Assembly (NCBI RefSeq): GCF_039851975.1
Contig: NZ_CP156660.1
Span: 3,167,035 to 3,231,034 of the forward strand
Length of the DNA stretch: 64,000 nucleotides
Direction: 5' to 3'
From: Desulfoscipio sp. XC116
GTDB taxonomy: Bacteria > Bacillota > Desulfotomaculia > Desulfotomaculales > Desulfallaceae
Part shown: positions 1 through 64,000 of the stretch, piece after piece
Layout of the letters: every line of letters starts with the position of its first letter
Numbering within the stretch: the stretch's first letter is position 1
Made by a program: the position numbers and the translations under genes
Notes under the pieces: model-generated
Seen by the model: the letters and a program-made list of their open reading frames with translations, nothing else
What the model was told of the DNA's origin: nothing
Databases searched by the model: none

Positions 1-1
1 T

Positions 2-733
2 GTATTCAAGAAATGGACAGGAAAAACGGCGCTTCTGACGCTTCGGATATATTCTACACCAGCCAAGGTTTTGGAAGCCGGCGCGGACAAAATACTGGCC
101 ACCTGGAGGACAGTTGTAAAGCGCTCTGTGGGCATAAAAAGAGCACAAGCGCTGGTAAAAGCTGCAACCAACAGCATTGGCAGAACCAACGGCCATGTAG
201 CTTCAGAAGCCAGCTTGCAGAACCTGCTTGCTGAGTACGAATTGTACTGTGTACAGCTTGAACGCTTGGAACAACTGATATTGGAACTGTTGCTTCAAGT
301 TCCGAACGCAGTCAAACTCTTGGGCATCAAGGGAGTTGGTTTGGTTACAGCCACAACCTTTGTCGGTGAAACCGGTGATATCCACAGGTTCGAAGACCCA
401 CGGCAGATACAAAAGCTGGCCGGCTTCAACCTGGTAGAGAACAGTTCCGGCAAGCACAAAGGAAAGACCACCATCAGTCACCGGGGACGGAAGCGGTTAC
501 GACATGGGCTGTTCATGACCATGATCGCCATCCTGGGCAAGAATCCGGAGTTTAGGGAACTGCACCACCGCAACCTGACCAGGGAAAAGAACCCGCTAAA
601 CAAGATGCAATCCATTGTTGCCCTCTGTGGAAAACTCATCCGTGTATTCTACGCCATTCTCAGCAAGGGCGTTGATTACAATCCGGAGAAGATGATGGGC
701 GATATTCAACAGTCGGTGAAAACAGCCGCATAA
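2..733 (+). CDS. IS110-family transposase, 5' end cut by window edge
   Basis: The frame is open from the left edge to the TAA at 733, so the start lies outside the window and about 243 residues are visible. The C-terminal part carries the helix-hairpin-helix style segment LGIKGVGLVTATTFVGE followed by a Gly/Lys/Arg-rich stretch (SGKHKGKTTISHRGRKRLRH), the hallmark of the Transposase_20 domain that forms the C-terminal half of IS110/IS1111 recombinases. These enzymes have an N-terminal RuvC-like DEDD domain (not visible here) and a catalytic Ser in the C-terminal domain. They act without terminal inverted repeats and, in studied members, with an element-encoded bridge RNA. No frameshift is seen in the visible part. 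It marks the left end of an accessory stretch together with the recombinase at 1197. Confidence 0.9.
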   Translation, partial: VFKKWTGKTALLTLRIYSTPAKVLEAGADKILATWRTVVKRSVGIKRAQALVKAATNSIGRTNGHVASEASLQNLLAEYELYCVQLERLEQLILELLLQVPNAVKLLGIKGVGLVTATTFVGETGDIHRFEDPRQIQKLAGFNLVENSSGKHKGKTTISHRGRKRLRHGLFMTMIAILGKNPEFRELHHRNLTREKNPLNKMQSIVALCGKLIRVFYAILSKGVDYNPEKMMGDIQQSVKTAA

Positions 734-1185
734 AGACGTAGAGACATCCTAACAAAACATAGAAACAACATAAGCACATCATCGCCGAGTGGAGAGTGCC
801 GCAGCCCATCCAGACGATGATGTGAATGACCCAAACATTATCCACATGCTTTATAACGCACCTTGAGAACGGAGAGCCGGGACAGTCAGGTTGAATTTTT
901 CCATTAGGGCAAAGACCCGGTTAAGGAGCATGACTGACGTTCCACCTCTTGGATAGGCAGGACGAAGGAATTTCGGGCGGAGACCCAGGAAGACATGGGA
1001 GGTTTGCTGCCGGGAGATGGTGTGGAATCCCACTGGCCACAATACAAAAAACACGCGGCCTTGGTGAAGGTCACACGCCATCATCCAGAATTACACATTG
1101 ATGTAAATAACAAGAGACGAGCTCTCCAAGCACAAATTGAAAAACTAAGAAAAACGAAGGTATTTAAAGATAATTGAAGATTATT
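734..1185. other. Non-coding flank between the IS110 gene and the recombinase
   Basis: About 450 bases without a convincing gene. A 60-codon frame (995-1177) lacks a ribosome binding site and matches nothing I know. The part next to the transposase stop should contain the right end of the insertion sequence; IS1111-type members carry their bridge RNA here, but I cannot fold it reliably by eye. No terminal repeat was seen. Confidence 0.4.
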
Positions 1186-1196
1186 AAGGGAGGAAC

Positions 1197-1766
1197 ATGA
1201 TAATTATGACCGTTGAACCGATAAGAGAAAAAGCCAAGATTAAGCAACTTTATCAATACTTGAATGGAAGTGATCCTAAATATGCGTTAATTTTTAAATT
1301 TGGAATTAATACAGGCTTGAGAATTAGCGATATTATATCTATTAAAATAAATGATATTTTTAATGAACAGTTGCAATTTAGAGAATATCTCACCATAAAC
1401 GAAAAGAAGACGGCAAAAGAAAAGAAAATTAAATTAAATGAAACCTTGCGCAAATGTCTTCATAATTATGTTAAAACTCAGCATCTTGCCTTAGAAGACT
1501 ACCTTTTTCAAAGTCAAAAGGGCGGTTATTTAGGAAGAATTCAGGTTTACAGAGTGCTGAAGGAAGCTGCAACTGTAATAGGCATTGAAAACTTTGGCAC
1601 TCACAGTTTAAGAAAAACTTGGGGCTATTGGACTTATAAATTATCTAAATACAATATAGGGCTTATTATGGATACTTTTAATCACAGCTCAGCCAAAATT
1701 ACGCTCCGTTATATTGGTATTACCCAAGATCAGAAAGATGAACTGTATTCTATTGTCCAACTATAA
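1197..1766 (+). CDS. Small tyrosine recombinase (phage integrase family)
   Basis: A 189-residue protein consisting of little more than a tyrosine-recombinase catalytic domain. The expected active-site residues are visible in order: Arg in TGLRISD (about residue 42), His and Arg in HSLRKT (about 140), His in NHSS (about 162) and the nucleophile Tyr in RYIGI (about 172). Full-size integrases are 300-400 residues because of an N-terminal DNA-binding SAM-like domain, which is essentially missing, so it resembles short XerD-like or plasmid/phage-derived recombinases. AAGGGAGGA at 1186-1194 lies too near the ATG at 1197 and a little far from the in-frame ATG at 1206; either may be used. The gene is AT-rich compared with bioF downstream, in keeping with transfer. 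A terminator follows at 1966. Confidence 0.85.
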   Translation: MIIMTVEPIREKAKIKQLYQYLNGSDPKYALIFKFGINTGLRISDIISIKINDIFNEQLQFREYLTINEKKTAKEKKIKLNETLRKCLHNYVKTQHLALEDYLFQSQKGGYLGRIQVYRVLKEAATVIGIENFGTHSLRKTWGYWTYKLSKYNIGLIMDTFNHSSAKITLRYIGITQDQKDELYSIVQL

Positions 1767-1965
1767 AAAGTTCTTCTGTTAAATTTATCTGGAAACTAAT
1801 CATACTAACATAACAACAACGTAATAACCGATATGTTGACATTCCAGCAACCATAATATAAAATGATGCTAAACAAAAAACGAAACAAAATTTCTACAAT
1901 GTTTCATTACATGGCTTAGTTTACTGAAAACTACTTTTGTTTCCATAAATTCAAAAGATAAGAGA

Positions 1966-2002
1966 GTCGCAAAGTACTGGATTTCCGCTTTGCGACTTTT
2001 TT
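1966..2002 (+). terminator. Intrinsic terminator
   Basis: A perfect 9 bp stem (GTCGCAAAG with CTTTGCGAC) around a 13 nt loop is followed by six T residues. It lies about 200 nt after the recombinase stop and separates that accessory gene from the biotin gene bioF. The rest of 1767-2132 shows nothing I can name. Confidence 0.85.
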
Positions 2003-2132
2003 AGATGTCTTTATATTAGTTATCTAACTCTAAAGTAGGTAAAAGCAGTTGATATACTCAAAGATTGTAAGCAGCAATCCATCATGTTACCTTCGTGGAG
2101 ATGATTAAAGATAATCCCACCGCTGCAAAAAA

Positions 2133-2203
2133 GCAGATTGTAAACTCTTTTAAAATTATGGTTAACAATACGGTGTTTTTATATTATCATAAATGTAAAC
2201 CAT
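2133..2203 (+). promoter_or_regulatory. Biotin operator (BirA box) and promoter of bioF
   Basis: The half-sites ATTGTAAAC and GTTAACAAT lie 15 nt apart at 2137-2169, which fits the bacterial BirA operator (TTGTAAAC-N15-GTTAACAA). A promoter TTAACA (2162-2167), 17 nt, TATCAT starts inside the right half-site, so bound BirA would block it. A third half-site-like TGTAAACC lies at 2194-2201. Reading the other strand gives TTAACC, 17 nt, TACAAT inside the same box, so the element could fire both ways. The whole 70 bp segment recurs near bioB at 8614-8684. Confidence 0.85.
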
Positions 2204-2251
2204 TTTTTATAATGAGGTTGACAACAAGGCAACACCGGGGGGAACCAAGTT

Positions 2252-3418
2252 ATGAAATTTCTGGTGCATGAGCTAAAAGAACTTTATCGCCAAAACCTTT
2301 TTCGGCAGACGCAACGCCTTGACGGACCCCAGTCTCCCAGGACAGTAATAGAAGGAAAAGAGTGCATCCTTCTATCATCCAACAATTACTTAGGACTGAC
2401 CGAGCACCCGGAGGTTAAAGAGACCGCGAAGAAAGCCGTTGAGAGTTGGGGCTCAGGGGCTGGCGGGTCGCGGCTGACCACTGGCAATTACGCCCTGCAT
2501 GAGGAACTGGAGCAGGAAATAGCTCAATTTAAGAAATCTGCCGGAGCGGTATTATTTGGTTCAGGTTATGCTGCAAACCTGGGGATAATCCAGGCGTTGG
2601 CAGGCAGGGGCGATGCTATCATTAGCGACGCGTTGAACCACGCCAGCATTATTGACGGCGCTCGGCTGAGCCGGGCCGAGGTAAAAGTTTACCGCCACAG
2701 GGACACCGGACACCTGGAAGAAATACTCGCGAAGTCCCGGGACAACAGACGACGCCTAATTATCACTGACGGAGTATTCAGCATGGACGGCGACCTTGCA
2801 CCGTTGCCGGAAATGGTGGCCCTGGCGGAACGCTACAGCGCCATGTTAATGGTGGATGACGCCCACGGCACTGGAGTTTTCGGACGGCGAGGCGCGGGAA
2901 TCGTTGAACATTATGGGCTTGAGGACAAGATCCAGGTTCAGATGGGGACTCTCAGCAAAGCACTGGGCAGCATCGGGGCTTACGTGACCGGCACCCCGGA
3001 ACTGATAGATTATCTTAAAAATAAGGCCAGAAGCTTTATTTTTTCCACCGCTCTACCGCCGGCAGCGGTGGGAGCCGCCCTGGCCGCCTTGAGAATTGTA
3101 CAGCGGGAGACTGAAATCAGGCATAAGCTATGGAGAAACGCCCGGTATCTCCGGGCTAAATTAATTGAACTGGGGTATAACATACCCACTTATGAATCTC
3201 CAATTATACCTATCTTCATTGGGGATGATGAGAAAACCATGCGCCTTGCCCTGGCACTGCGGGACGGGGGAGTATTCGCCCCGGGTATCCGGCCGCCTAC
3301 AGTACCGCGGGGCACGAGCAGGATCAGGGTGACTGTTATGGCCGTCCATACGCTGGAAGATCTGGATCAGGCGCTCCTGGTCTTTAACCGGGCAGGCAGG
3401 CAACTAAATATTATTTAG
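2252..3418 (+). CDS. bioF: 8-amino-7-oxononanoate synthase
   Basis: A 388-residue PLP-dependent enzyme of the alpha-oxoamine synthase family, which condenses pimeloyl-thioester with L-alanine to give 8-amino-7-oxononanoate, the first committed step of the biotin ring pathway. Length fits the family (about 385-390). Visible motifs are NNYLGL near residue 45, GSGAGGSRLTTG near 70, the PLP-phosphate and ring contacts DDAHGTGVFG near 202, and the Schiff-base lysine in GTLSKALGS (Lys236). The related KBL enzyme (glycine C-acetyltransferase) is similar, but the BirA operator directly upstream decides for BioF. The ATG at 2252 follows GGGGGGAA. Its pathway partner bioB lies 4 kb away on the opposite strand under a copy of the same operator; bioA, bioD and bioW are not in the window. 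Confidence 0.93.
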   Translation: MKFLVHELKELYRQNLFRQTQRLDGPQSPRTVIEGKECILLSSNNYLGLTEHPEVKETAKKAVESWGSGAGGSRLTTGNYALHEELEQEIAQFKKSAGAVLFGSGYAANLGIIQALAGRGDAIISDALNHASIIDGARLSRAEVKVYRHRDTGHLEEILAKSRDNRRRLIITDGVFSMDGDLAPLPEMVALAERYSAMLMVDDAHGTGVFGRRGAGIVEHYGLEDKIQVQMGTLSKALGSIGAYVTGTPELIDYLKNKARSFIFSTALPPAAVGAALAALRIVQRETEIRHKLWRNARYLRAKLIELGYNIPTYESPIIPIFIGDDEKTMRLALALRDGGVFAPGIRPPTVPRGTSRIRVTVMAVHTLEDLDQALLVFNRAGRQLNII

Positions 3419-3774
3419 TAGTTTATCCTGCCCAATAGACAAGGGTATGTGTACTTTCATTCTATGATCCCCCATTTATTGTTTAAGGCAAAGCTGACCT
3501 TTGCTCAAGAAAATTCCGAAAGGTCCAATCGACCCTCCGAAATTTCCCAAACACTCGGATAGTTGTTGGACCTATAGAAGCCATCGAAGTGTGGAAGCAA
3601 CTGAGTCTTTCTATTGCTAAGAACTAATTCTGCCCCGGATTGATTCCTGTGTGGTAATCTTTTATTAACCATTTTTAACCCTTCCATAACCCTTTTTTTC
3701 TCTGAAAGACTTATACTTAAGATAGCTTCCGGTACCGGGAAGTCAGTCAGAATGGGACTAAAAAGGAGATACAT
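3419..3774. other. Intergenic region before the TPR lipoprotein
   Basis: About 355 bases with no gene or clear hairpin. The last part holds the leader of the lipoprotein gene with AAAAAGGAGATACAT directly before its ATG. A 90-codon frame on the minus strand has no ribosome binding site and is taken as chance. Confidence 0.4.
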
Positions 3775-5055
3775 ATGAACTGGAAACTATTGATGTCAGG
3801 GTTTCTATTGTCGGGAGGCCTGTTAATCAGCGGCTGTTCCATGCTGCCGTCGCCGGGGAGTACAATCATGGCCCCCCGGCAGGCCGGAGCGCAGACTCAG
3901 GATAACGATCCACTAAAAACCGTAGTGCAGGAGTTTTTACCCGCGGGAGCCAAGTTGGAAGAGCCGGAAAACCCCGCCGGGGCCAAGGCTATCCAACAGC
4001 AGGATATGAACGGCGACAGTAAGGCCGAACTGCTGGCCACCTACCGTGTGGGGCAAAACCCCGTCCAATTGGGAGCGGTTCTGTTACAGGAAAAGCAAAA
4101 CAAGTGGCAAAAAGTCTGGGAACTAAATTATGCGTTGGCATGCGCCCTGGACCATGCCGGCTTTGCCGATATCACCGGAGACGGCCGGCCGGAACTGCTG
4201 CTGGGTTGGACAGTGGACGCCGAGAGCCTGGGCGGAGTGGGTAAACATAACGGTGTGGACATCTTCGCCTGGCAGGATCACGATACAAGCAGCAAGAGCT
4301 GGCAGGGTGACGGTATAAGAGAGGGCGCGAACATAGACAAGTTTGAACATTGGGAGGGAATCCTGGCCCGTCTCTCCGGCATTGGCTACGATAAAATGGA
4401 AGTCCTCGCTCCACCCAACCAGGAGGACGCCGGCAAACAGGCAGCCCTGGCCCTGTGGTACCATCTTGATTCCCGCGGAGAAAAAGTCTATAATTCTGAT
4501 TCCGGAACAGAGGAACACTATTATCCCGGTTGTACAATATACCGCTGGGAAAAGTTTGATTCGGATACCGGGTGGGCACGCGCCGAGGACCTTTATCCCG
4601 GCTATTATAAGAAAGTCGTCGCTTTTTACCGGGAGAGCGTCAAAGAAATGCCCGAAGATCCATATTACTGGTCTTCTCTGGCCCACGCCCAGTTAAAGGC
4701 CAATCTACCCGAAGACGCATTGAAGTCTATCACTAAAGGTATAAAATCAGGCGATCCCGAGGACTCAAAACACTGGCTTGCAGTGAAAGGAGAAGCCCTG
4801 AACAAGTTGGGTAGATATGAGGAGGCCAGATCAACCTTGGTCAAAGCGATCCAAGAACTGGAGCAGGAAAACGACAGCTTAAGCATGGAGTATTTTAATT
4901 TGGGGCAAAGTTATGCGGGCTTAAAGGAGACTGACAAGGCAAAAGCTGCTTACGAAAAATCATTGGAGATCATTAAAGAGGCCGAAAAACGGTATAACTA
5001 CTCCGGCTATTATTCACAGCAACCTATAGTGCAACGCGCTTTAGAAAAGTTGTAA
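3775..5055 (+). CDS. Lipoprotein with FG-GAP-like repeats and TPR tail
   Basis: A 426-residue exported protein. Residues 1-20 form a signal peptide ending in a lipobox (LISGC), so Cys21 should be lipidated and the protein tethered outside the membrane. Residues about 70-160 hold Asp-rich strands such as QQDMNGDSKAELLATY and DITGDGRPELLLGW, the FG-GAP/VCBS-like calcium-binding pattern. Residues about 265-425 contain three tetratricopeptide-like repeats (PYYWSSLAHAQLKANLPEDAL, then two more), a protein-interaction scaffold. Start choice is firm: AAAAAGGAGATACAT precedes the ATG. It is followed 240 nt later by a two-component system; a functional link, for instance as a sensor accessory protein, is inference only. 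No enzymatic motif is visible. Confidence 0.8.
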   Translation: MNWKLLMSGFLLSGGLLISGCSMLPSPGSTIMAPRQAGAQTQDNDPLKTVVQEFLPAGAKLEEPENPAGAKAIQQQDMNGDSKAELLATYRVGQNPVQLGAVLLQEKQNKWQKVWELNYALACALDHAGFADITGDGRPELLLGWTVDAESLGGVGKHNGVDIFAWQDHDTSSKSWQGDGIREGANIDKFEHWEGILARLSGIGYDKMEVLAPPNQEDAGKQAALALWYHLDSRGEKVYNSDSGTEEHYYPGCTIYRWEKFDSDTGWARAEDLYPGYYKKVVAFYRESVKEMPEDPYYWSSLAHAQLKANLPEDALKSITKGIKSGDPEDSKHWLAVKGEALNKLGRYEEARSTLVKAIQELEQENDSLSMEYFNLGQSYAGLKETDKAKAAYEKSLEIIKEAEKRYNYSGYYSQQPIVQRALEKL

Positions 5056-5292
5056 CAATTCAATCGAAAGTCGAAAGTCAAGATTTCAAGGTTATGGATC
5101 AAAATTCAAAGAACTTTAATCGGGATTCAAAAACCTTCGACTTTGAACATTTAACTCAAGCTTTAAAGGAATGCCGAATAGTTTCAATTATGCAACCGGC
5201 TGGTAGAAGTAGATTATATGTGGAAAACCTTGTGTTCAAAGCAATTTTCTTTGTACACGGGTTTTCCGCGTTTTCATGAGCGAGGTGCAACA

Positions 5293-6006
5293 ATGAAGGG
5301 GCGAGAAAGAATTCTCGTGGTGGAGGATGAAGACTCCATCCGCAAGTTTATTCTTATTAACCTGGAGAGAAATTCGTTTCAGGTTATGGAGGCCGTCAGC
5401 GGAGAAGCAGCCTTAGTCAAGGCAAAGACATTCCGCCCTCATCTGGTGGTGCTGGATATCATGCTGCCGGGTATGGACGGCTTTGAAGTTTGCCGCCGGC
5501 TGCGGGTCGAATTTCCCGGCATAGCGGTGATTATGCTTACAGCCCGGGGACAGGATATGGATAAGGTGATGGGGCTGGAACTGGGAGCGGACGACTATGT
5601 GGTGAAACCATTCAACCCTCTGGAATTGGCAGCCAGAATTCGGGCTGTTCTTAGGCGAATGCAAGCAATTCAGCCGGAGATTAGTCAAATTATACGCCAA
5701 GGACCCTTCCGACTTGATGACAGAGCCCAGCTAATCTACAAAAATAATCACAAATTGGACCTGACCCCCCGGGAGTATTGCCTGATGAAGATCTTCCTGG
5801 AAAACAGAAACCTGGCCTTAAGCCGGGACCGGCTGTTAAATATGGCCTGGGGTGAAGATTTCTTCGGCGACCCCAAAACCATTGACGTGCACATCAGGAG
5901 ATTGCGAGAAAAAATTGAGGACAACCCTTCCAAGCCGGTTTATATTGAAACCGTTTGGGGGCTTGGTTACCGCTGGCGGGAGGAGGGACAAGTTGCAGAG
6001 CATTAA
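5293..6006 (+). CDS. OmpR/PhoB-family response regulator
   Basis: A 237-residue cytoplasmic transcription factor. The receiver domain (1-120) has the acidic pair Glu11/Asp12, the phospho-acceptor Asp55 in LVVLDIMLPGMDG, the Thr of MLTAR and the Lys of VVKPF. The winged-helix DNA-binding domain (about 140-232) contains LTPREYCLMKIFLEN and the recognition-helix region KTIDVHIRRLREKIE. ATG 5293 is preferred because GAGGTG lies 5 nt before it; the upstream frame extension has no ribosome binding site. It overlaps the histidine kinase gene by 14 nt, so both are co-translated. The 240 nt before it contains a strong hairpin at 5223-5265 (AAAACC...GGTTTT arms) of unknown role. Confidence 0.93.
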   Translation: MKGRERILVVEDEDSIRKFILINLERNSFQVMEAVSGEAALVKAKTFRPHLVVLDIMLPGMDGFEVCRRLRVEFPGIAVIMLTARGQDMDKVMGLELGADDYVVKPFNPLELAARIRAVLRRMQAIQPEISQIIRQGPFRLDDRAQLIYKNNHKLDLTPREYCLMKIFLENRNLALSRDRLLNMAWGEDFFGDPKTIDVHIRRLREKIEDNPSKPVYIETVWGLGYRWREEGQVAEH

Positions 6007-7372
6007 AAAAAGGTTGGTCGGCAGCTACCTGCTGGTGATTTTGCTTACGGTAATCATAATGGACACCTTGTTGCTGATGGGAATTAGGCAATATTATTAC
6101 GATAATGTGAAGGATATGCTTGAAAAACAAGCAGAGGTGGCAAGCGGTTTCTACGAGTGCTATTTATCCCATAAAGATCTGGAAAGTGAAGCCGGTGCGC
6201 TCTTGAAAAGTTACTCATCAACCACCGCGGCACAGGTGCAGATTATAAACGCCGGGGGGATGGCGCTGGCCGACACCCAGGGAACACCTGCCGCGGGGAA
6301 ACTGCCTTTTGACGATATTCGCAGGGCTCTGGCGGGAGAATCGGGACACTGGCAGGGCAACCTGCCCGTTAGCGGCGAACCGGCCATGTCCGTGGCCTAT
6401 CCCCTGAAATCCAACGGTGAAGTGGTAGGAGCAATTCGCTTTATAACATCCCTCGCCGGGATACACGAGGTTATCAGGAACGCGGCTTTAATACTGATTG
6501 CCGCGGGGCTGCTGGTGGTGCTCCTGGTCACAACGGTAAGCGTGTTATTGTCCGCAACCATCACCGGACCGGTAGAGAGAATTACCCTGGTGGCTGAGGA
6601 AATGGCCGCGGGCCGGTTCAGCGCCCGGGCTGTTAAAAAATATGATGACGAAGTAGGTAAGCTGGCTGATACATTAAATTACATGGCGGAAGAAATAGTG
6701 CGTTGCGATCAATTGAAGAACCAATTTATTGCGTCCATCTCACATGAACTGCGCACTCCGTTAACATCCATCAAGGGATGGGCGGTAACCCTCAGAACCG
6801 GGGGAGTAAAAAATACGGATGACATAAATGACGGACTGAGTATTATTGAAAGAGAGAGTGACAGGTTAACCCTGCTGGTAGATGAACTGCTGGATTTCTC
6901 CGGACTGTCCGCGGGAAAAATTACACTGCAGCCGGATACGGTTCACCTGCGGGAACTGTTGGACTCCATCGTAAAACAATTGAATCCAAGAGCCCAGCGA
7001 CAGAGAATTTGCCTGGTGTGCGAAACTATTAAGGATTTGCCGGCGATTAAAGCCGATTCCAACAGGCTGAAGCAAGTTGTCATCAATCTGCTGGATAATG
7101 CTTTAAAATTTACCCCTCCCGGGGGAATTATCAGCATTAGCGCTCAGGCAGGGCAGGAACAGATACAAATAAAAATAGCCGATACCGGAAACGGTATTCC
7201 TCACGCAGAGCTGTCCCAAGTAACACAGAAATTCTACAAGGGAACATCATCGGCAGGCAGCGGAATCGGCCTGTCTATTTGTGATGAAATTGTTAAACTG
7301 CACCGGGGACAGCTAATCATCAACAGCTCACCCGGACAGGGGACAGAAGTTTGCGTTATTCTGCCCTTGTAA
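5993..7372 (+). CDS. Membrane sensor histidine kinase (HAMP, HisKA, HATPase)
   Basis: A 459-residue kinase that should phosphorylate the response regulator encoded just upstream. Transmembrane helix 1 spans about residues 10-31 and helix 2 about 162-186, leaving an extracellular sensor loop of about 130 residues. A HAMP linker follows (about 187-240), then the H-box SISHELRTPLTSI with phospho-acceptor His251, the N-box (INLLDNALKF), the G1 box (DTGNGIP) and G2 box (GSGIGLSI). The start is a TTG at 5993 placed 4-5 nt after GGAGGAGGGA and overlapping the regulator gene; starts further upstream would lie deep inside that gene. What the sensor loop detects cannot be read from the sequence. Confidence 0.92.
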   Translation: MQSIKKRLVGSYLLVILLTVIIMDTLLLMGIRQYYYDNVKDMLEKQAEVASGFYECYLSHKDLESEAGALLKSYSSTTAAQVQIINAGGMALADTQGTPAAGKLPFDDIRRALAGESGHWQGNLPVSGEPAMSVAYPLKSNGEVVGAIRFITSLAGIHEVIRNAALILIAAGLLVVLLVTTVSVLLSATITGPVERITLVAEEMAAGRFSARAVKKYDDEVGKLADTLNYMAEEIVRCDQLKNQFIASISHELRTPLTSIKGWAVTLRTGGVKNTDDINDGLSIIERESDRLTLLVDELLDFSGLSAGKITLQPDTVHLRELLDSIVKQLNPRAQRQRICLVCETIKDLPAIKADSNRLKQVVINLLDNALKFTPPGGIISISAQAGQEQIQIKIADTGNGIPHAELSQVTQKFYKGTSSAGSGIGLSICDEIVKLHRGQLIINSSPGQGTEVCVILPL

Positions 7373-7511
7373 AACACAAACCTGCCTGGACCTGGAGCAA
7401 TTGAATTGGCGAGAGAGTATTTAAATAAGACGAAGGCAATAAATAGGAAACAACACTTGCGTTTGCTTTATTATACGAACATCCGTACCGTTTGTTGTGA
7501 CCAAAAGGCCT

Positions 7512-8483
7512 TTACTCATTCCACAACTCAGCCTTATATCCCAATTCATCTAACATCTTCATGTCCTGCTCAATAGTGATACCTGCCGTCGTCAGCATAT
7601 CGCCGGAAATCGCTGCATTGGCGCCGGACAGAAAGCACCGTCTCCCTTTATCAGGAAGAAGTCCTCTTCCGCCCGCAAGCCGAATGGATGCATTGGGTAT
7701 TAAGAAACGGAACACCGCAACAATGCGGCACATTTCTTCGTTAGTTAATAGCCTGTTATTTTCATAGGGCGTACCCGGAATAGGATTAAGCATGTTAACA
7801 GGGATGGACCGGACAGTCAGTTCACGAAGATTCAACGCCATGTCGATTCTATCTTCCATAGTCTCACCAATCCCCATAATTCCACCGCTGCAAACATTCA
7901 ACCCTACCCGCTGTGCCGCACATATTGCGGCAATTTTATCGTCATAGGTATGGGTTGTGCAAACATTGGGAAAGTTTCTGCGTGATGTTTCAAGGTTGTT
8001 GTGGATTCTTACAACACCTGCTGCTTTTAACTTTGCAAACTGCGTTTCATCCAAAAGCCCAAAAGAGGCACAAACAGCAATATTAGATATTTTGCGAATG
8101 GCACGGATGCTGCCACACATCTGATCTACCTCAGTATCTGACAATCTTTTGCCGGACGTTACAATAGAATACCGCAGAACACCACGGTCCTGGTTGTATC
8201 TTGCCTGCTCCGCAATAACATCCGTGCCAAGCAGCGTATATTCCTCCGTCGCAGTTTGGTAGAAAGAGGACTGCGCGCAATACTTACAGTTTTCAGAGCA
8301 TTTTCCGCTTTTGCCGTTGATAATGGTGCATATGTCAAAAGTATTTCCGCAAAAATGCTCCCGAATTGCGTTTGCTGCCGTACAGAGTTCATGAAGCGGC
8401 GCTTCGCATATGGCCAAAGCCTCGTCCTTTAAAATTAATGTGCCGGCAAGTATCTTATCTTTGATCTCTTCCAACCTTAACAT
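7512..8483 (-). CDS. bioB: Biotin synthase
   Basis: A 323-residue radical-SAM enzyme that inserts sulfur into dethiobiotin, the last step of biotin synthesis. The 4Fe-4S cysteines are C62, C66 and C69 in CSENCKYCAQS. The auxiliary 2Fe-2S cluster ligands expected in BioB are represented by the Cys in VCASFG and in NVCSGGIMGIGE and by the Arg in ASIRLAGGRG. Length fits the family. ATG 8483 (MLRLEE) is preferred over the in-frame TTG at 8504, because AGAGAG lies 9 nt before it. A BirA operator at 8618-8650 covers its likely promoter (TTAACC, 17 nt, TACAAT on the minus strand). bioF lies on the other strand at 2252 under a copy of the same operator. Confidence 0.95.
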   Translation of the reverse strand: MLRLEEIKDKILAGTLILKDEALAICEAPLHELCTAANAIREHFCGNTFDICTIINGKSGKCSENCKYCAQSSFYQTATEEYTLLGTDVIAEQARYNQDRGVLRYSIVTSGKRLSDTEVDQMCGSIRAIRKISNIAVCASFGLLDETQFAKLKAAGVVRIHNNLETSRRNFPNVCTTHTYDDKIAAICAAQRVGLNVCSGGIMGIGETMEDRIDMALNLRELTVRSIPVNMLNPIPGTPYENNRLLTNEEMCRIVAVFRFLIPNASIRLAGGRGLLPDKGRRCFLSGANAAISGDMLTTAGITIEQDMKMLDELGYKAELWNE

Positions 8484-8613
8484 AATTTGAATCTCTCTTT
8501 TCAATTTATTTGTTTTATCATGGCAATCAAACGTTTTAGCTCAGCCTGCACTCATCATCTATGCCTGCAAGCCCTATCACGCAAATTTGCAAGAACAATT
8601 ATTACACCCAAAA

Positions 8614-8684
8614 GCAAATTGTAAACTTTTTAAAAACCATGGTTAACAATACGGTGCTTTTATTTTATCATAAATGTAAACCAT
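8614..8684. promoter_or_regulatory. Second biotin operator, upstream of bioB
   Basis: ATTGTAAAC and GTTAACAAT lie 15 nt apart at 8618-8650, the same BirA box as at 2137. Similarity to the bioF copy runs over about 70 bp with fewer than ten differences, including the plus-strand promoter TTAACA, 17 nt, TATCAT and the extra TGTAAACC. The copy has the same orientation as at bioF although bioB is transcribed the other way, so here the minus-strand promoter (TTAACC, 17 nt, TACAAT) inside the box would serve bioB, and the plus-strand promoter points to a region without an intact gene. Confidence 0.85.
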
Positions 8685-8907
8685 TTACGGCAACAAAATC
8701 CCTCGCTAAACTAAAAGACAAACTTTTGCATTCCATCTTCTTGCCATCGGCAAGAGCCAGAATTTTATAAGATTGCCAAAGTACGACAGCTTGGCTATAT
8801 CGGCACAAATCGGTTCCTCCTTTTTACATTATTGGTTATAATTATACCACACTTCAAGTATTAATGTACCCCTGTCTTCCAATCTCACGGGTTAAGCAAT
8901 CTGACCG
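8685..8907. other. Gap between bioB operator and DUF3231 remnant
   Basis: No firm gene. On the minus strand a good-looking signal is present: an extended -10 (TGTGGTATAAT near 8847) and GGAGG at about 8815 stand before a 46-codon frame (TTG 8808 to TGA 8668) that ends inside the BirA repeat. The peptide matches nothing I recognise; it may be a gene remnant or a leader peptide. Confidence 0.35.
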
Positions 8908-9047
8908 CAAATCATCGTTAATAATAATTAAGAAGTTCCTTTACCAACCTAACCTTTAATGAAATCGACTATTTAAGTAAATTTAACAAATACGAAAGGT
9001 CAAAAATTGGGTATTCCCCACCCCGGCATATAAAGACGGAAAGTAAA
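8908..9047 (+). pseudogene. 3' fragment of a DUF3231 gene
   Basis: This stretch aligns base by base with the last 140 nt of the intact DUF3231 gene at 12881-13855 (its 13715-13855), for instance AATCGACTATTTAAGTAAAT in both, with about 15 differences and small indels that break the frame. The translated end corresponds to the W-V/I-F-P-T-P-x-Y-K tail of that protein. No 5' part is seen, so it is a decayed duplicate, about 4.8 kb from its parent and in the same orientation. Confidence 0.8.
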
Positions 9048-9442
9048 CTCGTTCAGCTAAAGCCGAACTCCAAGGCTTCAGATGGGTATTACACCCCATC
9101 TGAAGTAAAACTAGGAGCTCCCACAAAAAGTAAGCCCAATATCCTGCCCATATGCAATAGCTTTTTACATCAATATTCTTTATGCCCTCCATAACATTAA
9201 TTATCATGACCGGAGCCGCGGCCATAAAGATTATAAAAACCGTGGCCTGTCAATTTATATTGAACAAAAATAAACTCAGCCATATGTTTACCGTCCAACC
9301 TATTTGCCGGAAGGCTGTAACGAAAAATCTGAAAGAATGATTTAAAGACTTTTAGATAAAAGTGTTACCAAATCATACCTACAAACGTTTATATAGTAAA
9401 GAGCGAAATAATCTCTCAAAAAAACAAAAGAAGGAATGATAA
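9048..9442. other. Gap with one hairpin (9076-9105)
   Basis: CTTCAGATGGG and CCCATCTGAAG form a perfect 11 bp stem around 8 nt at 9076-9105, without a T-run. It lies just after the DUF3231 fragment. The remaining bases up to the toxin fragment show no gene. Confidence 0.4.
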
Positions 9443-9475
9443 AGATATAATTTTGCTGCAGGAGCATATAGCTCT

Positions 9476-9814
9476 TTGGCAACAAAAGGTGGAGAAAGAC
9501 ATCATTTTATATCAAAAGATTCACTCTCTAAAGCAGGTTTTAATACAAATACAGCTCCGGCTATAAGAATGATTTATAAGGATCATTTAAAGACACCTAA
9601 TTGGGGTAGTGGTACTTCTCAGAAAGCATTCAGAGCTGAAGAGTTAAAGTTGCTTAATGCCGGTAAATATGAAAAACTCTTAAAAATGGAGGTTAATGGG
9701 TTTAAAACTGCTCCAGATTCAGAAGGTATTTACAGTAATTTAGCAGACAAATATTATGATTCATTGATATATGCACTTTATTTAGCAGAAAAATACTTTG
9801 GAATTGACGGCTAA
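9476..9814 (+). CDS. Orphan C-terminal toxin domain of a polymorphic toxin
   Basis: A 112-residue frame starting at TTG 9476, open upstream only to a stop at 9440. It contains GGERHHFISKDSL followed by PAIRMIYKDHLKTPNWGSGT, LLNAGKYEKLLKMEVNGFK. This order (G-x-x-HH-x-x-x-x-DS, P-x-I-x-M-x-x-x-DH, GK...ME) is the pattern of the HH-motif nuclease-like tips carried at the C-terminus of RHS, LXG and other polymorphic toxins. The long N-terminal delivery part is absent, and no ribosome binding site precedes the TTG, so it is probably a displaced toxin cartridge rather than a complete gene. The next gene (9895) looks like its immunity partner. Strongly AT-rich, unlike bioB or the amidase gene nearby, pointing to transfer. 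Confidence 0.6.
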   Translation: MATKGGERHHFISKDSLSKAGFNTNTAPAIRMIYKDHLKTPNWGSGTSQKAFRAEELKLLNAGKYEKLLKMEVNGFKTAPDSEGIYSNLADKYYDSLIYALYLAEKYFGIDG

Positions 9815-9826
9815 ATTATTGCATTA

Positions 9827-9858
9827 TTTATAGAGGGACGTTATAGTCCCTCTATAAA
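9827..9858. other. Perfect hairpin between toxin tip and immunity gene
   Basis: A 13 bp perfect inverted repeat (TTTATAGAGGGAC / GTCCCTCTATAAA) with a 6 nt loop. There is no U-tract, so it may reduce rather than end transcription, or stabilise the mRNA of the following gene. Confidence 0.5.
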
Positions 9859-9894
9859 TATTAAAATTTTACATACTCGGAAGGAGATGCTTAA

Positions 9895-10398
9895 TTGGGA
9901 AGGTTAATCATAGAACCACATATTGGTATTGGAAAAGTAAAATTAGGAATGAGTAGAAAAGCAGTTCATGAAATAATGGGAATGAATTTTGAAAGCTTGA
10001 AAAGAGATAATATATTAATCGACCTATATTATGAGTCATGTTTTCAGGTGAATTACAATAAAGAAGGAGTTGTAAATTTTATTGAAATAGCCGATGGTAT
10101 CATAGACAACTTCAAAGTAGTTTTTAAAGATATAGAAATTTTTAAAACAAAGGCAAATGATTTAGTCTCTTACTTTGAAAAAATTTCAAAGTATAATAAA
10201 GATGATCCAGATGCTGTTTTAGGGTTTATGTATATTTTTGAAGATATAGGGGTATCACTTTGGAGACCTAATGTTTTCAAAGAAGAGATCTTACATGAAC
10301 CATGGTTTCAGCAATTAGAACAGGAAGATAAGGAATATGAATTAAAATTCCAGTATTTTGAATCCGTATCCATATGGAGTAAAGGTTACTATGATTAA
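9895..10398 (+). CDS. Probable immunity protein for the neighbouring toxin tip
   Basis: A 167-residue soluble acidic protein without signal peptide or membrane helix. Its N-terminus (EPHIGIGKVKLGMSRKAV) follows the G-x-G-x-(V/I)-x-L-G-M-S-x-x-x-V pattern seen at the start of many immunity-type proteins of contact and LXG toxin loci. I cannot assign a Pfam family with certainty. The start is TTG 9895 because GGAAGGAG lies 8 nt before it. Position directly after the toxin domain, similar AT-richness and same strand support the pairing. If the toxin tip is inactive, this gene would be an orphan immunity gene protecting against kin. Confidence 0.55.
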   Translation: MGRLIIEPHIGIGKVKLGMSRKAVHEIMGMNFESLKRDNILIDLYYESCFQVNYNKEGVVNFIEIADGIIDNFKVVFKDIEIFKTKANDLVSYFEKISKYNKDDPDAVLGFMYIFEDIGVSLWRPNVFKEEILHEPWFQQLEQEDKEYELKFQYFESVSIWSKGYYD

Positions 10399-10665
10399 TT
10401 TGTACACGCTACCACCGGTTACTTAAACCATATGCGATTTCCGGCTCCTGAAAAAAGCGTCCGACTTACCCCGCTCCGCTGGGCAGAGTCATTTTATGTT
10501 ATTGCAGCGGTTATGATGGGGCGTGTACTCAAGAAAGTTTATAACAAACAGATATCAACATGCGTTACAATGGTGTGGGGGGGAGCCACTCACCTTAAGC
10601 AGGAAAGAGGGTAAATAATAGCACTCTCATCATCCAACTGCAATGATAATGACCATTTTTTTATA

Positions 10666-12582
10666 TTAATATACCAACTCCGACAGGTAGACAAATTCAA
10701 CCCCCCTGGCTTCCATTACCGGTATCATTTCCTTTAGCGCCCGGGCCATTTTATCACCGCCCAAACCAACATGCCCGATACCCACGGCGCTCCCCCGGGC
10801 CAGGGCTTCATCCGCCAGTGAGGCAAGCTGCTTTTTCATATGGGCTTCGTTTTTGATTTCATCCAAAAATATGTCTCTCTTGGTATACGCTAAACCCATA
10901 CTTTGAGCCAGGGGAATAATTTTTGATTCAGCCGAGGTTATACTGTCCAGTACAAAAAAACCCTCTTCCCCGGCCACTTCGAGCACAGGGCGGATTAGTT
11001 CCTCCCGGGCGGTAACCAGGGAGCCCATATGGTTATTAAACCCGCTGGCATAGGGAACCTGAGCGAAATCCCGGCGCACCACCCGGCGGATTTCGTCCGC
11101 GTCCATGTCGGCGGTTATGGCGCCGGGTCCCAGCCAGCTGGGTTTACCTCTCAGCGGCTGCATGGGCAAATGCACGATTACCTCGCACCCCTGCTTCGCA
11201 GCCAGTATGGCCTGCCGGCGTGAATATTCACCATTGGGCATAACGGCGCAGGTTAAAGGGGCGTCGATGGAGAGCATTTCTTTGGCCCCGCTGGGGTTGC
11301 TCTGGCCAAAATCATCAATTACAATAGCTACTTTGGCTTTTCTTCCTTCCATGATTCCCCCGGCGACTTTAGTCAGCGGCATATTACCGCGGCTAAGCGG
11401 CTTGCTGATATCAATGTGTCCGGCCAAGGTCTTGCCTTGCTGCCCGTTAATCAGTATTTGCACCTGCTGGATAGCGGGCAGTTCAAAAAGAGTATAGACA
11501 ATGGAACTGACGGCGATCCATTCCTGTTCGCTGCCTATAAAACCGGGCTTGTCGCCGGTTAACGCCAGGTCGACCACCGCAAGGGATCCGGATACCCGCA
11601 GAGATTTATAAGCAATGCCCTCCGGTAAACAGGGACGCAGGTCTTTGGACTGCCTGGGTCCCCGGGCCAACTGTTTCAGTGCCGACCGGGCCAGTTCCTC
11701 CGGCGAGCAATTGGCTGCGGCCACCGGATCCATCTCTTCCGCAGCCATAAAAAGCCCGGTCTTGGTTTGGGGTACAAAATATAAATTAGGCCAGATACCT
11801 TTGTTAACATCGCTATCAGCTTCCTTAACCCGGATACTGTCGCCCAGGTCCGGAACGAGTATCGCCGGGGTTGCGGACAGATTTGCTTCCGGCGCGTCAT
11901 CAAAGTAATTAACTATTCCCGTACAGATGGAACGGGCCAGTTGCCGGCGGTATTCAACATCAACCAGATGCAGCTGGTCTTTGGGGCTTGAAATATACCC
12001 CAGTTCCACCAGCACCGCGGGTATTTCCAGGTGGTTCAATATGTAATAGTTCCTAACATGGCTGGTTCTTTTAACCATGTCCGGAATGTGCTTCAACTCC
12101 CGCTGGATGTTTTGCGCCAAATGTCCGTCCAAAGGCCTGGCCCGATTATAAAATACCACCGCCCCGGCTTTGTTGGTTTTGGGTGAGGAGTTGATATGTA
12201 AACTTACGAAGATGTCCGCCTTATTTTTTGCTGCCACCGCAATCCGTTCATCCAAGCTGTCTTTGCGCTGCCAAAAGAATACGTTCCGGCCGGGCTCTTT
12301 GTCGCCATCCCTGGTGAGCTTGACAGCAGTGCCCTGGCTCTCCAACATTTGGGCCAACTCGCGGGCCACCGCCAGGGTAAGGTCCTTTTCCATTATTTGA
12401 TCCCGGTAGGCACAACCGGGATCAGAGCCACCGTGGCCGGGGTCTATTACCACAGTCTTTCCCCGCGTGACTGAAACAGGAACTTGCTTATTAAAATATA
12501 ATGAGCTATAAATTCCAACTGATATTATGCACGCTATTATAAGACCGAAAATAAAAATTCTTTGTTTTTGTTGCTTGTACAT
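10666..12582 (-). CDS. Amidase / GerMN / divergent deacetylase fusion, membrane anchored
   Basis: A 638-residue protein with an N-terminal transmembrane anchor (residues 9-29). Residues about 41-225 are an Amidase_3 (N-acetylmuramoyl-L-alanine amidase, CwlD/CwlC type) domain: zinc His in VIDPGHGGSDPG, Glu in IMEKDLTL, His in VSLHINSS and catalytic Glu in VLVELGYIS. Residues about 265-385 match a GerMN domain (LARGPRQSKDLRPCLPEG, SSIVYTLFELPAIQQVQILING), found in spore germination and sporulation proteins. Residues about 412-636 are a divergent polysaccharide deacetylase (YibQ-like): KVAIVIDDFG, VIVHLPMQP, GFNNHMGS, GIGHVGLG. A role in cell-wall or spore-cortex peptidoglycan processing follows from the domains. 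The three are usually separate or pairwise genes. It stands alone, with about 270 nt of featureless DNA on its 3' side. Confidence 0.85.
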   Translation of the reverse strand: MYKQQKQRIFIFGLIIACIISVGIYSSLYFNKQVPVSVTRGKTVVIDPGHGGSDPGCAYRDQIMEKDLTLAVARELAQMLESQGTAVKLTRDGDKEPGRNVFFWQRKDSLDERIAVAAKNKADIFVSLHINSSPKTNKAGAVVFYNRARPLDGHLAQNIQRELKHIPDMVKRTSHVRNYYILNHLEIPAVLVELGYISSPKDQLHLVDVEYRRQLARSICTGIVNYFDDAPEANLSATPAILVPDLGDSIRVKEADSDVNKGIWPNLYFVPQTKTGLFMAAEEMDPVAAANCSPEELARSALKQLARGPRQSKDLRPCLPEGIAYKSLRVSGSLAVVDLALTGDKPGFIGSEQEWIAVSSIVYTLFELPAIQQVQILINGQQGKTLAGHIDISKPLSRGNMPLTKVAGGIMEGRKAKVAIVIDDFGQSNPSGAKEMLSIDAPLTCAVMPNGEYSRRQAILAAKQGCEVIVHLPMQPLRGKPSWLGPGAITADMDADEIRRVVRRDFAQVPYASGFNNHMGSLVTAREELIRPVLEVAGEEGFFVLDSITSAESKIIPLAQSMGLAYTKRDIFLDEIKNEAHMKKQLASLADEALARGSAVGIGHVGLGGDKMARALKEMIPVMEARGVEFVYLSELVY

Positions 12583-12880
12583 TAAGCGTCTACACTTCCT
12601 TTATTGATCCATAATATATCGAGTCTATTTTGCCGTAAGCCCTGAATTTATATGCTTATAAAAACCGCATAAACGAAACGATCAGATTTGGACAAAAAGG
12701 AAGGACCTCCCTCGGCAGGTGGTCCGTATCTTTAAAGGCAAGTCTTTTTATCCCATAAAAACGATCTGTAACATCGCAATTTGATTATTATAAGCAATAT
12801 TCCACCTTTTTTTTAGATTATTAAATAAAAAAGAAATATATGCAGATAATACATACATTAATTACCGTGGAGGAATTAAT

Positions 12881-13855
12881 ATGACTTTCTTCAGAAACCC
12901 CAGACAAATAGAATCAGCTAAACTGGATGTTCATGAAGCCTATACCCTCTGGCGGGCTTATACGGACAGAAATATATCAATAGATCACATGAACCACTTG
13001 AAAAATTTTATTCACGACGCTGATTTTGTAGTTTATCTGTCAAAAATTCTTGCTGATTTAAAAAAGGAAAGCAATACCTTAGAAGGATTATTGCAGAAAT
13101 ACTCTATTGTTGGCCCCGAACCGGCTGTGGAAAAGCACAATACTGCCGGCAATTCTGAAATAATAAGCGACCAAAATGCAGCTGAAGTCATGCACCGCTT
13201 TATAAGATTGGATGTAAATTTAATGGCATTAAGTTTAAAATATACACCTACCGATGATGGAATTTGGTCATTCATAATTGAACTTATGAAATCAGCAATA
13301 CATAGGATTGATAATCTCATAAAATATATGAAACTAAAAAACTGGCTATTCGAGCCTCCGTTATATCCATATGTGCCAGCTGAAACTAAAGAAAAAGTCG
13401 CCACCAATGAAATTGCCCTTTTATGGGATCACCTGATCTTTAGGTACCATAATATACGGCAAACACAGGTTTTTGCGTCACTGGCCGCTGATCCTGATTT
13501 TATACTTATATTAAATAAGGGTATTGAAATTTTACAAAAGGAAATGCAAGTCATACAAGATAAGTTGGTTTATTATGGAGTCAGTTTGCCCAAGCATTAT
13601 ACTAATATTACTGTTATTCCGGAAGACAAAAATATAATAAGTGATAAATATATGCTTAACACAATCATGCGGGGCATGAGGGATGCAATAGCGCTTCACG
13701 CCTCGGCCATTCAGGAGATCATCGTTAATGATAAATTAAGAAGTTTCTTTACCAGCCTAACCTTTGCTGAAATCGACTATTTAAGTAAATTTACAAAATA
13801 CGGAAAAATAAAAAGTTGGGTGTTCCCTACCCCGACATATAAAGGCGGGAAGTGA
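12881..13855 (+). CDS. DUF3231 protein, two repeats
   Basis: A 324-residue protein built of two tandem DUF3231 repeats, each about 150 residues of helices ending in an aromatic tail: YMKLKNWLFEPPLYPY near 165 and YGKIKSWVFPTPTYKGG at the C-terminus. Members of this Firmicutes family are of unknown function and often occur in sporulating species; structure-based suggestions of ferritin-like bundles are not proven here. No signal peptide. ATG 12881 follows GTGGAGGAATTAAT. A fragment of the same 3' end lies at 8908 and a single-repeat relative at 47979-48497. The 300 nt upstream (12583-12880) shows no gene. Confidence 0.85.
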   Translation: MTFFRNPRQIESAKLDVHEAYTLWRAYTDRNISIDHMNHLKNFIHDADFVVYLSKILADLKKESNTLEGLLQKYSIVGPEPAVEKHNTAGNSEIISDQNAAEVMHRFIRLDVNLMALSLKYTPTDDGIWSFIIELMKSAIHRIDNLIKYMKLKNWLFEPPLYPYVPAETKEKVATNEIALLWDHLIFRYHNIRQTQVFASLAADPDFILILNKGIEILQKEMQVIQDKLVYYGVSLPKHYTNITVIPEDKNIISDKYMLNTIMRGMRDAIALHASAIQEIIVNDKLRSFFTSLTFAEIDYLSKFTKYGKIKSWVFPTPTYKGGK

Positions 13856-13978
13856 AATCGTTCAGTTAAAGCTGAACATCAGGGCTCAGTGCAACATGCG
13901 CTGCCGTTCCGGCTGCCTTTATTGCTACGCGGAATAAAAACATTTATTACGTTCCCTGCCAAAATGGATGAGAGCTAG

Positions 13979-14110
13979 TTATTTGGGCTTGTTCGCTGAT
14001 TCTAATGTTGAAGATGTTTGAGAAATAGCTTTCCTTTCAGCTTTTTTTTCAGCTTTCTTTGCAGCTATCTTCTTCTTCTTCTCCTTGTTCTTGGGATTTT
14101 TATCTCCCAT
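13979..14110 (-). CDS. Tiny Lys-rich protein (43 residues)
   Basis: ATG 14110 to TAA 13979 encodes MGDKNPKNKEKKKKIAAKKA and a short Ser/Thr-rich end. A strong ribosome binding site (GGAGGTAG) lies 5 nt before the ATG, so the gene is probably real in spite of its size. Small proteins beginning M-G-D-K-x-P-K-N-K are common in Clostridia and uncharacterised; the high Lys content suggests nucleic-acid or ribosome contact, which is inference. Confidence 0.7.
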   Translation of the reverse strand: MGDKNPKNKEKKKKIAAKKAEKKAERKAISQTSSTLESANKPK

Positions 14111-14184
14111 TGCAACTACCTCCAATCGCTCATTATCTTAAGTATACTATCTTACTGCTATTATAGCCATCAACCGCATACGCT

Positions 14185-14224
14185 AAAAAATGCCATGGAC
14201 CGCTTAACCGGCACTCAAATGGCA
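14185..14224 (-). terminator. Likely terminator of the nine-gene uptake operon
   Basis: Read on the minus strand, TGCCAT ... ATGGCA closes a stem with inner G/C pairs (GCCGG ... GGTCC region imperfect) and is followed by six T residues. It is the first candidate after the end of the ATPase gene at 14389; the 165 nt between holds nothing else. Confidence 0.55.
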
Positions 14225-14388
14225 CCATACACGGTCCAACCTCCTTATTGCTGGCTAAAGAAGCATATTCCACCCAAAGATAGCCAATTATTTATCTTTT
14301 TATCATGGGCATCCGGGGAGTCCGGATTTTCTCCATGCCGTTCAGCCATGTATGGGCTGTAAAGGATGCAGAAATTCCCCAAGAGTCC

Positions 14389-15165
14389 TCAAAATACGGT
14401 CGGGGCGCAAAATGTAAATTTCTGCCCCGACACGTTGACTTTAGTGATATCTACAGACAATCCATACAGTTCACTAAGCAGGTCGGAGGTGAGAACATCC
14501 TCCACCCTGCCGATTAAAACTTCATCACAGCTTTTGATAACGGCCACCTTGGTTGCGCACATATAAACATGGTCGGGAAAATGAGTGGTCATAACTATGG
14601 CCAGCCCGGACCGGGCAAGCTTGCGCACTTGCCGCAGGGTACGGATTTGATTGCCGAAATCCAGATTGGCAGTGGGTTCATCCATAATCAGCAGCTCGGT
14701 CTTTTGGGCCAGCGCGCGGGCAATAAGCAGCATCTGACGTTCACCTCCGCTGATTTCGGTATAAATTTTGTCCGCCAGATGGCTCATGCCCACCGCCTCA
14801 AGCGCCTCTTCCGCAATACGGTAGTCCTCGGCTCCCGGTACGGAAAATAATGAAATATACGCCGTTCTGCCCATAACCACCACATCCCGCACAGTAAAAG
14901 GAAAGGGCGGCATGTGCACTTGCGGCACATAGCCTATTTTCCGGGCCACCGCCTGCCTGCTCATGCTCCGCATGTCCTTGCCTTCTAATAAAACCTGTCC
15001 GCCCAGCAGATCAATATGTCCCAATATGGATTTAAACAAGGTGGTTTTCCCCACCCCGTTGGGTCCTAAAATGCAAATAATCTCACCCGGTTCAGCCGTT
15101 AAGGAAACACCCCGCACCACTATCCGCTTGCCATAACCGCAAATAGCGTTTTTTAACTCCAGCAT
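14389..15165 (-). CDS. FecE/BtuD-type ABC transporter ATPase
   Basis: A 258-residue ATPase that should drive import of an iron-chelate, heme or corrinoid through the permease encoded just upstream. Walker A is GPNGVGKTT, the Q-loop lies in GYVPQVH, the ABC signature is SGGERQ and Walker B is LLIMDEPTANLD, followed by the switch His in VMTTHFPDH. ATG 15165 is chosen because it forms a TGATG overlap with the permease stop and AAAGGGGTGG lies 8 nt before it; GTG 15174 is an alternative. It is the last gene of the nine-gene operon. The family (PF00005, COG1120) cannot tell the substrate. Confidence 0.92.
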   Translation of the reverse strand: MLELKNAICGYGKRIVVRGVSLTAEPGEIICILGPNGVGKTTLFKSILGHIDLLGGQVLLEGKDMRSMSRQAVARKIGYVPQVHMPPFPFTVRDVVVMGRTAYISLFSVPGAEDYRIAEEALEAVGMSHLADKIYTEISGGERQMLLIARALAQKTELLIMDEPTANLDFGNQIRTLRQVRKLARSGLAIVMTTHFPDHVYMCATKVAVIKSCDEVLIGRVEDVLTSDLLSELYGLSVDITKVNVSGQKFTFCAPTVF

Positions 15166-16220
15166 CAGTTCCACCCCTTTCTGCCGCGCAAAAGCAGACC
15201 GATAAATACCGGCGCTCCAATAATGGCAGTCAAAATACCCAGGGGAATTTCCACCTGCAGCAGATTGCGCGCGATATTATCCACCAAAAGCAGATACGAA
15301 GCGCCGACCAAAAAAGACGCCGGCAGCAGATATCTATAATTGGGACCGACCATCATGCGGCTAAGGTGAGGAATAACCAGGCCCACCCAGCCGATTTGCC
15401 CGCTGATACTGACCACCGATGCGGTAAGCAAAGTGGAACAAACAATAACCACAATCCGGTATTTTTGCGTATCCATCCCCAGAGCCGAAGCCTCTTCATC
15501 TCCAAAGACCAGCACATTCAGCCGCCAGCGTAAAAGCAGTAAGGCAGCGGCGGAGATTATTACGGGAGGCAGCACAAAGAGCAAGTCATAAAAGGTGGTG
15601 GCGGAAAGACTGCCCATAAGCCAAAATGTAATCTCCGGCAGCTTACTGTAGGGATCCGCCAGGTATTTGGTTACGGCAATAAAAGCGGAAAACAGCGCCG
15701 AAACAACCATGCCCGCCAGCACCAGCACCAGGGTAATATTTTCTCTGCGCCCCACCGTTTTACTAATCAGATAGCTCATACCGACCGCTATCAAACCACA
15801 GGCAAAGGAGAGCAGCTGGATGCCCAAAGCGGGCAGTAAAAACAAAATGCCGACTGCCGCCCCGAAGCCCGCTCCGGCCGTAGCTCCTAAAATATCGGGC
15901 GACACCATGGGATTGCGAAATACCCCTTGATACGCCGCACCCGACATGGCCAGCGCTCCGCCCACAAGCAGCGCCGCCATAACCCTCGGCAGGCGGATTT
16001 GACCGATCACCGCCGCCGCCGGTGCGGAAAGCCCGCTTTCACTCTCGAAAAACCAGGCTTTTAAATAAAAAACACAATCCCCGACAGATACGGGATAGCG
16101 CCCGATAAAAAACGAGCCTGCCGCCAGCGCCAGGAAGACTACCGCTAAAACCAGCAAAATATACCTGTTTCTTCTTATTTCCGCACTTTGCATATAAGAT
16201 TGACTGTTCAATTTATTCAA
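15165..16220 (-). CDS. FecCD/BtuC-type ABC permease
   Basis: A 351-residue polytopic protein with about ten hydrophobic segments, the size and pattern of the FecCD family (iron-siderophore, heme and vitamin B12 permeases). Diagnostic stretches are RLPRVMAALLVGGALAMSGA, NPMVSPDILGATAGAGFGA near residue 105-125 and GQIGWVGLVIPHLSRMMVG near 285, the last containing the ATPase coupling helix. The start is TTG 16220, inside the end of the transglutaminase gene, with GGAAAGG about 10 nt upstream. A homodimer with the ATPase from 14389 and the lipoprotein from 28050 would make a complete importer; the three genes stand at opposite ends of the same operon. Confidence 0.93.
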   Translation of the reverse strand: MNKLNSQSYMQSAEIRRNRYILLVLAVVFLALAAGSFFIGRYPVSVGDCVFYLKAWFFESESGLSAPAAAVIGQIRLPRVMAALLVGGALAMSGAAYQGVFRNPMVSPDILGATAGAGFGAAVGILFLLPALGIQLLSFACGLIAVGMSYLISKTVGRRENITLVLVLAGMVVSALFSAFIAVTKYLADPYSKLPEITFWLMGSLSATTFYDLLFVLPPVIISAAALLLLRWRLNVLVFGDEEASALGMDTQKYRIVVIVCSTLLTASVVSISGQIGWVGLVIPHLSRMMVGPNYRYLLPASFLVGASYLLLVDNIARNLLQVEIPLGILTAIIGAPVFIGLLLRGRKGWN

Positions 16221-18765
16221 CGCTATTTACCTTTCCCGTAATTTCCGTATGCACGGGCAGCCTGTCAATATAGCGCCATTTGAACTTCCTAAATCCAGGC
16301 AAGCCCTCGTAAAGCTGTTGGGCGACTTTCATTAAAAGCCGGGTTAAGGATTCATGCTCAGCGGTACTGATCTCATTTGGCGCATAAGCCGCCTTTTGGA
16401 TAACCGGCATGACCTCTAAAAGTGTTCCCGAGGCAAACACCGCCTCTTTTTCCACTTGGCCCGCCCAGGCAAGAGCTGATATGCCCCTGTTTTCCAGATA
16501 CTGCGGCGCGGCCACCTTTAGTGCGTCCATAATATATGCGTACCAGGACAGGCCGGACTGGCTGCGATTTTCATTTTGCAGCTCCTTGATCCGTCGTTTG
16601 ACAGCCTGGTTTCTAAGTATAAACGGTAAAATACCCAGGAACAGCAACAGCGCGGCCGCCGCGATCATAATCCCCCCCCAGGGAGGCTTACCCGAACCCC
16701 CATTGGCCGTTTCGTTCCCCGTACCGCCGGCAGCCCCGCCTTCCGCCGGCCCCTCGTCTATCCGGGGCATTTCCAGCGGAACATCGTTGCTTACACTTTC
16801 CTGCTCGCTTTCATACTCGATGGACTCGCCCTCCGTCGGAGCGGTACCGCCTGTATTTACCGAAACAAGACCGGGCGTCACCTCTACCGGCAGCCAGCCG
16901 AATCCGTCAAGATAAATTTCACACCAGGCATGCGCATTGGTATCCTTTATATTCATCAGGTACCGTCCTTCCTCTGTCCGGGCGGCCCGCGTATAGTCTT
17001 CGATAGTTATTACATACCCTTCCACGTAACGGGCGGGAACGCCGCACAGGCGAAAAATGACGGTGGCGGCGGAGGCAAAATGAGTACAGTAGCCCTTGCG
17101 GTTCTCATACAGGAAATAATCCACGTAATCGCTCCGGTCGGGTGTATTCCCCGGTGTAAGCGTATAAGCGGCCCGGCCCGACAGATTGCCCATCACTGTT
17201 TTGATCAGCGATTCAACATTTGCGGCCTTACTGCCAAGAGCGGTGAACTCATCAACCAAACGCCGGGAAAGATTGTCGGGCAAACGAGTGTACGCATCCC
17301 GAACAAAATCGGCATACTGCTCCTCTCTGCCGAAGTAAGCATCCAACTGTTCCGGGCTTACAGCTCCCCCGGCCAGACCGAGATTCCCCCCAAGCTGTTT
17401 TTTGATTTCCGGCCTGTTAAGCAGAAATAGATTGTTGTCGTAGTTCACCACATCGTAATACGCGGCGGAATAGCTTTCCTCCTTATCCGCCCCGGCCGCT
17501 TCAATACCCTGCTCACCGATACCCAGCTTGTCCGCCGCTTCAGCGTCTAAGAAATACGGGACATATTGATACTGCGCCGGCGCCGCATCGCTTTTGGTCA
17601 CCTTCAACAGTCTTTGTTCGGCATGAAAAAGCTTGGCAAGCATGGCCTTGTCATAGCTCAGCACCTCTGACGGCAGAGCCCGTACCTGCAACGTCGAGGC
17701 CAGCTTTTCTCCCCTGTCGGCAAGCTTGCCGGGCAGCGGCTTCCAGCCGTCCGCAGTATAATCACCCCCGACATAGCCTTTTAGATAGATACTGCCCCGC
17801 AGTGCATCGGCTTCCACAACAAGCGCGGTCTCCCCTTTAAATGAAAACCGGCCCGTTTCGGCAAATCGTCCCCCTGTAATACCGCCCCGCGGCGGTGTCT
17901 TTTCTTCATAAGTAAACGACAATGTTCTTTTAATTGTTTCTCCCGCCTGGCTGCGCAGAGCAGAGTTATTCGCAAACGCGGTATAATCCGTTTCGCTTAC
18001 CAAAAGCCAGGCTGCCGCAATAAGCACCCCCGCCAGCGCCGCTGTGAGCAAACTTAAATTTCCGGCCTGTCTGCTCAACGACGGGGTACTGCGCACATCA
18101 AGACAGCGCTTGCGCGGCCGGGCGACGGACTGGTTTAGAACAAACAGTGCAGAAGCACCCAGTATCAGCAGCCCAAAAGCCCCGACGGAAGGAAGACAGC
18201 CCAGAAAAAGCGTTGTCTCCAGAACGGGCACAATCATGAGCAGCAATAAAAATATGTTAAACCGGTGGGCAACCGCATAACTTAACAACATTATCAAAGG
18301 GAACAGCAAAGCGGTGAAAAACAGCGTCATCGGTATGGTTTCATATACCGTCACCGATTTTAAAAACCAGGGCACGGAACCACCGGATTCGGCAACGACC
18401 TCACCCACCCAGCCCAGTGTTTGCCGCAGCCCTTCAAGCAGAACCGCCCGGCCCAAAATACAAATTAAACAAAATAACCCGGCCATACTTAAAACCGCCG
18501 GCACCCGCCCGGGGATAAGCAAAAATACCGCTGTGCCGATCAAGGCATAGACGACCACGAAACCGGCCGTCAATCCCATATGGCACGGCAATTGGAAAGC
18601 GGAGGACAAAGTCAGCATTATGCCGAACGCATTGAGCAGCAGCACAAGCAACAACTGCGGCGCAGCCCGCTTGCCCGTACCGGTATTTTCGTTTTCCGCA
18701 AAAGTAAGCGTTATCCCGGCGCTTCGCCCGGCAGCTTCGGCATTGCCCCGCGGTTCTATGTTCAT
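16213..18765 (-). CDS. TgpA-type membrane transglutaminase-like protein
   Basis: An 850-residue protein. About eight N-terminal transmembrane helices (residues 30-265) precede a large extracellular part. The papain-like transglutaminase core (about 530-640) has the catalytic Cys in KGYCTHFASA and His in NAHAWCEIYLDG, followed by GWLPVEVTPG, where family members carry D or E. A Gly-rich linker and one more helix (about 695-715, with a cytoplasmic tail) end the protein. TgpA-like proteins are typically encoded with a MoxR ATPase and a DUF58 protein, exactly as here. The family is poorly understood; maturation or cross-linking of surface proteins is a reasonable inference given the four surface-protein genes in the same operon. 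ATG 18765 overlaps the DUF58 stop (TGATG). Confidence 0.88.
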   Translation of the reverse strand: MNIEPRGNAEAAGRSAGITLTFAENENTGTGKRAAPQLLLVLLLNAFGIMLTLSSAFQLPCHMGLTAGFVVVYALIGTAVFLLIPGRVPAVLSMAGLFCLICILGRAVLLEGLRQTLGWVGEVVAESGGSVPWFLKSVTVYETIPMTLFFTALLFPLIMLLSYAVAHRFNIFLLLLMIVPVLETTLFLGCLPSVGAFGLLILGASALFVLNQSVARPRKRCLDVRSTPSLSRQAGNLSLLTAALAGVLIAAAWLLVSETDYTAFANNSALRSQAGETIKRTLSFTYEEKTPPRGGITGGRFAETGRFSFKGETALVVEADALRGSIYLKGYVGGDYTADGWKPLPGKLADRGEKLASTLQVRALPSEVLSYDKAMLAKLFHAEQRLLKVTKSDAAPAQYQYVPYFLDAEAADKLGIGEQGIEAAGADKEESYSAAYYDVVNYDNNLFLLNRPEIKKQLGGNLGLAGGAVSPEQLDAYFGREEQYADFVRDAYTRLPDNLSRRLVDEFTALGSKAANVESLIKTVMGNLSGRAAYTLTPGNTPDRSDYVDYFLYENRKGYCTHFASAATVIFRLCGVPARYVEGYVITIEDYTRAARTEEGRYLMNIKDTNAHAWCEIYLDGFGWLPVEVTPGLVSVNTGGTAPTEGESIEYESEQESVSNDVPLEMPRIDEGPAEGGAAGGTGNETANGGSGKPPWGGIMIAAAALLLFLGILPFILRNQAVKRRIKELQNENRSQSGLSWYAYIMDALKVAAPQYLENRGISALAWAGQVEKEAVFASGTLLEVMPVIQKAAYAPNEISTAEHESLTRLLMKVAQQLYEGLPGFRKFKWRYIDRLPVHTEITGKVNSVE

Positions 18766-19832
18766 CAAACCGCCCTCCTTTCACCGTTTAGCACCTCCGG
18801 CAGAGCACCCGGTGCAAAGTAAATAATATGGGGAGAGGATGTCTCCCCCAAACCGGCCCGCAGCCGCCTGCCTCCGGATTCCCCTTCGTAAAGCGGCACG
18901 GAAAACAAATGCTGCATAGCGCTATAAATATCATCCTCGCCGTCAATGTTTATACTGTCCATGTTTTGACGCCGCTCGTCAAACCAGGCAATGCTATGCC
19001 GTACACAATTGCCTTGCAAGTAGTACGATAAAGACAAAACCGTTTCCAGCATCTGATCCGTCAGGGACAGCACATCTTCGGCAAAGCTTTGCACATTAAA
19101 GTCTACAAAAATAATTAAACGATCATAAATAGGCAGGCTGAACTCCCGTACCATCAAGTATCCCTGTTTAAAGCTCAGCTTCCAGTGAATCTGCCGCTGC
19201 CTGTCGCCGGGCCGGTATTCCCTGACGGCAAATACCTCGGAGGGGTCATCACCGCTCTTGTGGAGAGAATAAACGTCCTCCGTACCGGCAGCGGCAGTTA
19301 AGCTTAGATCCGGCCATGTTTTTTCCTCGTAAAAAACGGGAAACACCAAAATACTTGTTTCCGGGCGGTGTTGGGGATTCAGCTCCGCCTTTGTCTGCCA
19401 GAGGGAAAGCGGATCAAAAATAGTCACTGCGCTCAGCCCGATATCTAATTGCCCGCAATGTTCCGATGTCAGGTACAGCTCCACAAGCTGGGTTTTACCC
19501 GCCCCGGCGGAAGCTACAACAACAACGTCGTCCCCGGAGGGAAGATACCGGTTTATGCAGCGGATGGCAATTTGTCCGTTTATTATCGGAAGGATACCGC
19601 TGTTTCCAAGCTCCAAGAACAGCGGCACCTTTTCGCCTTGCCGGTACCAATGCCGCTCCCCGAACAGCCGCACCTTGAGGCAATGCCGGCAATAGAATAA
19701 ATATAGGAAAAGAAAAACAGGTAAAAGAAGTTCCGCCGCCAGCAGCAAAAAAGCTTGATAGGCATTGTTGACAACCGCCACCAGCAAGGTTAAAAGCAGC
19801 AGAATTCCATACCCGAGTTTAACGCCCTTCAC
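18765..19832 (-). CDS. DUF58 protein
   Basis: A 355-residue protein with two N-terminal hydrophobic segments (residues 5-45) and the DUF58 signature REYRPGDRQRQIHWKLSFKQ near 205-225, which precedes a von Willebrand A-like fold. DUF58 proteins are partners of MoxR AAA+ ATPases and TgpA-like transglutaminases in widespread three-gene sets; an assembly or chaperone function is proposed for the MoxR-VWA pair. GTG 19832 starts inside the MoxR gene end (4 nt overlap). Confidence 0.9.
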   Translation of the reverse strand: MKGVKLGYGILLLLTLLVAVVNNAYQAFLLLAAELLLPVFLFLYLFYCRHCLKVRLFGERHWYRQGEKVPLFLELGNSGILPIINGQIAIRCINRYLPSGDDVVVVASAGAGKTQLVELYLTSEHCGQLDIGLSAVTIFDPLSLWQTKAELNPQHRPETSILVFPVFYEEKTWPDLSLTAAAGTEDVYSLHKSGDDPSEVFAVREYRPGDRQRQIHWKLSFKQGYLMVREFSLPIYDRLIIFVDFNVQSFAEDVLSLTDQMLETVLSLSYYLQGNCVRHSIAWFDERRQNMDSINIDGEDDIYSAMQHLFSVPLYEGESGGRRLRAGLGETSSPHIIYFAPGALPEVLNGERRAV

Positions 19833-20788
19833 TTGGCTGCCACCCGGCTGCTTGCCAGTTCCACCGCTCCCGCCTGCCGCAATATTTCTTGCAAAACATC
19901 GGACACCGTTCTTTCATCGATTTTGGCCCGGGGTTCCAACAGCAGCCTGTGATTGGCCACCGGTTCAAATACGAATTGCACATCCTCGGGAATAACATAG
20001 TCTCGCCCCTGTGCAAACGCGCAAGCACGCGCAACGGAGGCCAGCGCCAGAGTCGCTCTCGGACTGAGGCCCAGACGAACCAAAGGATGCCGGCGGGTAA
20101 GGTTTACCAGCTTCACGATATAGGCCATTATTTTATAATCCAGAAACACCTTTTCGGCAGCCGCCTGCAGCTCCTTGAGCATTTGTCCGTCAATAACGCT
20201 CTTGAGATCGGCAATGCCCCCGCTCTCCCGTTGCTTGCACAGCATGTTCACTTCATCCTTGTCGGCCGGATAACCCATTGTCAGCCTGATCATAAAACGG
20301 TCCAGCTGAGATTCGGGCAGCGGCTGTGTACCGGCGGCCCCCAGGGGGTTCTGGGTGGCAATAACAATAAAAGGCTTGGGCACTTCATGCGTAACACCAT
20401 CCACCGTAATTTTCCCCTCTTCCATCACCTCTAAGAGAGCTGATTGTGTTTTAGGGGAAGTCCGATTGATTTCGTCTGCCAGAAAGAGATTGCACATAGC
20501 TACCCCGGGCTTGTATTCAAACTCTCCGCCGGCCTTATTGTAAACCGAAAATCCGGTGACATCGGTAGGCAGCACATCCGGCGTAAACTGCATTCTTTTG
20601 CCTTCCAGAGACATGGCTTTGGAAAAGGCCAGGGCCAGCGTGGTTTTGCCCACACCGGGAATATCTTCAATTAAAATATGTCCCCCGGCTAAAATTGCCG
20701 TCAGCACCAGATCTACAATGCTGTCTTTACCGATGATCACTTTTTTAACCTCATTGGCAACAGCCTTTAATAGCTCGGTATTTTTCAT
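19829..20788 (-). CDS. MoxR-family AAA+ ATPase
   Basis: A 319-residue AAA+ protein. Walker A is IPGVGKTTLA (about residues 45-54), Walker B with sensor contacts is LFLADEINRTSPKTQSALLE (about 105-125), sensor 1 is FIVIATQNP and the arginine-finger region is LDRFMIRL. MoxR proteins act as chaperone-like ATPases on VWA/DUF58 partners, here the adjacent 18765-19832 product. ATG 20788 forms a TAATG overlap with the upstream LRR gene, with GAGGAG 8 nt before. Confidence 0.93.
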   Translation of the reverse strand: MKNTELLKAVANEVKKVIIGKDSIVDLVLTAILAGGHILIEDIPGVGKTTLALAFSKAMSLEGKRMQFTPDVLPTDVTGFSVYNKAGGEFEYKPGVAMCNLFLADEINRTSPKTQSALLEVMEEGKITVDGVTHEVPKPFIVIATQNPLGAAGTQPLPESQLDRFMIRLTMGYPADKDEVNMLCKQRESGGIADLKSVIDGQMLKELQAAAEKVFLDYKIMAYIVKLVNLTRRHPLVRLGLSPRATLALASVARACAFAQGRDYVIPEDVQFVFEPVANHRLLLEPRAKIDERTVSDVLQEILRQAGAVELASSRVAAK

Positions 20789-22461
20789 TACTGGTTCTCC
20801 TCATTTCTTTTTTTCTGCCGCCGGGCGTGCAGTCCCAATCCCACACCAATACCCAGCAAAATCACAATCACCGCGCAAGCCGCAGCCTGCCGGGCGTCCA
20901 ATCCCGGGGCGATCCCATCGCCCGCGGTAAGGGTATAAGTATAGCGGCCCAGATTTTGCTCCGACCCATCCTGTAAGACCGTACCTGTCACAGTAACGGT
21001 ATATGCACCAGGTTTTTCAAACAAAGCGCCGCTTAAGCAAAACTCATCCGCTTCCAGAGCGGAAAAATCACCCTCGTAAACGGCCCGGCCGCGGGAATCA
21101 ATTACGGTTACCGTACCGCCGTTTCCGAACTGCGATATAAACCGGGGCTCAGGCTGCAGTTTAAAATTCTCCCCCGGGTCAATTTGTGCCGCGGTATCAA
21201 AAACCTGTCCTGTAAGAACCATCTTTTCCAGGCTTGGGCACTTCTCCAAATCCCCGGCCATCCGGGTGATGCCATTTCCGCTCAAATCCAAATAACGCAG
21301 CCCACCGCTTGCCAGGACGGGAATAATCTCCAGCTGATTATCGCTGAGATCAAGAGTCTGAAGATGGACAAGCCGGTTTAAATCGGGCAGCGAAGTCAGC
21401 TCGTTTTCCGATAAATTCACGTTTTCCAGAGCGTCCAGCCTGGCCAGGGCGTTAACCGACTTTAACCGATTGCCGCCGGCGTCCAGATAGGTAAGGGCCG
21501 GCATGGCAAGACTGTCCAGCGACTCCAGTTCGTTTTCCGACAAAGTCAGGGATTCCAGCCTGGAAAAGTGCACGCGTTCCAACTCTTCCGTACTTTCCAA
21601 ACCCACCGACGCCAAATACAGGCTCTTAATACTGTCAATTTCCCCCTGTGTTATACTGTCCCCCGTTTTTTTCCCCAGCTGCGCAGCAATTGCCTCCGCC
21701 AAGGCCGCGGTGGGAAACACCTTGCGAATACTGCCCAGCACTTTATCCGCGTCATAGTGGATTACTTCGTCGACACCAAAGTCGCTGAAATCCACGGGCT
21801 CCGTATGCAGCAGGTAATTCCCGCCGTAACGTATATCAAAGGTTACCAGCCCCCCGGAAACCGTCAGCTCCTCTGCAATTTGCACCACACTTGCGTCAAC
21901 CTGCCGGATTTCATCTTTAGCCGCCCCGGGCGCCGCACCGTGTATCACCGTAGAGTCATAGCCCCCGTAATAAGTAAGATCAAGCTTTGTTCCGTCCGCA
22001 AACTTGCCGCTTACATTCAAGGTCACTTCCGTTGAGCCCGGAAAATCGCGTTTGGTGACGAAAGAAAAAAACATGGCCCCGGGATATCCGGGGAGACCTT
22101 CCACGGCCTCCCGGTCATAAATACGAATGCCCAGAAAATACGGTCCGGAAACGTTGGGTGAAATGTCCTGCGCGCGAAAGGTGTAGCGGTAACGCAAATC
22201 CCCGCCGATGGTATCATCTGCACGGCATTCATATACCTCTGTAATTTTCTGCTCGCGATTCTCCAGCAGATGTTTCCAGGCAACCCTGGAATGCTCATCA
22301 ATCAGATACCTGTAGGGCTGCTGCTCGGTTCCCCGACCATCCAGGGGAACCGAATCATTTCCGATTAGCGGGGTTGTTTGAGCGCCCTGTGCGGCTGCCG
22401 CCGGTAAAATGACCAGATATATAACCAAGAGCATACGGGTTAACGCTTTCCCTTTCACCAT
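20788..22461 (-). CDS. Surface protein: RDF/HG domain plus leucine-rich repeats
   Basis: A 557-residue exported, membrane-anchored protein. A signal peptide (1-26) is followed by a short form of the shared unknown domain (about 30-225) with GRGTEQQPY, AWKHLLENREQ, KRDFPGSTEVTLNVSGKF, STVIHGAAPG (candidate ligand His) and RYGGNYLL. Residues about 275-410 contain five to six leucine-rich repeats of the LxxLxxLxLSxNxLxxL type, then an Ig-like strand region and a C-terminal transmembrane helix with a basic tail (HARRQKKR). Domain-plus-LRR on the cell surface recalls IlsA of Bacillus cereus (NEAT plus LRR plus SLH, a heme and ferritin binder), but I see no NEAT signature. ATG 22461 overlaps the upstream gene. 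Confidence 0.8.
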   Translation of the reverse strand: MVKGKALTRMLLVIYLVILPAAAAQGAQTTPLIGNDSVPLDGRGTEQQPYRYLIDEHSRVAWKHLLENREQKITEVYECRADDTIGGDLRYRYTFRAQDISPNVSGPYFLGIRIYDREAVEGLPGYPGAMFFSFVTKRDFPGSTEVTLNVSGKFADGTKLDLTYYGGYDSTVIHGAAPGAAKDEIRQVDASVVQIAEELTVSGGLVTFDIRYGGNYLLHTEPVDFSDFGVDEVIHYDADKVLGSIRKVFPTAALAEAIAAQLGKKTGDSITQGEIDSIKSLYLASVGLESTEELERVHFSRLESLTLSENELESLDSLAMPALTYLDAGGNRLKSVNALARLDALENVNLSENELTSLPDLNRLVHLQTLDLSDNQLEIIPVLASGGLRYLDLSGNGITRMAGDLEKCPSLEKMVLTGQVFDTAAQIDPGENFKLQPEPRFISQFGNGGTVTVIDSRGRAVYEGDFSALEADEFCLSGALFEKPGAYTVTVTGTVLQDGSEQNLGRYTYTLTAGDGIAPGLDARQAAACAVIVILLGIGVGLGLHARRQKKRNEENQ

Positions 22462-25148
22462 GTTGCCACCCCGCTTTTTACTCTTCTGCGTCTGATATCG
22501 GTAACAATTACCGGAACTGCCAGCCCAGTCAAGGTCGCCAGCAAGATGAACTTCATAGTCTTATTTTCATCCTCTTTGCGCAAGGACTGCTCCGCCAGCG
22601 CAGTGGTCGCCTCGGCCGTATATTCCTGTTTCAAAGCAATCGCCGCCGTTAGTTCATCCGCGTCAGCCGCCTGCAATACCACAAAGGAACCCAACTGCGG
22701 GGTGCGAAAGGTAAAATACATCTTTCCGTCCCCGGCCAGTTCACCGTGGGATGAAAAAACCTGATTCGTTAACCGCCCCTTATCGTCCGTGCATTTGACA
22801 AAAAGCAGTTCCTGCTCATAAACGGAATAGTCCGGCCCCAGACAAATAGTTACATCCAAATAATCGTCCTCATCCATGTGATAGGTAAAGCCGCTTGGTT
22901 TTTTCAGGGTGATATTGTACCCAACCAAAGCCTTCCGGTCTTCCGGCAAGTTAAACGCCCCGTTCGTCAGCTTTTCCGTTTCCTCGGTTATCTCCAGTGC
23001 AACCTCCGGATTGCGAAGATGACCGCTCACCTGAACATTTCCGTCCGCGCTCCGCCCCGTAAAATTAACCTCTTTAAGATTATCCGCATCACCCATACGC
23101 ACCAGCGTACCTGTCTCGGTATGTGTCGAATCCGCCACAGATTCTTCCACAAGTTCCTCCACGCTCACCAGCTGCTCCTTCTTATTTCCCGCAGCTGTAC
23201 CGTCGCCCGGACCCTGGCCTTCATTACCGGCATACCAGCTGTCCTCTTTCTCCGCTGTCACACCGGTTTTGGAGAAGGTAAAAAATCCTCCCGTATAAAG
23301 GGGAAAGGATATATAGCCGGAGGCATCAACCACCGTCTGCAGATCATATTTGGAGTATGACGATTCCTCCAGCAGCAGCTCGGCATGATTCGGAGCTTCA
23401 CCGTGATATAAATCCCCGTTGCAGGAGCCTAAAATATAGTTGACGCTCACCAGATCACCCGGCTGAAAATAACGGCTTACGTCAATTTTATAGTTGATCA
23501 CGCCCGCAAAATCGCGGGTTCTGCTCATGAAAAAAAGAACATACTCCTCGCTCCGCAAGCAGTGCAGGAGTGTCTCCAAAGCCGCCTCTTTTCTGGGCGC
23601 ATACTTTCCCGTATAGAGGGAATGCGCTTCCAGAGCAGCTGTAATTGTCGCCTCGTTGGGATTTAATTTGTAATCCAGGTAATAGGGCCCCTTCATACTT
23701 TCCGGAGTCATGCGCCACTGGGAGCCGTCAATATATAAGGAGGCAATCAGTTTTCCGGTAACCGGACTGCGATACTCCACCATAGCTTTCATCACTTTGC
23801 TGCTGTCATAAGAGCTTTCCGCCGGATTAAAGGTGGCGGCATAGCCGGCAATGGTATTCATTGATTTCCAGGAAGCATGAAAGGTGGTATCCAGCTTGCC
23901 CAGCAGAGTCAAAGGCTCGTCGGCGGTGCCGTAACCCTGGCCTCTATATTTAAATCTGGTGTAAATATTATCCCGGGTTTCCTCCGAAACGGCTTTTGCA
24001 TCGGGAACCGAGGCGCTGGCCACGGTTTCTCCGGTATCCGAAACAGTATAAACACCGCCCCGCTCAACCCGGAATGTGATATAACCGCGGTCGACCACCG
24101 CCGCGGTGGCGACATCTTCCCCCTTTATGGCTACAATGGAAGCATTGGAGAAATAATCGCCCACATAAATACTGGCGCTTAATTTACCCGGGAAATTCCC
24201 GCGGTGGGCAAAAGCAGCGTCCACCGCGCCGGCGCTGTTCAAGCTTGTGCTAATTGCCAGGTCAAACTCCGCCGCCGCCGGAACCACCGACATGCGTGCC
24301 CCCTCCGCCAGATAGGACCAGAGCAGAGTGCCGTTTTCATCCTTCCAGGCAAAAGAGCGGGACTGGCCGCTGTTCTTCAATTCCTCGAACACTTCTCCCT
24401 TTACCACGCTCGATTTGGTTTCGCTTAAATCAACGTTAAACGGCAGCTCGGCGGTTCCGGCCCGGGTATATTCCCGGGCCACGGCTTCTCCCGTATCATT
24501 GGGGTCATCCCAGGTTTGCCCGCTTGAATCGGGAGCAGTGGCGGAAATGATATCTTCCAAAGGCTCTTGATAGCCCGCCACCGTCATAATATGATCACCT
24601 CCGTTTTCCAGAGCAAATCTCAGGCAGCCGTTTTCAATCCGGGTGCGCAGAGTGGTTTTCCCTCGCACAGTCACTACCTTGCCGTCGGCAAACTCCGGAT
24701 AGCCGCTTACATCCAGCACCAAAGTCGCCGGCATATAAAGAGAGTCTTTTTCCCCCACCTCTAAATGTAAGATCCCCTCCTCCTTCTGCCAGGCAATAAC
24801 ATCCAGCATAAGCGGGGCCTTAACCACTTTTACGATTGCCGTGGAAAAACGCAGGGTATAATCTATTTTGTCATCAACCCGGTGTTCCACCAGCCAGATA
24901 GCTTCAGGAGCCTGGGCAGCCATTGCGTCCAGCCCAACGTGGGTAATACGGTTGTTGATACCTGTCAGACCAATTACATAGGGATCCGCGGCTGTTCCGG
25001 TTCCGGTTACGCTATATTCATCCGTCCCGTGAAACGGATCCGCTATGGTAACAGCCCCAACGGGGAGCGGCAATAGCCAAAGCCAAAGCGACAGGCAGCA
25101 TATTCCTGTCCACAAAATAATTCTGGTAAGACGATTCAGCCTTTTCAT
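22455..25148 (-). CDS. Large membrane-anchored surface protein with three domain copies
   Basis: An 897-residue exported protein. After a signal peptide (about 1-32) come three tandem copies of the domain shared in this cluster: two short or degenerate ones (about 45-205 and 235-385) and one full-length one (about 400-655). The full copy carries GTADEPLTL, RSPVTGKLIASLYIDGSQW, KGPYYLDYKLNP, RTRDFAGVINYKIDVSRYF, ILGSCNGDLYHGEAP (candidate ligand His) and LYTGGFFTF. A Glu-rich linker, another beta-rich region and a C-terminal transmembrane helix with stop-transfer sequence (about 865-890, then DIRRRRVK) follow. ATG 25148 is preferred over TTG 25163 because GGGGGTG lies 6 nt before it. The role is inferred as ligand capture or relay at the membrane surface, as IsdC/IsdA-like proteins do in other systems. 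Confidence 0.78.
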   Translation of the reverse strand: MKRLNRLTRIILWTGICCLSLWLWLLPLPVGAVTIADPFHGTDEYSVTGTGTAADPYVIGLTGINNRITHVGLDAMAAQAPEAIWLVEHRVDDKIDYTLRFSTAIVKVVKAPLMLDVIAWQKEEGILHLEVGEKDSLYMPATLVLDVSGYPEFADGKVVTVRGKTTLRTRIENGCLRFALENGGDHIMTVAGYQEPLEDIISATAPDSSGQTWDDPNDTGEAVAREYTRAGTAELPFNVDLSETKSSVVKGEVFEELKNSGQSRSFAWKDENGTLLWSYLAEGARMSVVPAAAEFDLAISTSLNSAGAVDAAFAHRGNFPGKLSASIYVGDYFSNASIVAIKGEDVATAAVVDRGYITFRVERGGVYTVSDTGETVASASVPDAKAVSEETRDNIYTRFKYRGQGYGTADEPLTLLGKLDTTFHASWKSMNTIAGYAATFNPAESSYDSSKVMKAMVEYRSPVTGKLIASLYIDGSQWRMTPESMKGPYYLDYKLNPNEATITAALEAHSLYTGKYAPRKEAALETLLHCLRSEEYVLFFMSRTRDFAGVINYKIDVSRYFQPGDLVSVNYILGSCNGDLYHGEAPNHAELLLEESSYSKYDLQTVVDASGYISFPLYTGGFFTFSKTGVTAEKEDSWYAGNEGQGPGDGTAAGNKKEQLVSVEELVEESVADSTHTETGTLVRMGDADNLKEVNFTGRSADGNVQVSGHLRNPEVALEITEETEKLTNGAFNLPEDRKALVGYNITLKKPSGFTYHMDEDDYLDVTICLGPDYSVYEQELLFVKCTDDKGRLTNQVFSSHGELAGDGKMYFTFRTPQLGSFVVLQAADADELTAAIALKQEYTAEATTALAEQSLRKEDENKTMKFILLATLTGLAVPVIVTDIRRRRVKSGVATW

Positions 25149-25175
25149 TGCCCGCACCCCCAATATTTTCTATGC

Positions 25176-26852
25176 TCATTGTCGGTCCCGGGATATCGCA
25201 TCCAGCGATACCGCCGCCTCAGCACGCGTAAATGGCTGCTGCGGTTTAAAACTGCCGTCGGGATATTCCGTCAGATAACCCGCCGCCGCCGCCGCGCCCG
25301 GATAACCGGCCGCATCGGCGGATATATCACCGGCATCGCTAAAACCATCCGTACCCGCCTCAAGACTCAGAACCTGGCAAAGCATGGTCGCCGCCATTTC
25401 ACGGGTTAATTTTTCATCCACACCGAAATAGGTGTCCGAAACACCCTTAACGAGACCTAGACTGCAAGCTGTGACCACATAATCACTCAGCGGACTGCTT
25501 TTGGGCACATCCGTAAATTCTATTTTGCCCGACGAAACAAGGGTCAGGTCACTGGCAAGAAGCAACCCTTTCAAATACTCGCCGCGGGTAATAGGCTTGT
25601 TCGGCAGGAAATTACCCCCGTCGACCGTCAAATAGTTTTTATCCACTATTTGACGAATAACTTCGTAATCCGGATGCGAAGAATCCACGTCGATGATGGC
25701 CACTTTTTCATACACCTTCGGCTTAACCGTTACCACGCGTTTTTCCTGGGTTGACGTTTCATTTCTAAGCTCAAAATAACCCCCATTGAAAAGAGTTACA
25801 TTCAGATAACCCCCGTCATCCACCGTAGCCGTCAGGCCGGTATCCTGATAATGTTTATTGAATGTGGGCTCCTGGGCTATAAGCGCGGCCGGATCGGGTT
25901 TTAAGCCGTGAAAAAGATTGCGGTCGGAGGACCCCAAAAGATAATGAATACTTACCACGTCGCCCGTTCTAAATTTGCCCGATTCGCTTACATCCACCGT
26001 GAAAACAATGGGACCGCTGAAATCACGCATCCGGTAGTTGAAAAACAAAGCGGAAGTGGTGGAATCCCGCACCGCTTTCAGCCTTTTCACCGCCGCCTCT
26101 TTTCGTTCGGCGCCATTCGGTATATTCTCACTGTACAGGTAGTGGTTGTCCAGGGCATATCCCGAAGTAAGATAGGCGTCGGTGGGATCCAATAAATAGT
26201 TCATATAATAGGGACCTTTGTTATTGCCTGTAACATGCACCCAAAGACTCCCGTCGACCAAAAACGAACCCCGCAGCCTTCCGGTAGTCATATCTCTGTC
26301 TTCACCCAGCAGCACCGCCAGGTGGCTTTCATCATACGAATTAAGGTAATCCGAATCATTGGGGGAATCCATACTGGGGTACCCCGCCAAATAGTTGTAG
26401 CCCTTCCAGGCCGCCTGCAGTTTGAAATTGTCCATCGGTACATCGGCAAAGGTCGAAAGCAGGGTATACGGATCGGTGGCGGTTCCCGTACCCTTATAGG
26501 TGCCGACGCTCATATCCTCGGTGCGCATGGACTCCATCCAACAATCACGGACGGTTTGCTGGGTATCGGTTATTGTGTAATCACCGTACTCAGACGCGTA
26601 AAATTCGATCGCCCCTTCGGCAACCACCGCCGAAGTGTCGGTCCCCGGTCCGGACACGCTAACAATAGCGGCATTGGTAAATTTATCGCCCAAAGCCACC
26701 TGCACCTTGCCGGGCACAGTACCGTTTTCCTGACTTACCGTAATAACTGTCGAAACTTCCGCGGCCCCGACAGGTACCGCGATACCCAGGATAAATACCA
26801 AAATAGCCAGCACTACAGTCTGCCGCCCAAGTATTGATTTCAGCCTGTTCAT
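25176..26852 (-). CDS. S-layer anchored surface protein with RDF/HG domain
   Basis: A 558-residue exported protein. Signal peptide about 1-30, a short beta-rich subdomain, then a full-length copy of the shared domain (about 119-362): GTGTATDPYTLL, EDRDMTTGRLRGSFLVDGSL, KGPYYMNYLLDP, RMRDFSGPIVFTVDVS, YLLGSSDRNLFHGLKP (candidate ligand His near 315), LFNGGYFEL. Residues about 385-558 contain three SLH repeats (VIRQIVDKNYLTVDGGNFLP, then TDVPKSSPLSDYVVTACSLG, DISADAAGYPGAAAAAGYLT), which bind pyruvylated secondary cell-wall polymer. ATG 26852 is chosen because GGAGCGG precedes it at proper distance; the upstream TTG lacks one. It follows the binding lipoprotein gene by 88 nt. Confidence 0.82.
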   Translation of the reverse strand: MNRLKSILGRQTVVLAILVFILGIAVPVGAAEVSTVITVSQENGTVPGKVQVALGDKFTNAAIVSVSGPGTDTSAVVAEGAIEFYASEYGDYTITDTQQTVRDCWMESMRTEDMSVGTYKGTGTATDPYTLLSTFADVPMDNFKLQAAWKGYNYLAGYPSMDSPNDSDYLNSYDESHLAVLLGEDRDMTTGRLRGSFLVDGSLWVHVTGNNKGPYYMNYLLDPTDAYLTSGYALDNHYLYSENIPNGAERKEAAVKRLKAVRDSTTSALFFNYRMRDFSGPIVFTVDVSESGKFRTGDVVSIHYLLGSSDRNLFHGLKPDPAALIAQEPTFNKHYQDTGLTATVDDGGYLNVTLFNGGYFELRNETSTQEKRVVTVKPKVYEKVAIIDVDSSHPDYEVIRQIVDKNYLTVDGGNFLPNKPITRGEYLKGLLLASDLTLVSSGKIEFTDVPKSSPLSDYVVTACSLGLVKGVSDTYFGVDEKLTREMAATMLCQVLSLEAGTDGFSDAGDISADAAGYPGAAAAAGYLTEYPDGSFKPQQPFTRAEAAVSLDAISRDRQ

Positions 26853-26940
26853 AATATTTCCGCTCCTTTTCCAAGCAGCTCGCAATAATGCGTAAGCCGC
26901 GTATTTAACAGCTCCGGATCATCTAAACGCTCTTTGCCCC

Positions 26941-28050
26941 CTAATTTTTTTTAACCGCCCCCGTCAGCAAAGCATCTATTTGCCCGGCGGTAAGTGCCTG
27001 ATGGTAAAAAAGCCGGTAAAATTCACGTATTTCCTCCCGCATGTCCAATGCAAAGTAATCCGGATAGAGCAAATTTCCCATCCACGGAATACCGATAAGG
27101 CGGTTGGCTCCCGGCGGCATATCCAACCAGTTGTAAGGATAGCAGGGAGCGCAAAACACCCTGTCGTTTTGCACGGCCGCAACCGAATTCCACGCTTCCT
27201 CGCCCCCGGAGAGAATATCAAAGAAGCTGCCGTCACTTTTTACCCCGGCATGCCCCACGCTGTAGGATGCGATAATCACCTCGGGATTCCACAACAGCAC
27301 CTGTTCCATATTCACTGTGAGCCGCCCGTCCGTTTTAGCCGGGAGAGTTACAATATTTTCCCCGCCTACAATATCAATCACCTCGGAATGCGACGAACCC
27401 CGCGGCGCCGTCTGCAAACCATCGGAACCCTGGGCGTAATAAACACTCAATCGCTCGGCTTCCGGAATCAGCGCCGCCTGTTTTACGGCTTCCGCAAGAA
27501 CATCTTCGCTGTAGTTCGCCAATAGTTCCGCCCGCTCCGGCCGGGATAAAATATCACCCAAAAACCGATAGGCCTCCGGAATCTTATTTAAGACAATGTC
27601 CGCGAGCACTACCGGGATCCCCATCCGTTTTTGAAGCGCATCCGCGTCGGCAATTGTATTTTGGTCCAAGTAGGTCATCATTAAAATCAGATCGGGAGAG
27701 CGCCGCATAATCTCTTCCCGGTTGGCGGTGTCGCCGCTTCCCTGCATCAATCCCAAGACAGGCAGCCCCAAATATTGGGGAGCGATATATTCCGCTTCTT
27801 CCGGGGACAGCTTTATGCACCACCCCAGCAGCAGTTCGGGATCTATTGTGTACAACGCCACCACGCCCGGCTGCCCCGTGGAATAAACCTGCTTGACTTG
27901 GGCGGGGATTTCCACCCTGCGCCCCGCCATATCCGTCACAACTCGCATGCCGGCTTGTGGCACCCCCTCCCGATTACCGGAATCTCCCTGACAGGCAGTC
28001 GTAATAATGCTCAAAAACAACAGCAAACAGATAAAAGCATTCTTTTTCAT
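26941..28050 (-). CDS. Substrate-binding lipoprotein of the FecB/BtuF type
   Basis: A 369-residue lipoprotein; signal peptide with lipobox ITTAC (Cys20). It has the two-lobe pattern of the PeripBP_2 family: RVVTDMAGRRVEIPAQVKQV at the start of the first lobe, RRSPDLILMM, ADIVLNK at the linker helix, LLWNPEVIIASYSVGHAG and VFCAPCYPYNWLDMPPGANR in the second lobe. The family binds Fe-siderophores, heme or cobalamin and hands them to FecCD-type permeases. It is the first gene of the nine-gene operon and its promoter carries both regulator palindromes (28296-28360). Two cysteine-free acidic Glu residues that usually contact the permease could not be assigned with certainty. Start ATG 28050; the upstream spacing AGGGGG fits. 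Confidence 0.88.
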   Translation of the reverse strand: MKKNAFICLLLFLSIITTACQGDSGNREGVPQAGMRVVTDMAGRRVEIPAQVKQVYSTGQPGVVALYTIDPELLLGWCIKLSPEEAEYIAPQYLGLPVLGLMQGSGDTANREEIMRRSPDLILMMTYLDQNTIADADALQKRMGIPVVLADIVLNKIPEAYRFLGDILSRPERAELLANYSEDVLAEAVKQAALIPEAERLSVYYAQGSDGLQTAPRGSSHSEVIDIVGGENIVTLPAKTDGRLTVNMEQVLLWNPEVIIASYSVGHAGVKSDGSFFDILSGGEEAWNSVAAVQNDRVFCAPCYPYNWLDMPPGANRLIGIPWMGNLLYPDYFALDMREEIREFYRLFYHQALTAGQIDALLTGAVKKN

Positions 28051-28095
28051 GATTTTTTTACACTTTCCCCCTCCTGTCGACCCGGCACCACAATG

Positions 28096-28143
28096 CCGGA
28101 CCTAAAAGCCGTTCTCCTTTCAGGCAAACGGCTTTAGGTCCGC
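28096..28143 (-). other. Hairpin in the leader of the uptake operon
   Basis: CGGACCTAAA-GCCGTT and AACGGCTTTTAGGTC form a stem of about 15 bp with one bulge and a loop of about 14 nt, about 46-93 nt before the first gene's ATG. There is no U-tract. It may regulate translation or processing of the leader. Confidence 0.5.
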
Positions 28144-28189
28144 TTGCTTTAGAAACAGCAGGGACCTCACTCTTTCAATCTAAGCAAAA

Positions 28190-28290
28190 CACCACTTTAA
28201 AAATTTCTAAAACATCACCCCTCGCAATTATGCCTGTTAAATTTCCAATATCTTCATTCAAGCACCTGTTTGTGGAAAATTTAGGGCCAA
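28190..28290 (-). ncRNA. Conserved leader RNA of the binding-protein gene
   Basis: The transcribed leader just after the promoter resembles the leader of the S-layer gene (35640-35732) over about 80 nt. Shared blocks are AAATTTTC ... GGAAA(A)TT, which can pair, then ACAGGCATAATTGCG and GGGGTGATG followed at once by TTTTAG or CTTTTCTAA. The pairing arms differ in sequence yet stay complementary. The GGGGTGATG-TTT-TAG block looks like a ribosome binding site with a two- to three-codon open frame. A cis-acting RNA element is inferred. Confidence 0.45.
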
Positions 28291-28295
28291 TTTTA

Positions 28296-28360
28296 GTTAG
28301 AATTATCTAACCTGTCAAAGTATAGCATTAAAAAATCAAATCGTCGGTTGTTCTGCCAAC
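28296..28360 (-). promoter_or_regulatory. Promoter of the uptake operon with CRP-like and DtxR-like sites
   Basis: Read on the minus strand: palindrome GTTGGCAGAACAAC (28360-28347), 22 nt, -10 TATACT (28324-28319), 7 nt, palindrome GTTAGAATTATCTAAC (28311-28296). The first palindrome would be centred near -41.5, the class II activator position for a CRP-family protein; the second covers the start point, a repressor position. The same layout with identical 22 nt spacing occurs at 35739, 37579 and 38641. Confidence 0.8.
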
Positions 28361-28454
28361 ATTTATCAACAAATATTTATGAAACCGAAGAAAATTACTT
28401 CGCATCACTTGCCGGTGCGTTTCCTAAACCAGTTCCCCGACAACATTTATCGAC

Positions 28455-28673
28455 AAAAAAACAGGCTGTTTGCAAGCAGATTAACTGTTTGCAACAGCCT
28501 GTTTACTTATGACTTGGGGTTAAGACCGCCTGTCGGCCCACATTAGATCATAGTTTTGTTTACCAGTCTTTGCATTATGGCCGCCACCTCGGCGCGGCTC
28601 GCTTCGCCTCGCGGGTCAAGCGCGTCGCCGTCCTTGCCTTTAAGCAAGCCGCTGCCCACCGCCCAGCCCACGC
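28455..28673. repeat. Left direct repeat: copy of the S-layer gene 3' end
   Basis: Matches 30154-30340 in the same orientation. It contains the terminator hairpin (ACAGGCTGTTTGCAAGCAG arm) and then the end of the SLH-coding sequence with only one or two changes over 125 bp, plus about 30 extra bases between them. Together the two repeats bracket a 1.5 kb cassette. Confidence 0.88.
28543..28673 (-). pseudogene. Fragment of the S-layer protein gene (last SLH repeat)
   Basis: About 43 codons identical or nearly so to the C-terminus of the 1771-residue protein (GLLKGKDGDALDPRGEASR and AEVAAMMQRLVNKTMI, here with small changes at the very end). The coding sequence breaks off abruptly at about 28673, so this is a truncated duplicate and not a gene. 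Confidence 0.85.
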
Positions 28674-28697
28674 CTCCCTCAAATAGATTTGCAATTC

Positions 28698-28851
28698 TTG
28701 ACAATTAGCAATTTGAGATATATTATTTACTTAAAGATTATCATTTCTTTTTTAAATGGGAATACTGAAACTGAAGACGGCTCGAGTGCCCCACCAACCG
28801 GGGTTTTCATCTAGGACCTCTGAAACTGCGGTAACAGTTTCAGAGGTTTTT
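28698..28851 (+). ncRNA. Candidate antitoxin RNA of a type I toxin-antitoxin pair
   Basis: A near-consensus promoter TTGACA (28698), 17 nt, TATTAT (28721-28726) has no open frame behind it. About 90 nt later comes a strong terminator: CCTCTGAAACTG / CAGTTTCAGAGG stem (28817-28846) and TTTTT. The predicted RNA of about 115-120 nt converges on the tiny toxin gene (28941-28858) on the other strand, the arrangement of TxpA/RatA and BsrG/SR4. Confidence 0.6.
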
Positions 28852-28857
28852 AATTAC

Positions 28858-28941
28858 TTACCTTCTAGTTAGCTGAACAACGAGGGTCAGCAGGAGTATT
28901 ATTGCGATTACGACTTGTACTGCGTCGCTGATTGTAATCAT
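28858..28941 (-). CDS. Holin-like type I toxin peptide (27 residues)
   Basis: ATG 28941 to TAA 28858 encodes a 27-residue peptide, MITISDAVQVVIAI followed by ILLLTLVVQ and LTRR: a single transmembrane helix with a basic end. An excellent ribosome binding site (AAGGAGGTGAGGCGGG) precedes it. Such peptides are annotated as putative holin-like toxins in Firmicutes; they depolarise the membrane when overproduced. The convergent RNA at 28698-28851 is the likely antitoxin. It lies inside the cassette bracketed by S-layer gene repeats. Confidence 0.7.
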   Translation of the reverse strand: MITISDAVQVVIAIILLLTLVVQLTRR

Positions 28942-29056
28942 CCCGCCTCACCTCCTTCTTTGGAATATTGTAAAAGTAAAACAGCCCTTCGGGCGCAACT
29001 TTAAACAGCCAAATACCTCGGCACCTCTTTCAAAAAACCGCGGCAATGGATATAAT

Positions 29057-30058
29057 ATGAACAAGAAACAAATAGAAGGCCGGTGGTTGGCAACTATGAC
29101 CGCGGAACAACCGAAAGACCTTTTAAGCCCCTTAATTGATCTGGTATTTAAAGCGCTTTTTGCACGGGAAGAACCAAGGAGCAGGATTATTCTCATTGAT
29201 CTGCTCAATTCATTGCTGGGTTTACAAGGCAACAATAAAATTACCTCAATAACCCACCTGAACCCTTTTAACTACAAAGAATATCCGGGCGATAAAAGTT
29301 CTATCTTAGATATAAAAGTGATGACCCACGCCAAAGAGAGGATTAACATTGAGGTTCAAGTCAACGACGTCGACAACTTCCGCAAAAGGAGCTTATACTA
29401 CTGGGCCCGGATGTATTCGGAAACCATTGCCGAATCCGAAGCGTACACCACGTTGAAGAAATCCATCGTCATCAACATCCTGGACTTTGATATCATCCAT
29501 GAAACCGGCAGATACCACACCCAATACAGGATCTTAGAGAAGGACGACGGTTTTTTATTGCTGGAAGATCTGGAAATACATTATTTTGAATTAAGGAAGT
29601 TCCTTAGCCAGACGCCTCCGGGGGAAATGAACGCGGTGGAATATTGGCTGACCTTTATGAAAAATGCCGGTAAGCCCGATGGCAAAGAATTGCTCCAAAA
29701 ACTGGCGAAAGAAAAGGAGGAATTAGCTATGGCCATGGATATGTTGGCAGAGATAAGCGCCGATGAGAGACTGCGGCAAAAAGCCTATGCGCAGGAAAAG
29801 GCCAGACTGGACGCTATCTCCAGAATCAAATATGCCGAACTGAAGGGCATGGAAAAAGGTATAGGGAAAGGGAGAATTGAAGGGAGAATTGAAGGAAAGG
29901 CTGAATTGTTAATTAAGCAAATTTCCAAACGGTTCGGCAGCCTGCCGAAGGATTTACAGGTACTGGTCATGAATGCCGACGATGCGGTTCTGGATGCGAT
30001 TGGTGAGGAAATTTTCGATTTGCAGTCTCCTGATGATATTTTAAAGCTTCTAAATTAA
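29057..30058 (+). CDS. Rpn-family PD-(D/E)XK nuclease/transposase-like protein
   Basis: A 333-residue protein of the Rpn/PDDEXK_2 family, proteins annotated as recombination-promoting nucleases or transposase-like (YhgA). The N-terminal signature LSPLIDLVFKALFAREEPRS is typical; the nuclease core has the acidic residue in SSILDIKV and the E-x-Q of INIEVQV. The C-terminal third is a charged helix region ending in Gly-Lys-Arg repeats (KGIGKGRIEGRIEGK) and a four-helix tail (RFGSLPKDLQVLVMNADDAV). Family members cut DNA and raise RecA-independent recombination in E. coli. It is flanked by direct repeats of the neighbouring S-layer gene's 3' end and by a type I toxin gene. Start ATG 29057 has a weak ribosome binding site; ATG 29096 is an alternative. 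Confidence 0.88.
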   Translation: MNKKQIEGRWLATMTAEQPKDLLSPLIDLVFKALFAREEPRSRIILIDLLNSLLGLQGNNKITSITHLNPFNYKEYPGDKSSILDIKVMTHAKERINIEVQVNDVDNFRKRSLYYWARMYSETIAESEAYTTLKKSIVINILDFDIIHETGRYHTQYRILEKDDGFLLLEDLEIHYFELRKFLSQTPPGEMNAVEYWLTFMKNAGKPDGKELLQKLAKEKEELAMAMDMLAEISADERLRQKAYAQEKARLDAISRIKYAELKGMEKGIGKGRIEGRIEGKAELLIKQISKRFGSLPKDLQVLVMNADDAVLDAIGEEIFDLQSPDDILKLLN

Positions 30059-30060
30059 AA

Positions 30061-30119
30061 CTGAAACCGATCACCTATAAGGGAGTGCATAGCACTCCCT
30101 TATAGGTGATCGGTTTCAG
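30061..30119. repeat. Perfect 28 bp inverted repeat after the Rpn gene
   Basis: CTGAAACCGATCACC... and its exact complement are separated by only 3 nt (ATA), giving a 28 bp perfect stem that begins 3 nt after the stop codon. No T-run follows directly; the real terminator comes just after it at 30123. The length and perfection exceed what termination needs. Confidence 0.85.
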
Positions 30120-30122
30120 GAT

Positions 30123-30145
30123 GCCTGCTACTAAAGCAGGTTTTT
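30123..30145 (+). terminator. Intrinsic terminator of the Rpn gene
   Basis: CCTGCT, loop ACTAA, AGCAGG, then TTTTT on the plus strand. Confidence 0.8.
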
Positions 30146-30153
30146 ATAAAAAT

Positions 30154-30340
30154 AAAAAAACAGGCTGTTTGCAAGCAGATTAACTGCTTGCAACAGCCTG
30201 TCAACCAACGTTAAATCATAGTTTTGTTTACCAGTCTTTGCATCATGGCCGCCACCTCGGCGCGGCTCGCTTCGCCTCGCGGGTCAAGCGCGTCGCCGTC
30301 CTTGCCTTTAAGCAAGCCGCTGCCCACCGCCCAGCTCACA
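30154..30340. repeat. Right direct repeat: 3' end of the S-layer gene with its terminator
   Basis: This is the resident copy of the repeat at 28455-28673. Its first part (30154-30205) is the terminator of the S-layer gene on the minus strand: ACAGGCTGTTGCAAGCAG ... CTGCTTGCAAACAGCCTGT followed by TTTTTTT. The rest is the last 43 codons of that gene. Confidence 0.88.
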
Positions 30341-33300
30341 CCGTCCGCGGCCCAGCCGGATATTTGATCCGCGTCGCTGTACTGCGCCGTATCGCCCTGG
30401 ACGAGGGTGTCCACGCCAACGAGTTTAGCGTATTGATACATCATGGCAGCAATTTCTTCCCGGGTAACGTTTTTACCCGGCTCAAAGTTGCGGCCCGTTC
30501 CCGAGACAATTCCGTTTGCGGACGCCCAGGCCACCGGTTCGGCGTACCAGGCGTCTTCCGCTACGTCGGCGTAGTCAATGTCTCCGCCGTCGGGTGTGCC
30601 CGCCAGCCGGTGCAGTACCGAAACCAGCATCCCGCGGGTCATGGCTGTGTTCGGTGCAAACTCTGTTTCGGATACACCGCTGAACAGTTCATGCGAGGTG
30701 GCAAACGCAATCGCGTCTCGGCCCCAGAAGCTGTCGTCCACATCATCGAAGCTGCGGGAGCGATCCACAAATTTGATTGTGCCTGTTCCGTTGAGTACGG
30801 TTAGGAGTTGCCCTTCGTTAACAACGGATTTTTTGATGGTTTCTTCACTGCCGTCGGCTTTTACCAGCACGGCGACCATACCGTCTCCCGCGCCTTCGAC
30901 CGGAACGGCGAGCCTGATGCCGCCACTGATGTCGATAACTTCGTCATTAAGTCTGATTTCAAACTTAACGGTGTCCGCGGCGATTTTTTCAATGGTGAAT
31001 GTGACTTTTTCATCTTCTTTGTCTTTGGCGTCTTTTTTGTCTTTTTTGTCCTTTGCATCTTTTTCATCTTCTTTAGCGGTGATTTTGGCCAGTATATCGT
31101 TGGATACGGTTACGTTGGCAATGTCCGTTTTGAGCACCAGCGCCGCCGTGATTTTTTCGATAATACCGGCCACCGCAACGCCGGTAAGTTCAATGTTTAT
31201 TTTGCTAACCTCACCGGTAATCGTCGGGACAATCACAATTTCGTCTTCATTCTTTTCAATCAATGCCTTGATCACTGCTTCTATTGCTTCATCAGAGATG
31301 GCAAGGGTCGCCACACCGTCTTTCGCTTCCACTGCGGCGTCTATATAAACCAAACCCGTTTCCGGATCTTCAACCGCGGTGCCCACTTTTTCATTGTTTT
31401 GAGCATTTTCATCCGCTTTCAGCAGGTAGGTGCCGCCGTGGGTCAGTTCCAGGGTTACGAAGTCGTTCTCAACCACCGCGCTGCCGCCGCTGTAGTAGGT
31501 GGAAGGATAGTGCAGTGAGTCCACCCATTCGCCGGATTCTACATCAGTATGCGCAACTCTGCCGTCGCAGCTGCCCTCGACATAGGATATGGCAACGGCG
31601 GTGCCGTCGTCGAAGTAGTCGGAGACGTTGATATTTACGTAAACCTTGCCTTCGATGGCGGTGCGCCACACGAATTTCGCCTGCATGCCGCCAGACCTCT
31701 TGGATAGGGCGATATCTGTGTAATAGGGCTGCGCCGTGTTGCATTTTTCGATGTCTTCGCCATTAAAGACCCAGGAGTATAACTCTTTGCCGCCGGAGTT
31801 ATTGTTTTTCGTTACGTAGACTTTCCACCACTCGGATTCACCGGATATCTCGTTCAGCGCCTTCCAGGCAATTTTGGACTGCTTGCTGTTGGCCAGATGT
31901 GCCTGGTAGGGGTCGTTCTGGCTGCCGCAACCACCGTCTTGCTTTAAATCGTTCTTTAAGATATAGCGCATCCACTCGGGATACAGGGTCAGGTTCGAGG
32001 TTACCTCGCTGTCGAAGTCGTATTCTCTGGTCAGTTCTTTGTCGGTGTACCAGGCCAGTACGAGGTAGCCGTAGCCGCTGTCAAAGAAGCCGGGATCTTT
32101 GGCCTCATTACCGCTCTTGACGCTCTGCTCCTTAATGGTAGCATTGGGGTTGCCGGTGTCGGGATCGTTGCCCGTGACAAAGGTTACGGTGTAGGTTTCA
32201 CCTGGGCCGGGGCCGGGGCCGCCGCCATCCGTCCACTTGGCGTAAAGAATGACGTGTTGCGTCAGGGACTCTTCAAAATTAAACGGGGCGGTGCAATCAT
32301 AATCGGTGTACCAGCCGCCGAAGACATAGCCTTCTCTCACCGGATCGGCAGGCTTGGTGACTTTGGCGCCGGGAGCTACAAGCTGGGGAGGAATTCTGTC
32401 GCTATGGGCCCCGTCGGTCATAAATTCGGCCACTTGTCTTGGATCCTGCGGGCTATCGTCATCCTGCGCCTTGACCAGTTCAAAGTAACCGCCGTTATAG
32501 AGGTCGAAGGTGATGTAACCGTCGGTGACCACGGCAGAGGTGTTATTCTTGAAGTAGATGGGTTCCAAGGCCATAAAATAGGCATCGTTAGCTGTAGCCT
32601 TTATTTCTGACGCATGGTACAGGCCACGATTGGCCGCCCCCAGCAGATAGTTGATGTGAACAGTATCCTTTTCATTAAAATAGCCGCTCACATCCAGTTT
32701 ATGGGTTACCGGGCCCGGAAAGTCCCTGGCATACGTATGGTACATCAAGACTTTTTTGCTGTCCGCTCTCACGGCCTGCAGTGCGTCGGTCGCCGCCGCC
32801 AGCCGTTCGGGATAGGTCCCCTCCAGGTAAAGGGAATGCGATTTAAATCCATTGGTAATGATGGTGTCGGAGGGATTCAAAGCCACTCCGAAATCGCGGG
32901 GACTCCGGAACCAGCCGTCCGCGTTGCTGGGCAAGAGCTCGCTGCCGTCGATAAAGAAGGAGGCGTTCAGCCGTCCCGTGGACATATCCCTGTCCTCAAC
33001 CATGAGGCTAAAAGGAGTGCCCAAGTATGTTTTGCCCTCGGTCTCATAGCCCGCGATCAGGTTCCAGATGCGGAAAGTGGAGCCAATGAGTGGGACGATG
33101 GATCCGGCCAAACCGTCCTTGGTATAGAAAGCCCCCACCATGGTATAGGGATCTTCCGCTATTCCTGTTCCCTTGTAGTTCTTCTCCCAGGGAGTATTGC
33201 CCGGATTCTGGTCGAAGCTGCCGATTCTTACACTTCCTATGGTCATACCGCTGTCGGCAAGCACATATGCACCGGCCGGCCCGTAAAAATCAATTTTTTG

Positions 33301-35526
33301 CCCGGTCACCACGGCGTAAGTGGTGTAACCGTCAATGTGGGCAATGCTTACAATAGCGGTATCGGCAAAGCCCATGCCGGACACATCCACACTCTGGACT
33401 CCGGGCTGGGTCGCAGTATAGTCGGGGTCTCCATCAATGCTCCATTTGGCATAAAGGGTGATAGAGGAGGTTACCGTATCGGCAGCGAAATCCCAGGCTT
33501 GCGTGCAAGCCTCATCCTTATACCAGCCGCCAAAGATAAAACTCTCCCGCACAGGATCATCTGGTTGGCCAATGGTGCTTCCCTTCAGCACATCACATAC
33601 GGGAGCAATCTCAGAACCGCCTCTGGAATCGAAAGTGACGCGATAATTATCTTTTACGGTAACGGTAATTACCGGCGCTTCCACACCGCTTTTCAAAACG
33701 CAATTCCCGGGAAGCACCGCGGTAAAAGCATACACACCGGGCGTAGCGCCATCATAGTCCGGCGATGACGACCAGGTGACCGGAATCAGCGCCGACTGAT
33801 TGCCGTTTGCCAGGGTCGCTTCCAGTTCAGCAGGCAGACCGATATTCTCCTCGGTGGTACCGTTGTCAACCTCAATGCTGTTGGTCAGATAGCCAAAGGC
33901 CTTGATGATCCAGTCAATGCCCCCGGAGAGATGATCCGGCAGATCATTGGACTGAGCAACCGAGTTCGGAAGGTTCTTTAATGTGGGCAGTTTGCCGGCT
34001 TCCAGGTTCCAAACGCCGCCGTCCCAACTCAGGGGAGAATCGGCAAAAGGCGAGGAATCGCCTGTCAGTTCCGCATATGTTATGTCTTTGCCATCCTTTA
34101 AATTACCAATCCGAGCAGCGGCAGGGACATAGAGTAGTTTTCCGCCTCTAAAAACAGGTATCCCCTCAAAGGCGCAGTTCTGTGACATCTCACAAGAACC
34201 GGAAGATGATTTGGATAAAACCCGACCAATTTCGCCGGAGCTAACTTTCGTTTCAGTAACGGAGGAATTCAGCGCCACGCTGGTTGCAACATTACCATTT
34301 GTGACAATGCCGCCAGAAAACTCCGCTGCGTGCACAATAGCCGTGCTGTAGCAATTTTTAATTGTCCCTCCGTTGGCGATTCCCGCCGCACTGACCGAAG
34401 AAGCGGTTACGCTTCCCTTGGCATAGCAGTTTAGCACAACACTTGCTGGCAATTTAAAATTTCCGGCAATACCTCCCGCATAGCTCTCGGAGGCAGTTAT
34501 ATCGGCATCCACGTAGCACTCATAAACCGCATCTTCACTAGATCCGCTCTGCCCTGCAATTCCGCCTACATAGCCTTTTCCGCTCACAGAACCGCCGGTA
34601 AAGCTGCACCGGGAAACCTCCCAACCATCGTTCATGCAGCCGCATATTCCCCCGGCAGAGTTCTTACTTGTTTCAACCTGAGAGTTGAGAACGGTGCAAG
34701 AGGAAACAACACCACCCGTTTTATCCGCACAACCTAATATCCCGCCTATATAGCTACCCGATGAGGTGATGATTGAAGCGGCTACCGTGCAGCTATTAAT
34801 AATAAAAGTCCCTTCAGCTTTGCCCACCAAGCCTCCACTAAAGGACGACGTTGCTGTTATCGAAGAATTTATCAAATGAGCATTCTCGATAACGGCAGCC
34901 TCGATTTTTCCGGCCACCGCACCAACGTAATTCTTTCCATTAACACCCGCCCCGGACAGAGTTAAGTTTTTCACCGAGCCGCCCGCGCCAATCACGCCAA
35001 ACAGGCCTACATAACCTGTGGTTTCAGCGACATGCAAACCGCTGATGGTCTTATTGGCACCGTCAAAAGAGCCCGCGAATTTTAACCCGTTCTCCTGGCC
35101 GATAGGCGCCCACGGGTGGGGGGACAAATCAATATCCCCGATCAGGATATATGCTTTTTCGGCATAGGTTTCACCGCTTACCGTATCCTCGACTCCACTG
35201 TTGACCAGTTGAGCCAGGTAAGCCAGCTGGCCCCCGTCGGCAATCTGATAGGGCTCATCATCACTGCCTACGCCGCCGGCAAATGAATCCGCCGCATAAT
35301 CCCCCCATGTATAAACCGCTTCGGTAACTGAAGAATTCTCCAAATCAAGCAGTTCATCCGCAACCGGAGGTATGTCCGAGTCATAAACCGAATCCGTCAC
35401 CGCTGAAGGCGCGTCCAAATCCGGCAATGGTTCCGCCCCCATGCCGGCGGGCACCGACAAACTAAACAACATAACAAGAGACAACAGGAGCGACAGTCCC
35501 TTGCGCATATTTCTTCTTGCTTTCAT
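30211..35526 (-). CDS. Giant S-layer protein with GLUG, InlB-type and RDF/HG domains
   Basis: A 1771-residue exported protein. Signal peptide about 1-30. Residues about 90-430 hold GLUG-type repeats (GGLVGKAEG, GGILGCADKTGG, GGIAGQSGS, GGIAGNFK). An Ig-like region (about 560-640) and three InlB B-repeat/Flg_new-type modules ending GGWYKDE...LYAKW (about 645-700, 1050-1105, 1120-1195) separate two copies of the shared domain: a long one (about 710-1040; RDMSTGRLNASFFIDGSEL, ARDFPGPVTHKLDVSGYF, YLLGAANRGLYHASEI) and a short one (about 1200-1370; YVEGSCDGRVAHTDVES). A Lys/Asp tract (about 1480-1505) and three SLH repeats (about 1590-1770) follow. It should coat the cell wall and present the domain outward. 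Its own promoter at 35739-35803 has the CRP-like and DtxR-like palindromes. Confidence 0.85.
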   Translation of the reverse strand: MKARRNMRKGLSLLLSLVMLFSLSVPAGMGAEPLPDLDAPSAVTDSVYDSDIPPVADELLDLENSSVTEAVYTWGDYAADSFAGGVGSDDEPYQIADGGQLAYLAQLVNSGVEDTVSGETYAEKAYILIGDIDLSPHPWAPIGQENGLKFAGSFDGANKTISGLHVAETTGYVGLFGVIGAGGSVKNLTLSGAGVNGKNYVGAVAGKIEAAVIENAHLINSSITATSSFSGGLVGKAEGTFIINSCTVAASIITSSGSYIGGILGCADKTGGVVSSCTVLNSQVETSKNSAGGICGCMNDGWEVSRCSFTGGSVSGKGYVGGIAGQSGSSEDAVYECYVDADITASESYAGGIAGNFKLPASVVLNCYAKGSVTASSVSAAGIANGGTIKNCYSTAIVHAAEFSGGIVTNGNVATSVALNSSVTETKVSSGEIGRVLSKSSSGSCEMSQNCAFEGIPVFRGGKLLYVPAAARIGNLKDGKDITYAELTGDSSPFADSPLSWDGGVWNLEAGKLPTLKNLPNSVAQSNDLPDHLSGGIDWIIKAFGYLTNSIEVDNGTTEENIGLPAELEATLANGNQSALIPVTWSSSPDYDGATPGVYAFTAVLPGNCVLKSGVEAPVITVTVKDNYRVTFDSRGGSEIAPVCDVLKGSTIGQPDDPVRESFIFGGWYKDEACTQAWDFAADTVTSSITLYAKWSIDGDPDYTATQPGVQSVDVSGMGFADTAIVSIAHIDGYTTYAVVTGQKIDFYGPAGAYVLADSGMTIGSVRIGSFDQNPGNTPWEKNYKGTGIAEDPYTMVGAFYTKDGLAGSIVPLIGSTFRIWNLIAGYETEGKTYLGTPFSLMVEDRDMSTGRLNASFFIDGSELLPSNADGWFRSPRDFGVALNPSDTIITNGFKSHSLYLEGTYPERLAAATDALQAVRADSKKVLMYHTYARDFPGPVTHKLDVSGYFNEKDTVHINYLLGAANRGLYHASEIKATANDAYFMALEPIYFKNNTSAVVTDGYITFDLYNGGYFELVKAQDDDSPQDPRQVAEFMTDGAHSDRIPPQLVAPGAKVTKPADPVREGYVFGGWYTDYDCTAPFNFEESLTQHVILYAKWTDGGGPGPGPGETYTVTFVTGNDPDTGNPNATIKEQSVKSGNEAKDPGFFDSGYGYLVLAWYTDKELTREYDFDSEVTSNLTLYPEWMRYILKNDLKQDGGCGSQNDPYQAHLANSKQSKIAWKALNEISGESEWWKVYVTKNNNSGGKELYSWVFNGEDIEKCNTAQPYYTDIALSKRSGGMQAKFVWRTAIEGKVYVNINVSDYFDDGTAVAISYVEGSCDGRVAHTDVESGEWVDSLHYPSTYYSGGSAVVENDFVTLELTHGGTYLLKADENAQNNEKVGTAVEDPETGLVYIDAAVEAKDGVATLAISDEAIEAVIKALIEKNEDEIVIVPTITGEVSKINIELTGVAVAGIIEKITAALVLKTDIANVTVSNDILAKITAKEDEKDAKDKKDKKDAKDKEDEKVTFTIEKIAADTVKFEIRLNDEVIDISGGIRLAVPVEGAGDGMVAVLVKADGSEETIKKSVVNEGQLLTVLNGTGTIKFVDRSRSFDDVDDSFWGRDAIAFATSHELFSGVSETEFAPNTAMTRGMLVSVLHRLAGTPDGGDIDYADVAEDAWYAEPVAWASANGIVSGTGRNFEPGKNVTREEIAAMMYQYAKLVGVDTLVQGDTAQYSDADQISGWAADGVSWAVGSGLLKGKDGDALDPRGEASRAEVAAMMQRLVNKTMI

Positions 35527-35579
35527 TTTTATAATCCTTTACCTCCCCCCTTTACTTGGAAAGGACAGGGCAATTGGGA

Positions 35580-35732
35580 CGCTCCGCCCTTTTCCGCTTT
35601 TTTACTATGCCCTTGTTCCAATGCGCCTTTCCCCCAAAATGTCTTTTAGAAAAGCATCACCCCCGCAATTATGCCTGTCAATTTTCCAACTATCTGCATC
35701 AAAACGCCTGTCGGCACGAAAATTGAGGCTGA
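35580..35732 (-). ncRNA. Leader RNA of the S-layer gene, similar to that at 28190
   Basis: Within this 5' leader, about 35640-35732 resembles the leader of the uptake operon: AATTTTC ... GAAAATT arms, GACAGGCATAATTGCG, GGGGGTGATG followed by CTTTTCTAA. The remaining bases to the ATG are C/T-rich on the plus strand and show no hairpin of note. Confidence 0.45.
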
Positions 35733-35738
35733 ATTTTA

Positions 35739-35803
35739 GTTAGAAATGCCTAACTCAGCAAAGTATACCACTTAAAAACTAAATTGTCGGTTGTCTCACC
35801 AAC
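35739..35803 (-). promoter_or_regulatory. Promoter of the S-layer gene with both palindromes
   Basis: Minus strand: GTTGGTGAGACAAC (35803-35790), 22 nt, TATACT (35767-35762), then GTTAGGCATTTCTAAC (35754-35739). Spacing equals that at 28296 and 38641, so the gene should be co-regulated with the uptake operon. Confidence 0.8.
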
Positions 35804-35902
35804 ACTTCACGAACAAACAAATTATTTGTTAAAAATGTGTATAAAATTATCGCAAAAGTAAATGTATTGGTTTAGAACAAAACAACACCTAAAAAGAAAA
35901 AA

Positions 35903-35932
35903 CAGGGCGCCTATACGCTCTGCTCTTTCTTT
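35903..35932 (-). terminator. Weak terminator-like hairpin
   Basis: On the minus strand CAGAGCG and CGCCCTG flank 6 nt and are followed by TTTTTT; one mismatch in the stem. It lies after the decayed gene copy at 35979-36230. Confidence 0.45.
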
Positions 35933-35978
35933 TTAAGGATAGGGGAAACAGTTTTGCCCGGTCTTACCGATTTATTGG

Positions 35979-36230
35979 TAGCAAGTGGTATATTCTCCAC
36001 CGTAGCATGTTGTGAATGTAACATAACCATCGGCGCCGGCATCGGTAGTCATAGCATCATCAGTAAAGACGCTAAATAACCCGCCCCATTGATAGTTATC
36101 CAGGCAATCAGGATCTCCGTAACTTTATCTTGTATTTGACTTCAGCTTGTAGCCGGCACCAAATACGCTTTGGGATTGCTTGCCTGAACAAAAGCACAAA
36201 TTTCTACCACACGAGGTTAACAATAATCGC
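35979..36230 (-). pseudogene. Decayed second copy of the 231-residue secreted protein gene
   Basis: The minus strand reads GDPDCLDNYQWGGLFSVF ... ADGYVTFTTCYGGEYTTCYQ-stop, closely matching the C-terminus of the neighbouring intact gene (GDPDYLDDYSSYVFSDYDTT ... EDGYVTFTTWHGGDYTIIEQ). Upstream the similarity continues with deletions and frame breaks (GGTGCCGGCTACAAGCTGAA versus GGAGCTGGAAGCTACAATCA). Only the last quarter survives. Confidence 0.8.
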
Positions 36231-36346
36231 TTTCTTATATTCATATGCGCCAGATTTCCCCATCTCGTTATTTGCAAGCAATGGGGCGGAACATTTTGCG
36301 CTGCCCCCCTAAGCTCATATTCATTATTCCGCCCTATTTTACGAAG

Positions 36347-37042
36347 TTATTGTTCGATAATCGTATAATCTCCTCCATGCCATGTCGTAAATGTAACATA
36401 ACCGTCTTCAACTGTGGTATCATAATCTGAAAAAACATAAGAAGAATAATCGTCCAGGTAATCCGGATCTCCGCTGCCAAACAGCTGATTGTAGCTTCCA
36501 GCTCCGCACGTATAATATCCGTTGCAAGATCCATCCTCATATTCCACAGTAACATCTGTATCATCATAAATATCCGTAGGAACTTTCACTGTCATAGGAA
36601 CAGGAAACATTGTACGGCAACCCATTACAACTTCAGTTTCACTTGAATCACCGCTAGCTGCAATATTTAGATAATACGGCTGCTTAGTCGCCATAGTTGG
36701 TACCAGGTCTTGATCTATTGCACTTCCGTCAAAGGTATAGGAATACATCAACGGCATACTATCATCATTGTTTACATAGCGTTCCGCACTCCATACATAA
36801 TCCTCGAAATCATCGAAGTAAGGGTTTTCAATTCTTGACAATGTTTTCCAAGCAAACTTCTCCACATCGTTAGCAGAATACATATACACAGTATAAGGCG
36901 CTGTCGGATTTTGAGTTGTTGCAGGCTGCCATGCCTCCACTGTTGTCACTGTGGCAGCATATGCCGGAGCCGCCGCGCAAGTAATCAACATTAAAACGAC
37001 CAAGAAAAATGTTAACTTTTTCCTACCTGGGATTTTTGTCAC
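36347..37042 (-). CDS. Secreted 231-residue protein, stand-alone form of the shared domain
   Basis: Signal peptide about 1-29 (ending PAYA), then one short copy of the domain found in the cluster's surface proteins: NPTAPYTVY, KFAWKTLSRIE, QPYYLNIAASGDSSETEV, TVKVPTDIYDDTDVTVEYED, GSCNGYYTCGAGSYN and a C-terminal VTFTTWHGGDYTI. The position that holds His in the other copies is a Cys here (YYTCG). There is no anchor, so the protein should be released or held non-covalently, like a hemophore. The start is GTG 37042 with AAGGA about 11 nt upstream. It lies downstream of the decayed CRP copy, whose promoter (37579-37643) may drive it. Confidence 0.75.
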   Translation of the reverse strand: MTKIPGRKKLTFFLVVLMLITCAAAPAYAATVTTVEAWQPATTQNPTAPYTVYMYSANDVEKFAWKTLSRIENPYFDDFEDYVWSAERYVNNDDSMPLMYSYTFDGSAIDQDLVPTMATKQPYYLNIAASGDSSETEVVMGCRTMFPVPMTVKVPTDIYDDTDVTVEYEDGSCNGYYTCGAGSYNQLFGSGDPDYLDDYSSYVFSDYDTTVEDGYVTFTTWHGGDYTIIEQ

Positions 37043-37284
37043 GAAAAATCAATCCTTTCTTTTTTTAATTTTAATTTTTCCCGCAAAATTTTATTTGCGG
37101 TTTATGCTTTTCCTGATGTCTTTTCAAAATAATTAACTTCTCTAAATAATCATCACCTCCATTTCCCAAATAGTTTTCATTAACCCCTCGTTGCCAAAGG
37201 CAAGGATAGTGGAACGAAATCAGCGTTCGGTTCGTCATTCACAGTAAACTGGCTTTGATGACAGTCTACATCCCTCGGCCCGCA

Positions 37285-37525
37285 GCCCGCATTTTGCATA
37301 ATTCGTGGAAGAGAGCACTGCGGTTTACCCCCGTATAGCTGGTTAGTTCTTTTCTGTTCCTACAAACACGAAACGTGGTGCTGCCACCATGCTAAGCCGC
37401 CATGGAATGTAGAAAAGCCAAAATACACTGACGCAGAAAACGGTAAGGAATAATCTCCAGCTTGTTGATTTGTTTTTTCAATATGGAAAAGCATGCCCAG
37501 CATATTGAGAAGGATTTTACTAGGG
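37285..37525 (-). pseudogene. Decayed second copy of the CRP-family regulator gene
   Basis: The minus strand aligns with the C-terminal half of the intact regulator at 37807-38532: QINKLEIIPYRFLRQ versus QISKIEIISHRSLRQ, then, after a stop and frame breaks, the HTH region (GGGGTAAACCGCAGTGCTCT versus GGGGTTAACCGCAGCGCGCT). The N-terminal sensor half is gone. Its promoter region (37579-37643) is still well preserved. Confidence 0.82.
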
Positions 37526-37578
37526 TGAGTTGCCGCCCCCCAAACCGACTACCCGCACCTGTCGTCGGAGCTAAATAA

Positions 37579-37643
37579 GTTTGTACCATCTAACTTTTTT
37601 AAGTATAGCACCGAAAGATCATATTGTCTGTTGCCACACCAAC
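37579..37643 (-). promoter_or_regulatory. Relic or active promoter with both palindromes
   Basis: Minus strand: GTTGGTGTGGCAAC (37643-37630), 22 nt, TATACT (37607-37602), then GTTAGATGGTACAAAC (37594-37579), a DtxR-like site with one half degraded. It stands before the decayed regulator copy; it could now serve the secreted-protein gene at 37042. Confidence 0.7.
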
Positions 37644-37718
37644 TTATTCCAAAAAAATATTTTTTTACTATATGTTAATTCGTTCCCCATATAATCCATA
37701 ACATGGTTTTACATAAAG

Positions 37719-37759
37719 AAAACCCGTTCTCGTGCCTTGCAGCTTGAAAACGGGTTTTA
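37719..37759. terminator. Bidirectional terminator after the CRP-family gene
   Basis: AAAACCCGTT and AACGGGTTTT form a 10 bp stem with flanking A- and T-rich tracts, 48 nt after the regulator's stop codon on the minus strand. Confidence 0.75.
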
Positions 37760-37806
37760 TCTTTAGTTTTACCTTTAAGTTGTTGTTTGTAATATATATT
37801 GCCCTA

Positions 37807-38532
37807 TCAATCTCCCATCGCAAGAGTGCAAGGATAAAATGATTTAATCAGTTGAATTTCTTTTTCATCAAGCAAAGTAAATTGGTTTTTGTTGAAACTC
37901 ACCAATCCGTCCGCGCACATTTTACTTAACTCGTGAGAAAGCGCGCTGCGGTTAACCCCCAGATAACCCGCAAGCTCTTCCCTATTCATATAAATACAAA
38001 AAGTAGTGCTGCCGTACTGAGCCGCCATTGAGCACAGGTAAGCCCAAATTCGCTGGCGAAGGGAACGATGAGAAATAATCTCTATTTTGCTGATTTGCTT
38101 TTCTACAATATGCGCAAGCATTCCCATCATATTGGCAAACATCTTGGATTTAATTTCGTGGGGCAACAAATTATCAAAAAACCTTTCATACGGGAAAAAG
38201 ATTACCTCCGCATTACTCGCGCATACAACTGTCACAGGACAACGCTTGGTGGGATGCGCCGCCGCTTCCAAAGCAACCACCTGCCCCTGACACCGGTTTT
38301 GAATCAGTCTTTGCTTGCCGTTCCGGTCTATCCTTTCGCTTATTAAACGACCGGAACAAACTAAACCGATACTCTCTACCAAGTCGCCTTCATTCATCAC
38401 TACCTCATCGCGTAAATAGGTTTTATGTGCCGGTCCGAACAAATCAAAAAGATTGCCGCAGTCATTTGGGGACAGCCCATGAAATAACAATGAGTTCTTC
38501 ATTATTCGGACCGACTTTTCTTTTATACTCAC
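37807..38532 (-). CDS. CRP/FNR-family transcription regulator
   Basis: A 241-residue regulator. Residues about 15-135 form a cyclic-nucleotide-binding-type sensor barrel (RDEVVMNEGDLVESIGLVCSG, FPYERFFDNL), followed by the long dimer helix and a winged helix whose HTH is MNREELAGYLGVNRSALSHE (about 180-200). Cysteines at several sensor positions (DCGN, VCSG, NRCQG, KRCPVTVVC) could mean redox or metal sensing, as in FNR-like proteins; no cAMP-binding consensus is complete. It should bind GTTG-N6-CAAC palindromes at four promoters here, including its own, and activate. Start GTG 38532 has a poor ribosome binding site; the ATG 30 nt inside is an alternative. Confidence 0.88.
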   Translation of the reverse strand: MSIKEKSVRIMKNSLLFHGLSPNDCGNLFDLFGPAHKTYLRDEVVMNEGDLVESIGLVCSGRLISERIDRNGKQRLIQNRCQGQVVALEAAAHPTKRCPVTVVCASNAEVIFFPYERFFDNLLPHEIKSKMFANMMGMLAHIVEKQISKIEIISHRSLRQRIWAYLCSMAAQYGSTTFCIYMNREELAGYLGVNRSALSHELSKMCADGLVSFNKNQFTLLDEKEIQLIKSFYPCTLAMGD

Positions 38533-38553
38533 CCTAGCTCACCACTTTATTTT

Positions 38554-38569
38554 ATTAGATTGTCCTAAC
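38554..38569. promoter_or_regulatory. DtxR-like palindrome in the leader of the CRP-family gene
   Basis: ATTAG-ATTGTC-CTAAC, a NTTAG-N6-CTAAN site, about 22 nt before the regulator's start codon and downstream of the main promoter at 38641. A second repressor site or roadblock is inferred. Confidence 0.6.
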
Positions 38570-38640
38570 TTTAATTTTAAAAATTACTTGTTTTTTTGCT
38601 GGAAATAATTATCCGCTTACTGAATTTTAAATTCCTTTAA

Positions 38641-38706
38641 GTTAGAAATATCTAACTGGAGAGAATTATACCATATGAAAGCAACTTCGTCTGTTGTTGC
38701 GCCAAC
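38641..38706 (-). promoter_or_regulatory. Autoregulated promoter of the CRP-family gene
   Basis: Minus strand: GTTGGCGCAACAAC (38706-38693), 22 nt, TATAAT (38670-38665), then GTTAGATATTTCTAAC (38656-38641). Same architecture as the operon and S-layer promoters, implying positive autoregulation and repression by the DtxR-like protein encoded divergently. Confidence 0.8.
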
Positions 38707-38853
38707 ATTTTTTTTTAAAACTTATTTTTTTATAATAAAAAACGTAAAAAACAAAAAATTGGTTGCTTTTTACAACTTTTTCACGGGATCAGACTTAGAA
38801 ATTATCAGTAATTGCTGTTGCACTCACCGAAAATAGATGATAAGCTAATATCG

Positions 38854-38869
38854 TTTAGAGTAATCTAAC
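38854..38869 (+). promoter_or_regulatory. DtxR-like palindrome before the DtxR-family gene
   Basis: TTTAG-AGTAAT-CTAAC lies about 20 nt before a -10-like TATAAC (38890) and 52 nt before the regulator's ATG, at a position suited to negative autoregulation. No clear GTTG-N6-CAAC partner is seen; GTTG-N7-CAAC occurs at 38762-38776. Confidence 0.65.
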
Positions 38870-38920
38870 TTAGGTTTCAATTTTGCGTGATATAACTTTG
38901 AAATGCAAGGAGTATGTTAA

Positions 38921-39322
38921 ATGAAAAAATTGACTTTTACCATGGAAAATTACCTTGAAGCAATATATGAACTATCAAGCGAAGGAACAGGAGTCAGGTT
39001 GTCCGACATTGCCGAGCGGATGGGGGTGACAAAGGCCAGCACCAACAGCGCCATGGCGACCCTTTCTAAAAAGGGGTTAATCTTTAATAGAAAATATAAG
39101 GAAATATATCTTACCCCGACCGGGCGAAAACTAGCTGAATTCACTTCCCAAAAACATCGCGTTGTCCAGCAGTTTTTTACAGAAATTTTAAATATCGACA
39201 TGGCTATTGCCGATAAAGATGCCTGTGCCATTGAACATGTAATCAGCGACGATTCAATCAATGCCATGCGTAAGTTTTTACGGGACAATGGAATAACAGT
39301 GAATGAGCCGGCAAAGATATAA
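38921..39322 (+). CDS. DtxR/MntR-family metal-dependent repressor
   Basis: A 133-residue regulator. The N-terminal winged helix (MENYLEAIYELSSEGTGVRLSDIAERMGVTKASTNSAMATLSKKGLI) is typical of DtxR/MntR/IdeR. The C-terminal dimerisation and metal-binding part (about 70-125) holds the expected ligands in HRVVQQFFTEILNID, KDACAIEHVISDD. Length is close to MntR (about 140) and it lacks the SH3-like third domain of DtxR. Family members repress metal-uptake genes when Mn2+ or Fe2+ is bound. Five NTTAG-N6-CTAAN palindromes in the cluster, one before this gene, are the proposed targets. ATG 38921 follows AAGGAG at 8 nt. Confidence 0.92.
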   Translation: MKKLTFTMENYLEAIYELSSEGTGVRLSDIAERMGVTKASTNSAMATLSKKGLIFNRKYKEIYLTPTGRKLAEFTSQKHRVVQQFFTEILNIDMAIADKDACAIEHVISDDSINAMRKFLRDNGITVNEPAKI

Positions 39323-39325
39323 CTC

Positions 39326-39368
39326 GCCTGCCGGTCACTTCAGAAATCAATGTCCGGAAGCAGATGCC
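39326..39368 (+). repeat. Dispersed hairpin element, copy 1 (divergent)
   Basis: CCGGTCACTTCAGAAATCAATGTCCGG and flanks resemble the elements at 40582-40627 and 47744-47788. All three stand just after the stop of a plus-strand gene. Confidence 0.5.
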
Positions 39369-39371
39369 GTA

Positions 39372-39557
39372 TTAATTAATTAAGTTCGGGCCGCCAAATA
39401 ATAAACTGGCTATCAGCAGAAGTCTGAAAGCTTGCCAATAGGTTACCGGCTTTAAGTTAAATAACTCCGGTATTGTTGTATTCCAGAGATAACGCAATAA
39501 AAGAGCGCCTAAAAGAAGTAAACCGGCAACTAAAAGTGCAAATCCTAAATCATACAA
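39372..39557 (-). CDS. Small membrane protein (61 residues)
   Basis: Two hydrophobic segments (about 4-24 and 44-58) flank the motif WNTTIPELFNLKPVTYWQAF, a pattern I have seen in small conserved Firmicutes membrane proteins whose function is unknown. The likely start is TTG 39557; no strong ribosome binding site is visible, so the N-terminus is uncertain. Confidence 0.6.
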   Translation of the reverse strand: MYDLGFALLVAGLLLLGALLLRYLWNTTIPELFNLKPVTYWQAFRLLLIASLLFGGPNLIN

Positions 39558-39738
39558 AAAATTATATAAAGCATCTATGACAGACCAACCCCTTTATTTT
39601 CCTTAACTCCAGGTTCTCCATTTTCCTCCCAAACCCTTCTTTTCAAGGGCAAAATTGTATTTGCTAGCAAGAACAGCAGGAAGAAAAGGTATATTGGCGA
39701 AAAGTATATTGATTATTACCTAAAACATTCATGGGGAA

Positions 39739-40560
39739 GTGTCCGTTTTGCTAAATATATCAAGTATAAAAATTTGCGAGCTAAAAGAAATAATCAAGGA
39801 CGATAATAAATTAGACGAAGATATGTTATTAGCCCTTGCCGACGACACTCGCCCGGGAGTACAAAAGATATATAATAAATTAATGAATGATAGGAATAAA
39901 AAAATAAGGGAACTGGAACGTCTTAAAGAAATACATAAATACGAGGAAAGTTGTTGCTTCAAAGGATATAAGTTAATCGCCGGGGTGGATGAAGCCGGGC
40001 GTGGTCCCCTTGCGGGACCGGTTGCGGCCGGAGCGGTTATCTTGCCGGATGATATTGAAATATGCGGCGTTAATGATTCTAAACAGTTATCCAATAAGAA
40101 AAGAAAGCAATTAGCCGGACAGATAAAAGAAGCCGCTCTATGCTGGAGCATCGGGTTGGCAACAGAAGAAGAAATTGAAAAGCTAAATATACGCAACGCC
40201 ACCCACCTAGCCATGGCGCGCGCTGTTAACAAACTTAAAATAAAGCCGGACATCTTGCTTGTAGACGGTTTCCTTATTCCCGATTTAGAAATAGAACAGC
40301 AGGCTATAGTAGGTGGCGATGGAAAAAGCGTATCAATCGCAGCCGCGTCCATATTGGCCAAGGTCGAACGGGATAGAATCATGGATAAATACCATGCAAC
40401 ATACCCGGAGTACGGGTTCGACAAGCATAAAGGCTACGGTACCAAGCAGCATTTTGAGGCAATAATGAGGTATGGCCCCTGTCCGATACACAGAAAGGAT
40501 TTTGAGCCCGTTAAAAGTTTTATAGCCAACCGGAACAGTTTGTTTAAAGATTGGTTCTAG
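39739..40560 (+). CDS. rnhB: Ribonuclease HII
   Basis: A 273-residue RNase HII that removes ribonucleotides and RNA primers from DNA. Catalytic acidic residues are the Asp and Glu of GVDEAGRGPLAGPV (about 84-85), Asp of LLVDGF and Asp of ILAKVERDRIM. An N-terminal helical extension of about 75 residues precedes the core, as in Bacillus RnhB. The start is GTG 39739 after GGGGAA. It stands alone between the metal-regulator gene and tyrS. Confidence 0.95.
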   Translation: MSVLLNISSIKICELKEIIKDDNKLDEDMLLALADDTRPGVQKIYNKLMNDRNKKIRELERLKEIHKYEESCCFKGYKLIAGVDEAGRGPLAGPVAAGAVILPDDIEICGVNDSKQLSNKKRKQLAGQIKEAALCWSIGLATEEEIEKLNIRNATHLAMARAVNKLKIKPDILLVDGFLIPDLEIEQQAIVGGDGKSVSIAAASILAKVERDRIMDKYHATYPEYGFDKHKGYGTKQHFEAIMRYGPCPIHRKDFEPVKSFIANRNSLFKDWF

Positions 40561-40581
40561 GATATAAGCAACTACCTGTAT

Positions 40582-40627
40582 AAGCCACCGGCCATTTCAG
40601 CAATCAATGTCTGAAACCCGGTGGCTT
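40582..40627 (+). repeat. Dispersed hairpin element, copy 2
   Basis: AAGCCACCGG and CCGGTGGCTT form a 10 bp stem around TTTCAGCAATCAATGTCTGAAA, which itself has TTTCAG/CTGAAA arms. No U-tract follows. The loop core TCAGCAATCNATGT is conserved in the copy at 47744. Confidence 0.65.
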
Positions 40628-40684
40628 CCGATGGCAGACCAAGTCAAGCAGCAATTCGGGATTTTTTCATTACTATGGTATCCT

Positions 40685-41908
40685 TTACTTCATCAAAGCC
40701 TTATGGTAAGTTTTCTTTCCTTTACGTATTTTAACGCCGTTTCTCAATTGTTCTGAAGTGATATGGCAATCAATGGATTCAACTTTAACATCATTAATAG
40801 AGACACCACCCTGTTTAATCAGACGTCTTGCTTCACTCTTGGAAGCAGTTATACCACATACCACCATCAAATCCACCATACTGATGACACCATTGAGCAG
40901 CTGCTCAGCCGCAATTTCAGTAGTTGGCATATTTAAATCATCCGTGCCGCCTGCGAAAAGGGCGTGAGAAGTATCTTTTGCCTTTTGGGCTTCTTCTGCA
41001 CCGTGAACCAGTTTAGTCAGTTCACAGGCCAGGATTTCCTTAGCTTCGTTCAACTGACTGCCTTCCCATTTGTCCATGGCGTCAATCTCTTCCAGGGGCA
41101 AGAAGGTAAGCATACGTATGCACTTCAGGACATCAGCATCATCAATATTACGCCAATACTGGAAGAATTCAAAAGGCGAGGTTTTGTCGGGGTCAAGCCA
41201 GACAGCGCCCTTTGCAGTCTTCCCCATCTTATTACCTTCGGAATTCATTAGCAGTGTTATGGTCATAGCATAGGCGTCCTTGCCCAACTTGCGTCGAATC
41301 AGTTCAGTGCCGCCCAACATATTAGACCACTGGTCGTCACCACCAAACTGCATATTGCATCCGTAATTCCGATACAGATAATAAAAATCGTAGGACTGCA
41401 TAATCATATAATTGAACTCTAAAAAGGACAGTCCCTTTTCCATTCTCTGCTTATAACATTCCGCGCGCAACATGTTATTTACAGAAAAGTGAGTTCCTAC
41501 TTCACGAAGTAATTCAATGTAATTTAGCTTTAAGAGCCAGTCCGCATTGTTAACCATGATTGCCTTACCGGCACCGAATTCGATGAACCTTTCCATCTGT
41601 TTCTTAAAGCATTCGCAGTTACGCCGGATTGTTTCAGGTGTCATCATAGAACGCAAATCGGTGCGGCCGGATGGGTCACCGATAAAGCCGGTTCCACCGC
41701 CTAAGAGGACTACAGGTTTGTTTCCCGCCATCTGCAGACGTCTCATAAGGCATAGTGCCATAAAATGGCCGACATGCAACGAATCCGCAGTTGGATCAAA
41801 TCCAATATAAAATGTTGCTTTGCCATTATTAATAAGTTCTTTAATTTCTTCTTCATTGGTAACCTGGGCAATCAAGCCACGAGCTTTCAGTTCATCATAA
41901 ATTTGCAT
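40685..41908 (-). CDS. tyrS: Tyrosyl-tRNA synthetase
   Basis: A 407-residue class I synthetase that charges tRNA-Tyr. The HIGH-type motif is HVGHF in [16 protein letters not shown]; the KMSKS-type motif is KMGKT near residue 230; substrate contacts lie in [14 protein letters not shown] and [10 protein letters not shown]. The C-terminal S4 RNA-binding domain occupies about 340-405 ([18 protein letters not shown]). It belongs to the TyrRS subtype with KMGKT/KFGKS and an S4 tail. Expression should be controlled by the T-box leader at 41938-42205. A short ribosome binding site (AAGGAG) precedes ATG 41908. Confidence 0.96.
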
Positions 41909-41937
41909 TATAACAACTCCTTGATAAAATTAATTAA

Positions 41938-42205
41938 TAAAAATGCCCCCTGCTCCAATTGGAACAGAGGGCAGAAATTTGCGGTACCACCTCTGGCTCG
42001 GAAATTCCTCGCGGAATTCCCCTCAACAAGTGCAAACACACTCCCGCGCTGTATCGGGCGTACCCGTCAAACCCTACTATCAATTCAGGCAGCGGCTCCA
42101 GGATGTATTCGTATCAGCACGTCTGCAGCCTCTCACCAACCGGATGCTCTCTGAATGACGTAAAGCCGACCTACTTCTTCCTTTCCTAGCTTTTGCATAA
42201 TTAAA
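41938..42205 (-). promoter_or_regulatory. T-box riboswitch upstream of tyrS
   Basis: On the minus strand the leader carries the invariant T-box antiterminator sequence AGGTGGTACCGC (41992-41981), a terminator (GCCCTCTGTTCC / GGAGCAGGGGGC then ATTTTT, 41972-41938), and an upstream stem region with GAATAC near 42105, where TAC would be the Tyr specifier codon. Uncharged tRNA-Tyr should stabilise the antiterminator and raise synthetase expression. The 280 nt further upstream (42206-42484) has no gene. Confidence 0.92.
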
Positions 42206-42484
42206 TTTAATTAATTTTAATTGAGAAAGCAGTAAAAGTAAAGTCACAAAATGACACATGTATGACACTTTGCAGTTTTCTTTCACATTGGCAGTTTTCA
42301 ACACGTTATATTTTTCCTGAACGAAAAGTATAACCCAACTTCCCGGTACTGTAAACACTGGTTCATATTACTCGGAAATTACAACAGTTGCGATTGTTTA
42401 CGTATCACTATATCCCCAGAAGTCTTTTTAATGCCGTGTTATTTCCGGTTCCCAAAAAAGATGCGCTAATGCCGCCCTCGGAAT

Positions 42485-44470
42485 TTAGGTCAGCAGGTTA
42501 TATTTGTGGAGTTTCCGGTAAAGGCATTGTCTTGATATTCCTAGTTCTTTTGCAGTTTTACTTTTATTGTATTTATTTTTTATAAGTATGTCTTCAAGCA
42601 TTAGCTGCTCTTCTGATGATAATACTTTTAAATGACTGTTTCTATTATTCTTAAGCTGTATTTGGTTGTATTTAAGTCCTAAATAATCGGCAATAAAGCT
42701 ACAGTCAATTTCTTCACTTAAGGTTAATTGGATGGCACTTTCCAATAAGTTTTGCAGCTCCCTTATATTACCGGGCCATGCGTAATTTATTAAATTACTC
42801 ATAGCCTGCGGGCTTAATCTTTTCGGAGGCTTGCCGAACCTTTTACAGATAAGCCCCAGGAAGTGCTCTATCAGGAGGGGTATATCATCTTTCCTTTCTC
42901 GCAATGGCGGAATTATCAGTCTAATTACTCCCAATCTATAGTACAGATCCCTGCGAAATATATTGCGAGATATTTCTTCCTCCAAATCTTTATTGGTAGC
43001 AGCAACTATCCTGACATTTACAGGTATAAGTTTACTACCCCCCAAACGGATGACGCTTTTCTCCTCAAGAACCCTTAGTAAAGACACTTGCAGGTCAAGA
43101 GGAACATCTCCAATTTCATCCAGGAAAAGGGTGCCTTGGTTAGCCAATTCAAATTTTCCGACATTACCGCCTTTCTTGGCTCCGGTAAAAGCGCCATCTT
43201 CATAGCCAAAAAGTTCACTGGCAATAAGTTCACGAGGCAAGGCAGCACAATTGATAGCAATAAAAGGATTGTTTTTTCGCGGACTTTCATTATGTATAGC
43301 TTGAGCAATGACATCTTTACCTGTTCCGCTTTCACCTAATAGTAATACGTTAGAATCAGATTGGGATGTGATTTTAGCAATATTTATAATCTCCTGGAAT
43401 TTTAAGTTGTTGCCGATTATGTTATTAAAAGTCATTTTAGCGCTGCGGCCAATCCATTTTCCAACAATACTATTGATGCGTTCGCTCTCCCTTATAATGA
43501 TCACCGATCCCATATCAGTGGGGTTGGAACTATGCAGGGGGGTACAAGTAATATAGCAGTTAATTTGTTTTTTCTTATAATATAAAACTAAAAAATTATC
43601 TGTGATTGTCCGACCTTGAGTTACACTATTAATAAAAAATTTATTTTTAGGATTATCACCAAAGATATTATGGATATTGGCCTCTATAGTGCCAGTTAAT
43701 TTAAGCCCTAGAATTTTGGAGCATTTTTTATTTATATATGTAATATTACCGTTTACATCTACGACCATTACCCCGTCCGACATTGAATCAGTAATGACTT
43801 GGTGATATTTGAAAATTCGATTTAACATCATGGTAGATTGAATATGATCGGCCGCGGCTACTACCATACCAAGTGTATGATAACTTACCTTCTCGTAAGA
43901 AGCAGCCATACCTATGCTGCCTATAACACGTCCGTTGTCAACTATTGGGGCAAAGGATGATGCGCCTGTTATGGCAAATAAGCAAAAATGCTCGTAAGAG
44001 TATATAGAAATAGGCTTTACTAAAGAAATACATAATTGACCACTGTTAGTCCCTACCTTTTCTTCGGTCCATATGGTACCCTCAACCACATTTGAGCGTT
44101 TTGACCAATCAATGGATTCTTTATCGCCAATTATTTTAAGGACTACGCAGTTGGCATCGCTCAATATAACTACGAATCCACTTCCTTTAACAAATTCCGA
44201 TAAGCGTTCCATGACTGGAATAGCGGTTTCCATCAGGTATTTAGAATTCTCTAAGGCTTTTCTAAATTCGTGTTTAGGGCTTGTATAAGCAATTTCTTGC
44301 ATATCGTGCTTGACATTATAATGATAACTTCGTTTCCAGGAATCGTAAATCTCAGGTCGTAATAATCTCTTGCATAATTCGGGACCTGCATGTAATTCCT
44401 TCCATACTCTTTTAACTTGATATAAGGGCATATTTTTTTTATTTTCCGGACTTAACATATTGCTTGACAT
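42485..44470 (-). CDS. Sigma-54 dependent activator (sensor, PAS, AAA+, Fis-type HTH)
   Basis: A 661-residue enhancer-binding protein. Residues about 60-200 form a GAF-like sensor (GSGFVVILSDANCVVLKIIGD, EEKVGTNSGQLCISL), about 210-320 a PAS domain (SDGVMVVDVNGNITYINKKC), about 345-585 the AAA+ domain with Walker A GESGTGKDVI, the sigma-54 contact loop GAFTGAKKGG, Walker B TLFLDEIGDVP and R-finger region, and the C-terminal Fis-type HTH (SKTAKELGISRQCLYRKLHK). It faces the CoA-ligase gene at 44823, which has a sigma-54 promoter and an upstream palindrome, so it is the likely activator of that gene pair. The ATG 44470 follows AGAGAGG at 12 nt. Confidence 0.93.
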   Translation of the reverse strand: MSSNMLSPENKKNMPLYQVKRVWKELHAGPELCKRLLRPEIYDSWKRSYHYNVKHDMQEIAYTSPKHEFRKALENSKYLMETAIPVMERLSEFVKGSGFVVILSDANCVVLKIIGDKESIDWSKRSNVVEGTIWTEEKVGTNSGQLCISLVKPISIYSYEHFCLFAITGASSFAPIVDNGRVIGSIGMAASYEKVSYHTLGMVVAAADHIQSTMMLNRIFKYHQVITDSMSDGVMVVDVNGNITYINKKCSKILGLKLTGTIEANIHNIFGDNPKNKFFINSVTQGRTITDNFLVLYYKKKQINCYITCTPLHSSNPTDMGSVIIIRESERINSIVGKWIGRSAKMTFNNIIGNNLKFQEIINIAKITSQSDSNVLLLGESGTGKDVIAQAIHNESPRKNNPFIAINCAALPRELIASELFGYEDGAFTGAKKGGNVGKFELANQGTLFLDEIGDVPLDLQVSLLRVLEEKSVIRLGGSKLIPVNVRIVAATNKDLEEEISRNIFRRDLYYRLGVIRLIIPPLRERKDDIPLLIEHFLGLICKRFGKPPKRLSPQAMSNLINYAWPGNIRELQNLLESAIQLTLSEEIDCSFIADYLGLKYNQIQLKNNRNSHLKVLSSEEQLMLEDILIKNKYNKSKTAKELGISRQCLYRKLHKYNLLT

Positions 44471-44627
44471 ATTGTATTTATTCCTCTCTTACGTTTAATA
44501 ACACAGCCACGAATAAATACTATTCTTAATTGATTATAAGTTAAATTATAACAATGACTTTATTTTAGATACATGTTTGTTTTTTCTAATTTATCATACC
44601 ATAAATAATTGTAACTATGGAAGACAA

Positions 44628-44640
44628 AATGTCACGGTGA
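44628..44640. promoter_or_regulatory. Probable enhancer site for the sigma-54 activator
   Basis: TGTCAC-G-GTGACA, a perfect palindrome about 75 bp before the -24/-12 promoter, at a typical upstream activating distance. It lies in the 350 nt divergent gap between activator and ligase genes. Confidence 0.55.
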
Positions 44641-44701
44641 CAAAATGTAACTATTAATATAATCATTGATTATAAGAGGCGTTAATATAGGCGTTTTCAT
44701 A

Positions 44702-44717
44702 TGGTATCAAAATTGCA
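44702..44717 (+). promoter_or_regulatory. Sigma-54 (-24/-12) promoter of the CoA-ligase gene
   Basis: TGGTATC-AAAA-TTGCA keeps the conserved GG and GC at the required spacing of the TGGCACG-N4-TTGCW consensus. It lies 105 nt before the ATG of the ligase gene. Confidence 0.75.
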
Positions 44718-44822
44718 GATAATGTTTAAAAGTATATGTGGCAACGATAAGGGAAAGGAGGAAAATGCTCTAAATAGAACAAAATGTCCTAAAGTTTATT
44801 TTCTCTAAATACGAGGATAAGG

Positions 44823-46580
44823 ATGATGAATATGAATATAGATTCAATTGAGAGACTCGTAAAAAGCGAAGGAGAATTCGCTGCAAAACGCTTGGAAAAG
44901 TGGGCGGAAGTTATTCCGGACAAGACTTTTTTCTTTTACGGCGAGGAGAATAGACATATATCATTTAAGGAATTTAATCAACTTACTAATAGTATAGCAC
45001 ACAATTTAATATCAATAGGCATTAGTAAAGGTGACAGAGTGTCAGTATTTCTAAAGAATCCCGTTGCAACAACTTTGACTATGTTTAGTATTTGGAAGGT
45101 TGGAGCTGTGTATTGTCCTGTTAATACCAGTTACATGGGAAAGTTATTGGCTTATCAAATTAACGATATCAAATCCAAAGCGTTAATAACAGAGAGAAAT
45201 ATGGTATCGCTTGTTAATGATATTAAAGATGATATTGAAAATCTATTGGTAGTTGTATATAACCCCCAAAAAGACGAACATGACTACAATTCCGAGACAG
45301 CAAAAATTAAACTGGTTAAAAAATTTAAAGAGATATTATTTGAAAGCCTCTTATTAGGTAAAACAGCAAATTTGGAAACAAATTTAACCTTCAAAGATAT
45401 TGCGAACATTATTTATACCTCCGGGACTACCGGCCCTGCCAAAGGGGTTGTCCAATCGCACCGCTATGTCAATACATACATAGCTTTTTGGAGGAATTTT
45501 ACCAACCAAGAGGATGTTATTTATTCCGATATACCTTTATATCATATTGGTGGCGCCTTTCAGAATATAGTTAGGGCAGCATGGGTCGGATGTACAGTAG
45601 CTGTATGGGATAAGTTCAGCCCCAATGAATTTTGGAATCGGATTAAACTTTGCGGGGCGACTAATGCCATATTGTTAGATGTTATGATACCCTGGCTTTT
45701 GAATGCCAAGGAGACTCCGAATGATCGGATAAATACTTTAAATAAGGTTTACATGCAACCTCTGCCCATGCATCATAATGCGATTGCCAGGAGGTTTGGG
45801 TTTGATTTTGTTATAGCAGGCTATGGTCAAACAGAAGCCGGAAATGGGTTCGCAGGTATCATAGAAGAACTGGATGAAGATGAGGGTACTCCTCATGAGT
45901 TGTATAACGGTTATTCTCATGAGGAAATACGGGCAATAGGCCGGAAAATTAATGCAACAATTGTTCAAGGAGAACAAGAGTTCAAAAAAGGTTTTATGGG
46001 TAAACCCTCATTTTATCTGCAGGCAGTTGTTTTAAACGATAACGATGAAGAATGCCAACCGAAACAAGTTGGGCAGATATGTTTTCGATCATATTTACCC
46101 TATACCATCATAGATGAATACTACGGCAAACCTGAAGCTACAGTAAAGAAGTTTAAAAACTTTTGGTTCCATTCCGGGGATGCCGGCTTTGTGGATGAAA
46201 ATGGATATTTTTATTTTCTTGACCGAATAAGTGGATGTATCAGGCGTAGGGGAGAGAATATTTCTTCTTATCAAATCGAAGATATAATAAACGGCCACCC
46301 CAGTGTAGATTGTTGCGCAGCTTTTCCCATTTCTGCAAAAGAAGGAGAAGAAGATGATATTGTTGTGTTTATTGTTTCCAGAAAAGGGGAAGACCTCGAA
46401 GAGAAAAATCTAGTTCAATGGGTTAAAGGGAAAATGCCAAAGTTTATGTGGCCTCAATATGTAAGATTTGTTAACGATTTACCACGGACCCCTACCAACA
46501 AAATATTGAAATTCAAGCTTCGGGAAATGATCTTAAAAGAACTGGATGCTAAAGACCACGGTTTACAAAATAAAAACTAA
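44823..46580 (+). CDS. AMP-forming acyl-CoA synthetase (CaiC-like)
   Basis: A 585-residue enzyme of the ANL superfamily that activates a carboxylic acid via an acyl-adenylate and transfers it to CoA. Core motifs are IIYTSGTTGPAKGVVQSH (A3, about 200-217), AGYGQTEAGN (A5), HSGDAGFVDENGYFYFLDR (A7), RRRGENIS (A8) and the catalytic Lys in TPTNKILKF (A10). The overall pattern is nearest to crotonobetaine/carnitine- or fatty acid-CoA ligases; the substrate cannot be read. It is about 60 residues longer than CaiC owing to an inserted stretch around 330-370. It is transcribed from a sigma-54 promoter and followed 21 nt later by a dehydrogenase gene. Confidence 0.88.
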   Translation: MMNMNIDSIERLVKSEGEFAAKRLEKWAEVIPDKTFFFYGEENRHISFKEFNQLTNSIAHNLISIGISKGDRVSVFLKNPVATTLTMFSIWKVGAVYCPVNTSYMGKLLAYQINDIKSKALITERNMVSLVNDIKDDIENLLVVVYNPQKDEHDYNSETAKIKLVKKFKEILFESLLLGKTANLETNLTFKDIANIIYTSGTTGPAKGVVQSHRYVNTYIAFWRNFTNQEDVIYSDIPLYHIGGAFQNIVRAAWVGCTVAVWDKFSPNEFWNRIKLCGATNAILLDVMIPWLLNAKETPNDRINTLNKVYMQPLPMHHNAIARRFGFDFVIAGYGQTEAGNGFAGIIEELDEDEGTPHELYNGYSHEEIRAIGRKINATIVQGEQEFKKGFMGKPSFYLQAVVLNDNDEECQPKQVGQICFRSYLPYTIIDEYYGKPEATVKKFKNFWFHSGDAGFVDENGYFYFLDRISGCIRRRGENISSYQIEDIINGHPSVDCCAAFPISAKEGEEDDIVVFIVSRKGEDLEEKNLVQWVKGKMPKFMWPQYVRFVNDLPRTPTNKILKFKLREMILKELDAKDHGLQNKN

Positions 46581-46601
46581 AATGATAAGGGGAAATGTAT
46601 T

Positions 46602-47633
46602 ATGCAGAAGTATCGTGTTATTATTTGGGGTCTGGGGAATATCGGAAGAGTTGCCGTGAGAATGTGCATGGAAAAGGAAACCTTGGAGCTGGTTGGGGCT
46701 ATTGATGTAACACCCGACAAAGTGGGCAAGGATGCAGGTGAGATATTCGGTTTTGGTAAGTCAGGGGTTATTGTTTCAGATAATATGGAAGAGGTCTTTG
46801 CACTCGATGCTGACGTCATCATGTGCTACCTCCCCTGCTTGATGAAAAAAGGTTCCCTTAAGCCCAGCGCTGATAATATCGTCAAAGCGATCAATGCAAA
46901 AAAAAATGTCATCACGACCATCCCGATTTCCTATTCACGGTATTCGGATCCGGACATTACAAAGATGTTGGATGACACAGCGAAAGAAAATGGTGTGACT
47001 TTTTTGCAAATTGGTTTAATGCCCGGTTTGTATTCCAGCTATTTTCCCATCGTGCTTAGTGCCGCTATGGAGAAAGTTGATCGCGTCATTATGGAATGCG
47101 GCGAAGATGATCAGGGCAACACCTCGGACTGGGTCAGGTTTTTCAGCTACGGATCGAAACCGGAAGACGTAGATATCGGAGCCGTTCGGCGGGGAATATC
47201 TACTTATTATGCAGATGGTGTCTGGGAAGTAGGGGATAGGCTCGGATATAAAATGTCGGATGTCTATTGTACCAATGAAGTGTTTACAACATCCATTCCG
47301 CTGAAAACAGCATGGGGCGATATACCAGTGGGAGGCATTTGTGGGCACAAGTTCGTATGGCACGGGATGGTTGGAGAAGAGGAAAAGGTTTCTCTGGTTT
47401 ACATTCATAATGTCTGCAACGATCAGATCGAAACGCCAAAGATTGTCGAAAGAATTCGTCTGGAAGGTTCACCGTCTGCCATAGAAGCAGAAATTAAGGG
47501 CTTAATGTCTCCCTTTGATCAAAGTTTTGAAACCAGCGTTGCTCCGACCATACACATTATCCCGAGAGTAATTGCAGCGGAACCGGGCCTGAAATACCCG
47601 TTGGATTTGCCGGTCATTAATTCAATTCGATAA
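46602..47633 (+). CDS. DapB-like NAD(P)H dehydrogenase (amine dehydrogenase type)
   Basis: A 343-residue oxidoreductase. The N-terminal Rossmann fold begins VIIWGLGNIGRVAV and belongs to the dihydrodipicolinate-reductase-like family; the length and C-terminal domain resemble 2,4-diaminopentanoate dehydrogenase (Ord) and related amine dehydrogenases rather than true DapB. Motifs include GAIDVTPDKVGKDAGE and QIGLMPGLYSSYFPIV. It is the second gene of the sigma-54 controlled unit, so it may act on an amine or amino acid whose carbon skeleton is then activated by the ligase. ATG 46602 follows AAGGGGAAA. Confidence 0.82.
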   Translation: MQKYRVIIWGLGNIGRVAVRMCMEKETLELVGAIDVTPDKVGKDAGEIFGFGKSGVIVSDNMEEVFALDADVIMCYLPCLMKKGSLKPSADNIVKAINAKKNVITTIPISYSRYSDPDITKMLDDTAKENGVTFLQIGLMPGLYSSYFPIVLSAAMEKVDRVIMECGEDDQGNTSDWVRFFSYGSKPEDVDIGAVRRGISTYYADGVWEVGDRLGYKMSDVYCTNEVFTTSIPLKTAWGDIPVGGICGHKFVWHGMVGEEEKVSLVYIHNVCNDQIETPKIVERIRLEGSPSAIEAEIKGLMSPFDQSFETSVAPTIHIIPRVIAAEPGLKYPLDLPVINSIR

Positions 47634-47743
47634 AATCTTTACATTAGAAAAGTGAAGATTGGCTAACCACAGCGGATGTATATTTGAAGATAGCAAGCTG
47701 AATATAAGGGTCAGCAGCCAGGTTAAAAGCCATAGTGCAAAAT

Positions 47744-47788
47744 AAGCCACCAGCCATCTCAGCAATCTATGTTGAAAGCAGGTGGCTT
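47744..47788 (+). repeat. Dispersed hairpin element, copy 3
   Basis: AAGCCACC ... GGTGGCTT stem around a loop with TCAGCAATCTATGTTGAAA, matching the element at 40582. The surrounding gap (47634-47978) otherwise contains a second hairpin AGCGGCA/TGCCGCT near 47961-47980 and no gene. Confidence 0.6.
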
Positions 47789-47978
47789 TCAACCGCGACG
47801 ATGCCGTAAGGGAGTAAAAATTTGCAGTAATTCGTTGGCCACAAGTTTGGTCATCAGAACCCCGCACTGCTTCATTTCGTCAATTTGCACTGAAGAGCTT
47901 CCTGAACAGCACAGTCTTTACCGCAGACTGCACACAGGTGTGCCCGCAGTCTTTTTTCCGAGCGGCAATCAGATGCCG

Positions 47979-48497
47979 CTAGACTCTATAAACCGGAGGT
48001 TCGGAGATCCAATTTTTGAGCTTGCCATATTCGTATATCTTATCATAAATATCAACTTCTTCTAATAAAAAATCTTTGAACAATTTTCTTATTTTTGGTG
48101 AAGGCGCTTGTCTAAAAGCTTCTATATGAATGTTTAAAAATGCTTGTATACCGGAAAATATTCGCAAAAAAACATATTTATCGGAAACATCCTCCGCTTT
48201 AACGACGGTATTAACCGCAGCGCGGTGTCTATCGGGTGTAGGGATAGCATAATCTTTCATCCAGTTTTCAAGAATATTAATCTGCTTATTAAGCCGCTTT
48301 AGTCCTAATTCCATAACAAGTTTTAAGTCAACATCTTTTACGTGGTTTAATAAAATTTGAGTTTCTTCTATTACATCGTATCTATAGGTTAATTCAATCC
48401 ATAGGCTGCTTACTTCAAGTATATTTATTTCTTCTTGTAAAACCCGCGACGGCTTGCCAATGTCAATTATCTTCTCCATAAGCTGCAATATTTCCAT
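47979..48497 (-). CDS. DUF3231 protein, single repeat
   Basis: A 172-residue helical protein; its C-terminal YGKLKNWISEPPVYRV matches the repeat tail of the 324-residue DUF3231 protein at 12881. No signal peptide. Function unknown. The ATG 48497 has only a modest ribosome binding site (GGTGATACTAAC). It is one of three DUF3231 traces in the window. Confidence 0.78.
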   Translation of the reverse strand: MEILQLMEKIIDIGKPSRVLQEEINILEVSSLWIELTYRYDVIEETQILLNHVKDVDLKLVMELGLKRLNKQINILENWMKDYAIPTPDRHRAAVNTVVKAEDVSDKYVFLRIFSGIQAFLNIHIEAFRQAPSPKIRKLFKDFLLEEVDIYDKIYEYGKLKNWISEPPVYRV

Positions 48498-48550
48498 GTT
48501 AGTATCACCTCATGGACTATTCTGCACTATTATGAAAAAAACATGCTTAA

Positions 48551-48660
48551 TCACTGCACAGATACTTTACCTTGATCACCGTCCACTGTAACTTTTTGGC
48601 CGTCTTTGAGAACCTTCATAATACCCGGGATGTTAACCACCGCCGGTACTCGTACGTAAG
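48551..48660 (-). pseudogene. C-terminal remnant of a PEP-utilizing enzyme
   Basis: The minus strand reads VRVPAVVNIPGIMKVLKDGQ then KVTVDGDQGKVSVQ-stop, the end of the mobile swivelling domain of phosphoenolpyruvate synthase-type enzymes (pattern GVPAVVG...L.DG..VTVDG..G.V). Nothing of the catalytic or ATP-grasp domains remains. It is about 35 codons long. Confidence 0.75.
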
Positions 48661-48809
48661 ACAAATGCCACTTTTTTCACTGTGTTTTTCCCTTTTGTTA
48701 CAAAATGTCTCTGATGCACCCCGGTATTTATGCCCACAAAAGCTTAAACCTGCTTCCTTAGAGTTTAATTTTGAGGTAACGAACTTCGGAAATCTAATTC
48801 TTGAAAAAC

Positions 48810-48878
48810 TTGACAAACGCGCTACTATGTACTACCATATAGTCACACCTACTATGCACCACACAGTAGGTGTGACTA
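48810..48878 (+). promoter_or_regulatory. Promoter and operator of the padR-type gene
   Basis: TTGACA (48810), 17 nt, TACCAT (48833-48838) is followed by the inverted repeat TAGTCACACCTACT / AGTAGGTGTGACTA (48840-48878, 14 bp arms, 11 nt apart). ACTATGTACTACCATATAGT overlapping the -10 also has the ATGT...ACAT-like symmetry of PadR operators. Autorepression is the likely use. Confidence 0.65.
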
Positions 48879-48988
48879 TACGCCGTTAATAGTGCCATTG
48901 AAAAAATGGAAATAGGCTAATTCCCGGGCTATTGACGTTTTTCTTATAAGACGTTAATAGGCCATTGAAAAAGGAAGCAGGGAAAACC

Positions 48989-49315
48989 ATGTTTGATAAA
49001 TCGCAGCTTATGCGGGGCACATTGGAAGGCTGTATCTTGAAGATTATCAGTTTAAAAATCACCTATGGATATGAGATTATGCTGACATTGAATGCCTACG
49101 GTTTTGAGGATATCCGGGAGGGGACCATCTATCCCTTGCTGGTCCGGCTGGAAAAGAAAGGGTTTATTACAGCTGAATTTAAACCTTCCCCGCTCGGACC
49201 CAGCAGAAAATATTATGCGATCGCCGCAGAAGGCATGGAAACCTTAAAGGAATTTGAATCTTACTGGAAAAGTATTTCCAAGGCCGTCAACACTATTTTT
49301 GTTTTGGAGGAATAA
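48989..49315 (+). CDS. PadR-family transcription regulator
   Basis: A 108-residue winged-helix regulator: GTLEGCILKIISLKITYGYEI, REGTIYPLLVRLEKKGFI and GPSRKYYAIAAEG are the PadR family landmarks. ATG 48989 is preferred over TTG 48965 because AGGGA lies 6-7 nt before it. The next gene starts 4 nt after the stop. PadR proteins usually repress an adjacent membrane-protein or transporter gene, which fits the 49320 product. Confidence 0.9.
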   Translation: MFDKSQLMRGTLEGCILKIISLKITYGYEIMLTLNAYGFEDIREGTIYPLLVRLEKKGFITAEFKPSPLGPSRKYYAIAAEGMETLKEFESYWKSISKAVNTIFVLEE

Positions 49316-49319
49316 AAAG

Positions 49320-50006
49320 ATGACCAATCAATTAAAAAGATTACGCCGGGAAAACAATACCCTGGATAAACAGGTGCTACAAGAAAACAACACGATTCTC
49401 ACCAATATGGTCTGCTATCTCCGTTCCTCCCGCTTATGTGAATATGATATCGAAATTATCCGCAAAGAGCTTACAGGAATGGCGCTGGAAGCACAGTTAA
49501 GAGGAGAAAGTTTCGGTAATATGGTCGGAGAAGACTTCCGAGCCTTCTGTGATGAATTGATGAAAAGCGGCAGACAAAAAACGCGCTGCGAAAAAATACT
49601 GGAACTGGTCACGATTCTGACCTGGGGCCTGGGAATATTATTTGTGATTGAGCTATTTTTTTCCTTAACATTGTTCAATTTGTTTAAACCAGGCCCGGAC
49701 ATAATGCCTGTAACCTCGGGATTTCTGCTTTCGACCTTGTTGACCCTCGTCTTTGTATACGGCCTTTATTATTCTATTACCAGAAAAGCCTTTGAATTGT
49801 CAGGACATGACCGCAAGACGAAAACTATTTTCATTCTCGGCTTTTCAGCCTCATGGACGGCCATTGTCTTAATTAAAGTATTGATGAAAACCGTAATCTT
49901 CAGCATCACTTTCTGGTACCCGCTTATCTTTTTTATCATTGCTCTAGTGGTGATAAAATATTTAAATGACTTTCATGCCAACAGATCTTTTCATAGACGA
50001 AGTTAA
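49320..50006 (+). CDS. PadR-linked membrane protein
   Basis: A 228-residue protein with a soluble helical N-terminal part (1-95; ENNTILTNMVCYLRSSRLCE, FGNMVGEDFRAFCDEL) and four hydrophobic segments (about 103-125, 135-157, 170-190, 198-215). The combination occurs as DUF1048/DUF1129-like proteins next to padR genes in Firmicutes; the exact family is uncertain. GGAGG lies 8 nt before ATG 49320, so this start is preferred to the longer frame from 49254. It is translationally linked to the regulator gene. Confidence 0.7.
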   Translation: MTNQLKRLRRENNTLDKQVLQENNTILTNMVCYLRSSRLCEYDIEIIRKELTGMALEAQLRGESFGNMVGEDFRAFCDELMKSGRQKTRCEKILELVTILTWGLGILFVIELFFSLTLFNLFKPGPDIMPVTSGFLLSTLLTLVFVYGLYYSITRKAFELSGHDRKTKTIFILGFSASWTAIVLIKVLMKTVIFSITFWYPLIFFIIALVVIKYLNDFHANRSFHRRS

Positions 50007-50177
50007 CCCGGTAGGAATGTACAACCAGTCAGATTATCGATATGGTCAAGAATATTGAGAACGGATTGGCGCTTAATGGTTAAGAAATAAAAACACTATT
50101 GAGTCTATTAGTATTTGGAAAGTAATATATAACCTGAATTTGAGGAAAATATTCAACATATTAATTGGAGGTGTGCG

Positions 50178-50576
50178 ATGAAACCCGTAAAATTAAACAA
50201 CATTGTAGAATATTTAGCTGTTGCCGAGGAATCGGGTGAAGAAAATGATTTTAGCGAATATAGTGACTGGGAGCAGGAAGCAATCAAAGAAGCCATTGAC
50301 ATTATAGATAATTGGGATGATTATATTGAGCTGCCGGATAAATATGAGATCCACGAATATAGCATAATGGAAAAGTTTTGTTATTCAATAGAGAATGAAA
50401 GGCTAAGTAACAAGCTCTGTAACGCTATTTCCGGCAGGGGTGCGTTTCGGCGGTTCAAAGACGCAATAATGCGGTATGATCTGGAGGACAGCTGGTATGC
50501 TTATAAGCATAAGTCGTTGAGCCAAATAGCGCGAGATTGGTGCGAAGTTAATAATATACCTTTATTGAAGGAATAA
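50178..50576 (+). CDS. UPF0158 family protein
   Basis: A 132-residue acidic soluble protein. The C-terminal part RRFKDAIMRYDLEDSWYAYK and ARDWCEVNNIPLL is the UPF0158 signature; the family is of unknown function. GGAGGTGTGCG precedes ATG 50178. A 40 bp copy of its 3' end lies at 53359-53396. Confidence 0.85.
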   Translation: MKPVKLNNIVEYLAVAEESGEENDFSEYSDWEQEAIKEAIDIIDNWDDYIELPDKYEIHEYSIMEKFCYSIENERLSNKLCNAISGRGAFRRFKDAIMRYDLEDSWYAYKHKSLSQIARDWCEVNNIPLLKE

Positions 50577-50625
50577 AGCTGAGGGAAAACAAACTAATAC
50601 CCATAAAGATGAAAGAGGGGAAAAC

Positions 50626-50793
50626 GTGGATAATAAGAACATTGTTTCATTTGAAAAACACAGGGGAAAAACGGGTTTCAGAGAAAAAGTTGAAGTGACC
50701 ATAAATGAGTTTGAAAAGTTTATTAAATTTATTGAAAGTGAAAAGCCCGGGTTGACTGCCAATAAAGAAGCAAATCACCGGTTCAAGTTATAG
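50626..50793 (+). CDS. Small protein (55 residues), unknown
   Basis: GTG 50626 to TAG 50793 encodes a Lys/Glu-rich peptide beginning MDNKNIVSFEKHRGKTGFRE with a helical middle (VTINEFEKFIKFIESEK). AGAGGGG lies 6 nt before the GTG. No family recognised. It follows the UPF0158 gene by 50 nt and may be co-transcribed. Confidence 0.5.
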   Translation: MDNKNIVSFEKHRGKTGFREKVEVTINEFEKFIKFIESEKPGLTANKEANHRFKL

Positions 50794-50866
50794 GAAAATC
50801 CAGAAACGAAGATTAGATATGAGTAAATTTATAGGTCTGTTAAAGGGATTTAACAAAAGTAAAAAT

Positions 50867-50944
50867 GATATCATTTATACCATAAGCTTTCTTACACCTA
50901 CCTTATGGACGAGATGTTTTTTTTAATGCGTTAGTTGTTTTTTA
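50867..50944. repeat. Left direct repeat around the PIN toxin-antitoxin module
   Basis: About 77 bp (starting GATATCATTTA, containing AAGCTTTCTTACACCTACC and GACGAGATGTTTTTTT) repeated with three changes at 52144-52220. The right copy includes the last codons of the MATE gene on the minus strand, so the left copy is a duplicate of that gene's 3' end and flank. Confidence 0.88.
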
Positions 50945-50978
50945 AAATAATATAGTCTAAATTTGTGATTGTCAAGAA

Positions 50979-51008
50979 TTGCAAATACAAACAAGGATGG
51001 GGTATAAT
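50979..51008 (+). promoter_or_regulatory. Promoter of the toxin-antitoxin module
   Basis: TTGCAA, 18 nt, TATAAT with an upstream TGG extension, 27 nt before the antitoxin ATG. Confidence 0.65.
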
Positions 51009-51034
51009 TTAAACAACATTCACCAAATGGAGTG

Positions 51035-51211
51035 ATGAATATGAATTTAGTAAAAATAACATATGGAGTTAAAGATGATATAACTTCCAAAAAACGTAAA
51101 AGGTTTTTAACTCCTCTCGATAAGCTGAAAATTAAAAAAGAAAAAGCAGCGTTGAAAGAATTAATTGGTTTATGGGAAGAAAAAGACACATCCTTTTTTG
51201 ATAAAAGGTAA
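51035..51211 (+). CDS. Probable antitoxin (58 residues)
   Basis: ATG 51035 to TAA 51211 encodes a basic, helical protein (MNMNLVKITYGVKDDITSKK ... LTPLDKLKIKKEKAALKELI ... WEEKDTSFFDKR). Its size, position 4 nt before a PIN-toxin gene and acidic-aromatic tail that could wrap the toxin identify it as the antitoxin; no DNA-binding fold (AbrB, RHH, Phd) is recognisable. GGAGTG precedes the start directly. Confidence 0.65.
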   Translation: MNMNLVKITYGVKDDITSKKRKRFLTPLDKLKIKKEKAALKELIGLWEEKDTSFFDKR

Positions 51212-51215
51212 TGGT

Positions 51216-51683
51216 ATGGACGGAGTATTATTAGATACAAATATTCTGATAGATGTACTTAGAAGTTATAGAAAATCTCGCCCCAAAAACAAGGAACATG
51301 CTTATAATTCAAAAAAAGCTATAGGGTTAGTTAATTGGCTTATTGATGAACGAATTATTAGATATATTTCTTGTCATACTTTAAAAGAATTACTTCAATA
51401 TCCTCATATATCCAGGCAGGAGGAAGAAAGAATAATTAACTTGTTGCCAACATTCTATCGTATTTTACCCACAACATCCAAAGTTTCACACATAGCAGGT
51501 ATTCTATCTCGCCAATCAGCCGAATATCGTGATTATCATATTGAGGACTGTTATATAGCTGCAACAGCAATAACATTCAAATTACCTCTATACACACGTA
51601 ATCCCGGCGATTTTAAATATGTTCCACATCCGGATTTAGAGATTCTAGTCCCATATAAATACCAACCAGAAACAGAATATTAG
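51216..51683 (+). CDS. PIN-domain toxin (VapC-like ribonuclease)
   Basis: A 155-residue PIN protein. The acidic residues expected for metal-dependent RNase activity are the Asp of LLDTNILIDVL (about residue 6), Glu of LKELLQ (about 64) and Asp of YHIEDCYIAATA (about 113), followed by LPLYTRNPGDF. ATG 51216 (MDGVLLDTN) is chosen because an upstream start would run through the antitoxin end; stop and start are 4 nt apart. The module lies inside a 1.2 kb segment between 77 bp direct repeats. It seems intact, in contrast to the toxin fragments further on. Confidence 0.85.
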   Translation: MDGVLLDTNILIDVLRSYRKSRPKNKEHAYNSKKAIGLVNWLIDERIIRYISCHTLKELLQYPHISRQEEERIINLLPTFYRILPTTSKVSHIAGILSRQSAEYRDYHIEDCYIAATAITFKLPLYTRNPGDFKYVPHPDLEILVPYKYQPETEY

Positions 51684-51685
51684 TT

Positions 51686-51928
51686 TCAATAAGAGATTTT
51701 CCCTCCTGACTTGCTAATTTTAAGGGGTTTTACCTCTAAGATCAATAAGCGTTGAAGATCGTAATTCCGGTTGCGGTTGACATAGTCCAGGCATAATTCA
51801 CGGTCCCAATTAGCATTCCAATGCGGCCTGTGGGATGAATTATTAGGGCAAACAGGTCTAACTGGAAGAAAATTTTTAGGATTTTTAATATAGCTCTGGA
51901 CATTTAGGCAGGAAGTTGTTATTCTCAT
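51686..51928 (-). pseudogene. Possible transposase N-terminal fragment
   Basis: An 80-codon frame reading MRITTSCLNVQSYIKNPKNF and LPVRPVCPNNSSHRP, then a degenerate end. The beginning resembles the N-terminus of zinc-ribbon transposases where a CPxC motif would follow, but the second Cys pair is missing. The adjoining 51929-52143 holds hairpins (AAGCCAT...ATGGCTT, TTGCCGC/GCGGCAA) that could belong to the same decayed element. Family assignment is a guess. Confidence 0.35.
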
Positions 51929-52143
51929 CTTGTATGGGACTTCAAGTCCATCCGGGGCATGGGGAGAGAGGTCGCAAACTCTACATCTCCCTATGCTCAG
52001 ATGATTAAGAAGCCATCTCCTTGATTACTTTCATAAGGAATGGCTTTTCTACTTTTACCGCCAAATTCCTGCTTTTCTTGTACTTTGGAATTGCCGCTTT
52101 CGGCGGCAATTTATTCACCGCCCATTGCCGTGCGTCACCCACA

Positions 52144-52220
52144 GATATCATTTACACCATAAGCTTTCTTACACCTACCCTATGGACGAGATGTTTTTTT
52201 AATGCGTTAGTTGTTTTTTA
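52144..52220. repeat. Right direct repeat, including the MATE gene end
   Basis: Partner of 50867-50944. It contains the final codons of the MATE gene on the minus strand (KKQLTH-stop) and its T-rich flank. Confidence 0.88.
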
Positions 52221-52783
52221 TTAAGAGCTTTCAGCTCTGTGAATAACCATATTCCGGTTATAACAAATGACAAAAAATCCGATAACGGAATCGAAATTAA
52301 TATACCCATCAGTTGGTAATACCCGGGCAGAATGAGAAGAGCCGGTATTAACAATATCACCTGTCTTAATAAAGTTAAAAACATAGCCTGTTTTGGTTTT
52401 CCGATAGCTTGAAAATAACCCGTAACAATCATCTGGATACCTATAATAGGTACAAAAATCATAGAAACTCCCATAAAATAGCTTCCCATAGAAATAAATT
52501 CCTGATTCTGGCTATTAAACAATGACATAAGCTGTTCAGGAAACACCCTAATAATGACAAATCCCAGTGTAGCAATAACAGTTGCAGCTATAACACCGGA
52601 CTGCAACGCTTCTTTTACCCTATCAAATTTTTGGGCTCCATAGTTAAATCCAATGATTGGTTGAATACCTTGACTAATTCCGAGTATAGGCAATACTATA
52701 AGGAAGATGATACTGAAAATCGCTCCCATTGCTGATACCGCTATGTCTCCACCATAATGGACAAGACTTTTGTTCATAATCAT
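52199..52783 (-). pseudogene. MATE-family efflux transporter, N-terminal half missing
   Basis: A 194-residue frame corresponding to the C-terminal six helices of MATE multidrug/Na+ antiporters (normally about 450 residues): QGIQPIIGFNYGAQKFDRVKE, the hallmark loop, then GYFQAIGKPKQAMFLTLLRQ. It begins inside the end of an AraC-type gene (ATGA overlap), so an internal deletion has removed the first half. Not expected to transport. Confidence 0.8.
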
Positions 52784-53157
52784 ATTATATAATCCCGTTC
52801 AACAACATCCAGCCTATCCATCAATGGAACCTGAATATTGTCCTTCCTATAGCGGCTTGGGGTAGCGCAAAACATTTTTTTGAAATCCCGCGCAAACTGT
52901 TCATGGGAATCAAAACCATATTGAAAGGCAATGTCTGTAATATTACGATCAGTTGACCTTAATGCAATGGCTGCTTCAGATAACTTTCTTCCCAGAATAT
53001 ATGATTTAACAGTTCGATTGGTCGCCGCCCGGAAGATTCGATAAAAATGCATAGGAGAAATGTAATACCGGAATGCTAATTCTTCCAAGAATAGCTTGCA
53101 GTGCAAATTAAACTCAATATATTGTATGGCATCATTAACTATTTCAATATATTTCAT
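52780..53157 (-). CDS. AraC-type DNA-binding domain, truncated regulator
   Basis: A 125-residue protein that is only the two-HTH domain of AraC/XylS regulators: IEFNLHCKLFLEELAFRYYISPMHFYRIF and DIAFQYGFDSHEQFARDFKKMFCATPSRYR. The usual effector-binding domain after it (AraC-MATE pairs often have a GyrI-like domain) is missing, probably lost in the same deletion that beheaded the MATE gene. ATG 53157 follows GAGGGAC. Confidence 0.7.
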   Translation of the reverse strand: MKYIEIVNDAIQYIEFNLHCKLFLEELAFRYYISPMHFYRIFRAATNRTVKSYILGRKLSEAAIALRSTDRNITDIAFQYGFDSHEQFARDFKKMFCATPSRYRKDNIQVPLMDRLDVVERDYII

Positions 53158-53189
53158 AAAGTCCCTCGCGCAGCACTTGGGGAAAAAGA

Positions 53190-53319
53190 ACAAGTTATCG
53201 GAGCATATGACTTACTAATAGGCGCACATGCACTTGCTGAAAATTTGACCCTGGTAACAAATAATACGAAAGAATTTAGCATAATCCCTAATATATCTCT
53301 TGAAAATTGGGTAGAATAA
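53190..53319 (+). pseudogene. C-terminal fragment of a second PIN (VapC) toxin
   Basis: AYDLLIGAHALAENLTLVTN and NTKEFSIIPNISLENWVE match the last 40 residues of VapC toxins (D-x-L-I-A-x-HA, TNN-x-x-EF, LENW). The first two thirds are absent; the frame is simply continuous with unrelated sequence. Confidence 0.75.
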
Positions 53320-53358
53320 TTTTTTCCCCCTTAATGCTTTAATGTAAATAATTATTAC

Positions 53359-53396
53359 TAAGCGCAAGTCATTAAGCCAAATAGTGCGGGATTGGC
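53359..53396 (+). repeat. 40 bp fragment copied from the UPF0158 gene end
   Basis: AAGTCATTAAGCCAAATAGT and flanks match 50503-50540 of the UPF0158 gene with about six changes. It directly abuts the nucleotidyltransferase remnant. Confidence 0.7.
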
Positions 53397-53552
53397 CGAG
53401 AGAATTGCCGCACCTTTCAAAGTAGATTTGATATTGCTGGAAAGTGCCAACTCGTCATTAAGGGAGTGTGTCTTAAAAGAGAGAAAACTGCTTTATGACT
53501 TCCAGGAAGAGAAAAATAATTCGGCTGAAAAAACTACCGGCCGATATTAATA
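53396..53552 (+). pseudogene. C-terminal remnant of an MNT-type nucleotidyltransferase antitoxin
   Basis: Reads AERIAAPFKVDLILLESANS and SLRECVLKERKLLYDF, the (K)VDLVxL...S..L...VL..G+LLY end of MntA-like proteins of HEPN-MNT modules. The catalytic GSxxxG...D.D part is gone. An ATGA overlap to the following HepT-like frame is kept. Confidence 0.65.
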
Positions 53553-53680
53553 ATGATCTCGGGGCGGTTGCCAGATTATCATCCCAGCTAAAAGAACTGA
53601 ATGAGGAGATTAACAGCAAGCCCGGACCTTTAGCGGACAAGGACATTATACTAATGGCGGCATATTTACACCATTTTTAA
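53495..53680 (+). pseudogene. N-terminal remnant of a HepT/HEPN-like gene
   Basis: LSSQLKELNEEINSKPGPLA and IILMAAYLHHF match the start of HepT-like proteins (helix, then xxAAxYLHHFYxGxE). It stops after the YLHHF motif, where RelE-like sequence begins in another frame. Confidence 0.6.
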
Positions 53681-53801
53681 CGCCGCGCTCAAGCTGTACG
53701 ATGAAATTGTGGAAGGTATCGCCTCGCTGTCGCAGATGCCTGAGCGGTGTCCGTTGATAAAAAGCCTGTGCAGCAACAGTGCCGGGCGCCTCATCTGTTA
53801 A
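53659..53801 (+). pseudogene. RelE/ParE toxin fragment
   Basis: NAALKLYDEIVEGIASLSQM and PERCPLIKS match the first helices of ParE/RelE toxins (A-x-x-L-x-x-x-I-x-x-x-I-x-x-L-x-x-x-P-x-R-x-P). The catalytic strands are lost; the frame ends next to the exporter operon stop. Confidence 0.65.
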
Positions 53802-54979
53802 TTTTCAACCGGCTTGACTCTGGCATTCTCCTTTAAATCCAGGTTGCCGTCCCGGATAATTATTTCCCCTGCTGCCAAACCGTCTGTTATTTCAATATTC
53901 TCCCTGTCTCCGATACCCGTTTTCACCGGCCTATGTTCAACTCGGTTATCTGCCGCCACCATCACCTCTTTGCTGCCGTCTTTTAGGGTACGCACAGCTT
54001 CTCTGGGAATTACCACTACATCCTGCCGGCTGGAAGTTTCAATGGCTACCTTTACCTCATAGCCTGGCTTTAAATTGGCCGGGTCGGCCAGCGTAACGAT
54101 AACGGGCACCCGTCTCTGGATGACCCCCAGAGCTGACTGTTTTTCTTCGGCCAGAGGATATATTTCCTTGACTTCACCGTACAATACTTTCACGCCAAGA
54201 ACCGGGGCGGTAATTTTTACCCGTTGCTTCAGGCTCACCTCACCCAGGTCGTCGCTGAGGATATCCGCCTTGATTTCAAGTTTATCCGGTACCGCCACAC
54301 TGGCCAGCACGGTACCAGGGGTCACCACCAGTTCCTGTTTAGCCGGCAAACTGAGGACCATGCCGTCCACGGGGCTTTGCAGTATCAACTGCCCCTCTTT
54401 ACGATTGAGGTCTTGCAGCGACCGGTTCAAGCCCGCCTCTTGAGCCCGGGCACTCTCCAGCAGCGATGTCTGCTCTTGCAGGCTTTGTTCCAGGGTTTCC
54501 ATCCTGAGCCGGGCTTCTTCAAAAGCAACCATGGTGACAGCCCCGGATTCATATAACTCTTTGGAACGCTCTAGGTTTTCCTTGGCGTTTTTCAGCTCCA
54601 ATTCTGTACGTTGCACAACCGCTTGGGCGGCGGAAATAGAAGCCGTGGTTTGAGACAATTGGGAGCGGGTATCTTCAATTTGCAGCGACAGATCCAGATT
54701 TTCCAGTACCGCCAGGGTTTGTCCCGCTTTAACCTGTTGGCCCGTATCAACGGGTACCTGCACAACTCTGGCGTTCTGAATGGCGTGCAAGTCATAATTG
54801 GTAGCGGGCTGAACATAACCCGTATCTTCAACTGTCCGAGTTATGTCCCCGGTTTGGGCCGTCACCGTTTCAGCCTCGGTTCCAGCAGTTAAAACAGTGG
54901 TTACGGTTATTATCGCCAGTATCACTACGATGCCCGCTAACAGGAGCATTTTTTTTCTTTTTTTGGCAACCGGCTTCAT
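53798..54979 (-). CDS. HlyD/MacA-type membrane fusion protein
   Basis: A 393-residue protein with an N-terminal membrane anchor (about 10-31). A lipoyl-like half (RVVQVPVDTGQQVKAGQTLAVL), a long coiled-coil hairpin (about 95-195), the second lipoyl half (LQSPVDGMVLSLPAKQ) and beta-barrel (RVKITAPVLGVKVL ... LKPGYEVKVAI) follow, ending in a membrane-proximal domain. In Gram-positive bacteria such adaptors work with MacB-like permeases, encoded directly upstream here. The stop is the last of the four-gene unit. Confidence 0.92.
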   Translation of the reverse strand: MKPVAKKRKKMLLLAGIVVILAIITVTTVLTAGTEAETVTAQTGDITRTVEDTGYVQPATNYDLHAIQNARVVQVPVDTGQQVKAGQTLAVLENLDLSLQIEDTRSQLSQTTASISAAQAVVQRTELELKNAKENLERSKELYESGAVTMVAFEEARLRMETLEQSLQEQTSLLESARAQEAGLNRSLQDLNRKEGQLILQSPVDGMVLSLPAKQELVVTPGTVLASVAVPDKLEIKADILSDDLGEVSLKQRVKITAPVLGVKVLYGEVKEIYPLAEEKQSALGVIQRRVPVIVTLADPANLKPGYEVKVAIETSSRQDVVVIPREAVRTLKDGSKEVMVAADNRVEHRPVKTGIGDRENIEITDGLAAGEIIIRDGNLDLKENARVKPVEN

Positions 54980-54993
54980 ATCAGACCTCCCTG

Positions 54994-57408
54994 TTAATCT
55001 TTATTTTTCAATATTTCCACCAGTTGCAGCTGTCGGACACCCCTGACAGTCAGCAAGTGGGCCACTACGATGAAGACAAAACCACCCAGGGCGGAATATA
55101 TATAAGTGGTTGGATAGATTATTATCGGTATGGCAAACAAATCCGTGCTTACCGCACCAATGTAGCCCTTAGCCATAAGGTAGCCGAAGGGCAAACCCAA
55201 AGCCACTCCCAGTAAGGATTGCAACAGGTTTTCCTTCAGCAGAATGCCGGAAACCTCCTTTATCGTAAAGCCCAGCACCCGCAGGGAGGCCAGTTCCCGC
55301 TGCCGTTCCGAGAAACTGATTACCGAGGAGTTGTACACTATAGCAAAGCCCAGCAGCAGGGCGAAAATAACCATAATAGAGATCGAGTAGATCATGGCGT
55401 CCATGTTCTGGTTAAAATTGCCCAGTTCCTGCTGGCGGCTAAGAATGGATGAAACGGCGGTCATATCCTCCAGTTCCTCTTCCATCTGCGCGGCAAAGGC
55501 AGGGTCCACCTTCAGCATCACACCTGATACCAGCTGTCTTTCCTGTAATATAAAGTTGGCCTGTGCCAAAGAAACGAAGGAACCTCCCCCCACCAACTGC
55601 CTGTTTATCCCTACGATTTTAACCGGAGCATGCCTGGCGGGACCAATGCCCAGCAAGGTTTCCACTTCCACGGTATCACCGACCCTTGCCCCCAACTTGT
55701 TCGCCGTCCTCTGGCTGATGAGCAGACCTTCATCGGGTATTGCAACGGGCCGCTCCCCGGAGTCCCGCAGTCTCTTTAAAGTGGTTCCGGGTTCTAGTCC
55801 GGTGATGGAATCATCTTCGTTTTTACCGTTAAACTTAATTTTTATCGGTATCTCCAGCAGTGCTTCCGCTTTATTCACGCCGGCCATGCGAGTGATATTT
55901 AAAAGTTCGTTTTCATTTACCGGTGAGGTAAATCGGATCAAGTAGTCGTAACGCTGGCTCTGGTGAAAATGAGATTCTATCATATAGTTCACAGCGTCAA
56001 TGGTGAACAGTGACACCACCAGCATACCCACGGCAAAAACAACACCTACCATGGTGATGACAAAGCGGCTGCGATTCCTGGCAGCGGACCTGATGCTCAT
56101 TTTCCAGGAAATATTCAGTCGGTGCCAGAACCATGACAGATTTTCAATCAAAGTTTTACCGCCACCCTTGGGCGGCTCAGAACGCATGGATTCCGCAGGG
56201 CTAATAGCGGTTACGCTGCGGCATGCGGTCAAGCCGGCCAATATGCTTACCCCGAGGCTGAGGATGATACCGTACAGAATGGCCTCGGTGTTCACAGCAC
56301 CAATGGTTGCCGGCAGATTAAAATATATTGCATAGGCCCGGGACATTACCGAAGCCAGGGCAAGGCCCAACAGAGTTCCCATCACCGCGCCGCATAAAGC
56401 CACCAGGACGGAATAACCGGTATAGTGCAAAATAACTTGCCTGTTGTTATAGCCCAAGGCCTTCATAACCCCGATTTGCAGGCGCTGGGAGCGAACCATG
56501 CGTCCCAGGATGACGAACTGGATGGCGGCGGCAATGCCTAAAAAAATGGCGGGCATGAATTGTGAAGAAGCTTTCAGGCCGTCCAGCTCCCCCTCCAGCG
56601 CGGCGTTGCTTAGCTGTTGCTTCCGCGGGTAAGCAGCCAGGCTGCCGTAGGGTTCCAGTATACTTTTTATTTGCCGGGCCACCTTTTCGGCGTCGGTGCC
56701 CGGAGCCAGGGTAACCAGCACCTGGTTCACCTGTCCTTGCAAGTTCAATAGCTGCTGAGCCCTTTCCAGAGACATAGCGATAATACCGAATGACCTGGGG
56801 TCGGGTAAAAGGGTGGCAGCATCTTTCATCAGATAAATAAATTCCGGCCCGGTGGCAGTACCCAGCATGGTCAGAGGCACAGTCTTTCCCTCCGCCACGA
56901 TGGTGATAGTGTCGTTGAAGTCCAGGTGGTTGGCTTCGGCATACTGAGGATCCACCAGGATTTCGATATCACCGGTCCGGGCAGGTTGCTCACCGGGCCG
57001 GGCAGTCACTGTCTCTTCGGCAAAAAACCGGCCGGTGAGCAGCTGCAGGTTGTTGATTTCTTGTTCCATGGGCATGGAATAGCTGGTTAAGCGGGCAGTA
57101 GCCCGTTTGTTATAGTTGTTAACCAGGGTAACGTCCTTCTGGATGCGCCCGGTTACTCCGGTTACACCGGGTATGGTCTCAATCTGTTTGGTCACCTGCT
57201 GCGGGGCCTTGACCACATGAAAGTAATAGTCCGCAAAATTATGATCCCGGTAAAACCTTTCCTTTGATTCGTTTAAGTTGAAGTACGCGGTGCTCATGGC
57301 TATGTAAACGGCTATACCCACCGTAACCACCGCCGCTACGGCTATAAACTGCCCCTTGGTTTTGCCGATGGTGCGCCATAATTTTTTGTATAGGGCGCTC
57401 ATTACCAT
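54994..57408 (-). CDS. MacB/FtsX-type ABC permease
   Basis: An 804-residue permease with one N-terminal helix, an extracellular MacB_PCD-like domain, FtsX domain 1 (about 275-410; SSQFMPAIFLGIAAAIQFVI, GVMKALGYNNRQVILHYTGY), a second periplasmic-type domain and FtsX domain 2 (about 680-800; RQRELASLRVLGFTIKEV). The duplicated layout is that of large efflux or lipoprotein-release type permeases. ATG 57408 overlaps the ATPase stop; ATG 57402 is equally possible. Confidence 0.92.
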   Translation of the reverse strand: MVMSALYKKLWRTIGKTKGQFIAVAAVVTVGIAVYIAMSTAYFNLNESKERFYRDHNFADYYFHVVKAPQQVTKQIETIPGVTGVTGRIQKDVTLVNNYNKRATARLTSYSMPMEQEINNLQLLTGRFFAEETVTARPGEQPARTGDIEILVDPQYAEANHLDFNDTITIVAEGKTVPLTMLGTATGPEFIYLMKDAATLLPDPRSFGIIAMSLERAQQLLNLQGQVNQVLVTLAPGTDAEKVARQIKSILEPYGSLAAYPRKQQLSNAALEGELDGLKASSQFMPAIFLGIAAAIQFVILGRMVRSQRLQIGVMKALGYNNRQVILHYTGYSVLVALCGAVMGTLLGLALASVMSRAYAIYFNLPATIGAVNTEAILYGIILSLGVSILAGLTACRSVTAISPAESMRSEPPKGGGKTLIENLSWFWHRLNISWKMSIRSAARNRSRFVITMVGVVFAVGMLVVSLFTIDAVNYMIESHFHQSQRYDYLIRFTSPVNENELLNITRMAGVNKAEALLEIPIKIKFNGKNEDDSITGLEPGTTLKRLRDSGERPVAIPDEGLLISQRTANKLGARVGDTVEVETLLGIGPARHAPVKIVGINRQLVGGGSFVSLAQANFILQERQLVSGVMLKVDPAFAAQMEEELEDMTAVSSILSRQQELGNFNQNMDAMIYSISIMVIFALLLGFAIVYNSSVISFSERQRELASLRVLGFTIKEVSGILLKENLLQSLLGVALGLPFGYLMAKGYIGAVSTDLFAIPIIIYPTTYIYSALGGFVFIVVAHLLTVRGVRQLQLVEILKNKD

Positions 57409-58112
57409 TCAATCCTTTCCGGTGCCAGGGGAGAGGCATTCTCCCTGATCTCGGCTATGGCGCCGTCTCTCATGCGTATCACCCGGTGAGCCATGTCCCC
57501 GATGGGGGTGTTGTGGGTGACAATGATCACGGTACTGCCCCTGTCCCGGTTGATTTTTACCAGCAGAGCCAGAATAAGTTTACCGGTCTGATAATCCAGG
57601 GCACCGGTAGGTTCGTCACAAAGCAACAAACGGGGATTTTTCACCGCCGCCCGGGCGATGGATACCCGCTGCTGCTCACCGCCGCTCATCTGGGAGGGGA
57701 AATGCTCCATCCGGTCGGCCAAATCCACGTCTCTGAGCACATCGGTTACAGCCAGAGGTTCGTCCACCAAATCGGCGGCCAGTTCCACATTCTCCCTGGC
57801 CGTCAGATCGGGTATCAGGTTGTAAAACTGAAATACAAAGCCAATTTCACTTCTTCTGTAACCGGTCAACTGATTGTCGTTAGCCTGGCCCAGATTTTTT
57901 TTATCGAAAAACACCTCTCCTGTAGTAGGAAGGTCCATTCCTCCCATGATGTTAAGCAGGGTACTCTTCCCGGAGCCGCTGGGACCCAGGATCACCAATA
58001 TCTCACCCTGGTACACATCCAAGGTGGTCTCCTTCAAGGCATTAACCGTCACTTCGCCCATGTGGTAGGTTCTGGTCACACGGCTCAAACGCATCAGTAC
58101 ATTATTGGTCAT
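57402..58112 (-). CDS. MacB/LolD-type ABC ATPase
   Basis: A 236-residue ATPase: Walker [11 protein letters not shown]-loop FVFQFYNL, signature MSGGEQQ, Walker [13 protein letters not shown], switch THNTP. It powers the adjacent permease. ATG 58112 is preferred to the GTG-type extension to 58178 because GGAGG stands directly before it and an upstream start would overlap the regulator gene. Confidence 0.92.
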
Positions 58113-58128
58113 ATCCTCCGCACGCCTT

Positions 58129-58566
58129 TCATGGTTTTTCCGAGGATTCGTCAATCTCACCCTTCTTCCAACGCTCATATTGAACCGCTATGTCCGATAG
58201 ATACCAGTTGATAAAACTAAAGTAGTTTTTCAATACCAGCAAGTTTTCCCCGGATTCCCGGTTGTGGGGCGGAACACAGTTCAAGCCCCGGTCGATTACT
58301 TCCGCCCAAGTTTTCATTTCACCAGCCTTTTCAAGCGAGGCTTTGATCCATGACTCTGTATTGGCACAATAATAGGCCTTGCGTTCTCCGGGGATGCTCA
58401 CCTTTTCAAATATGTGCATAATCAAACCCTGGCGGACGGTGAGGGATGCCGTGGCTTTGCTGAACAACAGATCTTTGGCTATCTCGTCCAGAGTCCTGGG
58501 CTGGTCAGCCAGCAACAGGTAGCCAAAGGTACGGCCCAAGGTCTTGGTCGCGCCGGAATTTTCCAT
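58129..58566 (-). CDS. GbsR/MarR-family regulator of the exporter
   Basis: A 145-residue winged-helix protein: SGATKTLGRTFGYLLLADQPRTLDEIAKDL and SKATASLTVRQG are GbsR landmarks, followed by KVSIPGERKAYY. The family usually starts about 15 residues earlier with E-x-E-L-x-F-I-E-E-L-G-L-L; exactly that is encoded in frame upstream (KEQELQFIEELGLL, to 58611), but no ATG, GTG or TTG precedes it in this frame. AAGGAG and GTGATG stand just before it in another frame, so a one-base change or sequencing error is likely. It probably represses its own operon through the palindrome at 58639. Confidence 0.8.
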   Translation of the reverse strand: MENSGATKTLGRTFGYLLLADQPRTLDEIAKDLLFSKATASLTVRQGLIMHIFEKVSIPGERKAYYCANTESWIKASLEKAGEMKTWAEVIDRGLNCVPPHNRESGENLLVLKNYFSFINWYLSDIAVQYERWKKGEIDESSEKP

Positions 58567-58638
58567 TAATAGCCCCAGTTCTTCTATAAATTGAAGTTCC
58601 TGTTCTTTGATGCCGCATCACGCTCCTTAAAGCATTAT

Positions 58639-58680
58639 AGCATTTAGTTTGTCTAGTTGCAACTAAACAAACTAAATGCT
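58639..58680. promoter_or_regulatory. 42 bp near-perfect palindrome, likely regulator operator
   Basis: Arms AGCATTTAGTTTGTCTAGTT and AACTAAACAAACTAAATGCT pair over 21 bp with one mismatch, centred at 58659/58660. It lies 30-70 nt before the GbsR-type gene, overlapping its probable promoter, and also covers the end of the small gene at 58672. Confidence 0.75.
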
Positions 58681-58842
58681 ATGTAATTTTTGCCCATCAA
58701 CAAAATACATATCACTGCCCACCATAAACATCACGTTTTTCACCAGTTGCTTTTGCTGATCGTAGACGTTCACCTGCTCGTTTGCACAAGCGATCATGGC
58801 CAGAACCATTATCGGACAAATGAAAAGAGCAAATCGCCTCAT
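58672..58842 (-). CDS. Small exported protein, stalk-domain fragment (56 residues)
   Basis: ATG 58842 to TAG 58672. A signal peptide with a lipobox-like LAMIAC end (Cys19) is followed by VNVYDQQKQLVKNVMFMVGS and DMYFVDGQK, the beginning of a copper-amine-oxidase N-terminal (stalk) domain as found in many Clostridia surface proteins. Such proteins are normally longer than 150 residues, so this is a truncated form or remnant. Its stop lies inside the exporter operator palindrome. Confidence 0.55.
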   Translation of the reverse strand: MRRFALFICPIMVLAMIACANEQVNVYDQQKQLVKNVMFMVGSDMYFVDGQKLHSI

Positions 58843-58955
58843 ATTTAAGTCCCTGGTTTTAATTATTTCTTTAATTATTTAGTTTTTCCTCAAGATATCG
58901 ACATCCTAAAATTCGGCAATAAAAAATTATTTTCTCCCATCCAGTGAACATTTGT

Positions 58956-59699
58956 CTACCACATTAAGCCTGAAAAAAAGGCTCTGGTTGCTTCCTTGCG
59001 GGGCTGATTAAACATAGCCTCAGTTGTTCCGCATTCCACCACCCAACCATCAGCCATAAATACTGTCTCTTGCGCCACCCTTTTAGCCTGAAAAAGATTA
59101 TGGGTTACGATAACTATGGTCAGTTGTGCGGACAGGTCAACCAAAAGTTTTTCGATAAGCAGTGTGGAGGCAGGGTCCAGATTGGAGCAAGGCTCATCCA
59201 GCAATAGCACATCCGGTTCAACCGCCAGCGTTCGGGCGATGGCCAGCCTTTGCTTTTGCCCACCGGATAGTTTGGCCGCGGGTTTATTCAGTTTATCTTT
59301 AACTTCATCCCACAGACCGGCCTGAAATAAGCATTTTTCAACTATGACAGGCAGTTGTTTTTTACCGGCCCCGTAATAGCGCGGACCGAAAAGAACATTT
59401 TCCTTTATGCTTAAAGGCAATGCCACCGGGGTTTGAAATACCAGTCCCACCCGGCGGCGAATATCCGCCGCATCCTTGCTGGCATAAATATTTGTCCCGG
59501 CCAGTAATATTTGACCGCTGCCCCTGAAAGCTTTATCCAATCCAGCTGTTCTATTTACACTCCTTAAAAGAGTGGTTTTACCACAGCCCGAAGGGCCGAC
59601 TATGGCAAATATGCTTTTTTCTTTAAACTCCAGATTGATATCCTTTAATATCTGGCCTTTTCCATACCAGGCATTAAAGTTCTCTATAATTAAAGACAT
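58956..59699 (-). CDS. pstB: Phosphate import ATPase
   Basis: A 247-residue ATPase of the phosphate importer. Walker A GPSGCGKTT, signature LSGGQKQ, Walker B LLLDEPCSNLDP, and the PstB-type beginning FNAWYGKGQILKDINLEF with SVNRTAGL. It is the last gene of pstSCAB and starts 3 nt before the pstA stop region. No phoU follows. Confidence 0.93.
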   Translation of the reverse strand: MSLIIENFNAWYGKGQILKDINLEFKEKSIFAIVGPSGCGKTTLLRSVNRTAGLDKAFRGSGQILLAGTNIYASKDAADIRRRVGLVFQTPVALPLSIKENVLFGPRYYGAGKKQLPVIVEKCLFQAGLWDEVKDKLNKPAAKLSGGQKQRLAIARTLAVEPDVLLLDEPCSNLDPASTLLIEKLLVDLSAQLTIVIVTHNLFQAKRVAQETVFMADGWVVECGTTEAMFNQPRKEATRAFFSGLMW

Positions 59700-59702
59700 A
59701 GC

Positions 59703-60593
59703 TTAAGCCCCTTTTTTTATGCTGCGCAGCCACAGGGCCGCCACATTAATAAGCAATAATAAAAGTACCAGCAGTAAAGCTGTGCCGTAGGCTTTAGACA
59801 AAGATACATGCTGGCTGAAAAGTATATATAAATGATACGGCAACGCCATCACGGGTTCAAACAGATTGCCCGAAGAATCGGCTGATATTGCCGCAGCTGT
59901 AACCATTATGGGAGCGGTTGCTCCCGCTGCGTAACCCATAGCCAGCAACAGCCCGCCGGCTATGGCAGGCATGGCCTGGGGAAAGACTACCTCGCATAAT
60001 ATATACCAGCGGGACACGCCCAGCGCGGCGCCCACCAAGCGATACTGTTTATTAACCGCCAGCAGTGCATCTCTAGCGGTTACCACAATTACCGGGAAAA
60101 TCATAATACTCAGGGCCAGACCGCCGGCTAGTAATGATATTCCCAAACCCAGGTATAGTACAAAAAAAGCATAAGCAAACAGTCCTGTTATAATCGAAGG
60201 AACCCCGACCATACATTGAACGGTTAAGTTGATCAAGCTGCTAAACTTCGTTGGGCCGGCGTATTCAGCTAGATATACCGCAGTTATGATACCCGGTATT
60301 GCCGATGCGGTGACTGCGATAATCACCAGGTAAAATGTACCCCTGATGGCGGGAAGCACCCCTCCCTGTGTGCCCAGGGGAAAACCCGCAGGGGCGTTGG
60401 CTACAAATTCCCAGGTCAATGAAGAACCACCCCGGTACAACAGGTAGGCCAGTATACATAATAAGAGAATAAGGATTACCAGTCCCGCGCCCCAGAACAA
60501 GCTTAGCCAGATTATATCCTGACAGCGTCGCCATAGGTTCGCTTTGCCTGCTTTATTATCTCCCACCCGCCCGGCATTTCTTTTAACCATCAT
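59703..60593 (-). CDS. pstA: Phosphate permease subunit PstA
   Basis: A 296-residue inner-membrane protein with six helices. Family motifs: GGVLPAIRGTFYLVIIAV, the EAA-like loop ALLAVNKQYRLVGAALGVSRWYIL and AGGLLLAMGYAAGATAPIM. It pairs with PstC to form the phosphate channel. ATG 60593 lies just after the pstC stop. Confidence 0.93.
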   Translation of the reverse strand: MMVKRNAGRVGDNKAGKANLWRRCQDIIWLSLFWGAGLVILILLLCILAYLLYRGGSSLTWEFVANAPAGFPLGTQGGVLPAIRGTFYLVIIAVTASAIPGIITAVYLAEYAGPTKFSSLINLTVQCMVGVPSIITGLFAYAFFVLYLGLGISLLAGGLALSIMIFPVIVVTARDALLAVNKQYRLVGAALGVSRWYILCEVVFPQAMPAIAGGLLLAMGYAAGATAPIMVTAAAISADSSGNLFEPVMALPYHLYILFSQHVSLSKAYGTALLLVLLLLLINVAALWLRSIKKGA

Positions 60594-60595
60594 TT

Positions 60596-61489
60596 TTATG
60601 TGCCCCGTTTCCCTTTATAATGCATTAATATATTTATGAACAGGTTAACGCCCATAACAAATGCCAGCAGTACCAAACCCGCTGCAAATAAGGCATGGTA
60701 ATGCAGACTACCGGTTGCGGAAGTGCCCAGTTCCAGTGCAATTAAGGCGGAAAGCGGCTCACCCTTGCTAAACCACGAAGTTGGAAACAGCAATATATTG
60801 CCGGCCAGCATTAATACGGCCATTGTTTCACCGGCGGCCCGGCCAAAGGCCAGTATTAAAGCCCCAAGCAGGCCCCTTGCAGTCAGTGGAAGCAGTACCT
60901 TTAAAACAGCATATGATCTGGAAACGCCTAAAGCCAGCGCCGCCTGCCTGTATTCACTGGGTACTGCACGCAGGGCGGACTCGGAAGCGGCCACGATGTA
61001 TGGTAAAACCATCACCGTCAGCACCAGTGAAGCACAAAATAAGGACTCGCCGCTGGCCATATGCCATGAAATCTCAAAATATTTAACCAGCACAGCGGCA
61101 CCAAGAAAACCATAAACCACCGAAGGAATGCCCGTAAGAACATTCAACACCGGCCTAATGATCGCCGCCAGCCAGGCAGGAGCAAATTCCGCTAAAAAGA
61201 TAGCGCTGCATAAGCCAATGGGAGCGGCCAGTAATATAGCACCTAAAGCCGTCCAAAGGGTACTGCAGATCATTGCTCCCAAACCCAATAAGGGCGGTTT
61301 GGCCAGAGGGTTCCAATCCAGGCCGCCAATTAATTGGGCCGGACCCATTGCAGACCATACCGGCCAGCTCTCCCGTGCTATAAAAAAAACAATAGCCAGC
61401 AGCAATAACATGGCACCGCTGGATACCAATAAACAAATCAAACCCATGGAAGTATTTAAGTATAACTGCTTTTTAGCTTTAAATTGCAT
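60596..61489 (-). CDS. pstC: Phosphate permease subunit PstC
   Basis: A 297-residue permease subunit with six helices: PVLNVLTGIPSVVYGFLGA, ESALRAVPSEYRQAALALGVSRSY and ALILAFGRAAGETMAVLMLAG are typical. ATG 61489 is preferred over the GTG at 61540, because AGAGTG lies 7 nt before it and the upstream part is the hairpin at 61515-61540. Confidence 0.92.
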   Translation of the reverse strand: MQFKAKKQLYLNTSMGLICLLVSSGAMLLLLAIVFFIARESWPVWSAMGPAQLIGGLDWNPLAKPPLLGLGAMICSTLWTALGAILLAAPIGLCSAIFLAEFAPAWLAAIIRPVLNVLTGIPSVVYGFLGAAVLVKYFEISWHMASGESLFCASLVLTVMVLPYIVAASESALRAVPSEYRQAALALGVSRSYAVLKVLLPLTARGLLGALILAFGRAAGETMAVLMLAGNILLFPTSWFSKGEPLSALIALELGTSATGSLHYHALFAAGLVLLAFVMGVNLFINILMHYKGKRGT

Positions 61490-61514
61490 AGTTATCACTC
61501 TTGAATAAATGATT

Positions 61515-61540
61515 GTGGGTAGTTGTTTTAAACTACCCAC
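61515..61540 (-). other. Intercistronic hairpin between pstS and pstC
   Basis: GTGGGTAGTT and AACTACCCAC pair perfectly (10 bp) around 6 nt, 19 nt after the pstS stop. There is no U-tract. Such hairpins usually protect the upstream mRNA, giving more binding protein than permease. Confidence 0.65.
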
Positions 61541-61558
61541 ATTAGCATTGCTAATTTA

Positions 61559-62479
61559 TTAATTAGCAGCGGGGACAAACCCCATTTCCTCAACTACTTT
61601 TAGCCCTTCATCTGATAAAAGGTAATCAATAAATAGTTGTTCTTTCGTATTGGGAGCATCTTTGGTGATTAGCAGCAACGGTCGTGCTATCTTATATTCC
61701 CCGCTGCTGATGGTTTCCAATGTAGGGGTAACTCCATCCACTTTAAGCACACCCAGTTGGCCTTCGTTTTGTTTAACTAAACCAAAAGAAACGTAACCGA
61801 TAGCATTTTGGTTTTCCATTACTTTACCAGCCAGCGCACCCATGGAAGGCAGTTGAATGGCTTCTTTGGCAACCGGAGTTCCTTTCATGATAAATTCATC
61901 AAATACCTGACTGGCACCGCCTCCCAAATCCCTTATGGCCAATACAATGGAATTGCCAAGCAGCTTGACATCTAATTCCTTCCAGGTTTTAATTTCCCCG
62001 GCAAATATACTCTTTATTTCATCTGTAGTTAAATCCGGTTTTACTTGCATGACCTCGTTCCGGGGATGGACAGCCATCGTTAAAGCATCAGAGCCCAGCT
62101 TAAAAATCTTACCCTCCGGCATTTTTTCCTTTTCTTCATCCTTGATTTCCCGTGATACCATACCAATATCAACGGTGTCGTCCAGGGCTGCTTTAACTCC
62201 AAAACCGGAGCCGCCGGTGGAAACAAAGATTACGATAGGTTCTTCCGGCAATTGTGGATCCACTTTGTTCCAGGTTTTATATTCCTCAGTAAAACTATCG
62301 GCGCATTGGGCGACAACCGGCGCCAGGGTGCTGGAACCGCCCAATTTTATGGACTGCATTTGGCTCGCGGTATCACCCGTCTGATCCGTGGCTTTCGATT
62401 CATTCTGCCCGCAACCTGCCAGCAAAAACAAACTCAAGACGACTAAAAATACCGCTAATAGCTTATTGTTCCTCACCAT
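61559..62479 (-). CDS. pstS: Phosphate-binding lipoprotein
   Basis: A 306-residue substrate-binding protein; lipobox LLAGC (Cys23). Phosphate-binding landmarks: KLGGSSTLAPVV, VSTGGSGFGVKAALDDTVDIGMVSREI and RDLGGGASQVFDEFI (the usual R-x-x-G-S/G-G-T/A type loop). It is the first gene of the pst operon. GGGAGGTAATC precedes ATG 62479. No Pho-box-like tandem repeat could be made out upstream. Confidence 0.93.
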   Translation of the reverse strand: MVRNNKLLAVFLVVLSLFLLAGCGQNESKATDQTGDTASQMQSIKLGGSSTLAPVVAQCADSFTEEYKTWNKVDPQLPEEPIVIFVSTGGSGFGVKAALDDTVDIGMVSREIKDEEKEKMPEGKIFKLGSDALTMAVHPRNEVMQVKPDLTTDEIKSIFAGEIKTWKELDVKLLGNSIVLAIRDLGGGASQVFDEFIMKGTPVAKEAIQLPSMGALAGKVMENQNAIGYVSFGLVKQNEGQLGVLKVDGVTPTLETISSGEYKIARPLLLITKDAPNTKEQLFIDYLLSDEGLKVVEEMGFVPAAN

Positions 62480-62836
62480 TGATTACCTCCCATATATCAC
62501 AATGTTTTTCAGCAACTCTATAACTATTTATCATAAAAAAAGTTACTATGTAAAATAGAAAATTTTTATTTATCTGGGGTGAATAATTGATTCTTTTTAT
62601 TCTTGAAATGAGGTGTCACCCGCCAGGGGTGGGTTATAGTTTATCCTTGAATATATCGTATAAAAAAGGAATAAATTAGCTTATGTGAAACGAAATAATG
62701 ATGATTTCTATAATACTAAAATCCGAAAATCGATTCAAAGAGCTAGACAAGCTTTTGCAAAATTCCTTGAAAAACAAATTTAAGTTGCGTATGGCCTGGC
62801 GTCCAGAACCGGTTGCACCAAAGTACATGTACAACA
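62480..62836. other. Upstream region of pstS
   Basis: About 350 bases with the pstS promoter on the minus strand. CACCC/GGGTG near 62618-62632 forms a small hairpin. No gene is visible. Confidence 0.4.
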
Positions 62837-62876
62837 AAAAAAATACCGCCCCACTCCTTCAAGAGATGAGACGGTA
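62837..62876 (-). terminator. Terminator of the trp/aroF operon
   Basis: On the minus strand ACCGTCTCA and TGGGGCGGT pair (9 bp with G-U pairs) and are followed by ATTTTTTTT, 30 nt after the aroF stop. Confidence 0.8.
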
Positions 62877-62906
62877 ACTTAATTCCCTTGACCAGACACT
62901 TCTCAC

Positions 62907-63737
62907 TTAAGCACTCACCCGGGAATAATGGAGTACTGCACCCGCACCCCGCAGCTCTTCCATGAAGGCGGCCAGTTCTCCGGGCAGCAGTGACTGCGGC
63001 CCGTCGGAAAGGGCGGTTTCCGGAGCGGGGTGCACCTCCAGCATGAGGCCGTCGGCGCCGGCGGCCAGGGCGGCCCGGGCCACGGGCAGCACCAGTTCCC
63101 GGCGGCCGGTGCCGTGGCTGGGGTCGGCAATCAGGGGCAAATGGGAAAGATTCTTTACCGCCGCCACGGCATTGATGTCAAAGGTGTTTCTGGTATAGGT
63201 TTCGAACCCCCGAACGCCCCGCTCGCACAGAATCACCTCCGGGTTACCTTCGGCCAAAATATATTCCGCGGCCAGCAGCCATTCCTCCAAAGTGGCGGAA
63301 AGGCCCCGTTTAAGCATTACGGGATACCCCACCCGGCCCACTTCTTTTAACAGCTCGAAATTCTGCATATTCCGGCTGCCGATTTGAATTATATGAGTGT
63401 AGCGGCACACCTCGGACAGGCAGCGCACGTCCGTTAGCTCGGTGATCACCGGCATACCGGCCGCCCGCCCGGCCTCGGCCAGTATACGCAGCCCGTCGGC
63501 ACCCAGGCCCTGGAAAGAATAAGGCGAAGTACGGGGTTTGTAAGCGCCGCCCCGCAGCACCTGAACCCCCATCCGCTTTAAGCGGCAGGCCAGCTTAACC
63601 AGCATCTCCTCGTCCTCCACGGCGCACGGTCCGGCTATCACTACCGGGTTTCCCCCGCCGATCAGGCAATCCCCCACCTTAATCACGGTATTATCCGGCT
63701 TGTTTTCCCTGCTGGCTAATTTATAGGGCGGCAACAT
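62907..63737 (-). CDS. aroF: 3-deoxy-7-phosphoheptulonate (DAHP) synthase, short form
   Basis: A 276-residue enzyme of the AroA type I beta class, which joins PEP and erythrose 4-phosphate in the first step of the shikimate pathway. Motifs: [91 protein letters not shown]. It lacks the N-terminal ferredoxin-like regulatory domain of the 338-residue Thermotoga-type enzyme, so direct feedback inhibition through that domain is not expected. It overlaps trpA by 17 nt, so it ends a tryptophan operon. GGAGGTGAGCG precedes ATG 63737. Confidence 0.93.
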
Positions 63738-64000
63738 CGCTCACCTCCGGCCCGGTCAGGGCATTTTTCAAGTCCCGCACCCGTCGGCAAACCGCATCAA
63801 CCATACCGGGTGCGCCGGAATGCCGGGCAATAATATTTACCAACGCGCTGCCCACCACCACGGCATCACAATGCCGGGCCACGGCGGCGGCCTGTTCGGG
63901 GCGCGCGATACCGAATCCTACCGCCACGGGCAGCGGGCTGTGCCTGCGCACCCCGGCGGTCATAGCGGAAAAATCAGTGACGATACTTTCACGCTCCCCG
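63721..64000 (-). CDS. trpA: Tryptophan synthase alpha chain, 3' part
   Basis: The last 92 residues or so are visible; the gene continues beyond the right edge. [20 protein letters not shown] and [14 protein letters not shown] match the C-terminal barrel strands of TrpA, which cleaves indole-glycerol phosphate to indole. The stop overlaps the aroF start, evidence for a trp operon entering from the right. Confidence 0.92.

Follow-up and report, generated by a model that had tools for sequence, protein, structure and literature searches.

An important question raised by this locus of Desulfoscipio sp. XC116 is why two genes with different coding regions share a similar upstream sequence. In the 64,000-nt stretch of DNA that was analysed (the window), positions 28190-28290 and 35640-35732 had been described in the initial annotation as a possible new cis-regulatory leader RNA. 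Our results suggest that what is shared is probably a duplicated promoter with its 5′ UTR, under the control of iron and a CRP/FNR-type regulator, and that a new riboswitch is unlikely. A cis-regulatory region is indeed common to both places, but the part of it that can be explained seems to consist mostly of DNA control signals.

Extent of the similarity and the genes of the locus

Self-comparison of the 14-40 kb part of the window aligned positions 28209-28373 with 35651-35817 (76% identity, E 7e-25), both on the minus strand. The leaders are thus similar as proposed, but not over about 80 nt: the block covers about 165 bp and begins ~80 bp upstream of 28190-28290, at the promoter dyad. With a 136-bp query, the two leader places were the only matches in the genome itself at E <= 0.001 (5e-66 and 4e-18). 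In the same self-comparison (14-40 kb), the upstream portion, 28291-28364, also resembled 38636-38710, where the CRP/FNR gene has its promoter (76%, E 7e-6). The leader proper, of about 83 nt, is common to the solute-binding protein (SBP) and S-layer genes only, and its two copies are separated by 7.4 kb:

28213..28295, minus strand: leader copy 1, SBP gene; 67/82 ungapped columns identical to the S-layer copy, 39/42 in the 3′ block
35655..35738, minus strand: leader copy 2, S-layer gene; orphan GGGGTGAT at 35663-35656

Both leaders hold ACAGGCATAATTGCG (28238-28224 and 35678-35664) and GGGGTGATG (28221-28213 and 35663-35655), and the ATG of the latter is followed by TTT TAG in one leader and by CTT TTC TAA in the other, as had been pointed out from the first. 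The genes concerned are as follows:

26941..28050, minus strand: Peripla_BP_2 solute-binding protein, first gene of an iron-complex/heme-type uptake run reaching 14389
30211..35526, minus strand: S-layer/SLH surface protein of 1771 aa
36347-37042: small surface-protein gene, downstream of the fourth promoter described below
37807..38532, minus strand: CRP/FNR-family regulator (cNMP_binding, HTH_Crp_2), candidate for the GTTGN6CAAC dyads
38921..39322, plus strand: DtxR/MntR-family regulator (Pfam), candidate for the GTTAGN6CTAAC boxes

The genes lying between 28050 and 14389 specify a Peripla_BP_2 protein, surface proteins with SLH and LRR, an ABC ATPase and a FecCD permease, together with a MoxR-type ATPase (AAA_3), a transglutaminase-core protein and one protein with no Pfam match. 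A surface domain that also lacks a Pfam match was found by a peptide-pattern scan of 84,980 species, with one genome per species, in three genomes only, which together contain four such loci: MAG.313 (two contigs), Anaerovorax and Marinisporobacter. The small, S-layer and SBP genes are consecutive in the latter two, and the S-layer and SBP genes are consecutive in MAG.313. An AlphaFold model of this domain built from the four sequences reached a mean pLDDT of 51, and a profile search against solved structures returned matches at E 0.58 and above only. Surface proteins with SLH domains and leucine-rich repeats serve iron acquisition in the IlsA/Isd-type systems of Bacillus cereus (PMC2777315); the surface proteins here are alike in carrying SLH domains and leucine-rich repeats, but the two sit on separate proteins. 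No NEAT domain was detected in the proteins of the locus by Pfam at E 0.001.

Promoter dyads and the iron-type operator

Alignment of three upstream regions revealed the same order of elements: GTTG-N6-CAAC, then TATAAT/TATACT, then GTTAG-N6-CTAAC. The promoter type is present in four copies within ~10 kb, before the SBP, S-layer, small surface-protein and local CRP/FNR genes. The pattern GTTGN6CAACNGAC has four matches in the 4.26-Mb genome, each of them on the minus strand of this locus, and its reversed control has one genome match. The promoter elements are listed here:

28347..28360, minus strand: CRP/FNR-like dyad GTTGGCAGAACAAC of the SBP-operon promoter, one of the four genome sites of GTTGN6CAACNGAC
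28319..28324, minus strand: extended -10 (TGC)TATACT of the SBP-operon promoter, read from the sequence; inferred +1 near 28312
35790..35803, minus strand: CRP/FNR-like dyad of the S-layer gene promoter (pattern search)
35762..35767, minus strand: extended -10 (TGG)TATACT of the S-layer gene promoter (sequence and promoter scan); predicted +1 near 35752
37630..37643, minus strand: fourth CRP/FNR-like dyad, upstream of a CRP remnant and the small surface-protein gene (pattern search)
38693..38706, minus strand: CRP/FNR-like dyad in the CRP/FNR gene's own promoter (pattern search and self-comparison)

Class II CRP/FNR promoters are characterised by a dyad centred at about -41.5 together with an extended -10. 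In all four copies the dyad centre lies 29 nt upstream of the extended -10 (TGN-TATAMT), which would place it at about -41.5 from the predicted start site. The likeness extends to the poor -35 and to the regulator gene, which adjoins the locus and carries the same site in its own promoter, so far as this candidate activator is the one that acts here. The GTTG-N6-CAAC dyad itself we take to be neither a classic CRP nor a classic FNR site. A search for proteins related to the CRP protein yielded, at E 1e-30, only two other genomes of the order (33% identity), and the dyad is missing from the 3.6-kb loci inspected there. Among the papers listed by literature searches, none dealt with the locus or the dyad. 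In the S-layer copy, a sigma-70 scan preferred CCGACA-N17-TATACT; in the SBP copy it preferred TTGACA-N17-TAAAAT (11/12) and left TATACT unreported. As a rival promoter, TTGACA-N17-TAAAAT would make the transcript begin within the leader, near 28284. In both copies the dyad was flagged as terminator-like by the scan.

The second element, GTTAG-N6-CTAAC, is located at about +1 in three of the four promoters, and the fourth has no full iron box:

28296..28311, minus strand: iron-type operator GTTAGATAATTCTAAC of the SBP promoter, about +1 to +16
35739..35754, minus strand: iron-type operator GTTAGGCATTTCTAAC of the S-layer promoter (pattern search)
38641..38656, minus strand: iron-type operator GTTAGATATTTCTAAC of the CRP/FNR gene promoter (pattern search)

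Is this box connected with iron elsewhere in the genome? The pattern GTTAGN6CTAACT was found at 10 places, with 15 matches counted over both strands and none for the control; the places comprise the three promoters of this locus and seven places covered by six further loci that were read. In three of these six, the box stands before FeoB (FeoB_N, E 5e-59), before an ABC ATPase, and before a flavodoxin gene that precedes one for a radical-SAM protein; the remaining three (L102, L107 and L115) showed no clear iron gene, and one of them encodes a Trep_Strep membrane protein. Among the relatives, Anaerovorax odorimutans carries four tandem boxes (three N6, one N5; L079:2137-2253) upstream of the orthologous gene set, and the Marinisporobacter MAG has a GATAATTATTATC dyad, presumably Fur-like, upstream of the same set. 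Such a distribution makes it possible to suggest that the box is probably an iron operator. It resembles DtxR/IdeR iron boxes in having TTAG...CTAA dyads before feoB and other transport-type genes and in the DtxR-family gene that adjoins the locus, but it is a predicted operator whose half-sites are 6 bp apart, which is not the canonical spacing. The textbook DtxR box is more compact. The DtxR/MntR-family protein is a candidate, and another regulator could possibly use the box.

Read together, these elements would make 28190-28290 and 35640-35732 the 5′ UTR parts of a promoter-leader cassette within one iron-acquisition locus, each copy being transcribed on the minus strand from its extended -10 promoter. 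We infer that a CRP/FNR activator, most likely the product of 37807-38532, binds GTTG-N6-CAAC at -41.5 and switches the promoter on, and that an iron-responsive repressor, possibly the DtxR-family protein of 38921-39322, binds GTTAG-N6-CTAAC at +1, where it would block the promoter when metal is plentiful. What had been suspected to be a riboswitch would thus become a small, testable regulon of four promoters, a local CRP/FNR-type activator and an iron-type operator, which includes a rarely found S-layer/transglutaminase iron-uptake gene run.

Structure, coding capacity and distribution of the leader

Another important question is whether the leader acts as a folded RNA. A riboswitch or other structured RNA would use its 5′ arm (AUUGGCCCU / UUCAGCCUC) to mask GGGGUGAU, with a ligand or metal releasing or stabilising the pairing. 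The pairing arms AAATTTTCC/GGAAATTT and AATTTTC/GAAAATT are present in the leaders, as initially reported, and in one MAFFT alignment RNAalifold returned 20 pairs, none of them broken and three with changes on both sides. The energy of this fold beat 98.5-99% of column shuffles (p 0.015 with 1000 shuffles, 0.010 with 300; p 0.03 against a mutated-parent null), and eight windows of the CRP control gave p 0.21-0.72. However, the claim that the arms change together hinges on the placement of one gap: an alternative alignment with fewer leader mismatches (15/82 vs 20/84) showed no significant structure (p 0.51), and in the first alignment the antisense strand came close to the score of the sense strand (p 0.03). 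Because the A/T-rich arms slip by one base, a pair of sequences is not enough to decide on covariation. Folded singly, neither leader window was better than its shuffles (z +1.3 and +0.2). The full SBP leader does fold better than shuffles (z -3.4; S-layer leader, z +0.2), and it contains one feature that is not found in the S-layer leader:

28082..28142, minus strand: strong hairpins between the shared leader and the SBP start

Rfam gave no match above the gathering score in the window, and the leaders themselves yielded chance matches to snoRNAs only (E 8.5 and 2). In addition, the sequence that would be masked has no gene start or terminator to control. With no Rfam match, no convincing third copy and no robust covariation, the riboswitch suggested initially is not supported, and we consider a structured RNA of this kind very improbable.

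Still less credible is a leader-peptide (attenuation) device, the other mechanism that had been put forward. One reading of the S-layer leader gives MQIVGKLTGIIAGVMLF, and in both copies GGGGTGATG is followed by one or two codons and a stop. Single-base indels nevertheless shift the frame between the copies, the longer possible open reading frames have no Shine-Dalgarno (SD) sequence, the ATG within GGGGTGATG is too near its own SD, and a scan found no terminator within either leader. Neither conservation of a leader open reading frame between the two copies nor the parts of an attenuator (a frame with an SD, a terminator/antiterminator pair) were detected. With different frames in the two copies, and no shared open reading frame that has a usable SD in front of it, the device lacks support.

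The same conclusion on distribution was reached with several types of searches. No convincing third leader copy was found in 60 relatives, 16 family genomes, 113 order/class genomes and 398 phylum genomes, sets that overlap and include the genome itself. Outside that genome, BLAST against the 60 relatives returned only short pieces (best E 2.6e-5, 33 bp, in G028), and those at the three loci examined (L003, L004 and L008) are in or at coding sequence. The sole outside match of a pattern search in the 16 family genomes (at most two mismatches), in G006, reads as coding sequence by eye. The covariance model that had been suggested as a check recovered the two copies alone in 113 class genomes. 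In the 398 phylum genomes, it gave two 26-bit matches, both within open frames; the models in the 113 and 398 genomes were run with strict Infernal filters, by which weak relatives may be lost. Beyond the two copies, a sequence-only model returned eight matches at E 0.003-0.033 in the 113 order genomes. Five of them (L092, L095, L096, L097 and L099) overlap open frames that are 129-342 codons long. L093 and L094 represent a single shared site, flanked by two open frames of ribosomal appearance (by eye), and L091 (in G006) has no gene in phase and is surrounded by what look, by eye, like insertion-sequence remnants. At the loci of the related systems, the best hit of the structured model was 15.0 bits (E 0.49), and the leader was not found beside the same genes in the three relatives, the S-layer start of MAG.313 being cut by a contig end.

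Age of the duplication and the orphan Shine-Dalgarno sequence

Other duplicated pieces occur in the same locus. Positions 37185-37484, between the fourth promoter and the small surface gene, contain a C-terminal remnant of a second CRP/FNR gene, with 51% identity to the intact one over 100 aa, and 35956-36031 is a remnant of the 3′ end of the small surface-protein gene, with 74% identity (56/76) to 36331-36406.

The leader pair can be compared with these pieces. At the nucleotide level, the CRP gene and its remnant agree in 188/269 ungapped positions (70%), and the two copies of the S-layer 3′ end, at 28455-28674 and 30154-30342, agree in 180/189 (95%); the leader pair, with 67/82, falls between the S-layer duplicates and both the CRP and small-gene remnants. 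The leader may be a functionless 5′ UTR that was copied along with its promoter and has not yet diverged. The existence of only two copies, 7.4 kb apart and with no convincing homologue elsewhere, agrees with such an origin, as do the relatives that have the same genes without the leader and the identity of the whole leader, which is not clearly above that of the small-gene remnant (67/82 vs 56/76, p 0.15). However, in the leader's 3′ block, which runs from GAAGATA to GGGGTGATG, 39/42 positions are identical, more than in the promoter spacer taken with the discriminator (15/25, Fisher p 0.002) or in the CRP remnant (188/269, p 0.0007). The blocks were picked after the alignment had been seen, so that these p values are too favourable. 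We regard simple copying as a substantial possibility, somewhat short of an even chance; it opposes the leader step alone and shares the promoter step, so that its likelihood and that of the cassette overlap. The two outcomes that had been named from the start as speaking against a new leader RNA, a lack of further homologues and similarity explained by duplication, are largely what was found, with two reservations: the duplication is an old one, and the leader 3′ block is more conserved than its surroundings. Taking the sequence evidence as a whole, we somewhat favor an old two-copy promoter-leader cassette under CRP/FNR and iron control, with a leader that ends in an SD.

What could the conserved end of the leader do? 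In the cassette reading, the transcript would carry an 83-nt leader ending in an extended SD that has no usable start codon:

28214..28221, minus strand: extended Shine-Dalgarno GGGGTGAT, no start codon at a usable distance

The motif GRGGTGAT occurs 12 times in the window on the two strands. Three occurrences, at 28221, 35663 and 37159, lie in the SBP, S-layer and small-gene leaders with no start codon in range, and three more (27282, 20431 and 17768), inside genes, also lack one. Pairing with the 16S tail was scanned in 11 leaders chosen by the analyst, with 200 shuffles each. It was modestly better than in shuffles for the SBP leader (-14.0 kcal/mol, 24/200 shuffles as good) and the S-layer leader (-16.0 kcal/mol, 8/200). 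The values were -18.4 kcal/mol (3/200) for the small gene, -18.8 (2/200) for an S-layer leader of G015, -11.1 (3/200) for the Marinisporobacter S-layer gap and -14.5 (16/200) for the Anaerovorax small gene; in five of the 11 leaders no 16S-tail site was better than chance (60-169/200). The two leaders thus combine anti-SD complementarity with the lack of a translation start, as in the STAB-SD of Bacillus thuringiensis cry3A, where 30S subunits bind to the leader and RNase J1 is thereby blocked (PMC4113751). The cry3A element is likewise a non-initiating, SD-like 5′ UTR sequence more than 100 nt upstream of the gene, but it is near the 5′ end of the major transcript (PMC4113751). Ours lies ~90 nt inside the predicted transcript.

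If the leader end is functional, its likeliest role would be to hold a 30S subunit and so slow the 5′ decay of the surface-protein and uptake mRNAs. Taken alone, this stabilising role is tentative and, in our estimate, rather doubtful; if it holds, a Bacillus mRNA stabiliser would be extended to S-layer iron-uptake genes. A further reading, which we consider improbable, is an RNA element of recent origin, confined to this locus, whose 5′ arm masks or frees the orphan SD and in this way sets the stability of the iron-acquisition surface mRNAs; if true, it would add a post-transcriptional layer on top of CRP/FNR and iron control.

One additional observation concerns the two copies of the S-layer 3′ end, each of which is accompanied by a hairpin: a PDDEXK_2-family transposase-like gene (29057-30058, plus strand) lies between them.
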